Shown piece after piece: positions 1 to 32,630 of a stretch of DNA of 32,630 bases (position 1 is its first letter; each line of letters starts with the position of its first letter). Below the pieces are notes generated by a model, which did not search any database, had not been told where the DNA came from, and saw only the letters and a list, made by a program, of their open reading frames with translations. Made by a program: the position numbers and the translations under genes. The stretch lies in IMG/VR virus record IMGVR_UViG_3300044825_002579, positions 1 through 32,630 of that record; one strand, written 5' to 3'. Source of the stretch: a virus.

Positions 1-5
1 GGGAT

Positions 6-926
6 ATGCTCGATCTCGATCGGGTGTCACTGCACACTTGGGACGCACGTCAGTTTCCCACGTTCCCCGATCGCAGCGAGTTTTTCCCTGATGCATCAAA
101 CTGGTTGAAGGGGTACTGGTTGACCGGTCGCTTACGCCCAGGGTTCGGGTTCGAGGCCGGTGAGTTCGGTCCATATGCCTTCAACGATGGTGAGGAACCG
201 GTCACGCGGGATGGGATCACTTATCAACCGTTCCCGATCTCGATGTCAGACATCACCTCTAGCGGCGATCTGGACAAGTCCGATATCACCGTCAGCCTGG
301 CTCGGGGGTCCGAGGCTTTTGAAAGCGAGTTCATCGGCTTTCCGGTCTCGCAGGTAATCAACCTGCTCGTCTTCCACGGACACACAAACGACCCAGTGAC
401 TCTCGCCAACTATCCCGCGATCTGGGTCGGCCGAGTTGGTGCGCCTGTCTTTGATGAAGATGAAATTTCATTCAACTGTGTCCCCGTCTCAACGTCGATC
501 CAACGGCCGGGCCTTCGCAGGAACTATCAACTCTCCTGCCCTCATGCGCTCTATATGTCGCAGTGCCGCGCGAACAAGGTTGCTGCGACTGCCGGGCGGG
601 TTGTCACCGCGATCCTCGGAAACACAGTGACGTTTGATGATGCTCTTCCGTTGCCGGGATTGAAATACCGAGGTGGACTTATGGAGTGGTCCTTCTCTGG
701 TCGGTCTGCGATCCGCACGATCATCGACGTAAATGAGACAGAGAAAGTCATTACCATTCGCGGGAACCTGCGGGGACTCGTTGTCGGTGACACGATAAAG
801 GTCACCCTCGGCTGCAATCGCCTTCAAAGCGACTGCACTGAATTGCACAACAATATCCTGAACTTCGGCGGTCAACCTCAAATTCCACTTGAGAATCCGC
901 TTTCACAAAAGAACATCTTCTACTAG
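6..926 (+). CDS. Phage tail protein, DUF2163/BR0599 family
   Basis: 306 residues from the first visible ATG; the window begins five bases upstream, so the true start could lie further left. The second half has the pattern I associate with the BR0599 family: RRNYQLSCPHALY near residue 175, a GC-x-RLQSDC segment near 270, and the C-terminal NFGGQPQIP. The N-terminal half resembles the DUF2163 domain. In alphaproteobacterial prophages and gene transfer agents such proteins lie between the tape measure and the tail-tip protein and belong to the distal tail. The next genes here are tail-tip parts, which agrees. The cysteine-rich C-terminal half may bind metal; that is inference. Confidence 0.8.
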   Translation: MLDLDRVSLHTWDARQFPTFPDRSEFFPDASNWLKGYWLTGRLRPGFGFEAGEFGPYAFNDGEEPVTRDGITYQPFPISMSDITSSGDLDKSDITVSLARGSEAFESEFIGFPVSQVINLLVFHGHTNDPVTLANYPAIWVGRVGAPVFDEDEISFNCVPVSTSIQRPGLRRNYQLSCPHALYMSQCRANKVAATAGRVVTAILGNTVTFDDALPLPGLKYRGGLMEWSFSGRSAIRTIIDVNETEKVITIRGNLRGLVVGDTIKVTLGCNRLQSDCTELHNNILNFGGQPQIPLENPLSQKNIFY

Positions 927-947
927 AATCACATCTGACGTGATTCT
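925..947. promoter_or_regulatory. Long palindromic operator between tail genes
   Basis: An inverted repeat AGAATCAC-N7-GTGATTCT with core CACATCTGACGTG at 930-942. It is the longest and most symmetric copy of the palindrome repeated through the window. No TTGAC-like -35 lies about 17 bases upstream, and it sits between two co-directional tail genes, so it looks like an operator without a promoter (stoperator-like) or a short hairpin. It overlaps the stop codon of the preceding gene. Confidence 0.65.
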
Positions 948-966
948 CACGAACTGAGAGCAATCA

Positions 967-1206
967 TTGCCTTTCTTTCTAGGACCACTGCTGCTTCAAC
1001 TGGCGCTCGGCTTCCTGATCCAGGTTGTCGGATACCTTCTCATGGGGAAGCCGAAGCAAGAGAAGACCGAGGATGTAAAAGACCTTGAGAGTCCGACAGC
1101 AGAAGCCGGTCGTCCGATCCCGGTTCTATTCGGCGAACTCGAAGTCAAAGGTTTGAACTGTCTCTACGCTGGCGAGAAATCGCGCAACACATTCAATATT
1201 AAGTGA
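967..1206 (+). CDS. Short tail protein with hydrophobic N terminus
   Basis: 79 residues with a TTG start; GAGAG lies 8-10 bases upstream. One hydrophobic segment (residues 3-26, FFLGPLLLQLALGFLIQVVG) is followed by a charged lysine-rich stretch and by ESPTAEAGRPIPVLFGELEVKG. That last pattern is what I recall at the N terminus of large phage tail-tip proteins of the putative phage-tail family. Here it ends as a separate gene, and the rest of that protein seems to resume at 1413. It probably works in the distal tail. Membrane insertion is not implied, since such segments also occur in tail-tip plugs. Confidence 0.65.
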   Translation: MPFFLGPLLLQLALGFLIQVVGYLLMGKPKQEKTEDVKDLESPTAEAGRPIPVLFGELEVKGLNCLYAGEKSRNTFNIK

Positions 1207-1216
1207 TGGATTGGTT

Positions 1217-1429
1217 ATGACCGAGGATGATCTGATCACCATAACCGATGTGCGGCGTGTCGTGTGCGTGGACGGCGCTCGTAAATGGGCACGTAGTCAA
1301 GGAATCGACTTTCGAGATTTCATCAAAAACGGATTACCAGCTTCTCAACTGCTTGGCCGCGGTGACGATGCAATCATTGATCGCGTGATCTCTGCCAAGA
1401 AGGAGTTCGAAGATGGGCAGCGGCGGTAA
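1217..1429 (+). CDS. Small conserved tail-module protein
   Basis: 70 residues from ATG 1217; a TTG at 1211 would add two. The sequence has the form ITDVRRVVCVDGARKWARSQGIDFRDFIKNGLPASQLLGRGDDA. I recall this small-protein pattern beside tail-tip genes in siphophages, but no function is known to me. It overlaps the start of the 804-residue tail protein by 17 bases and supplies its ribosome binding site (AAGGAG at about 1400), so the two are probably translationally coupled. The gene sits between what look like the N- and C-terminal parts of one tail protein. Confidence 0.65.
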   Translation: MTEDDLITITDVRRVVCVDGARKWARSQGIDFRDFIKNGLPASQLLGRGDDAIIDRVISAKKEFEDGQRR

Positions 1430-3827
1430 AAAGAAGGGTGGTTTTCCAGTCACCAGGTATTACCTGTCGATGTTCTGGGGCATCTGCGCATCCGGTCGGA
1501 AGATCGAACTTCTGGAATTGAAGTTCGGGGACAAACTCGTTTGGCGCGGGAGTGCGACCGCAATTACAGAAATTCCGATCGACAAGCCCGATCTCTATGG
1601 TGGAGACAAGAAAGAGGGTGGTGTTCGAGGGATTGCAACCTGGTTGAACGGAAACCCGAACCAGACTCTTACCGGCCGGATCGCGGCGATCTTTGGTAAG
1701 GCTCCTGCCGAGTTGCCAGGTTATCGAGGAGTGGCGGGCTTCTTCCTTTCAGGGGTTCCGATCCCTGTTCGGAGACCAATCGTGGACATCTATGGAAACC
1801 CGGTTCCAATCCTTGAGGTTTTGTCAGACCTCATACTGCAAATATTCGGCAGGTTCGATCGTGACACCGGGCGCGGCTTCTACGTGTGTGCCAACAACCC
1901 TTACCTCAAAACGATTTCGGCTCGGGTGAGACGCCCTTCTGAGGGTTTGAACCCCAGTATCGCCATGATCAGGTTGAAGGACAGCAGCGAGGGTGTCGCG
2001 CAATATGCGTCCAACCCGGCGCACATCATCTTCGAGTCGATGACCAACACGGACTTCGGCTTGGGTGAACCTTATTCTATGTTTGACGTGCCGTCCTTCG
2101 AGCAGTGTGCCCAGACTCTCTACGACGAGAACTTCGGGATTAACATTCTCTGGACCAGACAGTCGAAGATCGAGGACTTCATCAAGATCGCGCTGGATCA
2201 CATTCAGGGTGCAGTCTTCGTGAACCCGGCCACCGGCCTGCATACGATGACCCTTCTTCGCGCGGATTACGAGATTGGCGATCTGCCGACAGTCTCCCCG
2301 TCGAACGCGAAGCTTTCAAACTTCAAGACAAAGATTTGGGGCGACATTTCGAACGAAGTCACTGTGACATGGACAAACCCGGAGACGGGAAAAGAAGAGA
2401 CTGTCACCGTTCAAGACCTAGCCGGGATGGCTGCACAGGGCGGTGGCACGACACCGGCTTCCAGGAACTATCACGGGATCGCAGATCAACAACTCGCCTT
2501 CGACGTAGCGGAACGTGACCTGGCAGCTATATCCTACCCATTGTCTTCATGTGAGGCCGAGGTCACCCGAGAATTCTGGAAGACGGTTGTCCAGAAGTGC
2601 GTGATCCTGACTTGGCCTCGGCATGGAATCGAATCTGCTATCTTCCGCATTACGAAGGTCGCTAACGGCTCTAGCAGTCGAACAATCAAGTTGTCCTTGA
2701 TCGAGGATGTATTTTCGCTCGCCAGGGCGAAGTACAACGCAGTGGTGGAAACCGAGTGGACCAGCCCATCGACTGATCCACAACCCCTTTCCAACTTCCA
2801 CCTTGGAACGGCTCCTGCCTTCTTCACGATTCCGGCGCTCGGCTTGAGCGACATTAGCGAACTTGAATATCCAGAGGTAATCTCAGCGATTGCTGTCTCC
2901 CCTGATACCGTCGATGATATCGGTGTCGAGGTGGTTGGATATACAACTACGCCGACCGGAGTTCTGGTTACAACGACGCTTGGAGAACTTCCGCTTTCAG
3001 GCGTATTTTTCACCCAAGAAGACGTTCCGGCCGAACCCGTCACGGTGTTTGATTTCTCGACGGGCTTCCTGGGCGGCTTCCCTCAACTTGGCGAGTTCCT
3101 ATTGATCGGCAGTGGCTCCGATGAAGACACGGAACTCGCAAACGTCACAGGTATCAACGGACCAGAGTTCACCGTTCAAAGAGGGATGCTCGACACCACT
3201 CCTAAACAGTGGACCACTGGAACTCGGATAATGGTCATTTCACCAGCGATGGCGGGCGACACCACGCCGCGATCCAGCTTCGAAGCCGTGGACTATCATC
3301 TGAGGACGATCACGACCAGCGGAACGCTGCCGCTTCTGAATACTCCGAAGGAAACCTTGGTCCTCAGCGAGCGACCCCACCTTCCGAACCGCCCGAGGAA
3401 CGTCACTGTTGGCGGCATAGCATTCGGCGTTTTCGAAATGAACAACGCAACCAGTGTATTGGTAGAATGGGCAAACAGCAACCGACTCCTGGAAGCTACT
3501 CAGGCTCCTCTGTGGGACGATGCTACAGCCGCGCCTGAGACCGGTCAGACGACAACGATCGAGATCATGCGGGCCTCTGACCGGTCGTTGATCAACGTGA
3601 TTTCCGGCCTTACCGGCACCAGCCACACCCTCTCGCGGGCAGACTTCGACGGTGAACTTGACACGATCGTCAAGGTAACGGCCGTCCGCGATGATCTGAT
3701 CTCGCTGCAAGGCCATGAGATTGCAGTGACCCTGAACGAAGATGCTCTGCTGCTCGAAGGCGATGAGGCGGGCAACACCCTTGATCTCGGCGATGGCACC
3801 GATTTTCTCCTAATCGAAGAGGTATAG
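1413..3827 (+). CDS. Tail tip / receptor-contact protein (phage-tail_3-like)
   Basis: 804 residues, ATG preceded by AAGGAG. It opens with a Gly/Lys-rich stretch, then RYYLSMFWGICASGRKIELL and a KLVWRG motif typical of the N-terminal part of putative phage tail proteins. Residues about 150-450 carry the central region (NPAHIIFESMTN, LLRADYEIGDLP), which resembles the large hub domain of lambda J and gene-transfer-agent tip proteins. The last ~250 residues are rich in beta-forming Ser/Thr/Val and likely form Ig/Fn3-like domains that face the host. It should be the baseplate hub and host-recognition platform. The short fibre gene follows after 4 bases. Confidence 0.8.
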   Translation: MGSGGKKKGGFPVTRYYLSMFWGICASGRKIELLELKFGDKLVWRGSATAITEIPIDKPDLYGGDKKEGGVRGIATWLNGNPNQTLTGRIAAIFGKAPAELPGYRGVAGFFLSGVPIPVRRPIVDIYGNPVPILEVLSDLILQIFGRFDRDTGRGFYVCANNPYLKTISARVRRPSEGLNPSIAMIRLKDSSEGVAQYASNPAHIIFESMTNTDFGLGEPYSMFDVPSFEQCAQTLYDENFGINILWTRQSKIEDFIKIALDHIQGAVFVNPATGLHTMTLLRADYEIGDLPTVSPSNAKLSNFKTKIWGDISNEVTVTWTNPETGKEETVTVQDLAGMAAQGGGTTPASRNYHGIADQQLAFDVAERDLAAISYPLSSCEAEVTREFWKTVVQKCVILTWPRHGIESAIFRITKVANGSSSRTIKLSLIEDVFSLARAKYNAVVETEWTSPSTDPQPLSNFHLGTAPAFFTIPALGLSDISELEYPEVISAIAVSPDTVDDIGVEVVGYTTTPTGVLVTTTLGELPLSGVFFTQEDVPAEPVTVFDFSTGFLGGFPQLGEFLLIGSGSDEDTELANVTGINGPEFTVQRGMLDTTPKQWTTGTRIMVISPAMAGDTTPRSSFEAVDYHLRTITTSGTLPLLNTPKETLVLSERPHLPNRPRNVTVGGIAFGVFEMNNATSVLVEWANSNRLLEATQAPLWDDATAAPETGQTTTIEIMRASDRSLINVISGLTGTSHTLSRADFDGELDTIVKVTAVRDDLISLQGHEIAVTLNEDALLLEGDEAGNTLDLGDGTDFLLIEEV

Positions 3828-3831
3828 AATA

Positions 3832-4350
3832 ATGGCTAACAGACCCACATCACTCCTGACCACGGCCGACCCATTGGCCTTGGCAGACCTCTTTGCATTA
3901 ACGCAAGGTGGAAACAGCCGTAAGGCAACGGGTGAAATGATCGTCGACATGACCCAGCTTGCAGAAGAGCGAGTCCTGGTCAACCTTGGACCATTCGGTA
4001 AGATCACCGCCCGCGCTGCTGAAATCCTGGCTACCCTGGACGGGGCATCTGTGACGCTGACTGATCTGGTCCCAGCGAATTCACTGCTGCTCGGGGCTAC
4101 GGCTTTTGTGATCAGCGGGCTTACCGGATCGCTGACATCATTCGAAGTCGGGGTCTCTGGTGACACCGATAGATTCGGCACGGGAATTGGGATCACTACT
4201 GGTTCGAGCAACATTGGGATTGTCGCCCCATATGTTGTTTCTTCACCGCAATCTATTGTCCTGACGGCGATCGGGGGAACTGGTTCTGGGAACTCAGATA
4301 AAATCAGAATCGTTGTTTTCTTTATTGAGTTTGACACACCGTCAGGTTGA
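3832..4350 (+). CDS. Short fibre / receptor-binding-like protein
   Basis: 172 residues, starting four bases after the tail-tip gene; the spacer AATA carries no strong ribosome site, so coupling is likely. The C-terminal half (SGDTDRFGTGIGITTGSSN, then SPQSIVLTAIGGTG and KIRIVVFF) matches a beta-sandwich module I recall at the ends of DUF2793 and other fibre proteins of alphaproteobacterial phages, with the pattern FG-x-GIG ... TP-x-x-LTA-x-GG. The N-terminal ~60 residues are predicted mostly helical and may anchor the trimer to the tail tip. A receptor-binding role is inferred from position and this module. Confidence 0.65.
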   Translation: MANRPTSLLTTADPLALADLFALTQGGNSRKATGEMIVDMTQLAEERVLVNLGPFGKITARAAEILATLDGASVTLTDLVPANSLLLGATAFVISGLTGSLTSFEVGVSGDTDRFGTGIGITTGSSNIGIVAPYVVSSPQSIVLTAIGGTGSGNSDKIRIVVFFIEFDTPSG

Positions 4351-4375
4351 CTTGCACTTCTAACGTGGTTATGAT
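4347..4375 (+). promoter_or_regulatory. Lysis-cassette promoter with operator in the spacer
   Basis: TTGACT (4347-4352), a 17-base spacer, then TATGAT (4370-4375): a near-consensus sigma-70 promoter. The palindrome CACTTCTAACGTG (4355-4367) fills the spacer, so a bound protein would block polymerase. It overlaps the end of the fibre gene and leads into the lysis genes. Confidence 0.7.
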
Positions 4376-4383
4376 CGGAGACT

Positions 4384-4590
4384 ATGATGCATCATCCAAA
4401 CTTGGAGTCAATTATGGTGAAGACCACGAATGGCATCGCCGTGGCCGGGGTCTTCTCCCCGACTTGGATGCCGTCGCTTGGTGACATGAGCCACGTCGCT
4501 GCGCAGTTGGTCCCCATCGCGTCCCTGTTCTGGCTGATCATCCAAATCGTCCGTCACTTCCGCTCGAAGAGGAAATCCGATGAAGCTTGA
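4384..4590 (+). CDS. Candidate holin, small membrane protein
   Basis: 68 residues from ATG 4384 (GGAG three bases upstream; in-frame ATG at 4387). ATG 4414 has a better-spaced TTGGAG and would give 58 residues; a dual start, as in some holins, is possible. One membrane segment lies near residues 40-56 (AAQLVPIASLFWLIIQIV), followed by a very basic tail (RHFRSKRKSDEA). Position directly before the endolysin, with an 11-base overlap, and the charged tail after a membrane helix suggest a holin. No family was recognised. Confidence 0.55.
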   Translation: MMHHPNLESIMVKTTNGIAVAGVFSPTWMPSLGDMSHVAAQLVPIASLFWLIIQIVRHFRSKRKSDEA

Positions 4591-5077
4591 AACCACTGGA
4601 AAGATCGGTATGGCGATCGGGGGCCTTGCTCTCGCGGTTTCATTTGTCGGTGGGTTGGAAGGTCTGCGCCTTGCCGCCTATCCGGATCGCCTGGCTGGGA
4701 ACATCCCGACGGTCTGCTACGGCGAGACTCGTGGCGTTGAACTTGGTGACAGATACACCAAGGCCGAATGCGATGCGATGCTGGCGAAAGCTATCGTCGA
4801 CTTCGAGAGCGGTCTCGACAAGTGCTTGAAGCCCCCGAAACCGCTGCCTTTGGAAACAAAGGTGGCCTTCGTCTCTTGGGCCTACAACGTGGGCACCGGG
4901 GCTGCTTGCAAGTCGACCATCGTGAAGATGGTGAACCGCGGTGAAACGCTCGCTGCCTGCGATCAACTTCTGCGCTGGACCAAAGCCGGTGGCAAGGTCG
5001 TCGAGGGTCTGGTGAACCGGCGAAATGCCGAACGAAATCTCTGCATCTTCGGCCTGAACAAGCCCAGTTCAAAATGA
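4580..5077 (+). CDS. Endolysin, GH24 lysozyme, probably SAR type
   Basis: 165 residues. The GH24 (T4/P21 lysozyme) signature EGLRLAAYPDRLAGNIPTVC gives the usual Glu-Asp-Thr triad as E27, D36 and T44. Downstream AFVSWAYNVG and LVNRRNAERNLC are typical of the C-terminal lobe. Residues 7-26 are weakly hydrophobic and rich in Gly and Ala (IGMAIGGLALAVSFVGG), as in signal-anchor-release endolysins, which reach the periplasm by the Sec system and are activated on release from the membrane. It cleaves peptidoglycan at lysis. It overlaps the holin candidate by 11 bases and the next gene by 4. Confidence 0.88.
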   Translation: MKLETTGKIGMAIGGLALAVSFVGGLEGLRLAAYPDRLAGNIPTVCYGETRGVELGDRYTKAECDAMLAKAIVDFESGLDKCLKPPKPLPLETKVAFVSWAYNVGTGAACKSTIVKMVNRGETLAACDQLLRWTKAGGKVVEGLVNRRNAERNLCIFGLNKPSSK

Positions 5078-5238
5078 TCGGACGGGTGCTGCCAATGATC
5101 AGCTTTTCAGACTTCGTTCGCGCGTCGATCATCTTCTGGGGCTTGATGATCGTGTGTCTCATTTTTCAGGAAGACATGCCTGAAATCGTTCCAGAGCAAG
5201 ACGAAATCCAGATCACCCCAACCGGTGAGGAACCGTGA
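5074..5238 (+). CDS. Small membrane protein in the lysis cassette
   Basis: 54 residues, starting in an ATGA overlap with the endolysin stop. One membrane segment is clear at about residues 18-33 (ASIIFWGLMIVCLIF), followed by an acidic Pro/Glu-rich tail (EDMPEIVPEQDE). This N-in, single-span design with an acidic tail could be a holin, antiholin or pinholin for the SAR endolysin. No family is recognised. It ends in a TGATG overlap with Rz, so it is translated in the lysis operon. Confidence 0.6.
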   Translation: MIGRVLPMISFSDFVRASIIFWGLMIVCLIFQEDMPEIVPEQDEIQITPTGEEP

Positions 5239-5573
5239 TGTTCGACAAGATATTCGCTGCGATTGCAATTGGCGTGATCATGGTAACCGTTGCTTACGGT
5301 GCGAAGGTCAACCATGAAAACGCTTCGCTCAAACGCGACTTGGACGCGGCCGAACTGAAACTCTCTGTCTCGGAACAGAACCTTGAGACGAAGAGCAAAC
5401 TGCTTGCCCAGGCGCTTTCCGCCCGTGCCGTGTTGCAAACTCACCTCGATCGCACCGCTGCTGCTGCCGAACAATGGGAGCAGATTGCGTCCGATCTTCT
5501 CGAAAAGGATGGTGCTGATGAAGCGCTTAATGATTATGAGCGTGGTGTTCTTGAGCGCCTGCGGACGCCCTGA
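5238..5573 (+). CDS. Rz: Inner-membrane spanin (Rz-like)
   Basis: 111 residues from ATG 5238; a GTG at 5235 is also in frame. An N-terminal membrane helix (residues 5-20, IFAAIAIGVIMVTVAYG) is followed by a long charged coiled-coil region (residues 25-85) rich in Lys, Glu, Ala and Leu. This is the architecture of i-spanins, which join an outer-membrane lipoprotein to fuse the two membranes in the last step of lysis. The 3' end overlaps, in another frame, the start of a lipoprotein gene, the classic Rz/Rz1 arrangement. Confidence 0.8.
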   Translation: MFDKIFAAIAIGVIMVTVAYGAKVNHENASLKRDLDAAELKLSVSEQNLETKSKLLAQALSARAVLQTHLDRTAAAAEQWEQIASDLLEKDGADEALNDYERGVLERLRTP

Positions 5574-5781
5574 CCCCGAAGTTATCGTCCGGACGGAATA
5601 CGTCTATCCAGACATCCCAGAAGCCTTGCTGCGCCCTGTCCTCGTTACCTGCAAAAATGGTGACACGTCCAAGGCCCTGGGTGATTGCGCACTGAAATAC
5701 AAGGCCGGTGTAGGCCAGGCCAACAGTCAGATCGGGGCGGTTGCCGAGATCGTGCATTCTCAGGAAAGCAACCCCCAGTGA
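5518..5781 (+). CDS. Rz1: Outer-membrane spanin lipoprotein (Rz1-like)
   Basis: 87 residues from ATG 5518, inside the end of Rz in a different frame (56-base overlap). The N terminus MKRLMIMSVVFLSACG is a short lipoprotein signal with lipobox LSAC, giving Cys15 as the lipidated residue. The mature part begins with a Pro-containing stretch (GRPDPEVIVRTEYVYPDIP). Spanin partners have this layout: an outer-membrane lipoprotein encoded within or overlapping Rz. An ATG further upstream in this frame (5383) would bury the signal peptide, so I chose 5518. Confidence 0.82.
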   Translation: MKRLMIMSVVFLSACGRPDPEVIVRTEYVYPDIPEALLRPVLVTCKNGDTSKALGDCALKYKAGVGQANSQIGAVAEIVHSQESNPQ

Positions 5782-6941
5782 TCGACGAAAATCTGATTCA
5801 GTTCGCTACCGATCGTCAACGCCAGATCATCGAAGAGATCAACCGCACAGGCAGTGCCACGGCCGCAGCTAAGAACCTTGGCATGGCTCGCGCAACGGTT
5901 CGTGAGTCTGTGAAGCGGGTGAAGTTGAAAGCTTCGGCTCAGGGTTACAGCCCGGATCACAACCTCACCAAGGTCATCCCAGCCCCCTACATCGCACGGG
6001 GGCACTCGACGCAGTATGACCGTGACGGGAGAATGGTGCAACAATGGGTGAAGACCAGGCTCGATGATCAGAGATACCAAGAAGCGTTCCAGGCTGCTGC
6101 AACGGCTCTGGCTGAGGAACTTCCGCGGCTGGAACCGAAGGTGTCCCCGAAGCAAGGCGGCGAAGCCAAGGCTCTAGCGAACCTCTACATCCTGACCGAT
6201 GCCCATGTAGGTATGCTGGCCTGGGAACGTGAAGGCGGTGCCAACTGGGACTTGAAGATCGCAGAGCGGACGATCCACGATTGCTTCATGCTGATGCTAG
6301 ACAAAGCGCCAGAAGCATCGCTCGGGATCATCGGCCAGCTTGGCGACTTCTTTCACTCAGACGGTCTGCTGCCGGTGACTCCGACCAGCAATCATATCCT
6401 CGATCAGGACGGCCGGTATGCCAAGATCGTAGCGACCGGCATCCGTCTGCTCCGTAGGATCATCGACGCGGCGCTGGAACGCCACGAGAAGGTCGTTGTG
6501 CTGATGGCTGAGGGGAACCATGACCTTTCAGGCTCCATGTGGCTGCAACTGATGCTCAAGGCGCTTTACGAGAATGAACCGCGGATCGAAGTGATCGAGA
6601 CCCCACTGCCCTACTACGCGGTCCAGCACGGCAATACTGCTCTCTTCTTCCACCATGGTCACAAGAAAAAGAAGGAAGCACTTCCTGGTGTCTTTGCTGC
6701 GCTCTTCCCGAAGGTTTGGGGAAACACGGTCAAGCGATACATCCACACCGGCCACATGCATGATATCGACGAGCGCGGGCACCCCGGCTGTGTCGTGATG
6801 CAGCACCCGACTCTGGCTGCGCGTGACGCATATGCGTCTCACAACGCCTGGCTCTCTGAGCGTCAAGCCACTGTGATCTCTTATCACGAGGGGTTCGGAG
6901 AGATCATGCGCGCCCAGGTGACCCCTGAAATGGTAGGGTAA
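5778..6941 (+). CDS. HTH-metallophosphoesterase
   Basis: 387 residues from GTG 5778, which overlaps the Rz1 stop (GTGA); longer in-frame starts would run through the spanin gene. An N-terminal helix-turn-helix (residues ~24-48, GSATAAAKNLGMARATVRES) precedes a calcineurin-like phosphoesterase core. All five metal-binding motifs are visible: TDAHVG (D141/H143), LGDFFH (~189), GNHD (246-249), HHGH and TGHMHD. It probably hydrolyses a phosphodiester or phosphomonoester, perhaps in DNA or a nucleotide. Such genes occur beside lysis genes in several siphophages I recall. The DNA-binding domain suggests a nucleic-acid target; the substrate is unknown. Confidence 0.8.
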   Translation: MIDENLIQFATDRQRQIIEEINRTGSATAAAKNLGMARATVRESVKRVKLKASAQGYSPDHNLTKVIPAPYIARGHSTQYDRDGRMVQQWVKTRLDDQRYQEAFQAAATALAEELPRLEPKVSPKQGGEAKALANLYILTDAHVGMLAWEREGGANWDLKIAERTIHDCFMLMLDKAPEASLGIIGQLGDFFHSDGLLPVTPTSNHILDQDGRYAKIVATGIRLLRRIIDAALERHEKVVVLMAEGNHDLSGSMWLQLMLKALYENEPRIEVIETPLPYYAVQHGNTALFFHHGHKKKKEALPGVFAALFPKVWGNTVKRYIHTGHMHDIDERGHPGCVVMQHPTLAARDAYASHNAWLSERQATVISYHEGFGEIMRAQVTPEMVG

Positions 6942-6978
6942 ACAAATAGCTTGACCATTTGTCAGTAAGATATATTCC

Positions 6979-7008
6979 AAGGCCACGGAACTGAAATCCC
7001 GTGGCCTT
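6979..7008. terminator. Hairpin between convergent operons
   Basis: A perfect 10-bp stem, AAGGCCACGG (6979-6988) and CCGTGGCCTT (6999-7008), with a 10-base loop. It lies between the rightward phosphoesterase gene and the leftward operon and can act on both transcripts. The U-tract is weak on either strand. A TTGACC at about 6952 with TATATT-like sequence before the stem could be a weak promoter, but no gene follows it. Confidence 0.7.
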
Positions 7009-7038
7009 GTTCATGTTAAGTGTGATGAAGAGAGTCGG

Positions 7039-7290
7039 CTAGATGGAGACCGCAGAATTCGATAGGGCGCTGAGGAACCCAAGTTCTACCCCTGTCACCT
7101 TGCCTTTTTCCACGATCGCCGAGAGAACGTGTGTCAATTGAACAGTTGTTGGGGACCGGCCGATCAGGTCTGCATAGATCAGTTCCCCAGCTTTCCAATC
7201 GCTTTCGTAGTTGCCGGTTGCTTCTGGGCACCAGGCGTCAATGGTTCCATCAGTCCTCGTCTGAGTGAACGGAAGTTCGTTAATTTTCAT
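7039..7290 (-). CDS. Unknown 83-residue protein, last leftward gene
   Basis: 83 residues; ATG with AAGGGG five bases upstream. No family recognised. It contains one Cys (DAWCPE) and a hydrophobic C-terminal half (VLSAIVEKGKVTGVELGFLS), consistent with a small mixed alpha/beta fold. It follows the methyltransferase by nine bases and ends the leftward operon before the hairpin at 6979-7008. Confidence 0.6.
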   Translation of the reverse strand: MKINELPFTQTRTDGTIDAWCPEATGNYESDWKAGELIYADLIGRSPTTVQLTHVLSAIVEKGKVTGVELGFLSALSNSAVSI

Positions 7291-7299
7291 CGTATCCCC

Positions 7300-8583
7300 T
7301 TAGACTAGAAGGTCGTCTGCTTCGACGGTTTCTGGTTGAAGGAACAGGTCTGACAGATCGGTGGTATCGGCTCTCACCCCTGTCTCATCGGCCGTCAGAC
7401 CTGTTCCGAATCTTTTATTCAAGAAGTCGATGTATTCCCCTTCTGCTTCCATAATTATACAGTCGATGCCCTCTGCACGAGCGGCAACGGCCGTAGTTCC
7501 ACTGCCCGCGAATGGATCAAGAACAACACCACCGGGCGGTGTGATGTGCCGTATCAGATGCCTCAGAAGTCCAACTGGCTTTACGGTTGGATGCTCTGAT
7601 CCACCGCGGTCGGTTTTGCTGGCTTTCGGGTGATACAGTAAAGAAGGGCAATCGTCAGAGGGGAAAGCGTTGAAGAACCGTGCGGTGGAATTTGAATAAA
7701 CACGCTCAGGTTGCCTGGTCAACCCTACATCATCCGCTGAGTTGTTCACTTTTTCAGCCACAAAGCTGCCACCACTTTGCGGAAACAAATCAATTACTTC
7801 TGACGACCCATCGTGAAACAGATTGGCTGGGTAGCGACCGTTCTCATCAACAACTTGAACAGTAGACGCATTCATCTTGGAAAGGCCCCAAGATTGCCCT
7901 GATGTATCTTTTTCTCGCCTTCCTCTGTTCATGCTTCGTAGTTGATTTGCATCACTGACCGAATCGAGTGGAACCCGACATCCGTCGATGTTCACGGCAC
8001 CTACACCATGTTTGATGATGTTCGCGATATAGGTCTTCTCAGAGATCGGTCGCTGTGCCAGGTAGATCGGTTCCAAAGCTGGCTTCTGGGATTGGGTTCC
8101 ATACTTCCAGCCTTCCCATTGCTCGATTAGCGCAGGATCAGCGCCAAGTTTCGTGAGGTCACGTTCAACATCCTTAGCCTTGGGAAATCCATTACCGTAG
8201 CACCAGCCGTGCATCGGGTGCATAATGAAGCCAGCCGTTTCCATGGCGACGGCTTGCCAATGGCCGGTTCTTGCCCCGCTGAACGCAAAGCAGAAGCCAC
8301 CAGGAAGCAGAATATCGTGGATCAAGCGCCAGAAATCAGGGTCGCGCTCGATGCCGGTGCCATCCCAGGTGTGGCCCATAAAACCGGCAGAAAGACGTGA
8401 GAATGAACCATCGTTCCCTTCTGTCTTAGCGGCAGCAGCGCCCTTTTTACCGAAGCGCTTCTCGATACTGGTCAGTCCGTAAGGCGGGTCGCAGACCACC
8501 GAATGAACGCGGACACCCTGGTCGATCAGCTTCTTGAGGCTGATGCGGTTGTCACCGGGATATAGGGTCACTGCTGATTGCAC
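7300..8583 (-). CDS. DNA methyltransferase, DPPY type
   Basis: 427 residues, GTG start with AAGGA six bases upstream. The catalytic motif DPPY is at residues 32-35 and the SAM-binding motif DPFAGSG at ~356-362, preceded by PTVKPVGLLRHLIR. DPPY before FAGSG is the beta-class order of N6-adenine (or N4-cytosine) methyltransferases. No restriction endonuclease is nearby, so it is likely an orphan enzyme that protects or marks phage DNA. The last 25 residues carry two acidic-hydrophobic patches, TDLSDLF and the terminal DDLLV. Both recur at the ends of other proteins in this operon (see findings). Confidence 0.88.
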   Translation of the reverse strand: MQSAVTLYPGDNRISLKKLIDQGVRVHSVVCDPPYGLTSIEKRFGKKGAAAAKTEGNDGSFSRLSAGFMGHTWDGTGIERDPDFWRLIHDILLPGGFCFAFSGARTGHWQAVAMETAGFIMHPMHGWCYGNGFPKAKDVERDLTKLGADPALIEQWEGWKYGTQSQKPALEPIYLAQRPISEKTYIANIIKHGVGAVNIDGCRVPLDSVSDANQLRSMNRGRREKDTSGQSWGLSKMNASTVQVVDENGRYPANLFHDGSSEVIDLFPQSGGSFVAEKVNNSADDVGLTRQPERVYSNSTARFFNAFPSDDCPSLLYHPKASKTDRGGSEHPTVKPVGLLRHLIRHITPPGGVVLDPFAGSGTTAVAARAEGIDCIIMEAEGEYIDFLNKRFGTGLTADETGVRADTTDLSDLFLQPETVEADDLLV

Positions 8584-8594
8584 GGCGAATCCTT

Positions 8595-8607
8595 CACTCT
8601 AAACGTG
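8595..8607. promoter_or_regulatory. Operator copy before the methyltransferase gene
   Basis: CACTCTAAACGTG matches the palindrome outline CAC-N7-GTG, with a weaker core than most copies. It lies in the 78-base gap between thyX and the methyltransferase, just upstream of the AAGGA ribosome site. No convincing -35 is seen on the leftward strand, so it may stop or repress read-through rather than cover a promoter. Confidence 0.45.
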
Positions 8608-8661
8608 TTTTTACCGGTTGCCGTGCATCTTGGCAAGAAGTTATGCACAAGTCTGGGTTTC

Positions 8662-9615
8662 CTACGGCATCAAACCGATCTTCCGGAAGAACTCCATGGT
8701 CTCACGCTCAGACATCCCTTCTGGCTCAGGCCACCCGTCACTTTCACGATCGGGCTTCCAAGAAGAGAAATAGACTTTCAGTGCCTCGATCTCCATTCGG
8801 GAGAATGTGGCAGCATGAAGCCGGTAGTCCTCGAACGCTCGATAGGCAAACGGCACCCATGTTCGCACGATGTCACAGATCGTATCGGCATAGGTTCTGA
8901 TTTCGAACTGAGCATGGCTGTCAGCACGAAGACGCAGGAAATGGAACAGGTTGTGAAGGTCCGTCTTCCAGTACCACTGCGTGTAAATGTTGGTCGGCAG
9001 ATTCATTCGAGCGAGTTCCCGAGCCAGGCCAAGCTTTCCGGCTTCTTGGTCTTCCCGCATCAGTTCTTCATACGTCGCATAGGATCGAGCGGCATCGCTC
9101 CGAAGCATATCAAGAACAAGCTGCGCCTCTTCACCGGCCAGTACGGTCCCCCTGCCCTGGTTGTTAATCTGTGATTGTGCTGCAAGGTCTTCTTCGGCCG
9201 GGATGTAGAATTCGTTGTCCAAGATCGAGTAGCGGGCCGAGAGTTCATTCACGTTTGCGGTGCGGTGCCGAATCCACTGTCGAGCGACGAACACCGGCAG
9301 TTTGACGTGAAGCTTGATCTCGCACATTTCGAAGGGCGTGGAATGCCAATGGCGCATCAGGTAGCGGATCAACCCTTCATCCTGAGACACGCTCTTGGTG
9401 CCGTTCCCATAGCTAACACGAGCAGCTTGAAGGATCGCGGCATCATCGCCCATGTAGTCGATCACCCGAACAAACCCATGATCGAGCAAGGGGACGGCAT
9501 GGCCGAGGATGTTGTCGAGCGCTTCGACTTTGGTTCGAGTCAGGCGGTATTCGTCGGTAGCCATTGTTTTCCGAGTGGTCGGATAGAACGGGTCTGGATT
9601 GCTGATGTTACGCAT
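8662..9615 (-). CDS. thyX: Flavin-dependent thymidylate synthase ThyX
   Basis: 317 residues from ATG 9615 (AAGGA upstream); a longer in-frame opening overlaps the previous gene. The ThyX signature RHR-X7-S is present at residues 116-126 (RHRTANVNELSARY), with Asn at the position that is commonly Ser after RHRTA. Other family features are STPFEMCEIKLHVKLPVFVARQW before it and NLFHFLRLRADSHAQFEIR after it. It makes dTMP from dUMP using FAD, methylene-tetrahydrofolate and NADPH. It supplies thymidine for phage replication and fits the other nucleotide-pool genes of this operon. Confidence 0.95.
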   Translation of the reverse strand: MRNISNPDPFYPTTRKTMATDEYRLTRTKVEALDNILGHAVPLLDHGFVRVIDYMGDDAAILQAARVSYGNGTKSVSQDEGLIRYLMRHWHSTPFEMCEIKLHVKLPVFVARQWIRHRTANVNELSARYSILDNEFYIPAEEDLAAQSQINNQGRGTVLAGEEAQLVLDMLRSDAARSYATYEELMREDQEAGKLGLARELARMNLPTNIYTQWYWKTDLHNLFHFLRLRADSHAQFEIRTYADTICDIVRTWVPFAYRAFEDYRLHAATFSRMEIEALKVYFSSWKPDRESDGWPEPEGMSERETMEFFRKIGLMP

Positions 9616-9625
9616 GGCGGTGTCC

Positions 9626-9865
9626 TTATACAAAGAGGTCTGAGAGATCAGTGGATGAAGCCTTGGGCGCTGCCTTGGCCTTCGGAGCGGGACGCGGAGC
9701 CATATGCTCGGCCTTGAATTTCTCTTGGGCGCTGTCGATCGCCTCAGCGAGATCAACTGACAAGATACCGACAGACCACTTGGCATTGCGGCGGGCTTCG
9801 ACGCGCCAGAAACCGGCGCTCGGGACGCAGATCAACCTAAGCTGCCCTGGCGGTGGAAGGGTCAT
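9626..9865 (-). CDS. Unknown 79-residue protein with LFV C-terminal tag
   Basis: 79 residues from ATG 9865, which overlaps the upstream stop (ATGA); an ATG at 9877 is also in frame. The N-terminal half looks like a small beta domain (LRLICVPSAGFWRVEARRNA). It is followed by a helix, a Pro/Ala/Lys-rich linker (PRPAPKAKAAPKA) and the terminal STDLSDLFV. The linker-plus-tag design suggests the last eight residues are meant to reach a partner. TDLSDLF is repeated in the methyltransferase C terminus. Confidence 0.65.
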   Translation of the reverse strand: MTLPPPGQLRLICVPSAGFWRVEARRNAKWSVGILSVDLAEAIDSAQEKFKAEHMAPRPAPKAKAAPKASSTDLSDLFV

Positions 9866-10251
9866 TTGTTGACCCATCTACGGATCATCGAGACGGCGTT
9901 CTGGAAGCGATCTGTCTTCGCCTTGAGAGCCTGCTTGACGAGATCGTCGATGTCCTTCCCGCGGGCATCCCACTCAGCCTTGCACATGCCAAGCACGTTC
10001 AGCGCGAATTCCTGCGACGGGAAGACCCCAAGCACCTGGTCAAACTCAACCCGGTCAATGCTCCATCCGTTGCTCTCCAAGACCACCGATTTCCGGACGG
10101 ACTTTGCCCTGACGACGCGCCACCGGATCGAGCGGCTATAATCATGGTCACAAGCGCTGTTCCAGCCGACTGCCATTGAACCATCGCCGACGATGAGCCA
10201 GTCACCGGGCTTGATGTCAGCGGCCGTATAGAAGCCTTTGAAGTCGGTCAT
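9862..10251 (-). CDS. Unknown 129-residue protein
   Basis: 129 residues from ATG 10251, in an ATGA overlap with the gene before it. Not recognised. The first half is beta-rich (IKPGDWLIVGDGSMAVGWN, RWRVVRAKSVRKSVVLES) and may be a small barrel. The C-terminal half is helical and charged (CKAEWDARGKDIDDLVKQ). It ends in an ATGA overlap with the 79-residue tagged protein, so the two are translated together. Confidence 0.65.
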   Translation of the reverse strand: MTDFKGFYTAADIKPGDWLIVGDGSMAVGWNSACDHDYSRSIRWRVVRAKSVRKSVVLESNGWSIDRVEFDQVLGVFPSQEFALNVLGMCKAEWDARGKDIDDLVKQALKAKTDRFQNAVSMIRRWVNK

Positions 10252-10415
10252 TCTTCTATCCTCGCTCGGTTCAAGCGTCGACGTTCGAGCCGTCGCGAAA
10301 GCAGCTTGTTCGCAGCACATTTGGTCCACCCGGCCAGCGGACGACGCGACCAGAGTTCGTAGAAGTGGCCGTGTTTCTCAGCACTCTTTTTCGGATCACG
10401 AGTCCAAGGTCTCAT
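10248..10415 (-). CDS. Small basic protein
   Basis: 55 residues; ATG overlaps the stop of the 74-residue gene (GTATGA) and the stop overlaps the next ATG. The sequence is strongly basic, with an Arg-rich end (LLSRRLERRRLNRARIEE) and aromatic residues near the start (GHFYELWSRRPLAGW). It could bind nucleic acid; that is only suggested by charge. Overlaps on both sides support it as a real gene. Confidence 0.6.
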   Translation of the reverse strand: MRPWTRDPKKSAEKHGHFYELWSRRPLAGWTKCAANKLLSRRLERRRLNRARIEE

Positions 10416-10636
10416 ACCAGCAACTCCGTCAGATCGACGACCGAGACGACCGGCGAATAGGCGAAGTGTTCACCAATGGCCGAGACGATCGAGGGATGCC
10501 GCTTCTGGGCACAGATGAAGCCCTCATCAAGGTTACGTCGAATATGAGCCTGGAACTCGCCGTTGTTAAACTGGATGTTGCAGGCGATGATTCCATTGGC
10601 GCGCATCGCAGCTTCGAGGTCTTCGAGACGAGTCAT
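10412..10636 (-). CDS. Unknown 74-residue protein with LLV C-terminal tag
   Basis: 74 residues starting in an ATGA overlap with the upstream gene. Predicted helix-strand-helix (RLEDLEAAMRANGIIACNIQFN). It ends VVSVVDLTELLV, one of the seven LLV/LFV C termini of this operon; TTG CTG GTA encodes the last three residues, and the GTA overlaps the next ATG. No family recognised. Confidence 0.62.
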   Translation of the reverse strand: MTRLEDLEAAMRANGIIACNIQFNNGEFQAHIRRNLDEGFICAQKRHPSIVSAIGEHFAYSPVVSVVDLTELLV

Positions 10637-10962
10637 GCAGCAACCTCAAGCTTACAGCGCATCCAGTGATTTTTAAGGCTGTTCCACGCATCACGAGACA
10701 TCGGGATCACGTCGATCCAGTCGCCGTCCGCATTCATAACATCAGCCCACCAGTCGCCGCCGTATTCATTGATCGACTGACCAAACTTGCCGATGTGGCC
10801 GCAGATTTTTGCGCGCCGAAGAACTGTGATGACAGACGAATATCCTTTGGTAAAGATCACCGGCTCGCACAGGTCCAGCCGTTCGCCGTCCTTGGTCTTG
10901 CGGATGACGCAAAGCCGCAGCCCGCGCGCCTCGATCGGGATACCAAATTCATTCTCATTCAT
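10633..10962 (-). CDS. Unknown 109-residue protein
   Basis: 109 residues, ATGA overlaps at both ends. Beta-rich with many aromatic residues (SINEYGGDWWADVMNADGDWIDVIPM), suggesting a compact domain. No catalytic motif is evident. It lies between the macro-like gene and the 74-residue tagged gene. Confidence 0.6.
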   Translation of the reverse strand: MNENEFGIPIEARGLRLCVIRKTKDGERLDLCEPVIFTKGYSSVITVLRRAKICGHIGKFGQSINEYGGDWWADVMNADGDWIDVIPMSRDAWNSLKNHWMRCKLEVAA

Positions 10963-11327
10963 TTCTTCGCTTCCTCAAGGATGCGCCATTCGACCGAGTA
11001 GGTGACGTTCTCAGGCAGACCGGCTTTGATGAACAGCGGTTTGATCTGGTCGACCGTGTAGCCCGCCAGACCGCAGCCGATGGGTGTCAGCAGGAACTTC
11101 ATCCGGGGATTGTCCCGAGCGAACTGAACGAAGGTATTGATGTGCGCCTCGATCACCCAGAGAGGCAACACTTCGAGTTCGAAGCCCTTGGTCGGGATTG
11201 CATACGAGCGGCCGGTCAAGCCCTGACCGATGCCGCGCTTTGCCCCATAGACGCGCTTGGCATAGAGCGCCGCACCTTTACCGTGCCGCCCAGCCAGGTT
11301 CGAACCGAAGACGAAGATGTCGCTCAT
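10959..11327 (-). CDS. Macro-domain-like protein (A1S_2505-type)
   Basis: 122 residues from ATG 11327, overlapping the upstream stop; a longer opening to 11363 lacks support. The sequence FVFGSNLAGRHGKGAALYA, then GLTGRSYAIPTKG and LTPIGCGLAGY, matches the phage-related A1S_2505 group I remember, which has the glycine-rich loops of macro domains. Macro domains bind or hydrolyse ADP-ribose and its conjugates. Phage versions could counter NAD or ADP-ribose based defence, but no activity can be claimed from sequence alone. Confidence 0.72.
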   Translation of the reverse strand: MSDIFVFGSNLAGRHGKGAALYAKRVYGAKRGIGQGLTGRSYAIPTKGFELEVLPLWVIEAHINTFVQFARDNPRMKFLLTPIGCGLAGYTVDQIKPLFIKAGLPENVTYSVEWRILEEAKK

Positions 11328-11689
11328 ACCAGCAACTCCATGTGCTTCGCCCGAATGCGCCACAGTTCCTTCACCTGGCAGACCGAGTTCAGGCTTCCGA
11401 ACTTGTCGCTCAGACCGGTCGACTCCAGCAGTATCGGGATCAGGTGCGAGTTCTCGTCGATGTATTGATCCCAGAGGCGCGCATACAGGGCTTCAACCTC
11501 TTCCCGGTTGACCGCGGGAACCCCCTTTGCCCGACGCCACTCGTGGCCGGTGGAGCCGTCAGGCAGCACCTTGGCAGCTTGATACTGCTCTTCAATGCTG
11601 CGGCCGTTCACCTTGGCGCAGAACGCCGAGAAGCGCTTGTCACCGTGCGTCGAGCATTCGCGGAAAGGGGCTACACCGACGCGGATCAT
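11324..11689 (-). CDS. Unknown 121-residue protein with LLV C-terminal tag
   Basis: 121 residues; ATG overlaps the upstream TGA. The pattern FSAFCAKVNGRSIEEQYQ, then WRRAKG, ARLWDQYIDENSHLIPILL and LSDKFG, is one I have seen in phage and bacterial proteins encoded near macro-like genes, without a known function. Mostly helical. It ends AKHMELLV, with GTA TGA overlapping the start of the macro-like gene, so the pair is translationally coupled. Confidence 0.65.
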   Translation of the reverse strand: MIRVGVAPFRECSTHGDKRFSAFCAKVNGRSIEEQYQAAKVLPDGSTGHEWRRAKGVPAVNREEVEALYARLWDQYIDENSHLIPILLESTGLSDKFGSLNSVCQVKELWRIRAKHMELLV

Positions 11690-11856
11690 TGCAGTCCGAC
11701 CTTCGGGATCAGTCCATCCTTGGATGGCATCAACCTACGCCGCATGAGCATGGACGCGGAGTAGTTCGCCTGAACATGGGGTGGCATGGCTGCGATGACT
11801 TCCTCGTCAGTCTGCTTCTCATACTTGTGGTCAGGATTGGTCGGTTTATCGGTCAT
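11686..11856 (-). CDS. Small unknown protein, 56 residues
   Basis: 56 residues linked by ATGA overlaps on both sides. N-terminal half is acidic and helical (KYEKQTDEEVIAAMPPH); the C-terminal half is basic (LMRRRLMPSKDG). No family recognised. It lies between two LLV-tagged proteins and is itself untagged. Confidence 0.6.
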   Translation of the reverse strand: MTDKPTNPDHKYEKQTDEEVIAAMPPHVQANYSASMLMRRRLMPSKDGLIPKVGLQ

Positions 11857-12227
11857 ACGAGCAGCCCCTCATCCTCATCAGCGGCGGCAACAGGCTTCCC
11901 GCCCACCGGCACAACCTTCACCCCAAGACAGCGTTCCAGGGCCTCGTGCAGCGTGTCGCAGGGGCCTGAGCGCACCCAGTCGTAGTAGAACTTGTTCAGC
12001 CTGATCCCGCATTCCCAGGTGCCTTCTTCGGCTTCTAGGCGATCGTTCATCTTCGCCTTGGAGTTGGGCGACCGGATGTAAATCCGATACATGCCAAACT
12101 CTTCCATCAACTTCGCCAGATCGTCGATCGAGGCTATCTCCATGCCCTGAAAGGGCTTGAAGCTATCCAAGGTCACATGGTCGATCGGCTTTTGTGCTGA
12201 TTGAACCCGCTTGGCTGCTCTCCCCAT
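11853..12227 (-). CDS. Unknown 124-residue protein with LLV C-terminal tag
   Basis: 124 residues from ATG 12227. The start has only a weak ribosome site and lies 13 bases after the previous stop. A basic N terminus (MGRAAKRVQ) is followed by a mixed domain (EEFGMYRIYIRSPNSKAKMN, TWECGIRLNKFYYDW). A flexible Gly/Ala/acidic linker then leads to the terminal DEDEGLLV. The domain is not recognised. Confidence 0.65.
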   Translation of the reverse strand: MGRAAKRVQSAQKPIDHVTLDSFKPFQGMEIASIDDLAKLMEEFGMYRIYIRSPNSKAKMNDRLEAEEGTWECGIRLNKFYYDWVRSGPCDTLHEALERCLGVKVVPVGGKPVAAADEDEGLLV

Positions 12228-12239
12228 TGCAGCATCCGA

Positions 12240-12626
12240 TCAGACGAAGAGATCGTCGAAGCTGGTTCCGACAAACGCGCTCATGGGCTTATCTTCACCC
12301 AGAAGATCATGGTCAGCGTCTTCCATGATGTCGAGCAGCGGACCTGGATGACCGCCACCCATCTGAGCCGAAGCCAACGCTGGGCTGAACCCACTATCTC
12401 TCTGCGCGACAACACCGCCGTCAGGACGAAGGATGCCGCTCGCCTCGTCGAAGATCAGATCGGTCTCTACGGCCTTACCACCTGGATAGGCAGCGTCGAG
12501 TTGTTCAAGCAGAACCGCTTTTTGGAGCGCCAGGCTCATCATCGGCCCATCTGACCAGAGTCGCGTCTCAATAACCGGGTTGCCTTTGGTGGCGCGGATC
12601 GCAGCTTTCAGGGTGCCGAGTTTCAT
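12240..12626 (-). CDS. Unknown 128-residue protein with LFV C-terminal tag
   Basis: 128 residues, ATG overlapping the stop of the 53-residue gene. Folded N-terminal part with alternating strands and helices (KLGTLKAAIRATKGNPVIE, LQKAVLLEQLDAAYPGG). A long Gly/Pro-rich, probably disordered segment follows (QMGGGHPGPLLDIMEDA) and ends SAFVGTSFDDLFV. The disordered tail before the tag resembles the linker in the 79-residue tagged protein. Confidence 0.65.
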   Translation of the reverse strand: MKLGTLKAAIRATKGNPVIETRLWSDGPMMSLALQKAVLLEQLDAAYPGGKAVETDLIFDEASGILRPDGGVVAQRDSGFSPALASAQMGGGHPGPLLDIMEDADHDLLGEDKPMSAFVGTSFDDLFV

Positions 12627-12784
12627 TCTTCGTCCTCAAGGTTCATGATCGAAGCGAACCCATCGTTCCACGAAAAATGGTCGGCTTCTTCGGTTTGCAG
12701 ATCGTAGGGGTTGGCGCTCTCAGGCTTTCCAGCGATCGCGGCGTCAGCACCCTCTTCATAGGGATCGGTGTCCAGGGTTCTCAT
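12623..12784 (-). CDS. Small acidic protein, 53 residues
   Basis: 53 residues. The ATG overlaps the stop of the GapR-like gene (GTATGA) and its TGA overlaps the next ATG. Very acidic (DTDPYEEGADAA, TEEADHFSW, ending NLEDEE), with no basic cluster. The run of aromatic and acidic residues suggests an interaction peptide or DNA mimic, but nothing specific can be assigned. Confidence 0.6.
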   Translation of the reverse strand: MRTLDTDPYEEGADAAIAGKPESANPYDLQTEEADHFSWNDGFASIMNLEDEE

Positions 12785-13047
12785 ACGAGCAACGCATTCT
12801 CGTAGAGTTCGAGGACAGCTTCTTCCTCAGCGATATCATCCGGCTTGCGCTTCCGGCGCTTGAGGACCAGGCGCATAACCTTGGTGTCGTAGCCCCGACC
12901 CTTGGCCTCAGCCATCAGTTCCTTTTTCTGTTCAGCAACGTCCTTCGCTTCGCTGTCCAGTTGCTCGAAGCGTTCGACGAACTGACGCAGTTCATCCGCT
13001 GTGACGGCATAAGGATCGTCGCCGCTGTTGTGACCTTTTCCAGCCAT
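12781..13047 (-). CDS. GapR-like nucleoid protein (DUF2312)
   Basis: 88 residues. The pattern ADELRQFVERFEQLDSEAKD, then KKELMAEAKGRGYDTKVMR and VLKRRKRKPDDIAEEEAVLE, matches the GapR/DUF2312 family, a small coiled-coil protein common in Alphaproteobacteria that binds overtwisted DNA ahead of polymerases. A phage copy could help replication or transcription of phage DNA, or compete with host GapR. The C terminus ENALLV differs from the ALG-type ends I recall and matches the tag of six other proteins in this operon. Upstream lies an operator at 13072-13084. Confidence 0.85.
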   Translation of the reverse strand: MAGKGHNSGDDPYAVTADELRQFVERFEQLDSEAKDVAEQKKELMAEAKGRGYDTKVMRLVLKRRKRKPDDIAEEEAVLELYENALLV

Positions 13048-13071
13048 GATTCCCTCTTTCGTATTTCAATG

Positions 13072-13084
13072 CACGTTAGACGTG
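13072..13084. promoter_or_regulatory. Operator copy inside the leftward operon
   Basis: CACGTTAGACGTG, a clean copy of the repeated palindrome. It overlaps the last codons of the 77-residue gene and lies 25 bases upstream of the GapR-like gene. The leftward strand also has TATAAT directly upstream of it, but no matching -35, so the site may roadblock transcription or control a weak internal promoter. Confidence 0.6.
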
Positions 13085-13309
13085 ATTATAGCCGAGGTCA
13101 ATATCGTTCTTTACGAAAGCGCTGAAATCCACTTCCTGAACCGGTTCATCTTCGGTGAAGCGCCAGCGGCTCGCGATGCAGTGTCGTCGCACCTTGGAGA
13201 TCGGAACACCCGTGGCCGTCGAGACTTCCCCGTAGGTGCATTCGAAGCTGTTGATCTGCCCCATCCGCCAGATTGCGAAATGCTCGGCTTGTTCGCTCAA
13301 GGTCTTCAT
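13076..13309 (-). CDS. Unknown 77-residue protein, possible HTH
   Basis: 77 residues, ATGA overlap with the SLOG-family gene. Residues 24-50 (TYGEVSTATGVPISKVRRHC) read as a helix-turn-helix with the second helix KVRRHC, so it may bind DNA. The acidic C-terminal third (EDEPVQEVDFSAFVKND) is separate. The stop codon region holds an operator palindrome. Confidence 0.6.
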   Translation of the reverse strand: MKTLSEQAEHFAIWRMGQINSFECTYGEVSTATGVPISKVRRHCIASRWRFTEDEPVQEVDFSAFVKNDIDLGYNHV

Positions 13310-13728
13310 ATCTTCCCCTCATAGGTCGGTATTGTTTTCATGATCTCAGCAGCCCGGCCGATCGTACACGGCTGCGTCACTGATTGCTCGTGCGTGATAA
13401 CTCGGACGCCCGCGGTCCTGCTGATCCCCACCATGTGCGCGGTGCCAGTGTCACCTGGAAAGGCTACAACCAGGTCGGGTTTGAATTCCTTGAGCATCTT
13501 CCGGTTGCGCCGTGGACCAGCGCTCAAGCCGTGGTTCTGCCAGTCTGCTGCGGTCGACGTGACTGGGATGCCTCGGGCCTCAGCCCACTTGCCTGCTAAG
13601 CGATCAGCACCCTTGGCCGCTCCGTGATGCAGAGCCGTGAAGCCGTAGAGCCGGTGGATAAGATCGAGCGTCGAGAAAACTGCATCCTCGCTATAAAAAT
13701 CGCGACCGCCGCAAACCAGGACTTTCAC
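13306..13728 (-). CDS. SLOG-family protein (DUF2493, YspA-like)
   Basis: 140 residues from GTG 13728, overlapping the upstream TGA (GTGA). The first residues KVLVCGGRDF and the later HHGAAKGADRLAGKWA, GPRRNRKML and VVAFPGDTGTAH are signatures of the DUF2493/YspA group of the SLOG superfamily. These are Rossmann-like proteins that bind nucleotides or nucleotide-derived ligands. Such genes are frequent in phages and near nucleotide-signal systems; the ligand here is unknown. It fits with the pyrophosphohydrolases of the same operon. Confidence 0.82.
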   Translation of the reverse strand: MKVLVCGGRDFYSEDAVFSTLDLIHRLYGFTALHHGAAKGADRLAGKWAEARGIPVTSTAADWQNHGLSAGPRRNRKMLKEFKPDLVVAFPGDTGTAHMVGISRTAGVRVITHEQSVTQPCTIGRAAEIMKTIPTYEGKI

Positions 13729-14303
13729 GCTAACACCAAACCTGAACCATGGCATCTGTCGCAAGAGTCGCCACCTAGTTGAAAACTCCAACGACCTTTA
13801 CCGTCGCAATCAGGGCAGCTTTTGTACATCCCTTCGGCTGTATGCAATTCGGCAGTATGTAAAACCCCATTGTCGATCTGGGTCATCGCAGCCTTTGGCT
13901 CGGGATACTTGTCGAGCATCTGGTTGACGACCGTTTGGAGATTCCCACGGACGGCATCGAGATTTCCCCGAGGCGGGCGATCGTCGACAAGCATGTTCTG
14001 GATCATGGCATCCCGCACGACGACCAGGCTGGCGATCGCCTTGGTGATGTGGGAGAGACCGGAGTCGGCGTCGATGTCCTCACCTTCCCACCATTGGCCG
14101 ATGTGCCCGATCGCGGCATCAACGTAGACCGATCCCCGTACACCGGACACCCGGTAGTTGTGGCGACCGTATTTCAGAGCGCCTTCCAGTAGGGCCGCGC
14201 CGATCTCCCAGAGAACCGTGATCGGCACGGTGCTGAGGTAGCGCCACTTGCGAATGCCTACAGCGTCTTTTGGATTTGATTCTTTAACTGCAATGGTATT
14301 CAC
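13725..14303 (-). CDS. dATP/dGTP pyrophosphohydrolase-like (DUF5664/MazZ-type) with DnaJ-type zinc motif
   Basis: 192 residues from GTG 14303, with GGAAGG seven bases upstream; it overlaps the HNH gene end by 20 bases. Residues 10-100 (NPKDAVGIRKW, ALKYGRHNYR, HIGQWWEGEDIDADSG, HITKAIASLVVVRD) match the DUF5664 family, which includes MazZ, a (d)ATP/dGTP pyrophosphohydrolase. In 2-aminoadenine phages MazZ works with PurZ; no PurZ gene is visible here. The C-terminal 30 residues carry two DnaJ-like zinc motifs, CPDCDGKG and CDRCHGSG, an unusual fusion. Role: trimming of purine dNTPs, inferred. Confidence 0.8.
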   Translation of the reverse strand: MNTIAVKESNPKDAVGIRKWRYLSTVPITVLWEIGAALLEGALKYGRHNYRVSGVRGSVYVDAAIGHIGQWWEGEDIDADSGLSHITKAIASLVVVRDAMIQNMLVDDRPPRGNLDAVRGNLQTVVNQMLDKYPEPKAAMTQIDNGVLHTAELHTAEGMYKSCPDCDGKGRWSFQLGGDSCDRCHGSGLVLA

Positions 14304-14874
14304 GTTCGCGCCTTCCGTGTGTTTCTGAGTATCCGAGTTCTTTTTCCCATCCCAGTCGCAGTTCAATGGCATCAGCCTTCAACTTCACAATCTTCTGCCG
14401 ATGCTCTTTCGAACCTCTCTTACCAATAGAAGCCTTCCAAGAGCCGCTTGGAGTTAGAGACACCCCCATGTGTCCGCTAGTGTTTCGAGAGTTCATAGCA
14501 AGGTTCTTCATGTTTCCGGTTGATCCGGCGTCATTAAGATTTTCAATTTGATTATCGCTACGAACACCATTTTTATGGTCAACCTCATCAGGCCAGTAAC
14601 CATGGTGTATAGCAAAGCAAACTCTTTGTGCCCGATAAAGTCGATTGAGGATTGCTCCACAATAATATCCGTCCTTATCAACACTGGTAAATGCTTCTCT
14701 TCCAGCGTGGGCTGCATTCCAAGTTCTTGCTATGGACTCTTGCCGGGTTGCCGATCGGAAGAGATTTGGCTCGCGATATTTCCAGTATAGTTTGCCCGTC
14801 AAATGCTCATAGGTAAGAAGCTTCCTGAGAAGTTCGATTGAGCATTCAGCAGCGCGATTGATTCTACTGCCCAT
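14284..14874 (-). CDS. HNH endonuclease with AP2-like DNA-binding end
   Basis: 196 residues from ATG 14874. Centre of the protein: VCFAIHHGYWPDEVDHKNG and IENLNDAGSTGNMKNLAMNS, the HNH-3 pattern with His, Asn and His metal and catalytic residues. The C-terminal part (SGHMGVSLTPSGSWKASIG) is the AP2-type DNA-binding fold often fused to phage HNH enzymes. It is a free-standing homing-endonuclease type gene. It overlaps genes on both sides and its DNA looks more AT-rich than its neighbours, which suggests a later arrival. Confidence 0.88.
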   Translation of the reverse strand: MGSRINRAAECSIELLRKLLTYEHLTGKLYWKYREPNLFRSATRQESIARTWNAAHAGREAFTSVDKDGYYCGAILNRLYRAQRVCFAIHHGYWPDEVDHKNGVRSDNQIENLNDAGSTGNMKNLAMNSRNTSGHMGVSLTPSGSWKASIGKRGSKEHRQKIVKLKADAIELRLGWEKELGYSETHGRREREYHCS

Positions 14875-14968
14875 TTGCGATCCTGATGGGGTGGAACATT
14901 TGAGAGGTGATCTTCTCGCCCCAGATACGGACGTAGAACTCATAGGCGATCAGCGGGATAGGGATCAC
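14864..14968 (-). CDS. Very small protein, 34 residues
   Basis: 34 residues from GTG 14968, which overlaps the stop of the preceding gene (CTGTGA); the end overlaps the HNH start by 11 bases. Sequence MIPIPLIAYEFYVRIWGEKI followed by TSQMFHPIRIANGQ; amphipathic with aromatic residues. It lies in a gap otherwise too tight to be empty, but coding cannot be proven. Confidence 0.45.
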   Translation of the reverse strand: MIPIPLIAYEFYVRIWGEKITSQMFHPIRIANGQ

Positions 14969-15369
14969 AGGAACCACCCGATAACGTTGAAGATATTGAG
15001 CGTAGACCACCAACCTTGGAAGACTCCGATCGAGTAGATCAACCAGACGATCGCTGGTGTACCGACCGGCCACAGGCGAGTGTGAGGATCGGGCTTGTCG
15101 CGGAACTCACGCTTGGTGGAGTCGATCCACCCATAACCCTTGACCCAGATGACGGCATGGCGGGGCCACCACCATTTGTTCTGCGGTGACCAGCAGCGCC
15201 AAACCACAGCTTCCCAGGGCTTCACGTTGAGGATGCGACGGATGTTCCGAGCGTAGGTCTGACAGTCCCCTTTGAACGCATTCCGGCGAGGAAGCGAAAA
15301 GATCGAAGTCTTGATGATCTTGTAGAGCAGGTTGAACGTGCCGAATTCTCGTTCTTGATCAGGGGTCAT
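14965..15369 (-). CDS. Transglutaminase-like cysteine protease candidate
   Basis: 134 residues from ATG 15369; longer in-frame openings overlap the previous gene. The order GDCQTYARNIRRIL (Cys near 40), RHAVIWVKGYGW (His near 75) and IDSTKREFR (Asp near 86) is the Cys-His-Asp layout of bacterial transglutaminase-like peptidases. The C terminus is hydrophobic (IVWLIYSIGVFQGWW and FNVIGWFL), suggesting membrane association. Substrate unknown. The call rests on residue order alone. Confidence 0.5.
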   Translation of the reverse strand: MTPDQEREFGTFNLLYKIIKTSIFSLPRRNAFKGDCQTYARNIRRILNVKPWEAVVWRCWSPQNKWWWPRHAVIWVKGYGWIDSTKREFRDKPDPHTRLWPVGTPAIVWLIYSIGVFQGWWSTLNIFNVIGWFL

Positions 15370-15370
15370 T

Positions 15371-15694
15371 TCAGAATCCCAAATACGGCTTGAGGGTGAT
15401 GGTTGCTTTGAAACCTTCCAGTAGCAGAACCGAACAATCAGCAGGCTCACAGATCACATCTGCTGGTGGGATCACGGTGAAGCGGTCTTCGTAAAAAGGA
15501 CCATCGTTATAGATGAATGCCACTTCTAACGTGATTCCATCGAATGAAAGCGGATAAACTCCGGTTTCACGACTTGTGTTCATACCCTGGTTCTCTATCA
15601 CTGCTGTCCCGATGATCTCCGGATCGGTCGATGGGATCAGAGTGATGATTGTTCCACTGAGATCGAGAAGCGCTGCAAAAAGCGGACTAATCAT
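15371..15694 (-). CDS. Unknown 107-residue protein with operator site in its gene
   Basis: 107 residues from ATG 15694; an upstream extension to 15742 runs through the previous gene. Predicted beta-rich (GTIITLIPSTDPEIIGTAVI, ITLEVAFIYNDGPFYED). Hydrophobic strands throughout hint at a small barrel. No family recognised. The codons for GITLEVAF contain a good copy of the operator palindrome (15521-15533). Confidence 0.6.
   Translation of the reverse strand: MISPLFAALLDLSGTIITLIPSTDPEIIGTAVIENQGMNTSRETGVYPLSFDGITLEVAFIYNDGPFYEDRFTVIPPADVICEPADCSVLLLEGFKATITLKPYLGF
15521..15533. promoter_or_regulatory. Operator palindrome inside a gene
   Basis: CACTTCTAACGTG, identical to the core of the lysis-promoter operator (4355-4367), with the flank GTGATTCC as in other sites. 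It lies within the coding sequence of the 107-residue protein in the leftward operon. No promoter elements are seen; it may be a roadblock or DNA-organising site, or chance. Confidence 0.45.
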
Positions 15695-15695
15695 A

Positions 15696-15914
15696 TCAAC
15701 GCACCGGCTTCGGTGGGGGCGGAGTTGTTGGTGCCGAAGCAACTACGTTCCCGCGTGGATAGTTATTTCGAGTCCAGTTCTCTTTCGTGATCTTCGAACC
15801 ACACATCAAACCAACGGTAAAAGCGTCGACCATTGCGACGATTCCCTCGGCCGTCTTCAAGCCAATTCCGAGACCGAGGCCGATGACCGCTGAGTATGTG
15901 AAGACTTCAAACAT
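15696..15914 (-). CDS. Small membrane-type protein with proline-rich end
   Basis: 72 residues, TAATG overlap with the previous gene. The N-terminal half is hydrophobic and Gly-rich (YSAVIGLGLGIGLKTAEGIV, AFTVGLMCGS), possibly one or two membrane passes. The end is Pro-rich (APTTPPPPKPVR). Unknown function. Confidence 0.58.
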   Translation of the reverse strand: MFEVFTYSAVIGLGLGIGLKTAEGIVAMVDAFTVGLMCGSKITKENWTRNNYPRGNVVASAPTTPPPPKPVR

Positions 15915-16147
15915 TAGTTTTTCCTCTCGATCAGCAGCGCGGCTTCCATCAACTGCCCGGCCGTGTCGTGATCCTCATCGGTTGAGTAATCATTAGCACA
16001 TCTACGGAGAGTTTCAACAAGGAAGTGTTTCGGGGTCGCACCGATATGCTCACCCTGGCAAGCAGGCGGGTTCGCGTCATTGGTGTCCCATTGAAGGTGA
16101 CACCGGGCGCACTGCATCGTGTCGCTATACTGGCGGGCTTGGCACAT
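15914..16147 (-). CDS. Zinc-ribbon-like small protein
   Basis: 77 residues from ATG 16147 (TGATG overlap); a GTG at 16150 is an alternative. CARCHLQWDTNDANPPAC matches a small phage pattern of one Cys-x2-Cys pair with a later Cys, consistent with a zinc-binding knuckle. The C-terminal half is a charged helix (DTAGQLMEAALLIERKN). Likely a small metal-binding accessory protein. Confidence 0.65.
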   Translation of the reverse strand: MCQARQYSDTMQCARCHLQWDTNDANPPACQGEHIGATPKHFLVETLRRCANDYSTDEDHDTAGQLMEAALLIERKN

Positions 16148-16323
16148 CACGCGGCCTCTTTGAATTCACCGCAGCAAGGCGTGTCGCGCATGACGCTTGG
16201 ATAGAGAAACGCGGTGTCGTGCCGCCATGCCTGATTGTCGACAAGGATCATCACCGGCACTGGTGGAAAACGTCGACATTCGTTGCCGTCATGGAAGTGA
16301 CAGTTACCGCAGAAATTGTTCAT
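16147..16323 (-). CDS. Small cysteine-rich protein, 58 residues
   Basis: 58 residues, start overlapping the upstream TGA (ATGA). NFCGNCHFHDGNECRRFPPVP and, near the end, PCCGEFKE give the Cys-x2-Cys ... CRR-x-PP ... C-GEFK pattern I recall from many tiny phage and bacterial proteins likely to bind zinc or iron. Overlaps on both sides support it. Confidence 0.62.
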   Translation of the reverse strand: MNNFCGNCHFHDGNECRRFPPVPVMILVDNQAWRHDTAFLYPSVMRDTPCCGEFKEAA

Positions 16324-16559
16324 GCTGGCACCGCAGCATCAACTACCCCGACGATGGTCCACTCGCGGATGTTCTCCACCGGCAGCGAAGTGCAAGCGCC
16401 TCGGTTCCAGAGGCACAGGATGCCGCTCTGACCGGCTTCTCGCGCCAGGTAACCGCCGATCGAGGGGGACGCCGTGATCCGGTAGGTCTTCACCTCTCCA
16501 TCGTTGAACGTAATCTGAACGTCCGATTCTTCATTCTTGGGATAACGCTTGTCGCTCAT
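16320..16559 (-). CDS. Unknown 79-residue protein
   Basis: 79 residues from ATG 16559 (ATGA overlap); a longer opening to 16625 has no support. Beta-rich (SDVQITFNDGEVKTYRITAS, GGYLAREAGQSGILCLWNRG), ending in a strand and VVDAAVPA. No family recognised. Confidence 0.58.
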   Translation of the reverse strand: MSDKRYPKNEESDVQITFNDGEVKTYRITASPSIGGYLAREAGQSGILCLWNRGACTSLPVENIREWTIVGVVDAAVPA

Positions 16560-16873
16560 TTTAAACTCGCAAAGATGTTGGGAACTTCGTTTGGTTTCAT
16601 TTTGGACACCCCGCCACAAGCACAAGCCAGGGTGGTCAACGTCACCTGATAGGCCAGCAGTGCCAAGTCAGGGTTATCGTTCAGTATTTCCGAGACGATC
16701 TCGCATTTCTCTCGGCAGTGCTTCACCTTGAACATCTTACCGTTCACGGTGCCGCCCGTCTGGAAGTAGCGCTGGCCGATCGCGATTGGATCACCGCAGA
16801 GCCAGCAGATGTGTTCCTTCTTCGCTCGCTGCCAAGAATGGGCGAAGATGCTGACGATGGGTGTCTCGCTCAC
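16556..16873 (-). CDS. Zinc-finger-like protein, 105 residues
   Basis: 105 residues from GTG 16873 (GTGA overlap). CWLCGDPIAIGQRYFQTGG and KHCREKCEIV supply two Cys pairs, a likely zinc site near residues 24-54; a further ACACGG lies near 84. The first part resembles small phage treble-clef or PARP-type fingers. Function unknown, possibly DNA or protein binding. Confidence 0.6.
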   Translation of the reverse strand: MSETPIVSIFAHSWQRAKKEHICWLCGDPIAIGQRYFQTGGTVNGKMFKVKHCREKCEIVSEILNDNPDLALLAYQVTLTTLACACGGVSKMKPNEVPNIFASLK

Positions 16874-17058
16874 TGCACCAGTCCCTTGATCGCCGGGCCG
16901 AACTCAGCGACGGCCGCTATGACCATCACCATGCCGATGAGGCAGACCACGAACCAGTTTCGGACGTTCGATTGGCTCTTGACGCCCATCCCGAACACCT
17001 CATTCCCGAAGAAACGAAACGTGATCTCGAACTTGTCTTCCTGCTCGTCGACGGGCAT
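16870..17058 (-). CDS. Small membrane protein, 62 residues
   Basis: 62 residues, TGATG overlap with the previous gene. The N-terminal half is charged (DEQEDKFEITFRFFG); the second half is one clear membrane helix (NWFVVCLIGMVMVIAAVAEF). Probably in the inner membrane with its N terminus inside. No family recognised. Confidence 0.6.
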   Translation of the reverse strand: MPVDEQEDKFEITFRFFGNEVFGMGVKSQSNVRNWFVVCLIGMVMVIAAVAEFGPAIKGLVQ

Positions 17059-17261
17059 CAGAATGCCTTTCCATTTTCATGACCGCGGAAGCGCTTGTGA
17101 GGTGCGCTGGGTCGGTTTCGTGTTTTCTCTGGGGCCTGAAAGCCCTTGAAAATTTCCATGTGGATCGGGGTGATCCCGACCAGGAAGCGCAGATACGCTT
17201 CGGTGCTGGCGATGAAGACCAGATGGGATGCAGCCGACCGAAGATCACGCTGACCGGGCAT
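17058..17261 (-). CDS. Unknown 67-residue protein
   Basis: 67 residues; ATG 17261 has GGAAG upstream within the end of the MazG-like gene (17-base overlap). A hydrophobic stretch (SHLVFIASTEAYLRFLVGIT) is followed by a basic tail (EKTRNRPSAPHKRFRGHENG). The tail is encoded by DNA that includes one copy of the TTTTCTCTGGGG-type repeat (17123-17136). Confidence 0.55.
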   Translation of the reverse strand: MPGQRDLRSAASHLVFIASTEAYLRFLVGITPIHMEIFKGFQAPEKTRNRPSAPHKRFRGHENGKAF

Positions 17262-17559
17262 CTTCTACTTCCGAAAGCTGGAACCGCGCCCGCTTGAGTT
17301 TCTTCTGAGCAGCACGAGCCGCTTCTGATGGAAGAGAATCTTCAACGTCGCCGTCCCTGACCAGCAGCGCGAAGCAACCCATCACGTCCGTCATTTCGCG
17401 GTGCAACCGGTCGCGGTTCGTCTCTTTGGCCGGATCGTCCGGATGGAAGGAGTCGAAGCCGAATCGCTTGATCTTAATGGCTTCCTGGATGACCTCAGCG
17501 CATTCCTCGATCAGCCAGTTCAGCCGTTCATCCTGGGCTGGGGTAATGGGGGTGATCAT
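17245..17559 (-). CDS. MazG-like nucleotide pyrophosphohydrolase
   Basis: 104 residues from ATG 17559 (TGATG overlap). ERLNWLIEECAEVIQEAIKI and LHREMTDVMG give the EEC-x-E ... E-x2-D metal-binding layout of the all-alpha MazG superfamily (residues ~11-60). Such enzymes remove pyrophosphate from (d)NTPs. With DUF550, DUF5664, HAD and ThyX in the same operon, a role in shaping the dNTP pool is likely; phage MazG has also been linked to ppGpp control, which this sequence cannot decide. Confidence 0.72.
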   Translation of the reverse strand: MITPITPAQDERLNWLIEECAEVIQEAIKIKRFGFDSFHPDDPAKETNRDRLHREMTDVMGCFALLVRDGDVEDSLPSEAARAAQKKLKRARFQLSEVEDARSA

Positions 17560-17981
17560 CACTGCACCCCCACAGCCCGGTCATGCTCGATCGGCACGTC
17601 CGCGCTCATTCCACGCCAGTCGGGATATTCCCGTTGTTCGTTCTTCCCCTGCTTCCAGAGGATGCTTTCGACCGCGATCTGAGCAACCTCGTCGTTGGTG
17701 ATGTATTTCTCACCATTTCGCACAAGCGAGTATTCTGTGCTGGCAAGACGAATTTCTTCCCGCTGACGGACAGCCCGCAGCAACCCATCCAGTCCGAGGA
17801 TCACGATGTCGGTCCACTCCTTCACCGCATCATCAAGGTCACCGACAGCGATGGCATCCCTGACTTCCTTCATTTCGGATTCGATGTGCTTGAGGACGCC
17901 CTCAGTCCGCGGACCAGGGCCGAAGGTTGCCCGGCCGAAGGCAGCTTGACGGGTGAGGTGTGAGATCAGGTCCATGATCAC
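17559..17981 (-). CDS. dATP/dGTP diphosphohydrolase-like (DUF550)
   Basis: 140 residues from GTG 17981 (GTGA overlap); ATG 17975 is as likely. LISHLTRQAAFGRATFGPGPRTEGVLKHI, then EMKEVRDA and EWTDIVILGLDGLLRA, match the DUF550 family, a MazG-related all-alpha fold with E-x2-E and E-x2-D metal ligands. It is expected to hydrolyse purine deoxynucleotides to monophosphates. The C-terminal 70 residues, including an acidic and a basic patch, lie outside the usual domain. Confidence 0.78.
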   Translation of the reverse strand: MIMDLISHLTRQAAFGRATFGPGPRTEGVLKHIESEMKEVRDAIAVGDLDDAVKEWTDIVILGLDGLLRAVRQREEIRLASTEYSLVRNGEKYITNDEVAQIAVESILWKQGKNEQREYPDWRGMSADVPIEHDRAVGVQ

Positions 17982-18247
17982 ACCACCGCCGCAGCGCCGC
18001 CAGGCAGCTTCCGCCGCATGGCAACATTCTTCATGGTTGAGCGTTCAACTTTTGCTTGCCAGCGCATGATATGGCGCTGCTGCTGGCGAGTGGGATTCGG
18101 AGTCTTGTCGATCCCGTCGAACTTCTTCCGGTGTTCGACTAGGCGAGCCTCAGCCCGAGCAACGCCGGGGCCGGGACCGGTGCGACCGATAAACCCGCGG
18201 GGAAGCTGAAAAATTTCAGAGAGCAGTCTCAGTATAGTCGAGTCCAT
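17978..18247 (-). CDS. Small basic protein, 89 residues
   Basis: 89 residues; ATG with AAGGGAC about eight bases upstream. Rich in Arg and Lys (ARAEARLVEHRKKFDG, TRQQQRHIMRWQAKVE, KNVAMRRKLPGG), mostly helical with a Gly/Pro-rich loop (GFIGRTGPGPGV). The charge fits nucleic-acid binding, but no family is recognised. Confidence 0.6.
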   Translation of the reverse strand: MDSTILRLLSEIFQLPRGFIGRTGPGPGVARAEARLVEHRKKFDGIDKTPNPTRQQQRHIMRWQAKVERSTMKNVAMRRKLPGGAAAVV

Positions 18248-18278
18248 TTGTAGTCCCTTTTCAGTTGGCGGTTGAAAG

Positions 18279-18896
18279 TCAGACAGCGCCCTTCCCGAGG
18301 TGCGCTTCGAGGATCGGATCGAACGTGTCGGTCCAGGTCACATCCGGTCGAACGAAGTCCTCGTGCGAGCGATTGTGGTTGCGGCGGAACATCCAGCAGT
18401 CGAAGCCGAGTTCGACACCAAGCAGACAGTTCTTGTAGTTGTCTTCGATCCAGACCGGCCGTTGGCTTGAGGATCGACGGATCGTCTCAAGGGCTTCACT
18501 TTTGGCAAAACCCAAAGGGACACAAACGATAGAAGTGAATACGTCACCGAAGAGCGCATCCAGGTTCTTGGTGCGCCGCTCGACAATGACCGAATCGGTG
18601 GCACAGGCCGTCACGACATGCAGTTGGTGACCACGAGCGTAGAACTTGGCTACGGCTTCACGAGCGCCGAGACACGGCAAAAGGTATCCGAAATCGGCAG
18701 AGCCATTGAACTGTTCGATCAGCGGCCTTGCCGGTTGACCAACCCATTTGTCCATGTCCCAGGTCGTCGGTCCAGACTTGCTCAGATGAACGCCTTTAGA
18801 CTTCCAGAGCCAGTCTCGAAAACCGTTTTGCCAATCCAGCAAAACGTCATCGCAGTCGAAGCAAATCGCAGGCAGATTTTCGTTGCGGCGGTTCAT
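18279..18896 (-). CDS. HAD-superfamily phosphatase, 5'(3')-deoxyribonucleotidase-like
   Basis: 205 residues from ATG 18896; an in-frame GTG at 18938 lies inside the operator and has no ribosome site, so I prefer the ATG. Motif I is ICFDCDDVLLDW (DxD near residues 15-17), motif II TACATD, motif IV region VWIEDNYKNC. The DCDDV type motif and size fit the deoxy(pyrimidine) 5'-nucleotidase family. It would dephosphorylate dNMPs. It heads the main run of leftward genes behind the operator at 18936-18948. Confidence 0.78.
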   Translation of the reverse strand: MNRRNENLPAICFDCDDVLLDWQNGFRDWLWKSKGVHLSKSGPTTWDMDKWVGQPARPLIEQFNGSADFGYLLPCLGAREAVAKFYARGHQLHVVTACATDSVIVERRTKNLDALFGDVFTSIVCVPLGFAKSEALETIRRSSSQRPVWIEDNYKNCLLGVELGFDCWMFRRNHNRSHEDFVRPDVTWTDTFDPILEAHLGKGAV

Positions 18897-18928
18897 CTGG
18901 ACACCCAGTGTGAATTTCTCTGGGATAA

Positions 18929-18957
18929 TCATTTGCACGATAAACGTGTGTCGTCAA
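18929..18957 (-). promoter_or_regulatory. Leftward promoter region with operator in the spacer
   Basis: On the minus strand, TTGACG (18957-18952) is followed after three bases by the palindrome CACGTTTATCGTG (18948-18936) and then AAATGATTAT. The -35 is good; the -10 is uncertain. The layout (operator between the boxes) is like the lysis promoter at 4347. Likely the main promoter for the long leftward operon. Confidence 0.5.
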
Positions 18958-18958
18958 C

Positions 18959-19150
18959 TTAAATGTGGAATTTATCGAAGTGGTGCCACTTGAAGCTGTT
19001 TTGGCAGTGCGCAGCCCCGAAGAGGATCACCCAAGCTGCCCAACCCATTGAATTATTGCGTAAACGCCAGGCGCGGCTGCATAGGCTCTCGTCCACATCA
19101 TCGAAGATGCGGTTGTGAAGAAAGACTGAGATTTTCCACAGCCCAAGCAT
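18959..19150 (-). CDS. Small conserved-looking protein, 63 residues
   Basis: 63 residues from ATG 19150, 15 bases after an operator; no clear ribosome site. LHNRIFDDVDESLCSRAWRL followed by AAWVILFGAAHCQNSF resembles a small protein type I have seen in phages of Proteobacteria (aromatic and Cys/His-rich with an FDDVDE core). A hydrophobic stretch near residues 36-47 may touch the membrane. A shorter ATG start (35) is possible. Confidence 0.5.
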   Translation of the reverse strand: MLGLWKISVFLHNRIFDDVDESLCSRAWRLRNNSMGWAAWVILFGAAHCQNSFKWHHFDKFHI

Positions 19151-19164
19151 ACGTGGACTGGTAG

Positions 19165-19177
19165 CACGTCAGAGGTG
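19165..19177 (-). promoter_or_regulatory. Operator before the 63-residue gene
   Basis: Read leftward it is GAATCACCTCTGACGTGCTA, an excellent match to the rightward operators including the GAAT flank. No convincing -35 is found 17 bases upstream. It separates the secreted-protein gene (19192-19470) from the next leftward gene. Confidence 0.6.
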
Positions 19178-19191
19178 ATTCTGTCTAGGGT

Positions 19192-19470
19192 TCAGCTACC
19201 GAAGACGCAGATCGCATACCAGTCATCCGCGAAGTCCTGAACCTGCTGCGGGCGCTTGTCGATCGGTCCCGGCTTGGTGACCCATGCGTCTCGCAGCATG
19301 GCCTCGAACAATTCATTGCCCTGAGTGGCAACCTTGGCCGCTTCAAGGTTGAAGTTCGGGTCGAAACGAGCCTCAAGCAAACCTTCGGCACGGATGCGGA
19401 TCATGTCGCAGAGTGTTTCCTCGGCCGCGACAGGTAAAGCGAGAATGGCTGTGAGAAACAGGAATCGCAT
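19192..19470 (-). CDS. Small secreted (periplasmic) protein
   Basis: 92 residues; ATG with GGAG about ten bases upstream. The N terminus MRFLFLTAILALPVAAEE is a Sec signal with likely cleavage after VAA. The mature part is about 76 residues with two Cys (TLCDMIRIRAEG and WYAICVFGS) that could form a disulfide. Not recognised. It is the first leftward gene, with its own TATAAT promoter, so it may be expressed independently, perhaps acting on the cell envelope. Confidence 0.68.
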   Translation of the reverse strand: MRFLFLTAILALPVAAEETLCDMIRIRAEGLLEARFDPNFNLEAAKVATQGNELFEAMLRDAWVTKPGPIDKRPQQVQDFADDWYAICVFGS

Positions 19471-19473
19471 GAA

Positions 19474-19576
19474 GATTTCTCCGGGGTCAAAGTTCCGGCA
19501 TTATAATGCAGATTTCTCTGGGGTCGAGATTTCTCTGGGGTCTGATTTTCTCTGGGGTCTGATTTTCTCTGGGGCC
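19474..19576. repeat. Five copies of GATTTCTCTGGGGTC
   Basis: Copies at 19474-19488 (one base different), 19511-19525, 19528-19542, 19544-19559 and 19561-19576 (the last two with an extra T; the last ends GGCC). The first copy lies in the leader of the leftward secreted-protein gene, where its complement contributes the GGAG ribosome site. A related motif, ATTTCTCYGAC, forms an array at 27694-27839. Function unknown. Confidence 0.8.
19500..19527 (-). promoter_or_regulatory. Leftward promoter for the secreted-protein gene
   Basis: On the minus strand TCGACC (19527-19522), 16-base spacer, perfect TATAAT (19505-19500). The -10 lies in a 12-bp perfect palindrome GCATTATAATGC (19498-19509), and the -35 comes from a copy of the GATTTCTCTGGGGTC repeat. 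No CAC-N7-GTG operator is present, so it may be constitutive compared with the other promoters. Confidence 0.6.
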
Positions 19577-19710
19577 AGGGCCGCTCGGCCGCTCGGGTGG
19601 CGGGTGCCGGTCACGCGCGTTGTAGGTGAGCGTGCAGGCACACACGAGGGCGCACGTATGAGGCGCGGGCGCGAGTCTTTAACCTGGTCGCGATGATCAA
19701 CTGTTGAATA
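19577..19710. other. GC-rich gap between divergent operons
   Basis: No gene seen. The stretch is unusually GC-rich (for example GGGCCGCTCGGCCGCTCGG and GGCGCGGGCGCGAG) and ends with the palindrome TCAACTGTTGA just upstream of the rightward promoter. A similar GC-rich stretch with CACACGTAT and GGCGCGC words lies at 27840-27950, again next to an ATTTCTC-type repeat array and upstream of an operator. Confidence 0.6.
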
Positions 19711-19716
19711 TTTCTG

Positions 19717-19748
19717 TTGACGCCTGGTGCGGTTTCACGTCAGATGTG
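19717..19748 (+). promoter_or_regulatory. Rightward promoter with operator over the -10
   Basis: TTGACG (19717-19722), 17 bases, TCAGAT (19740-19745); the palindrome CACGTCAGATGTG (19736-19748) covers the -10. It drives the operon that starts with the 88-residue protein and the XRE regulator, so the regulator may control its own promoter. Confidence 0.72.
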
Positions 19749-19801
19749 CTTATCCGAATCGGCACGGGGTGACCCCGGCCCAGGCACAAGGGGAATTCAA
19801 A

Positions 19802-20068
19802 ATGAACAACGCACGTCGCAAGCTGATCAACGAAATCGCAGAAAAGCTTTCAGGGATCGACATTTCATCGTTCAAGGATGAAGTCCAATCCATCCTGGAT
19901 GAGGAACAGGAAGCCTTCGACAACATGCCGGAGTCCCTGCAAAATGGCGATCGCGGGCAAGCCGCCCAGGATGCGATCAGCAAGCTTGAGGAAGTCATTT
20001 CCGAACTGGACGATGTAGCTTCGGGCCTGGAAAACGCGGTGAAGGAACTTGAAGGTGCAGCTGAGTAA
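19802..20068 (+). CDS. Conserved small phage protein, coiled-coil
   Basis: 88 residues; AAGGGG upstream. The central EEQEAFDNMPESLQNGDRGQ is a pattern I have seen often in small phage proteins of unknown role. It is flanked by acidic helices likely to form a coiled coil (AISKLEEVISELDDVASGLE). It is the first gene of the rightward operon and overlaps the XRE regulator by one base (TAATG). Confidence 0.75.
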   Translation: MNNARRKLINEIAEKLSGIDISSFKDEVQSILDEEQEAFDNMPESLQNGDRGQAAQDAISKLEEVISELDDVASGLENAVKELEGAAE

Positions 20069-20478
20069 TGCGCCGGAAGCTGGAAACTGCCCGCCATGCA
20101 GCGGGCCTCACGCAAGGCCAGGCCGGGGCGTTGATCGGCAAGACGCAATCCCATTACGGCAAGGTTGAACGGGGGATCATCGGCCTGTCTGCGGATGAAG
20201 CCCTGGTCCTGACTGAGAAGCTGGGGATCACATTGGCTGACCTGGTGGAGATTGAAGGCGTGAAACCCGCCAATGTGATCATGAAAGTGTGCAGCCACAA
20301 GCCTAGCGCCTTCGGTGCAGACAAGGGCACTTGGCACATTACCGGCGACGGGAAGCGATCCTGGTGCGGACGCGATGTGTCGGAATGGTTGCGCATTGGC
20401 GAGTTGGAAGATCACGAACTCGCCAGCGCTTATTGCTGCACTCGATGCCGGGCGGCTGGCGAAAGGGAATCCAAATGA
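20068..20478 (+). CDS. XRE-type HTH regulator with Cys-rich C terminus
   Basis: 136 residues. Residues 1-60 form an XRE/Cro-type helix-turn-helix (LETARHAAGLTQGQAGALIG, then YGKVERGI and LSADEALVLTEKLGITLADL). The C-terminal half has several Cys and His (VCSHKPS, SWCGRDV, YCCTRCRAAG) that may bind metal. It is the only clear Cro/CI-like protein in the window, sits behind an operator-type promoter, and is therefore the best candidate for the protein that binds the repeated palindrome. That link is inference. Confidence 0.75.
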   Translation: MRRKLETARHAAGLTQGQAGALIGKTQSHYGKVERGIIGLSADEALVLTEKLGITLADLVEIEGVKPANVIMKVCSHKPSAFGADKGTWHITGDGKRSWCGRDVSEWLRIGELEDHELASAYCCTRCRAAGERESK

Positions 20479-20837
20479 CCCCCGAATTCAAGGCTCACTT
20501 CCAAGACAACTATGGCCCGTCATATTCGGTGCGGAGACCGGACTACACGAAATGTGCTGAACACGTTCCAGATGGTCTTGGCCGGGTGACCTTCCATCAA
20601 TGCACCAGAAAGAACGGGCACGGGCCTGATGGTGCATACTGCAAGACGCATGATCCGGTTGCGCGCAAGGTTAAGAGCGATGCCAGCTACGCCGCCTTTC
20701 GGGCTGAACAGGAAGCCAAGAATGCTTCACGCGATCTTCGGAATGACTGCCTGGAAGCGATCCGCCAGATTGCAGCCGGTCACAATGATCCGCGGTCGCT
20801 GGCAGTCTCGATCCTCGGGAAGTATGAGAAGCCGTAG
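20475..20837 (+). CDS. Unknown 120-residue protein with Cys/His motif
   Basis: 120 residues from ATG 20475 (ATGA overlap). A motif QCTRKNGHGPDGAYCKTHDP (residues ~37-56) has Cys, His, Cys, His spacing suited to a zinc knuckle and is common in phage proteins of unknown role. The rest is helical (AEQEAKNASRDLRNDCLEAI). No function assigned. Confidence 0.65.
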   Translation: MTPEFKAHFQDNYGPSYSVRRPDYTKCAEHVPDGLGRVTFHQCTRKNGHGPDGAYCKTHDPVARKVKSDASYAAFRAEQEAKNASRDLRNDCLEAIRQIAAGHNDPRSLAVSILGKYEKP

Positions 20838-20842
20838 CGCAT

Positions 20843-20881
20843 TCAACAGTTGACTTGCATCCGCGAATCACTTTAGATGTG
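20843..20881 (+). promoter_or_regulatory. Rightward promoter with two palindromes
   Basis: TCAACAGTTGA (20843-20853) overlaps the -35 TTGACT (20850-20855). After 17 bases the -10 TTAGAT (20873-20878) lies within the operator CACTTTAGATGTG (20869-20881). Directly upstream of the 97-residue gene and the small-membrane-protein / outer-membrane operon. Confidence 0.78.
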
Positions 20882-20906
20882 CCTATCACCACAAAGGAAC
20901 GCCGCC

Positions 20907-21200
20907 ATGAAATACACCGTGATCGTAACCGAAGTGTCCAGCCCCCGGTTTTTGGTCTATCCGCGCCCGCTGATCTACACGCTGGACCTGGAACCGGTGG
21001 ACCTGATTGAGCATGAGAAATCAATCAAGCGCCAGATTGCAATCATCCGGCATGAGGAAATCGAAGGTGACTTCGATGCGACCGTTGACGCGGATGTGGC
21101 CTTGGTGGACGAAATCGCAGAGGGCCTTCGCCTGGAATTCGGTTTCCCCGGCGAACTTCCGACCGACACCTTCAACGGCTTCGTGGATTGGCGCGAATGA
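20907..21200 (+). CDS. Unknown 97-residue protein
   Basis: 97 residues from ATG 20907 (AAAGGAAC upstream). An acidic protein with strands first (KYTVIVTEVSSPRFLVYP) and helices later (ALVDEIAEGLRLEFGFPGE). First gene of the operon behind the 20843 promoter; it overlaps a 37-residue membrane protein by ATGA. No family recognised. Confidence 0.65.
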   Translation: MKYTVIVTEVSSPRFLVYPRPLIYTLDLEPVDLIEHEKSIKRQIAIIRHEEIEGDFDATVDADVALVDEIAEGLRLEFGFPGELPTDTFNGFVDWRE

Positions 21201-21310
21201 TCCGCCGATACCTCTACCATGCAGCGGAAGCCGTCGCTGGTCTAATCATCATCTTTAGCCCTTTCGGCCTTCTCTATCTGGCCTGTGGCTTTGGATACAC
21301 CTGTCACTGA
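21197..21310 (+). CDS. Tiny membrane protein, 37 residues
   Basis: 37 residues in an ATGA overlap. Basic start MIRRYLYHAAEAVAG followed by one hydrophobic segment (LIIIFSPFGLLYLACGFGY). A single-span inner-membrane protein is likely. The tight coupling, hydrophobic profile and lack of an alternative use of the space support coding. Confidence 0.6.
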   Translation: MIRRYLYHAAEAVAGLIIIFSPFGLLYLACGFGYTCH

Positions 21311-21312
21311 AT

Positions 21313-21325
21313 CACTTCTGTAGTG
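21313..21325 (+). promoter_or_regulatory. Operator between two tiny genes
   Basis: GAAT followed by CACTTCTGTAGTG, the usual flank with one change in the right half. No -35 is found at the right spacing. It lies in the 30-base gap between the 37- and 31-residue membrane proteins, so it may be a stoperator. Confidence 0.5.
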
Positions 21326-21340
21326 CGAAAGGAAACTGAC

Positions 21341-21436
21341 GTGGCAACGTTTTTCACAACTCGATCCTGGTGGATTTTACCGGCTGGCATGACCGGCTTC
21401 GGTATCTGGTCCCTGATCTTCAAAGCGATCTTCTGA
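21341..21436 (+). CDS. Tiny membrane protein, 31 residues
   Basis: 31 residues from GTG 21341, with AAAGGAAAC upstream. MATFFTTRSWWILPAGMTGF, then GIWSLIFKAIF: hydrophobic and aromatic along its length, a single membrane helix. No family recognised. The good ribosome site makes expression plausible. Confidence 0.52.
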   Translation: MATFFTTRSWWILPAGMTGFGIWSLIFKAIF

Positions 21437-21451
21437 GAAAGGAACTCTCAA

Positions 21452-21667
21452 ATGCCGTCCTACACCATCAAATCCGAAACCGCGGACAAGATTCGCGCCT
21501 ATGCCCCGGCACTCGGGTTGCAGGCTTCCCAGGAACGCGACGTGATCGGCCCCGGCCTGGAACGGCTGCACCTTTCCGAGTTTGCGGCGCTGAAATTCGA
21601 CGAAATGCGCAAGCGGGCCAAAGTCTCGCCTGACGTGCTGATCGGTCGGCTGATCAAGGTCGCCTGA
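21452..21667 (+). CDS. Unknown 71-residue protein
   Basis: 71 residues; GAAAGGAAC upstream. Possible ribbon-helix-helix or small helical fold (TIKSETADKIRAYAPALGLQ, KFDEMRKRAKVSPDVLIGRL). The end resembles the dimer helix of small DNA-binding proteins, but this is weak. Its stop forms TGATCATG with the start of the outer-membrane gene. Confidence 0.6.
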   Translation: MPSYTIKSETADKIRAYAPALGLQASQERDVIGPGLERLHLSEFAALKFDEMRKRAKVSPDVLIGRLIKVA

Positions 21668-21669
21668 TC

Positions 21670-22305
21670 ATGAAACGCATCACCGCCATGAGCGCTTCCA
21701 TCGTCGCAATCCTGTCCTCGGCAAGCTTTGCCGGGGGCATGGAATTCGTTCCCAATGACCCCGTTGTCATGGCCCCTGCCCGACCGGCACAAACCTGGAC
21801 CGGCCCCTATGCTGGCTTGTCCTACGGGCGTAAGATCGGTCATGTTGAGGGATACCGGGATCAGTGTGTGAAGGGAACTGACTCCGGTCCTTACCTCAAT
21901 GAAATCGGTGGATACATTGATCACAGTGGAACGTTCGATTGTTCCTATGACTATTCCACCTTCGGCCCTGAGTATCATGCCGTGGTCATCGGGCAGGAAG
22001 TGACCGGTCAATTTTCAGAAGCATCCGAAGGTTTCGGTGCATTCGTGGGATATCGCTATGACCTCGGTCACATCGTGGGCGGCATTGAAGCCGGTCATAC
22101 GGCAGGCCTGACAACGGTTGAAGGGCAACTCGGCATGGGCCTCGGTCGCGTCTTGGTCTACAGCTTGGCCGGTGCGAGTGATCAGGGCAACTTCGGTGGC
22201 GCGGGGGTTGATGTACGCCTTGGGGAACGCTTCCTGGTAGGCGGTAAGATGATCGAAGGTGACTTCGGCCAGTTGACCACGATCCGTCTCGGCATGGAAT
22301 TCTAA
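21670..22305 (+). CDS. Outer-membrane beta-barrel protein (Omp25/Omp31-like)
   Basis: 211 residues. Signal peptide MKRITAMSASIVAILSSASFA with cleavage likely after residue 21. The mature protein starts with a short linker, then TWTGPYAGLSYGRKIGHVEG, like the first strand of alphaproteobacterial Omp25/Omp31 proteins (WTG-x-YAG). Alternating hydrophobic strands with aromatic ends follow, and the last residues LTTIRLGMEF end in Phe, the signal for the BAM machinery. Eight strands are expected. A phage outer-membrane protein in an early-type operon suggests blocking of superinfection or alteration of the host surface; this is inference. Confidence 0.78.
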   Translation: MKRITAMSASIVAILSSASFAGGMEFVPNDPVVMAPARPAQTWTGPYAGLSYGRKIGHVEGYRDQCVKGTDSGPYLNEIGGYIDHSGTFDCSYDYSTFGPEYHAVVIGQEVTGQFSEASEGFGAFVGYRYDLGHIVGGIEAGHTAGLTTVEGQLGMGLGRVLVYSLAGASDQGNFGGAGVDVRLGERFLVGGKMIEGDFGQLTTIRLGMEF

Positions 22306-22311
22306 CCGAAT

Positions 22312-22350
22312 TCAACAGTTGACTTCTGCCTGCGAATCACTTTAGATGTG
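22312..22350 (+). promoter_or_regulatory. Rightward promoter with two palindromes
   Basis: TCAACAGTTGA (22312-22322) with the -35 TTGACT (22319-22324), 17 bases, -10 TTAGAT (22342-22347) inside CACTTTAGATGTG (22338-22350). The operator core is identical to the copy at 20869. It precedes the 112-residue gene. Confidence 0.78.
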
Positions 22351-22378
22351 TTTATCACGTCAACAAAGGGGAATGACC

Positions 22379-22717
22379 ATGTTGAACACGAAAGCGCTTC
22401 AAAACGGTCTGCGGCTGACTCTCGGGAACGAGGGCCGCGCCGAACTCGCCGAAGCATTGCGGGATGGTGGCTATCCGCGGGGTGAAAGCCTGGTGGCCGA
22501 ATGGCTGCATGAAGCCTTCGAATTCATCCGGCCCGAAGAAATCGGCGCTTTGACCGATGGCCCGATATTGGTCGACTGCGATGATCTGGACTATCCGGAT
22601 ACGGGTGATCGAGTGATCCGCGACGATGCCCAGGTCTACTGGTTTTCGGACTACATGATCCGTGATCCTTGGGGCGAACTGTCGCGCAAGGGCCGTGTCG
22701 ATTTTATTGCAGCATAG
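22379..22717 (+). CDS. Unknown acidic protein, 112 residues
   Basis: 112 residues from ATG 22379, with AAAGGGG seven bases upstream (an ATG at 22373 is too close). Acidic with helices first (GRAELAEALRDGGYPRGESL) and strands later (DGPILVDCDDLDYPD, DAQVYWFSDYMIRD). It is transcribed alone between two operator-type promoters. No family recognised. Confidence 0.65.
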   Translation: MLNTKALQNGLRLTLGNEGRAELAEALRDGGYPRGESLVAEWLHEAFEFIRPEEIGALTDGPILVDCDDLDYPDTGDRVIRDDAQVYWFSDYMIRDPWGELSRKGRVDFIAA

Positions 22718-22756
22718 TCAACTGTTGACTTGTCTGTCCGAATCACGTTAGATGTG
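22718..22756 (+). promoter_or_regulatory. Rightward promoter with two palindromes
   Basis: TCAACTGTTGA (22718-22728) with the -35 TTGACT (22725-22730), 17 bases, -10 TTAGAT (22748-22753) inside CACGTTAGATGTG (22744-22756). It starts right after the stop of the 112-residue gene and drives the 289-residue gene. Confidence 0.78.
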
Positions 22757-22780
22757 TTTATCACATCAGAGGATACCGCC

Positions 22781-23650
22781 ATGAAAACCTATACCCCGGA
22801 AGAAATCGTCGCCAAGTTCCAGTATTCCTTCGCCTGCACTCCGGAACGGATCGAACTGGACGAAGGGTTCACCCTGGAAATCGTCCAGTGCAGCGACTCG
22901 AATGACAATCCGCAGTTGCGCGGCGACTGCGAAACCCCGGCCATTTGGCTCACGAGTGGTGCGGACCTGAGCGAATACGACAATGACCTGAAAAACGTCC
23001 TGTGGAATATGAGCCTCGGTCAAATCGCCCGCAAATGGAAAGCGGTTGCTGACATTCTGGATATGACCCATGCGGAAGTCCAGAAACTCGCGACAGAATA
23101 CAAGCGCGACTGGGGCGGGTGCATCAACAATGCACGGCAGAACGTCATGGGGGATGCCCTCAATGACCTTCGGAGTCAGGCCACGGAAAACTACTACAAC
23201 GCTGGCTATCTTGAAACGCTTTCAGCACTTTTCCGGTTGAACGGAATCCCGGCCGAAACTTTCGTGCGGAATGGCTATTCCCAGGGCGATGAAGCCCATG
23301 GGCTTCTAGTCATGACGCCTGAGTGGAAAGAACGAGTCGGTGCGCCTCATGCGACCATGCGCCGGATCAAGGAAGCCGTTGCCGATATGTCCCTGTCCGC
23401 GGATGAATACGCCGCTTGGATTTGGGGCGATGTGTACGGCTTCCGGATCGAGGATGAAACCGGCACCGAAGTCGAATCCTGCTACGGCTTCTATGTCTAC
23501 GGCGATCTTGATCCGATCAAGAGTGGCATTGCTGAGGCGATCTGCGAAAGCCTGAATTCGGCCATTGCGAATGCAACCGTGTCCGATGCCGATGAATTCG
23601 AAACCGCAATGATTGAAGCCCGGCCTGACTTGGCCCCGGCTTACCTGTGA
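22781..23650 (+). CDS. Unknown 289-residue protein
   Basis: 289 residues from ATG 22781; GAGGA upstream. N-terminal half acidic, mixed strands and helices. Near residue 218 YAAWIWGDVYGFRIEDETG and CYGFYVYGD show a WGDVYG ... DSC/ESCYGFYG-type end seen in many phage and plasmid proteins of unknown role. No catalytic motif found. First and largest gene of the operon with the 79- and 92-residue proteins and two small membrane-type genes, leading to the HerA-like ATPase. Confidence 0.68.
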   Translation: MKTYTPEEIVAKFQYSFACTPERIELDEGFTLEIVQCSDSNDNPQLRGDCETPAIWLTSGADLSEYDNDLKNVLWNMSLGQIARKWKAVADILDMTHAEVQKLATEYKRDWGGCINNARQNVMGDALNDLRSQATENYYNAGYLETLSALFRLNGIPAETFVRNGYSQGDEAHGLLVMTPEWKERVGAPHATMRRIKEAVADMSLSADEYAAWIWGDVYGFRIEDETGTEVESCYGFYVYGDLDPIKSGIAEAICESLNSAIANATVSDADEFETAMIEARPDLAPAYL

Positions 23651-23663
23651 AGGGGAATTGAAA

Positions 23664-23903
23664 ATGGACATTATTGGCAAAATCTTGGATGCACATCCGA
23701 ATCAACCCTTCACTGTTGATGGAGTCGATCCGGTCGACGGAACAATGACCGCAGATGAAACCGCAGTCGCACCGTTTCACATTTTCATGCCGGGGGTTCA
23801 AACATACCTGCCATGCACTTTCCAGTACCGACCGCAGGCGGAAGCAATTGCTATGAACCTGAATGATGCCGCAAGCCGATTTTCAGCAGTTGGAGAATAC
23901 TGA
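23664..23903 (+). CDS. Unknown 79-residue protein
   Basis: 79 residues from ATG 23664; AAGGGG upstream. Acidic N-terminal half (FTVDGVDPVDGTMTADETAV) and an aromatic middle (PFHIFMPGVQTYLPCTFQYR). Spacing to its neighbours is short (13 and 1 bases). Not recognised. Confidence 0.6.
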   Translation: MDIIGKILDAHPNQPFTVDGVDPVDGTMTADETAVAPFHIFMPGVQTYLPCTFQYRPQAEAIAMNLNDAASRFSAVGEY

Positions 23904-23904
23904 A

Positions 23905-24183
23905 ATGAATGATCGTGACATTCAACTGTGGCAGGACCGGAATACGCCCTGCCTTGCCGTGTCGGCTGATGGTGGAATTTGCTACCTGGACAACCTGAAT
24001 CCCGCTTATGGGAAGCCGATGTATATCTGCAAATACAAGCAGTGCAATGCCAGTTTCGAACGTTTCGAGTCGGCCTGCGATTGGTTCACCTGGATCAAGG
24101 AACAACTCGGTGAAGTGAAGCCTGCCGATCTGGATTGCCCAAGGGCAACTCTTGAACGTGCCGTCATTGCGCTGGAGTCCTGA
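23905..24183 (+). CDS. Unknown 92-residue protein
   Basis: 92 residues from ATG 23905, with TTGGAG inside the previous gene. Four Cys (TPCLAVSADGGICYL, CKYKQCNASFE) and a further Cys in FESACDWFTWIKEQL suggest a metal site or disulfides. Acidic overall. It ends in TGATCATG joining the next gene. No family recognised. Confidence 0.6.
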   Translation: MNDRDIQLWQDRNTPCLAVSADGGICYLDNLNPAYGKPMYICKYKQCNASFERFESACDWFTWIKEQLGEVKPADLDCPRATLERAVIALES

Positions 24184-24185
24184 TC

Positions 24186-24335
24186 ATGTATGAGGCTCTT
24201 ACCGCAGTCGACTACGCCGCCCAGGTTATCATCGGCTTTCCTTCGATCTATATCTGCCTTTTCATGGTCGACCGGGGTTCGGAAATGTTCGGCAACGGGG
24301 CTGGATTCATCAAGGATGAAGGGGAAGTGGTATGA
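24186..24335 (+). CDS. Small membrane protein, 49 residues
   Basis: 49 residues from ATG 24186 in a TGATCATG junction; GGAGTC lies ahead of it. One membrane segment (AQVIIGFPSIYICLFMV, residues ~12-28), then an acidic Gly-rich tail (GAGFIKDEGEVV). Its stop overlaps the next ATG (GTATGA). Confidence 0.6.
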   Translation: MYEALTAVDYAAQVIIGFPSIYICLFMVDRGSEMFGNGAGFIKDEGEVV

Positions 24336-24496
24336 TGTGGGCCGATCTTAATTTGGACGGAACTTCACAACGTCTTGAGGTTCAAGAAATCGCATACAAA
24401 GGGATTGTCCTTTGCGCAACATTGCTACGCCCTAACCTTTCTACTGTTGTGGTAGATATGAAGCAGGTAGATAGCCTTTCATGGCGACGCAAATGA
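24332..24496 (+). CDS. Small protein before the ATPase, 54 residues
   Basis: 54 residues from ATG 24332 (second ATG at 24335), with GGGGAAG upstream. Short strands with few charges (RLEVQEIAYKGIVLCATLLR, TVVVDMKQVDSLSW). It overlaps the ATPase start by 16 bases and is read in a different frame, so the two are probably made together. Too short for a family call. Confidence 0.52.
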   Translation: MMWADLNLDGTSQRLEVQEIAYKGIVLCATLLRPNLSTVVVDMKQVDSLSWRRK

Positions 24497-25695
24497 TCCG
24501 TCAACGCCCGATCAATCTCGGGGCTGGCGCAACTATCGCACCGCGCTACCTGACTCGGCACATCGGTATCTTCGGCGCGACCGGCACCGGTAAGACGACA
24601 AGCGCCACTTCCATCGTGAAGCAACTGGCCTGCCCTGTGATCGTCCTAGATGCCAAGGGTGACCTCGGGGGCCTCGGGGACGTGGTGGCACCGTGGGAAG
24701 GCGCACAGATGAACGTGGCCCGTCTAGGGTGTGACCTGATGTGTCGCGCCCTTGGGCTATCTGAGGCTCAATCCGGGGCACTGGATATCGCTTTGGCTTG
24801 GGCTGAGGATAGCGGGCAGGCCTGTGCAACCTTGACCGATCTCAGGGCCGTCCTGAACCGCATGGGCTACGCTGATCTCTCGAACTACGGTCTGGTATCC
24901 CTGCAAAGCGTTGCAGCCGTCCAGCGGGCTATCCTGCGCTTCCAGCGGGCCGCGCCATGGGCCTTCGGAAGCAATGAATTCGACCCCTTCAAATGGCAGG
25001 CCGGTCGCACCATCATTCATGCCCCCGATCTGGTGGCCGTCCACGGGCTTTATGCGACCTTTGCCGCCCGGTTGCTTGAACAGGTGTATCAGGGCCTAGA
25101 CGAACTCGGGGATGCCGGGGCACCGGGCCTAGCGATCCTGATAGATGAGGCACACCTGTTGTTCCAAGACGCCCCTATGGCCGTGACACGCCGCTTGGAA
25201 CAGATTGTTCGGTTGATCCGGTCGAAGGGCGTCTGTCTGATCTTCGTTTCTCAAGCCCCGTCCGACCTTCCCAGTGCGATCCTCGGTCAGCTTGCTACTC
25301 GGGTGCAGCATGGCCTTCGGGCTGGCACTCAGGCGCAACAGGCTGCTGCCCGTGCGGCGGCTGAAACGATGCCAGGCGATGTGACTGCGGCGATGATCCT
25401 TGACTTGGCTATGGGTGAAGCACTTCTGTCGACCCCTGACGCTCAGGGAAAACCCATACCGGCCTTTCTGGTCAAGGTGCAGCCGGTCAGCATACCCAAT
25501 CGCGTTTTCTCTGACGTGCCGCCGTCCGATCACTCGCCAAAGCGAGTTGATATTTCTCCGACTGGCCCCCGTTTCGATCTGATACCCCCAAATCCTTGCA
25601 TTCCAGTGGTTCAACCGACCAAGCGCCGAGCCTGGTATTTCTGGCCTCTGATCCTAGCCTCGGTACTGTATGGACCGATGATCGTTTTCGGTTGA
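24481..25695 (+). CDS. HerA-like P-loop ATPase with C-terminal membrane anchor
   Basis: 404 residues. Walker A GATGTGKT (residues 32-39), then VIVLDAKGDLGGL, Walker B LAILIDEAHLLF (~217-228) and FVSQAPSDLP (~255-264). This set matches the HerA/FtsK-type ATPases of the DUF853 group, which move DNA or protein as hexamers. Residues 385-404 (YFWPLILASVLYGPMIVFG) form a terminal membrane helix after a Pro-rich linker of about 50 residues, so the ATPase is likely tethered to the inner membrane. Role unknown: DNA translocation, defence or antidefence are all possible. No NurA-like nuclease lies nearby. Confidence 0.8.
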   Translation: MATQMIRQRPINLGAGATIAPRYLTRHIGIFGATGTGKTTSATSIVKQLACPVIVLDAKGDLGGLGDVVAPWEGAQMNVARLGCDLMCRALGLSEAQSGALDIALAWAEDSGQACATLTDLRAVLNRMGYADLSNYGLVSLQSVAAVQRAILRFQRAAPWAFGSNEFDPFKWQAGRTIIHAPDLVAVHGLYATFAARLLEQVYQGLDELGDAGAPGLAILIDEAHLLFQDAPMAVTRRLEQIVRLIRSKGVCLIFVSQAPSDLPSAILGQLATRVQHGLRAGTQAQQAAARAAAETMPGDVTAAMILDLAMGEALLSTPDAQGKPIPAFLVKVQPVSIPNRVFSDVPPSDHSPKRVDISPTGPRFDLIPPNPCIPVVQPTKRRAWYFWPLILASVLYGPMIVFG

Positions 25696-25723
25696 CTCAG
25701 AGGTGCGAATCACGTTTGATGTG
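25692..25723 (+). promoter_or_regulatory. Promoter with operator, driving a noncoding RNA
   Basis: TTGACT (25692-25697), 17-base spacer, TTTGAT (25715-25720); operator CACGTTTGATGTG (25711-25723) covers the -10. The usual TCAACNGTTGA palindrome is absent. Predicted start near 25727, at the head of a gene-free structured region. The -35 overlaps the ATPase stop codon. Confidence 0.75.
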
Positions 25724-25726
25724 CTT

Positions 25727-26051
25727 GTTGAGTGTAGATAGAGAGACTATCAACCATCCTGGAAACGGGTTCCGGGATGGAAGAGGGAGAAGAGAATGAA
25801 GCGCTAGATGTGACCTGAAAACGTCCGGCTTTAGGATGACAGAGTAACGGGGCGGAAAGCCCAATGTAGATGCACCGAACCTTCGGAGTGTGCCGACCAT
25901 GAAACAACTGTCCACCGGGGCGTAATCCCGCGAAAACTACCTTAAATCGGTATCATCACATCATCGGCCAATAGGCACCCCGCGCGAAAGCGCATCATTA
26001 ATCCCCAGTCGGGATTCGGCCCTGGTAGCACAAGTTGCACCGGGGCCTTTT
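25727..26051 (+). ncRNA. Structured noncoding RNA, ~325 nt, unknown class
   Basis: A gene-free stretch between a dedicated promoter and a terminator. Local hairpins seen by eye: GATAG/CTATC (25737-25751); an 11-bp stem CCATCCTGGAA/TTCCGGGATGG with one G-U pair (25754-25780); GGGC-GGAAA-GCCC (25850-25862); CGGG/CCCG (25916-25930); GCGC-GAAA-GCGC with a GNRA loop (25982-25993); then the terminator. GNRA-type loops and many stems point to a folded RNA. No tRNA, tmRNA, RNase P or 6S pattern was recognised. A 13-codon reading frame from ATG 25777 has no ribosome site. Confidence 0.68.
26018..26051 (+). terminator. Intrinsic terminator of the noncoding RNA
   Basis: Stem GGCCCTGGT (26018-26026) with ACCGGGGCC (26039-26047), nine pairs including one G-U, 12-base loop, then TTTTC. 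It is followed 12 bases later by the next promoter, so the RNA is a separate unit. Confidence 0.82.
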
Positions 26052-26062
26052 CATATTCTAAA

Positions 26063-26100
26063 TCAACCGTTGACTTTGGGTGATTCCCACGTCTAAGGTG
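26063..26100 (+). promoter_or_regulatory. Rightward promoter with two palindromes
   Basis: TCAACCGTTGA (26063-26073) with the -35 TTGACT (26070-26075); operator CACGTCTAAGGTG (26088-26100). The -10 is less clear (TCTAAG at 16 bases, or the AT-rich TTATAG after the operator). A further GTGATT ... AATCAC inverted repeat follows. Drives six small genes up to 27689. Confidence 0.62.
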
Positions 26101-26130
26101 ATTATAGAGAATCACTAGGGGAACTGTGAT

Positions 26131-26337
26131 ATGAAGCGCCCAGGTTACCGTGAAGCAATCGACTGGATTGCTTATAACGATGATACCGAATGGTTGAAAC
26201 CGAACGATTGGAACAACAACGGTGCAGACCTCTCACCCTCGGTGACTGCCTGCCTGGTCGCCGATCTGTTCGGGGTTGACACTGATCGAGTGACAGCCGA
26301 CCTGAAACGCAAACTTGCCAAAATTGATGGAGAATAA
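26131..26337 (+). CDS. Unknown 68-residue protein
   Basis: 68 residues; GGGGAAC upstream. GYREAIDWIAYNDDTEW and VTACLVADLFGVDTDRVTAD look like a small helical protein of a type common in phages (N-terminal YREA-x-WIA-x-ND). First gene of the 26063 operon. No role known. Confidence 0.62.
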   Translation: MKRPGYREAIDWIAYNDDTEWLKPNDWNNNGADLSPSVTACLVADLFGVDTDRVTADLKRKLAKIDGE

Positions 26338-26338
26338 A

Positions 26339-26665
26339 ATGAAACTGGAACGTGCTGACGGCCAAGATAACGTTTTGCTCTATAGCCTGAAACAGGACGG
26401 CTGGCGCAAGGGTCAACCGATCATGGTCAATGACCTCATGATCCGGATCGAGAATGTCAATGGGTCGACCAATGACCTCGGGATCGTGGCTGACAGGATC
26501 ACGAAAGCCCTGGACCTGGATGAGGCTGAGCGATCAGCCCGCATCTGTGAAGCCTTGATGCGCCAGGGCGTGTCGCCTGAGAAATGGTCGGATTACTTCC
26601 GAGTCAGGGAAGCTGGTGACCGGCTTCTCAACAAAACCGCAACCGTCAAAGGGGAAATGAAATGA
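26339..26665 (+). CDS. Unknown 108-residue protein
   Basis: 108 residues from ATG 26339; GGAG six bases upstream. N-terminal part with strands (MKLERADGQDNVLLYSLKQD, MVNDLMIRIENVNG), then helices (DEAERSARICEALMRQGVS). It overlaps the next gene by ATGA. No family recognised. Confidence 0.6.
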   Translation: MKLERADGQDNVLLYSLKQDGWRKGQPIMVNDLMIRIENVNGSTNDLGIVADRITKALDLDEAERSARICEALMRQGVSPEKWSDYFRVREAGDRLLNKTATVKGEMK

Positions 26666-26928
26666 ATACATTCGATCGTCGCGATATGGAACGTGCCTAT
26701 GGCAACCTGGAAGCGTGTGCGAAACATGCGACCGATCTGCCGATGCGGATCAAGATTGCCACGAATGAAGCCTTTGAAGCGATCGAGAGTGTCATGAGTG
26801 ACAATGCCTTGAAAGCCGCGGGCGATGATCGTGCCATGACCCTGGAACTCATCATCTTCGAATTCATCTGCAAGTCGAACGGTGTGGATTGGCGCGTGTT
26901 CCTACCTTTTGAGGAATCGGTCGGATGA
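26662..26928 (+). CDS. Unknown 88-residue protein
   Basis: 88 residues, ATGA overlaps at both ends. Helical (DRRDMERAYGNLEACAKHAT, AIESVMSDNALKAAGDDRAM) and ending FLPFEESVG. Small phage protein, no function recognised. Confidence 0.6.
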   Translation: MNTFDRRDMERAYGNLEACAKHATDLPMRIKIATNEAFEAIESVMSDNALKAAGDDRAMTLELIIFEFICKSNGVDWRVFLPFEESVG

Positions 26929-27143
26929 AAATCGAAACGATCAAAGGTCACTTTGTCGATTCCAATGTCCACAATTGCACGGGCTATTCCTGTGAATCGC
27001 TGACGTTGAACGAAGATGACTTGCATCAGCTTTCCAATCTGCCCGATCATATAATGGTAGCGGTTGTGAGGCAACTTGCCATGCGGGCTATCAAGTATCG
27101 GTCCAAATTGGCTCAGGCTTCCGAGAAACCCACAACCGCCTAA
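26925..27143 (+). CDS. Unknown 72-residue protein
   Basis: 72 residues in an ATGA overlap. Two Cys in VHNCTGYSCESL, acidic loop, then a basic helix (VVRQLAMRAIKYRSKLAQA). Not recognised. Confidence 0.58.
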   Translation: MKIETIKGHFVDSNVHNCTGYSCESLTLNEDDLHQLSNLPDHIMVAVVRQLAMRAIKYRSKLAQASEKPTTA

Positions 27144-27159
27144 AGATAGGATAAAACCC

Positions 27160-27426
27160 ATGAGCGATCAACGTCTACTCGATCTAGAAAAGCAACTTGT
27201 GGCAGTTGTCGGGGAATTCCGGGATACATTGCGCAATGACCTGACTGCGCTTTCACTGAGGATGGAACCGAATTCATTCCGGCGCGAATTGATCCGGATC
27301 ATTTCGGTGAAACGGGGGAATGTTTCCAGCAGTCAGTTGCCGAGTTTGAAAAATTTCATCGAATTGACTGAGCGTGACATTGCAATTCAACTTCTGGATC
27401 GAATGGAAAGCGGGTTACACCTATGA
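27160..27426 (+). CDS. Unknown 88-residue protein, coiled-coil N terminus
   Basis: 88 residues from ATG 27160; GATAGGAT upstream. Starts with an amphipathic helix (QRLLDLEKQLVAVVGEFRDT) that may dimerise, then a basic segment (FRRELIRIISVKRG). ATGA overlap with the next gene. No family recognised. Confidence 0.6.
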   Translation: MSDQRLLDLEKQLVAVVGEFRDTLRNDLTALSLRMEPNSFRRELIRIISVKRGNVSSSQLPSLKNFIELTERDIAIQLLDRMESGLHL

Positions 27427-27689
27427 GCATCAAGGATTTGTTGATCGGCATGAGAATTGCCAATGAGGAACGCGACCGGCTTGAGCGTATGGGAATAGTT
27501 CAGCCAGAGGATGATATCGCAAATGGGTATCCCAACAGGGGAACTCAGAGCCGTGATCAATTTGAAAAGATTTTCGGATCATGGGGCGGTCCTGTTGCTG
27601 GTATCATGATCAGGCCCGAGATAGGAATCGAAGTTGAATACAGAAGTGGAAAGCGGGTTACCTTCATCGTGGCATCGGTCAAAACCTGA
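27423..27689 (+). CDS. Unknown 88-residue protein
   Basis: 88 residues. A helical start (LIGMRIANEERDRLERMG) and strands at the end (PEIGIEVEYRSGKRVTFIVA). Last gene before the ATTTCTCYGAC repeats; no hairpin terminator is obvious directly after it. Confidence 0.58.
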   Translation: MSIKDLLIGMRIANEERDRLERMGIVQPEDDIANGYPNRGTQSRDQFEKIFGSWGGPVAGIMIRPEIGIEVEYRSGKRVTFIVASVKT

Positions 27690-27693
27690 TCCT

Positions 27694-27839
27694 ATTTCTC
27701 CGACGCCCGCCCAGGTGCAGATTTCTCCGACGCCCGGCCGGATTTTATCCTGGTCGGGTTTGTATATTTCTCCGACTTCGCCCTATTTCTCCGACTCCCG
27801 CCCAGGTGCAGATTTCTCTGACGTGCAGATTTCTCTGAC
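27694..27839. repeat. Six copies of ATTTCTCYGAC
   Basis: Copies at 27694-27704, 27721-27731, 27766-27776, 27785-27795, 27812-27822 and 27829-27839, separated by GC-rich words such as GCCCGCCCAGGTGCAG. The last two read TCTGAC, and one is followed by GTG, which makes half of the operator. Two more copies lie inside the end of the ATPase gene (near 25504 and at 25552-25562). Related to the GATTTCTCTGGGGTC repeats at 19474-19576. Confidence 0.78.
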
Positions 27840-27979
27840 GCCCGGCCAGGCGCGGCCCAGGATCGAGGTGGCAGGGCCTTGCAGCTTCCCCCAGGCGCGC
27901 GGGCACATGCGCCCAGGCTCACACGTATATAGGCGCGCATAGGCGGGATTCCATGATCCGATCAGCGGAAACGCATTTT
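27840..27979. other. GC-rich gene-free stretch
   Basis: No gene seen. Very GC-rich (CCCGGCCAGGCGCGGCCCAG, CAGGCGCGCGGGCACATGCG) and then CACACGTATATAGGCGCGC. It resembles the 19577-19710 stretch in composition, in the preceding repeats and in lying just before an operator. Confidence 0.55.
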
Positions 27980-28021
27980 CACATCTGACGTTTTTTCGCT
28001 TGCCGAATCACTTCTGACGTG
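27980..28021 (+). promoter_or_regulatory. Tandem operators and promoter of the first small-gene cassette
   Basis: A degenerate operator CACATCTGACGTT (27980-27992), then TTTTTTCGCTTGCCG and a full operator CACTTCTGACGTG (28009-28021), followed by TTAGTGTC. The block from 27985 to about 28030 recurs nearly unchanged at 30208-30253. TTGCCG may be the -35, with the operator in the spacer. A leader of about 60 bases follows before the first gene. Confidence 0.62.
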
Positions 28022-28089
28022 CCCTTAGTGTCAGGGTAAAGCGGCGGCATGGGGCCGACTGCGCTAGGGATCACAAAGGGACTCACAAG

Positions 28090-28905
28090 ATGAAATTCGA
28101 ATTCGCTGAATCCAACTATGAAGGCGACCTTAAATTTGGTGGATCACTGACTATCACAGCGCAAGGCGCGCAAGAGGTGGAATCGCTGATCAAACATTTC
28201 CGGCTTTTCAATGATATGTCTGACGTTTCCATTTTGCAGGCAAGAATTGAAGCGCTGCAAAAGCAAACCATTTCCCATACCCTGCAATCTGATAAACGAC
28301 CGGTTTATGAAGTTTCAAGCGCACTCAGCGCTGATTTTACTGCGCCTTATAAGAAATGGGCTTTCGATAACTTCGGGTTTGACGGAGTCTTCCCGGATTT
28401 GGAGATTCCCCGCAAATGGGACGGTTTGATTCATACAAACTATCAAGCCCGACTCTACACCGAAGGGGAACATATCTGTTTTGAAGCTTTCACTTCGGCA
28501 CAACCTTGGAACGGTAAGACCGCGCAAGCTTATGCGGAATGGCTTGTAACGGATTACATTGGCGAAGAATTCGGAATGCGGCGGCATGAGCCTGAATTTA
28601 TCCATGTTGGCAATAACATGATGAAACCGAACCCGAATTACCTTAAGCGCCACCGCGCGACTCCTGCGGCATCAAATGCCAGTCTCAAACGTGCTTTCTT
28701 TGCATGGTGGCTGGAAAACCGCGCCAATGAAAAACAAAAAGCGATTGTCGCGGGGAACCGGGAAATTGCTAAAGGCGCAAGCTATATGAGTGCTTTTGAC
28801 TTTGAACGGTTTGAAAGCAATATCTATTACGGGCGGAAACTGGACGGTGACGGGAAAACGACGGATTACAAATCCATTTCCTTTGCCAAATTCGCGGAAT
28901 TGTGA
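28090..28905 (+). CDS. Unknown 271-residue protein
   Basis: 271 residues; AAGGGAC about 11 bases upstream. No family recognised. Mixed alpha/beta with many aromatic residues; segments include PYKKWAFDNFGFDGVFPDLE, IPRKWDGLIHTNYQARLY and AFFAWWLENRANEKQKAIV. No nuclease, ATPase or methyltransferase motif found. First and largest gene of a cassette of very small genes. Its codons (many AAA, GAA and TTT) look more AT-rich than those of the tail genes, by eye. Confidence 0.62.
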   Translation: MKFEFAESNYEGDLKFGGSLTITAQGAQEVESLIKHFRLFNDMSDVSILQARIEALQKQTISHTLQSDKRPVYEVSSALSADFTAPYKKWAFDNFGFDGVFPDLEIPRKWDGLIHTNYQARLYTEGEHICFEAFTSAQPWNGKTAQAYAEWLVTDYIGEEFGMRRHEPEFIHVGNNMMKPNPNYLKRHRATPAASNASLKRAFFAWWLENRANEKQKAIVAGNREIAKGASYMSAFDFERFESNIYYGRKLDGDGKTTDYKSISFAKFAEL

Positions 28906-28907
28906 TC

Positions 28908-29108
28908 ATGGCAACATGGCATCAATCGAAAGCGGGACTCGGTGGATTGTATCAACCTGATGCGAATTCATGGAAAGTCATTTCTGACAATCCGGGGGAA
29001 TTCGCTTCTGCAATCCTGAAACGCACAAAGCGGGAAGCGGAGAAGCTTTCGCGGCGCAATGGTGGGAAACTTATTCCCCCGACACGTTACAAACCGAAGG
29101 GAGTCTGA
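28908..29108 (+). CDS. Small basic protein, 66 residues
   Basis: 66 residues from ATG 28908 in a TGATCATG junction. Basic (ILKRTKREAEKLSRRNGGKL, ending PTRYKPKGV) with an N-terminal aromatic/Gly part (TWHQSKAGLGGLYQPD). May bind nucleic acid; no family recognised. Confidence 0.58.
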   Translation: MATWHQSKAGLGGLYQPDANSWKVISDNPGEFASAILKRTKREAEKLSRRNGGKLIPPTRYKPKGV

Positions 29109-29110
29109 TC

Positions 29111-29338
29111 ATGCAACGCGAATATTTCACTGAATCAATGGAATTCGACAAACCGGAAAAAGGATATAAGCTTGTGCGTCAAATCGAATTGGTGACGCTG
29201 CAACAGGCAAAAGCAAATCGTTTCCTTGTACGTTATGGGAAACAAGTCAAAGCAGGGTTGTCCTATTCTGAGGCTGCAACCGAATTTGGCGCTTGTCTCA
29301 TGCATCAAGAATGCTGCAACGGATCAATGGAGTCATGA
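29111..29338 (+). CDS. Small unknown protein, 75 residues
   Basis: 75 residues; GGGAGTC ahead of a TGATCATG start. N-terminal strands (GYKLVRQIELVTLQQAKANR), then a helix and a Cys cluster near the end (FGACLMHQECCNG). No family recognised. Confidence 0.58.
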   Translation: MQREYFTESMEFDKPEKGYKLVRQIELVTLQQAKANRFLVRYGKQVKAGLSYSEAATEFGACLMHQECCNGSMES

Positions 29339-29340
29339 TT

Positions 29341-29649
29341 ATGCAGAAACCCGCTTTCTATCGCGTCCTTATTGGGCTTCCGGGTTGTATGCCAAATTCG
29401 AATGCGGTTTACCAATGGGACAACCGCCGCAGTATGGCGCAAGGGATTAACTCAATCCTTGACGATTACGGATTCACGCAACGGAATCGGCGACAGGTCA
29501 ATCTTGTGGATATGTGGCGCTATATCCAAAGCGGCGGCAAGAAAGGCCATTTTGTGATCCGGGGAAATTGCGGCAATCCCTGCAATGCTGAATTCCAGCA
29601 AATCACGGAGTCGGAATTCGAAACTGAATCAGAGTATGAGGATTCCTGA
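29341..29649 (+). CDS. Unknown 102-residue protein
   Basis: 102 residues from ATG 29341 (junction TGATTATG, with TGGAGTC upstream). Contains GLPGCMPNSNAVYQWDNRRS, HFVIRGNCGNPCNAEF and an acidic tail. Three Cys (GC, NC, PC) could bind metal. Not recognised. Confidence 0.58.
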   Translation: MQKPAFYRVLIGLPGCMPNSNAVYQWDNRRSMAQGINSILDDYGFTQRNRRQVNLVDMWRYIQSGGKKGHFVIRGNCGNPCNAEFQQITESEFETESEYEDS

Positions 29650-29651
29650 TC

Positions 29652-29825
29652 ATGGAAATGACAAATCTTTGGGCATGGCGGGATAGCGTGACGCATGGAT
29701 ATCGATGGGTCAAGGAAAGGGAATGCAAAGCCGGTGACGCGAATTCATGGCATACGATTTTCCGCAAGGATGAGCCACACATTCAATTCAGGGTTTCCAA
29801 GGTGAAGCCTAAGCCGATTTTCTAG
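29652..29825 (+). CDS. Small unknown protein, 57 residues
   Basis: 57 residues from ATG 29652 in a TGATCATG junction. Trp-rich (NLWAWRDSVTHGYRWVKERE, NSWHTIFRKDEP) and basic at the end (VSKVKPKPIF). It lies at the end of the cassette, before a strong hairpin. Position and junction support coding. Confidence 0.55.
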   Translation: MEMTNLWAWRDSVTHGYRWVKERECKAGDANSWHTIFRKDEPHIQFRVSKVKPKPIF

Positions 29826-29855
29826 TCCCTTCCCCTCAGTCGACCGACTGCCCTT

Positions 29856-29895
29856 ACCGCCGCTTCCCTTGATCGGGTTGCGGCGGTTTCCGTTT
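29856..29895 (+). terminator. Terminator of the first small-gene cassette
   Basis: ACCGCCGC (29856-29863) pairs with GCGGCGGT (29880-29887), with an inner CCC/GGG pairing and the tail TTTCCGTTT. The same hairpin occurs at 31941 and 32038 after the next cassette. Confidence 0.82.
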
Positions 29896-29898
29896 AAG

Positions 29899-30177
29899 GG
29901 GCTGCACCCGTGCCCCCATGCCCAGGGCTGCACCCGTGCCCCTCTGAGGCCTGCCCTGCCCCCAGGCCCAGGGCTGCACCCGTGCCCCTCTGAGGCCTGC
30001 CCTGCCCCCAGGCCCAGGGCTGCACCCGTGCCCCTCTGAGGCCTGCCCTGCCCCCATGCCCAGGGCTGCACCCGTGCCCCTCTGCGGCCTGCCCTGCACC
30101 TCGGCCATGGGCTGCACCCGTGCCCCTCTGAGGCCTGCCCTGCCCCCATGCCCAGGGCTGCACCTGGTCGCGCCTGG
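29899..30177. repeat. GC-rich tandem array, 46-bp units
   Basis: GGGCTGCACC recurs at 29899, 29925, 29971, 30017, 30063, 30109 and 30155: one 26-bp step, then five of exactly 46 bp. Each unit reads GGGCTGCACCCGTGCCCCTC, then TGAGGCCTGCCCTGC and a variable end (CCCCAGGCCCA, CCCCATGCCCA or ACCTCGGCCAT). Long open frames on the minus strand are products of the repeat and are not genes. The array lies between the cassette terminator and the next promoter. Confidence 0.88.
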
Positions 30178-30202
30178 TCGAAAGGAAAAAGCACGTCAGA
30201 GT

Positions 30203-30244
30203 CACTTCGGACGTTTTTTCGCTTGCCGAATCACTTCTGACGTG
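30203..30244 (+). promoter_or_regulatory. Tandem operators and promoter of the second small-gene cassette
   Basis: A degenerate operator CACTTCGGACGTT (30203-30215) and a full one CACTTCTGACGTG (30232-30244), with TTTTTTCGCTTGCCG between, as at 27980-28021. The leader after it folds a hairpin GCCCGGC-GGGGAT-GCCGGGC (about 30267-30286) before the first gene. Confidence 0.62.
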
Positions 30245-30308
30245 TCCTTAGTGTGTCTATGGAAAGCCCGGCGGGGATGCCGGGCGGGATCAAGCTAGGG
30301 GCTAGAAA

Positions 30309-30398
30309 ATGGATATCATGACTTTGGTTTACTATGGCGCGGTTGCTGGCCTTGCCTTTGTTGCTTGGGTTCTCGCCAAAGAATTTTTGGACCTGTGA
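30309..30398 (+). CDS. Tiny membrane protein, 29 residues
   Basis: 29 residues from ATG 30309 with GGGG upstream. MDIMTLVYYGAVAGLAFVAW is almost entirely one membrane helix, ending VLAKEFLDL. First gene of the second cassette; no other gene fits the space. Confidence 0.55.
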   Translation: MDIMTLVYYGAVAGLAFVAWVLAKEFLDL

Positions 30399-30412
30399 AG
30401 GGAGTCGGGATC

Positions 30413-30619
30413 ATGGACAAGAAAACCTTTAAAGACATTTCCCGCGCAACCCGTGCAGCAAAGCGTTTCGCTTTGTCCTTTGGAAATGAGTTTTTCGCAA
30501 TCATGCAGAATTGCGACCAGTTCGAATCTTTCCTGTATCACTATGCCGGATTGAACCTTGATATCCCGCAAAAGGTTCGGGATTTGGTTTGCGACAACGC
30601 TTTGACTGTTAGGGTTTGA
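30413..30619 (+). CDS. Small unknown protein, 68 residues
   Basis: 68 residues from ATG 30413; GGGAGTC with GGATCATG, a variant of the TGATCATG junction. Helical and basic start (DISRATRAAKRFALSFGNEF), acidic later. No family recognised. Confidence 0.58.
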   Translation: MDKKTFKDISRATRAAKRFALSFGNEFFAIMQNCDQFESFLYHYAGLNLDIPQKVRDLVCDNALTVRV

Positions 30620-30621
30620 TC

Positions 30622-30825
30622 ATGCAAACCGTTCGAATTCAGGCAACCACATATAACGCCGCATGGGTCACGATTGCGGAAAGCGATTCTTTCGCGATTG
30701 AGGCTGCAAGCGAATTCGGGTTGACCCTGATTGACAAGGGTCAATTCCTGAAAGCCGGGGAAATCGCTCATTCCTATGTGACGGATTACAAGACTGCAAA
30801 GCGTTTCGCGCAACACGTCGAATAG
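30622..30825 (+). CDS. Small unknown protein, 67 residues
   Basis: 67 residues from ATG 30622 in a TGATCATG junction. Mixed strands and helices (TVRIQATTYNAAWVTIAESD, FAIEAASEFGLTLI). The end TDYKTAKRFAQHVE shares the short word TAKRFA/AAKRFA with the preceding protein. Confidence 0.58.
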   Translation: MQTVRIQATTYNAAWVTIAESDSFAIEAASEFGLTLIDKGQFLKAGEIAHSYVTDYKTAKRFAQHVE

Positions 30826-30839
30826 GGGGAATTCTGATC

Positions 30840-30947
30840 ATGATCTATCTTGCAGCCGCTTTCGTTGTCATGCTGATCGGTTGGCCCTTGGCAATCTATG
30901 CCGAAGGATATGCAAACCGCCAAATGAAAAAGGATATCCGGAAATGA
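30840..30947 (+). CDS. Tiny membrane protein, 35 residues
   Basis: 35 residues from ATG 30840; GGGGAATTC lies upstream, again with TGATCATG. One membrane helix (IYLAAAFVVMLIGWPLAIYA) then a basic tail (NRQMKKDIRK). Overlaps the next gene by ATGA. Confidence 0.57.
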   Translation: MIYLAAAFVVMLIGWPLAIYAEGYANRQMKKDIRK

Positions 30948-31159
30948 CTCGGAATCTTGAACCGGATGAATTGAAAGCCTTGCAAGACTTCGCAAAGGAA
31001 TATGGCAGGGAATGGAAGCAATATCTATTCGCCGCTTGGCTTTCATACTCTTACAAGGGAAAGCATATGGGCGGGGCAGATACCGGCATTCTGCGGCAAA
31101 TCCGCAATGAATTCGGAAATGAATGGTTGCATAAATTCAAACTTCCTAAAGGTGAATGA
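30944..31159 (+). CDS. Small unknown protein, 71 residues
   Basis: 71 residues from ATG 30944 (ATGA overlap). Helical, with LEPDELKALQDFAKEYGREW and LRQIRNEFGNEWLHKFKL. No family recognised. Confidence 0.6.
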   Translation: MTRNLEPDELKALQDFAKEYGREWKQYLFAAWLSYSYKGKHMGGADTGILRQIRNEFGNEWLHKFKLPKGE

Positions 31160-31160
31160 A

Positions 31161-31502
31161 ATGACTCGCGATTTGCTGACTGATCCGAAGTTTTCGATTG
31201 CGCGGGATTTTTTCGTGCAAGCCTGTCAGGCTTCCCGCCAATGGGATTCCCTGTTGAGTGCGGCCCTTGCGAAGTATGGTGACCACGGGCCACAAATCAG
31301 CGGAGTCGGTCGGGATCACTTCCCGGATGATGTGAAAGCAGAATTGCGGAAAGCGGCTGGCTGGGTTTCCCTTAGTTCTGGCATTGCATGGGATGCACGG
31401 CCAAAGGGAGTCAGGAATGAGACAATGCGCAAGCTTGCAAGGGCAGTCGCAACCCGTGACGGATCAGGATTCTACGGGCCACAACCGGAACGGGGCAATT
31501 GA
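31161..31502 (+). CDS. Unknown 113-residue protein
   Basis: 113 residues from ATG 31161; AAAGGTGAATGAA upstream gives a fair ribosome site. Helical N-terminal part (KFSIARDFFVQACQASRQW), Gly-rich centre, basic near the end (RNETMRKLARAVATRDG). No family recognised. Confidence 0.6.
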   Translation: MTRDLLTDPKFSIARDFFVQACQASRQWDSLLSAALAKYGDHGPQISGVGRDHFPDDVKAELRKAAGWVSLSSGIAWDARPKGVRNETMRKLARAVATRDGSGFYGPQPERGN

Positions 31503-31504
31503 TC

Positions 31505-31681
31505 ATGGCTGATCATTGGACAGAAGGCTATAATGCGGGATTGCAGGGCATTCCCTATTCCGGAAACCCATATGAGGGGAAGCAAGGCTCAACCGCTTGG
31601 GCATTCGGTTGCGGGGAAGGCTTGAAGGAACGCAACCGGAAAAGCTTTCAGGATATCATTGCAAATCTGAGGGAGTCTTGA
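31505..31681 (+). CDS. Ribosome-modulation-factor/CrpP-like small protein
   Basis: 58 residues from ATG 31505 in a TGATCATG junction. EGYNAGLQGIPYSGNPYEGK followed by AWAFGCGEGLKERN matches the outline of the Rmf/CrpP fold: GY/F-x-A/G-x2-G, then NPY, then W-x2-G-x2-E. Bacterial Rmf dimerises 70S ribosomes in stationary phase; plasmid-borne CrpP has been reported to modify ciprofloxacin. What this phage copy does is unknown. Many tiny phage proteins share this fold. Confidence 0.62.
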   Translation: MADHWTEGYNAGLQGIPYSGNPYEGKQGSTAWAFGCGEGLKERNRKSFQDIIANLRES

Positions 31682-31683
31682 TC

Positions 31684-31911
31684 ATGGCTGATCTACAGGC
31701 CTTGAAACTTGCAGCCGACAATTCGCATTCTGCCTTTGAAGCGCTTTGCCTTGGTCATGGCTACGCTGATAAATGGGAAGCCTTGCGCGCCATGGATCAA
31801 CCCGACTCCTGCCCTGCCCTGCCTGCCCTGCAAGCCTCATGGGATTCCCACGTTGCCGCAACCCATGCCTTCTATCTTGCCAGAGACGGGGCTAAAGGCT
31901 TTCTAGGCTAG
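31684..31911 (+). CDS. Unknown 75-residue protein with repeat-like insert
   Basis: 75 residues from ATG 31684 (GGGAGTC and TGATCATG). Helical (LQALKLAADNSHSAFEALC, HVAATHAFYLARDGAKG). The codons for SCPALPALQ (about 31807-31835) are TGCCCTGCC repeats like the array that starts right after the gene, so the tandem repeat seems to extend into coding DNA. Confidence 0.58.
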   Translation: MADLQALKLAADNSHSAFEALCLGHGYADKWEALRAMDQPDSCPALPALQASWDSHVAATHAFYLARDGAKGFLG

Positions 31912-31940
31912 GCCTGCCCTACGGTCGACCGATTGCCCTT

Positions 31941-31981
31941 ACCGCCGCTTCCCTAGATCAGGGTTGCGGCGGTTTCCGTTT
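31941..31981 (+). terminator. Terminator of the second small-gene cassette, copy 1
   Basis: ACCGCCGC (31941-31948) / GCGGCGGT (31966-31973), inner CCCT/AGGG, tail TTTCCGTTT. It lies 30 bases after the last gene stop. Confidence 0.82.
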
Positions 31982-31984
31982 GAG

Positions 31985-32275
31985 GGGCTGCACCCGTGCC
32001 CCTCTGAGGCCTGCCCTACGGTCGACCGATTGCCCTTACCGCCGCTTCCCTAGATCAGGGTTGCGGCGGTTTCCGTTTGAGGGGCTGCACCCGTGCCCCT
32101 CTGAGGCCTGCCCTGCACCTCGGCCATGGGCTGCACCCGTGCCCCTCTGAGGCCTGCCCTGCCCTGCACCTCGGCCATGGGCTGCACCCGTGCCCCTCTG
32201 AGGCCTGCCCTGCCCTGCACCTCGGCCATGGGCTGCACCCGTGCCCCTCTGAGGCCTGCCCTGCCCTACCCTGTA
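31985..32275. repeat. GC-rich tandem array, 46- to 51-bp units
   Basis: GGGCTGCACC at 31985, 32082, 32128, 32179 and 32230; the last steps are 46, 51 and 51 bp. Units read GGGCTGCACCCGTGCCCCTC, TGAGGCCTGCCCTGCCCTGC and ACCTCGGCCAT. The same family as the 29899-30177 array, with an extra CCTGC. Minus-strand open frames here are repeat products. Confidence 0.87.
32038..32078 (+). terminator. Terminator, copy 2
   Basis: Same hairpin as at 31941, ACCGCCGC (32038-32045) / GCGGCGGT (32063-32070), in the second 97-bp unit, so transcription from the cassette meets two terminators in a row. Confidence 0.78.
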
Positions 32276-32630
32276 GACCCTTCCGCCTGGATGACGCGGA
32301 ATCCGAATGCGCCATGGGGGAGTCCCTTCGGTGACCATGCCCCATGCAAACCCGCAAGGGTGAAACCCGTGGACTCATGACCCTGCTACATGGTGGCCGG
32401 TGACGTGTAGCAGGGTGGATCATGGGGGATGATGCATCATGTAGCAGGGTATAGGCGGGGCCTGGACTAGGGTCTATGGGATAAGCGTTACATATCAATG
32501 CCTTAGACCTGGATCATGGGTGATCATGCGGCCGGATGCATCATGAGGCGCGAAAGATAATCGTTTAATATCAATGACTTGGCTACGGGTCCTTCCCGAG
32601 GGGGGTCGCTGGGGGGCGGGGACACAGACC
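32276..32630. other. Gene-free right end with short repeats
   Basis: No convincing gene in this stretch. CCCTGCTACA (32381-32390) and TGTAGCAGGG (32406-32415) form a 10-bp inverted repeat, and TGTAGCAGGG recurs at 32440-32449. A 25-bp direct repeat starting GATAA and ending ATATCAATG-x-CTT occurs at 32480-32504 and 32556-32580 with four mismatches. Words GATCATG, GATGCATCATG and TGATCATG recur around them. This looks like a protein-binding or packaging region. Confidence 0.7.
32586..32625. other. G-rich tract, possible cos region
   Basis: ACGGGTCCTTCCCGAGGGGG, then GTCGCTGGGGGGCGGGG, directly after the second direct repeat. Similar G-rich tracts lie near the cos site and small terminase gene of many HK97-like phages, from memory. 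The terminase gene itself would be beyond the window, so this is a tentative call. Confidence 0.35.

Follow-up and report, generated by a model that had tools for sequence, protein, structure and literature searches.

The bacterial SSB-Ct, DDDIPF, is bound by many enzymes. The β-clamp binding motif QLxLF is short, hydrophobic and often C-terminal on DNA-acting proteins, and in phage T4 the proteins gp43, gp33 and gp55 bind gp45 by C-terminal peptides, while the ssrA-type ClpXP degron has an LAA-like end. The closest known case to the endings described here is that of phage T7, in which gp2.5 (ADEDGDF) and gp4A (SNDTDF) both end in DF, a terminus absent from the 12 other T7 proteins examined (14 in all). 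Excerpts of two reports describe binding of the gp4 tail to basic patches of gp5 (PMC12593628, PMC5997990), and an excerpt of a third implicates the gp2.5 tail in contacts with the polymerase and the primase-helicase (PMC5686142).

The window, that is, the whole stretch of DNA analyzed, comprises positions 1-32,630 (32,630 nucleotides) of the IMG/VR record IMGVR_UViG_3300044825_002579. Seven proteins encoded between 7,300 and 13,047 had been predicted to share a C-terminal LLV/LFV tag, and all seven endings (DDLLV, SDLFV, TELLV, MELLV, EGLLV, DDLFV and NALLV) were verified. L[LF]V ends occur in 7 of the 509 window frames (stop-to-stop, at least 40 codons), which are exactly the seven named genes, and in 8 of 1015 proteins from 14 other phage proteomes, a background that includes two genomes with related tags (G001 and G002) and the near-duplicates Phobos and PspYZU01. 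The comparison of window genes with these proteomes (7/61 versus 8/1015) gives a Fisher p of about 6e-6, the 61 called genes including six of the seven tagged ones; the gene caller recovered 45 of 56 annotated stops in one test. This background frequency rules out a chance origin. LLV/LFV ends are not common in phage proteins, nor do relatives lose them at random: they keep the ending while the linkers change.

All tags lie on the minus strand. The N6/N4 DNA methyltransferase (gene 7300-8583) carries DDLLV at 7303..7317, and its homologues end in DELLV (RcMcLean, RcIroh) or ETLLV (RcCWillis); its tail also holds an internal TDLSDLF (7342..7362, minus strand), which is invariant in four aligned homologues. 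An 83-aa protein (gene 9626-9877) ends in TDLSDLFV (9629..9652), and its five-sequence alignment consists of a variable linker followed by TDL[SG]DL[FL]x. The word TDLSDLF was thus correctly assigned to both the methylase tail and the terminus of the small protein, which is 83 residues long rather than 79, the length from a later start. TDLS-words also occur in integrase tails of related phages. The tag of the 74-aa protein (gene 10412-10636) is VDLTELLV (10415..10438), with ITDLSELLT at the end of the L008 homologue; that of the 121-aa protein (gene 11324-11689, phrog_9995) is MELLV (11327..11341), taken from the window sequence alone; and that of the 124-aa protein (gene 11853-12227) is EGLLV (11856..11870), with EGLLV, EELLV and TDLSELLG in homologues. 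Homologues of the 128-aa protein (gene 12240-12626; DDLFV at 12243..12257) match over the N-terminal 71-83 residues, followed by a long variable linker and then DDLFV or DDLLI; the L008 homologue ends in VTILDL. Finally, the GapR-family protein (gene 12781-13047, PF10073) ends in NALLV (12784..12798), and NALLV or EALLV is kept in three RcD phages. The description of the protein bodies as unrelated stands for the methylase and GapR and is uncertain for 9626, 10412 and 11853, whose profile comparisons give E values of 0.005-0.012 at a probability of only 3-7%.

Selection on the C-terminal peptide, as originally proposed, is supported by conservation past variable linkers, by mostly synonymous changes and by a GapR control. 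Over the last five codons, window and relatives differ by 24 synonymous versus 9 other changes, a count that pools two related comparisons per gene. None of 82 GapR relatives from viral contigs (the best 80 of 257 matches plus two other loci) has an L[LF]V end, and 77 have an ALGM-like one, which rules out LLV as the ordinary ending of the GapR family. The last three codons differ between the seven genes in general, except that those of 10412 and 11324 are identical (TTG CTG GTA). The GTATGA overlap with a following start, claimed for four genes, involves a likely start at 11324, 11853 and 12781, but only a 55-aa frame at 10412. The terminal Val or Ile is encoded by GTC, GTT or ATC in several RcMcLean/RcCWillis homologues, and because relatives keep V/I with non-overlapping codons, start-codon overlap is ruled out as the origin of the ending. 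The final Val is itself dispensable, as 9626 homologues end in DLFQ, DLFI or DLLK.

The ending is not confined to these seven genes. In three Rhodobacter RcD phages it is also found on a tyrosine integrase, a C5 methylase and an exonuclease, whereas among the Casjensviridae-like phages examined it varies by phage (DLLG, DDEV, DDEL, EDGLI, DDVV). Within one such phage, the ending is common to the Gp2.5-type SSB, the small protein upstream of Cas4, the Cas4-like exonuclease and the product of the gene right after the major capsid gene (post-capsid protein); methylases often bear it as well, and depending on the phage so do an integrase, a 3'-5' exonuclease, a primase and small early proteins. 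The bearers belong to PF01555, PF10073, PF10991, DUF2800, PF16473, PF00145 and the tyrosine integrases. The shared peptides are mostly acidic-then-hydrophobic, and sharing within a phage is a tendency. Among Salmonella phages, DEV/DDV ends occur in Chi and DDI/DEI in SLP-22; among Rhodobacterales phages, LLV occurs in RcD, DLLG in Ruegeria V18 and DDIA/DDVI in Loktanella pCB2051-A. The ends of PCA1 are nearly uncharged yet shared (SSB AQSFF, Cas4-upstream protein PASFF), while no clear sharing was seen for the SLP-22 primase and Cas4, Scapp or APSE-1.

The SSB of RcMcLean scores 53 bits against a PF10991 cut-off of 26 and also matches phrog_112, and this cut-off was exceeded in all ten named phages searched. 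An AF2 model of the L174 SSB matches 5odl and 1je5, corresponding to the Enc34/T7 fold, with a low-confidence, disordered C-terminus (pLDDT 37-57 over the last 21 residues); in the AF2 model of the Cas4-upstream protein, the N-terminal helix is confident and the mean pLDDT is 62.8. No SSB gene was found in the window fragment, and the RcD SSBs end in SLLDF or SLFDI rather than LLV. G006, whose SSB ends in DDLFI, was considered a candidate for the window phage's left arm; tetranucleotide correlation does not support this (0.92, versus 0.927-0.935 for the RcMcLean halves). Neither single proteins nor an SSB alignment retrieved any match when viral contigs were scanned. One set of relatives was limited to the best 80 of 194.

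Tail sharing within a phage is measured. In 16 phages, 22 proteins resemble their own phage's SSB tail, compared with a mean of 4.27 for foreign SSB tails (0/20,000 permutations; the near-duplicates IR and PspYZU01 were dropped, and Mc with CW and Chi with Enc34 both kept). A set of new loci was reduced from 74 to 47 by removing L175, L176 and L187 as well as loci whose SSB cores were at least 70% identical. In this set, the SSB and the Cas4-upstream protein score 12.16 for own pairs and 5.56 when permuted (0/20,000, n=25), with the last two residues identical in 11/25 pairs against 0.67 expected; sharing also extends to SSB-Cas4 (p=0.005, n=47) and SSB-primase (p=0.015, n=28), but not to the VRR nuclease (p=0.16) or the helicase (p=0.35). 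When three of these 47 loci are left out because of their relatedness to discovery phages, the corresponding values are 0/20,000 (n=23), p=0.020 (n=44) and p=0.034 (n=27). Random frames have a mean z of 0.42 (sd 0.92), so composition may add a little. The post-capsid protein shares its tail with the SSB (own 13.2, permuted 6.96, 0/20,000, n=15); no sharing was detected for the next gene (p=0.94), for the small terminase subunit overall (p=0.33), or between the Cas4-upstream protein and the primase (p=0.43, n=19). An unbiased scan of family pairs, in which CW and Chi were dropped where Mc and Enc34 were present, returned 8/517 pairs at p<0.01 against 5.2 expected, the top four being SSB pairs; one tag-family list was chosen after the tails had been seen. 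SSB-polB sharing has p=0.066 (n=14, new loci) and p=0.002 (n=9, unbiased scan), though the polymerases carry no tag.

On balance, we favor the reading of the LLV/LFV ends as the version, in one phage group, of a docking tail of the SSB type, with docking itself inferred. The tail peptides would share a single receptor that keeps tagged enzymes at the phage's replication or recombination site, where they would compete or exchange with the SSB tail; proheads could perhaps be recruited to replicating DNA through the tail of the post-capsid protein. For the window's own methylase, GapR-like protein and small proteins, the tag would mean a location on phage DNA. More tentatively, and as a possibility that we rate below even, the tails may form a private address code in each phage of a large family, in which a single receptor, encoded by the phage and co-evolving with its tag, would gather a dozen unrelated proteins of replication, recombination, methylation, integration and nucleoid-like function at phage DNA, together with the prohead via the post-capsid protein. 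Full-text searches that covered a minority of subscription journals returned no account of such tail sharing.

A phage-encoded receptor is probable, since the flavor of the ending is shared within a phage, follows core-gene phylogeny only weakly and differs between two phages that infect one host genus. A first guess is the β-sheet groove of the SSB itself, with the polymerase, helicase and terminase as alternatives. In the Enc34 SSB, the C-terminus sits in a groove of the neighboring molecule, as an excerpt of the structural report states (PMC5686142). The SSB groove is nevertheless not favored by the distance comparison, as SSB-tail distance does not track SSB-core distance (r 0.01-0.06, not significant). 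Correlations with Cas4-core (r 0.12-0.28, p 0.014-0.074) and polB distances (r 0.20, p 0.08) are higher than those with VRR (0.09), helicase (0.07) and primase (-0.02) cores, and the Mantel and column tests, the latter with redundant sequences, singled out no receptor. A family-A polymerase is present in 51 of the 90 SSB-containing records and a phrog_1252 polymerase, B-like only by a Pfam match below cut-off, in 31; none has both, and in 8 neither was found. Because tail sharing is present in both polymerase groups, in a set that overlaps the other tests and with the upstream gene hand-assigned for seven discovery phages, the polymerase as sole receptor is weakened.

Among the rival explanations, the tails could mimic DNA through their acidity and modulate the DNA binding of the protein that bears them, without a common receptor, which we consider unlikely. 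Many tails are strongly acidic, portal proteins are acidic-ended in several phages (SSB-portal p=0.014, unbiased scan), and, as reported in an excerpt, the Enc34 SSB deprived of its tail binds dsDNA (PMC5686142). DNA mimicry leaves unexplained, however, the within-phage sharing of the last two or three residues, the nearly uncharged shared ends of PCA1 and the tag on the post-capsid gene. A conserved host hub as the binding target, such as the sliding clamp, ClpXP or another protease, or a host SSB partner, is similarly improbable. The bearers are mostly DNA-acting, host replication hubs are established phage targets, and an Erythrobacter phage protein ends exactly in DDDIPF, the hexapeptide of the host SSB type. 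Against this, none of the seven window tags has Q at the first position of a clamp penta- or hexapeptide, LAA-like terminal residues or a terminal I/L-P-F, and a conserved host hub fits poorly with endings that differ between Chi and SLP-22, which infect one host genus, and among the Rhodobacterales phages. The original suggestion of a common binding partner is supported by the same observations as selection on the peptide, and of the hubs it named only the SSB link gains support, since a tail of this kind is present on the phages' own Gp2.5-type SSB.

Sharing by descent or copying, through paralogous small genes, gene conversion or 3'-end exchange, is a poor candidate: distant paralogy may link 9626, 10412 and 11853, and the identical codons of the Phobos SSB and post-capsid tails make copying possible in that phage, but tail codons differ between bearers in the window, V18 and Enc34, the bearers come from different protein families, and copying alone would not keep tails alike after divergence. 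Equally hard to credit is a packaging signal by which tagged proteins would enter the head and be injected together with the DNA: some phages do inject antirestriction and nucleic-acid proteins and the post-capsid gene shares the flavor strongly, but we know of no virion role for the replication proteins SSB, primase and exonucleases, and the capsid, protease and large-terminase families lack such a tail.

If the address code proposed above holds, a new gene could join the phage machinery by gaining about five residues, which would explain how accessory phage genes plug into replication, and the tail would be a sequence-readable membership label for unknown proteins working at phage DNA. The receptor and its tags would then offer a clean bacterial model for the co-evolution of short linear motifs, and how phages without an annotated clamp organize replication and packaging becomes testable.

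Compared with known systems, the tails resemble the bacterial SSB-Ct: in both, a disordered linker leads to a free C-terminus in which acidic residues precede hydrophobic ones. In the bacterial system, however, one tail-bearer serves many receptors, whereas here the tail-bearers are many. The LF pair recalls the β-clamp motif QLxLF, but acidic residues take the place of Q and the motif varies by phage. As with the T4 gp45 clients, which reach one hub, several unrelated phage proteins bear hydrophobic/acidic C-terminal peptides, although the RcMcLean annotation, taken alone, lists no clamp gene. The phages here are like T7 in that the SSBs have the Enc34/T7 fold and share an acidic tail with another protein, in T7 the primase-helicase. 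Unlike in T7, the tail is also borne by methylases, integrase, GapR, exonucleases, the post-capsid protein and unknowns, with one flavor per phage and sharing with two polymerase types. SSB-primase terminal sharing is found in family-A polymerase phages (p=0.003, n=19) and not in phrog_1252 polymerase phages of the RcD type (p=0.46, n=19), so the window's group is best described as working like T7 rather than as a member of that system.

The relatives of this virus record (32,630 bases) are Casjensviridae phages of Rhodobacter capsulatus, the RcD cluster described in PMC8601537. Seven of its leftward genes, with stops at 7300 (DNA methyltransferase), 9626, 10412, 11324, 11853, 12240 and 12781 (GapR family), encode proteins ending DDLLV, SDLFV, TELLV, MELLV, EGLLV, DDLFV and NALLV, and these account for every L[LF]V end (exactly 7/509) among window frames of at least 40 codons. 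The background is 8/1015 proteins across 14 other phage proteomes, giving Fisher p ~6e-6 for 7 of 61 window genes, so the shared ending of the original prediction is real. Records without annotation were processed with our own gene caller, which shared 45 of 56 annotated stops in a test. A distant paralogous relationship is possible among three of the window's small proteins. The window also carries a dispersed G+C-rich repeat at 27600-32340, placed from reading frames, with 9 copies of GCCTCAGAGGGGCACGGGTGCAGCC and 11 of a shorter word; neither word occurs in the counted stretches of the RcD phages RcMcLean, RcCWillis and RcIroh or of phage record G006.

Selection acts on the C-terminal peptide, as originally proposed. 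Five window genes differ from their RcMcLean and RcCWillis counterparts by 24 synonymous against 9 non-synonymous changes in their final five codons, a count that pools two related comparisons per gene. Rather than being lost at random in related phages, the ends are conserved again after conserved bodies and linkers variable in length and sequence. GapR is the clearest example: it ends ALLV in the window and three RcD phages, while among relatives in viral contigs (best 80 of 257 matches plus two other loci) 77/82 have an ALGM-like end and 0/82 end L[LF]V.

Similar ends occur beyond the operon in the proteomes of RcMcLean (92 proteins), RcCWillis (96) and RcIroh (98), namely in the RcD tyrosine integrase (TDLSDIFGDTELLV; TDLSDLLWDGEPTLLV), the C5 methylase (DGLIV), the 3'-5' exonuclease (SELLI, VDLLV) and, of these three phages only in RcCWillis, an AlpA-like excisionase (GLLV). 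A distant operon (L008) keeps several of the genes, with ends TDLSELLG, TDLSELLT, TDLGDLLK and TILDL, and its GapR is untagged. Because of these non-operon and L008 ends, the motif core lies nearer [TS]D-L-x-[DE]-L-[LF] than LLV. Methylase tails of two other loci hold several copies (L035: DLSELLG, DLTSLLD, DALLV; L032: YSDVLG, YADVLG), and such two- to three-copy sequences suggest multivalent binding. The replication half of the window's own phage falls outside the window; the SSB of its RcD relatives ends SLLDF or SLFDI, near LLV but not identical.

The seven-gene pattern belongs to a wider phenomenon, of which it is the version seen in this window. Across whole proteomes of relatives, one ending is common to unrelated genes inside a phage and differs between phages: DLLG in Ruegeria V18, DDEV in Enc34 and Chi, DDEL in Aeromonas phiWae15, EDGLI and EDLI in Phobos, SFF and DLF in Curvibacter PCA1, and DDVV and DMI in phage records G005 and G004. 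The usual bearers are the Gp2.5/Enc34-type SSB (PF10991, whose predicted fold agrees with that type), the Cas4-like exonuclease (DUF2800), the small protein encoded upstream of Cas4 (in its model, a confident N-terminal helix and an uncertain remainder) and the gene following the major capsid gene. In SLP-22, DDI/DEI is common to SSB, upstream protein and small terminase, and is absent from primase and Cas4; Serratia Scapp and APSE-1 showed no clear tail sharing on inspection. Tail codons differ between sharing genes in V18 and Enc34; in Phobos, the SSB gene and the post-capsid gene have the same DNA sequence at their ends. Separately, Erythrobacter phage R22L (L257, 11687-12100) encodes a 137-aa protein that matched no Pfam family at E 0.01 and has the C-terminus YDDLDDDIPF; DDDIPF is the bacterial SSB-type C-terminal hexapeptide, and the protein is a possible host SSB mimic.

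In 16 phages, 22 other proteins had ends resembling the SSB tail of the phage that encodes them; SSB tails taken from foreign phages scored a mean of 4.27, and 0/20,000 permutations reached 22; SSB-Cas4 sharing gave p=0.0015. Eight tag families, picked after inspection of tails, had a within-phage similarity of 3.77 versus 2.14 permuted (0/1000), and ten control families gave p=0.18. When 517 family pairs were scanned without bias, 8 reached p<0.01 (5.2 expected); the top four by z paired SSB with upstream protein, primase, polB (unpredicted) and Cas4, and mean z was 0.51 for tag-tag pairs and 0.01 and -0.06 for others.

A viral-contig scan supplied 80 new loci (best 80 of 194 relatives), reduced to 47 non-redundant. 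Here SSB-upstream protein similarity was 12.16 versus 5.56 permuted (0/20,000, n=25), with the last three residues identical in 6/25 (0.25 expected). Sharing was also found for SSB-Cas4 (p=0.005, n=47), SSB-primase (p=0.015, n=28) and Cas4-primase (p=0.039, n=28). It was not found for upstream protein-primase (p=0.43, n=19), nor for SSB with helicase (p=0.35, n=24) or VRR nuclease (p=0.16, n=33); SSB-polB gave p=0.066 (n=14), and random frames had a mean z of 0.42. With three kin of the discovery phages removed, the upstream protein remained at 0/20,000 (n=23), Cas4 at p=0.020 (n=44) and primase at p=0.034 (n=27). The post-capsid gene (L002 29528-29866 and homologues) shares the SSB-type flavour across 15 phages (own 13.2, permuted 6.96, 0/20,000); the gene following it (p=0.94) and the small terminase subunit (p=0.33) do not. 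The post-capsid gene occupies the position of lambda FI, and its tail may connect replication with packaging.

What is measured is a phage-specific C-terminal peptide common to SSB and several other proteins; the tails would dock the proteins that bear them. A bolder reading, a private C-terminal address code with its own receptor, is one we entertain tentatively, at somewhat under even chances. The SSB groove is a candidate receptor because the Enc34 SSB tail occupies a neighbouring molecule's groove in the crystal (PMC5686142); SSB-tail distance does not correspond to SSB-core distance, a result that does not favour the groove. A host receptor is less likely, since flavours differ between two Salmonella phages, Chi (DEV/DDV) and SLP-22 (DDI/DEI). 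Among 90 records with SSB, 51 have a family-A polymerase, 31 a B-like one (phrog_1252 type, by Pfam match below cut-off), 0 both, and in 8 neither was found. The polymerase as sole explanation is weakened because, in tests pooling discovery and new records, sharing is present with either type for SSB-upstream protein (n=16 and 20, 0/20,000 each) and SSB-Cas4 (p=0.007, n=33; p=0.029, n=21).

SSB-primase sharing, compared over L135, L137, L140 and L173-L252, was found in family-A phages (p=0.003, n=19) and not in B-like ones (p=0.46, n=19). On one reading, the primase docks on the polymerase as in T7, and the remaining tags have a receptor that both groups share. T7 offers the precedent for docking by such tails: gp2.5 and gp4 have acidic tails ending DF. 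That of gp4 attaches to gp5 at basic patches (PMC12593628, PMC5997990). Shared SSB-type tails are of an already known kind, and the window tags would be a variant of it.

Follow-up and report, generated by a model that had tools for sequence, protein, structure and literature searches.

Phages carry noncoding RNAs of several kinds (PMC12197685; PMC7567579). The small RNAs described from phages and prophages include OOP, sar, c4, DicF, IsrK, and misc_4 of phi-R1-37, the last being 296 nt long (reviewed in PMC12197685), while IsrK of prophage Gifsy-1, with 217 nt, acts as both sRNA and mRNA (PMC12197685). GOLLD and ROOL are large, conserved, and ornate RNAs that come from phage intervals devoid of ORFs (PMC12286853; PMC7567579), and the RNA anti-CRISPRs (Racrs) are noncoding RNAs that mimic CRISPR repeats and are found in accessory slots, right after a phage promoter (PMC10651486). 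Here, we analyzed a metagenomic virus record from IMG/VR with 32,630 bases (the window, that is, the whole stretch of DNA under study), in which an earlier note had proposed an independent structured RNA under operator control. Like the phage and prophage small RNAs, the interval is a short, predicted noncoding transcription unit within a phage genome; like IsrK, it is linked to transcription termination; like GOLLD and ROOL, it is ORF-less and would give an RNA; and like the Racrs, it lies in an accessory slot with a phage promoter immediately ahead of it. However, no sequence match was found between the unit and the known phage RNAs of PMC12197685, PMC7567579, and PMC10651486, IsrK among them. 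In contrast to the small RNAs, the unit's own promoter (P1) and the next one (P2) both bear the same phage operator, and P2, unlike the arrangement at IsrK, is a separate operator-controlled promoter that follows the terminator. Moreover, whereas GOLLD and ROOL are large and elaborate, the RNA predicted here has about 325 nt, with neither an Rfam match nor excess structure. Racrs mimic CRISPR repeats, whereas for this interval no repeat-like match present in several copies turned up among 289 alphaproteobacterial genomes, a set that may lack the phage's own host and its CRISPR repeats, and it contained no internal direct repeats over 10 nt that could mimic a CRISPR repeat.

The window covers the right-hand portion of a Casjensviridae phage and is syntenic with 23 phages of Rhodobacter capsulatus that belong to cluster RcD (named in PMC8601537). 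Its gene order is RcD-like, running from tail genes through a lysis region and a metallophosphoesterase to a minus-strand block, which includes a DNA methylase and ThyX as in the right-hand half of RcD phages, and then to a plus-strand accessory region that, again as in RcD phages, carries a HerA-like AAA-ATPase. The HerA-like protein has 64-70% identity to the AAA-ATPase of RcD phages, and its gene is located directly upstream of the noncoding unit, with the stop codon inside the -35 region of P1. Within the minus-strand block, at 7300-13047, we also observed that seven of 27 minus-strand proteins share a short C-terminal tail (DDLLV, SDLFV, TELLV, MELLV, EGLLV, DDLFV, and NALLV) encoded by differing codons, and that the corresponding block of RcMcDreamy has the same tails (DELLV, SDLFQ, EGLLV, DDLFV, and NALLV). 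These tails look like a conserved C-terminal docking peptide common to several phage proteins.

Features of the noncoding unit and its surroundings (positions in the window).
Feature	Position	Strand	Evidence or remark
HerA-like ATPase gene	24481..25695	+	Pfam HerA_C PF05872, E 2.9e-64
Promoter P1 with operator	25691..25723	+	exact match to shared phage promoter pattern; 0 expected
Predicted noncoding transcript, about 325 nt	25727..26050	+	no ORF, no 3-base periodicity
11-bp hairpin CCAUCCUGGAA-ACGGG-UUCCGGGAUGG	25754..25780	+	pair probability 0.98
Purine-rich stretch, SD-like GGAG and frame ATG AAG CGC TAG	25781..25807	+	read from the sequence
Possible antiterminator, 5′ arm	25914..25932	+	pairs with 26009-26026, -31.6 kcal/mol
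Possible antiterminator, 3′ arm	26009..26026	+	overlaps the 5′ arm of the terminator
Intrinsic terminator	26018..26051	+	12-bp stem, one bulge, then TTTT; -22 kcal/mol
Promoter P2 with operator dyad	26064..26111	+	GTTGACT at 26069; GTGATTC / GAATCAC arms
First gene after the unit, small protein, phrog_25543	26131..26337	+	PHROGs E 2e-19

P1 comprises GTTGACT at 25691, with a 17-base spacer from TTGACT to TTTGAT, and the overlapping GAATCACGTTTGATGTG. The pattern GTTGACT-N9-GAATCACNTNNGATGTG was present in five copies in the window, four of them exact (20849, 22318, 22724, and 25691) and the fifth, at 19716, with three mismatches, against an expectation of 0.00 (none in 100 shuffles of the window). 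The exact copies other than P1 each directly precede genes. The same architecture was found ahead of accessory-region genes in the RcD phages, where some copies have the full dyad GAATCAC-N7-GTGATTC, and a variant of the arrangement precedes the gene that follows HerA. Because the P1 pattern is exact and is shared with RcD phages, the earlier claim of a dedicated promoter under a common operator is sound, and the unit can be assigned to the phage programme, as had been argued, since P1 is a shared phage promoter. We infer that the operator dyad binds a repressor. Many such promoters have a further dyad, (G)TCAAC(A/T/C)GTTGAC(T), that overlaps their -35 box, with sites upstream of the promoters at 20849, 22318, 22724, and 26069 as well as in RcD phages; P1 does not have its left half.

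With the start of the transcript placed about 7 bases past the -10 box and its end set at the terminator, the claim of approximately 325 gene-free bases, coordinates included, agreed with what we found. Stops occur in every plus-strand frame, no plus-strand ORF of useful length was found in the interval, and the longest ORF is an antisense one of 72 aa for which we found no relatives. The 3-base periodicity of the body was 0.19, as compared to a median of 3.5 (10th percentile 2.1) across 38 coding stretches of this phage equal to the body in length, and to 0.94 in shuffles. With this value, and with no Pfam or PHROG match to the transcript interval, coding in any of the six frames was rejected; read at the sequence level, the body is noncoding and is not a recently broken gene. 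The three-codon frame at 25796-25807, with the purine-rich stretch that contains it, is probably due to chance.

The folding z-score was about -2.7 when the terminator was included, but -0.97 for the body without it (25727-26017) and -0.92 when pairs in that body were limited to a 45-base span, so the folding energy was not clearly below that of shuffles, as it would be for a conserved structured RNA. A z of -6.6 for 25921-26240 was dismissed as evidence of a structured body, since that stretch includes both the terminator and the operator dyad of P2 but just the last 90 bases of the body. For structure, the earlier note had pointed to at least five local hairpins, a count that lost its weight here, the body having 15 hairpin stems of at least 4 bp versus 15.6 in shuffles. 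Among the hairpins it named, the 11-bp stem does exceed chance (seven of 1000 shuffles had one) and is the sole body hairpin to do so, while the others, including the one with a GAAA loop, are at the level expected from composition. Thus, structure beyond one 11-bp hairpin and the terminator is not supported, and of the proposed independent structured RNA it is the independent noncoding unit that stands.

The terminator stem (26018-26047) is followed by TTTTCATATT, in which the T-run is short. In a scan of the plus strand of the window for hairpins of -16 kcal/mol or better with TTTT directly after, 26018-26051 was the sole site, consistent with the strong terminator that had been described as closing the unit. 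A generic terminator scanner did not list it, probably because of the bulged stem and short T-run. The new promoter reported to follow at once is also present, P2 beginning 18 bases past the terminator, and is the position-equivalent of the single post-HerA promoter in RcD phages. The first gene behind it encodes a protein with relatives in RcMcDreamy and in the RcCronus group.

Comparison with the RcD phages showed how the locus differs. In all 15 RcD phages compared, the next annotated gene lies 35-72 bp past the HerA stop (68-72 bp, except for 35 in RcKeef according to its annotation), versus 435 bp here. Each of the five RcD junctions for which sequence was read contains a single promoter, and the gene behind that promoter encodes four different proteins among the five phages. 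The short RcD junctions and differing cargo indicate that the unit is extra material in a variable accessory cargo slot. Based on the sequence comparison, it is an extra cassette in this slot that was seen solely in this phage.

Searches for relatives of the unit gave a uniform picture. Rfam 15 returned no matches at the gathering threshold across the whole window and only chance-level ones (E 4-9) for the interval alone at E <= 10, in keeping with the remark that no known RNA class was recognizable; ARAGORN found no tRNA or tmRNA genes. The BLASTN comparison with phage genomes that had been suggested yielded no homologues of the interval in 50,697 phages, nor were there any in 72,556 plasmids, and promoter-anchored DNA patterns had no match in IMG/VR. 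No homologue of the interval was found in related viral loci and contigs, and the whole records of 13 related viruses together with the 289 alphaproteobacterial genomes gave chance-level matches only (14-24 nt). A 24-nt match at 88% in one record (L120) was rejected as a homologue, being located behind an unrelated ORF, and a 19-nt match in the 289 alphaproteobacterial genomes was the only one there and is what chance would give in so large a set. Searches for close contigs using HerA, the tail protein, ThyX, and the small gene recovered distant relatives and small fragments of close ones, specifically a contig of 9.7 kb whose tail protein is identical (L129) and two short ThyX contigs (L199 and L201), which by position should not extend to the interval. 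Antisense complementarity to the 64 gene starts in the window was not significant (best single p 0.037, overall rank 0.85). Given the Rfam values and the single chance genome match, we found no evidence for the roles of decoy, ribozyme, host-RNA mimic, or counter-defence RNA suggested earlier. With no homologue found, there is no sign of purifying selection, and at present the unit is a lone orphan with no indication of being under selection.

We consider the interval to be an orphan cassette for a phage small RNA, driven by the phage's own promoter, a reading to which we assign a probability of roughly 40%. As judged from its sequence, the gene-like transcription unit, composed of a promoter with operator, a noncoding body, and a terminator, is real, and like known small-RNA units it has its own promoter, its own intrinsic terminator (with a short T-run), and no protein-coding content; its absence from the same site in relatives is likewise apparent from the genomes. 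In the mechanism we propose, the self-contained cassette would occupy a hypervariable accessory slot downstream of the HerA-like gene in a Casjensviridae phage of the RcD type and would be switched on, presumably when the phage repressor is absent, together with the genes that share its promoter and operator. We infer that the RNA is made, stable, and trans-acting, with a small regulatory RNA that functions during infection being the most likely product, over a large folded ribozyme-like RNA; it would act on an mRNA or sRNA through base pairing, or else through protein binding. The same unit may instead be a relic or filler, the cargo gene having been lost or replaced in a fast-changing slot, such that a transcribed RNA without function is left whose role would at most be to insulate HerA transcription from the next operon. 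The lack of homologues and of excess structure is consistent with this, as is the variation of the slot among relatives, and the hairpin and SD-like stretch, with ATG AAG CGC running immediately into TAG, would match the beginning of a gene since lost, ATG AAG CGC also being the first codons of the gene at 26131. However, residual codon periodicity is absent and no protein relative was found in the frames tested, which argues against a recently broken gene, and the promoter, strong terminator, and improbable 11-bp hairpin are all still there; on balance we regard a relic as somewhat unlikely.

A cis-acting role seems more doubtful still. Here, the body would be an attenuated leader transcribed from P1, in which a candidate antiterminator helix, mutually exclusive with the terminator, could block termination, and readthrough would supplement transcription from P2 of the small-gene operon that begins at 26131. 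The strength of the helix was matched in only 24 of 2000 and 13 of 2000 shuffles under two controls, frequencies that are optimistic because the helix was found by inspection, and when pairing was restricted to the terminator arm the result was ordinary (261 of 2000). The lowest-energy fold of a transcript ending at 26030 includes the helix, while in the complete RNA the antiterminator fold, at -47.7 kcal/mol, is 2.5 kcal/mol weaker than the terminator fold (-50.2). Against attenuation, the closeness of P2, with its own operator, to the terminator would render readthrough largely redundant, and neither an Rfam riboswitch nor a leader peptide beside the helix was found. A novel phage RNA whose terminator can be switched, controlled by the phage repressor from an accessory or counter-defence slot and acting on a host defence or RNA regulator, is very improbable in our view, and we rate marginally lower again the idea that the product is a protein of fewer than 30 aa or the minigene ATG AAG CGC TAG. 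The SD-like GGAG does lie at a proper distance from the ATG at 25796, and the interval has short frames, MEEGEENEALDVT and MKQLSTGA among them, but it shows no 3-base periodicity and no family match, and frames this short are expected by chance. Returning to the small-RNA cassette, production of a functional RNA would mean that the variable slot downstream of HerA in RcD-like phages accommodates RNA cargo besides small proteins, and the locus would then be open to testing in R. capsulatus, a model bacterium for which more than 20 related phages have been isolated.

Additional repeats were observed further along the window. A gene-free stretch at 27694-27850 contains an array of TTTCTCCGAC / TTTCTCTGACG repeats, which is possibly an origin or iteron region, and the same kind of array (TTTCTCTGACG) is located at the equivalent place in RcD phages. 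An RcD gap first suspected to be the counterpart of the noncoding unit (L009 7007-7410) was in fact this TTTCTCTGACG repeat region. Similar arrays, formed by TTTCCCCGACG or TCGGAGAAA, are present behind HerA in more distant viral contigs (L018, L019, L021, L023, L025, and L028). Finally, GC-rich repeats of the form GTGCAGCCC...GGCCTC...GGGGCAC at 29745-30194 and 32036-32338 open long spurious frames, and right-end repeats have been reported for RcD phages as well (PMC8601537).
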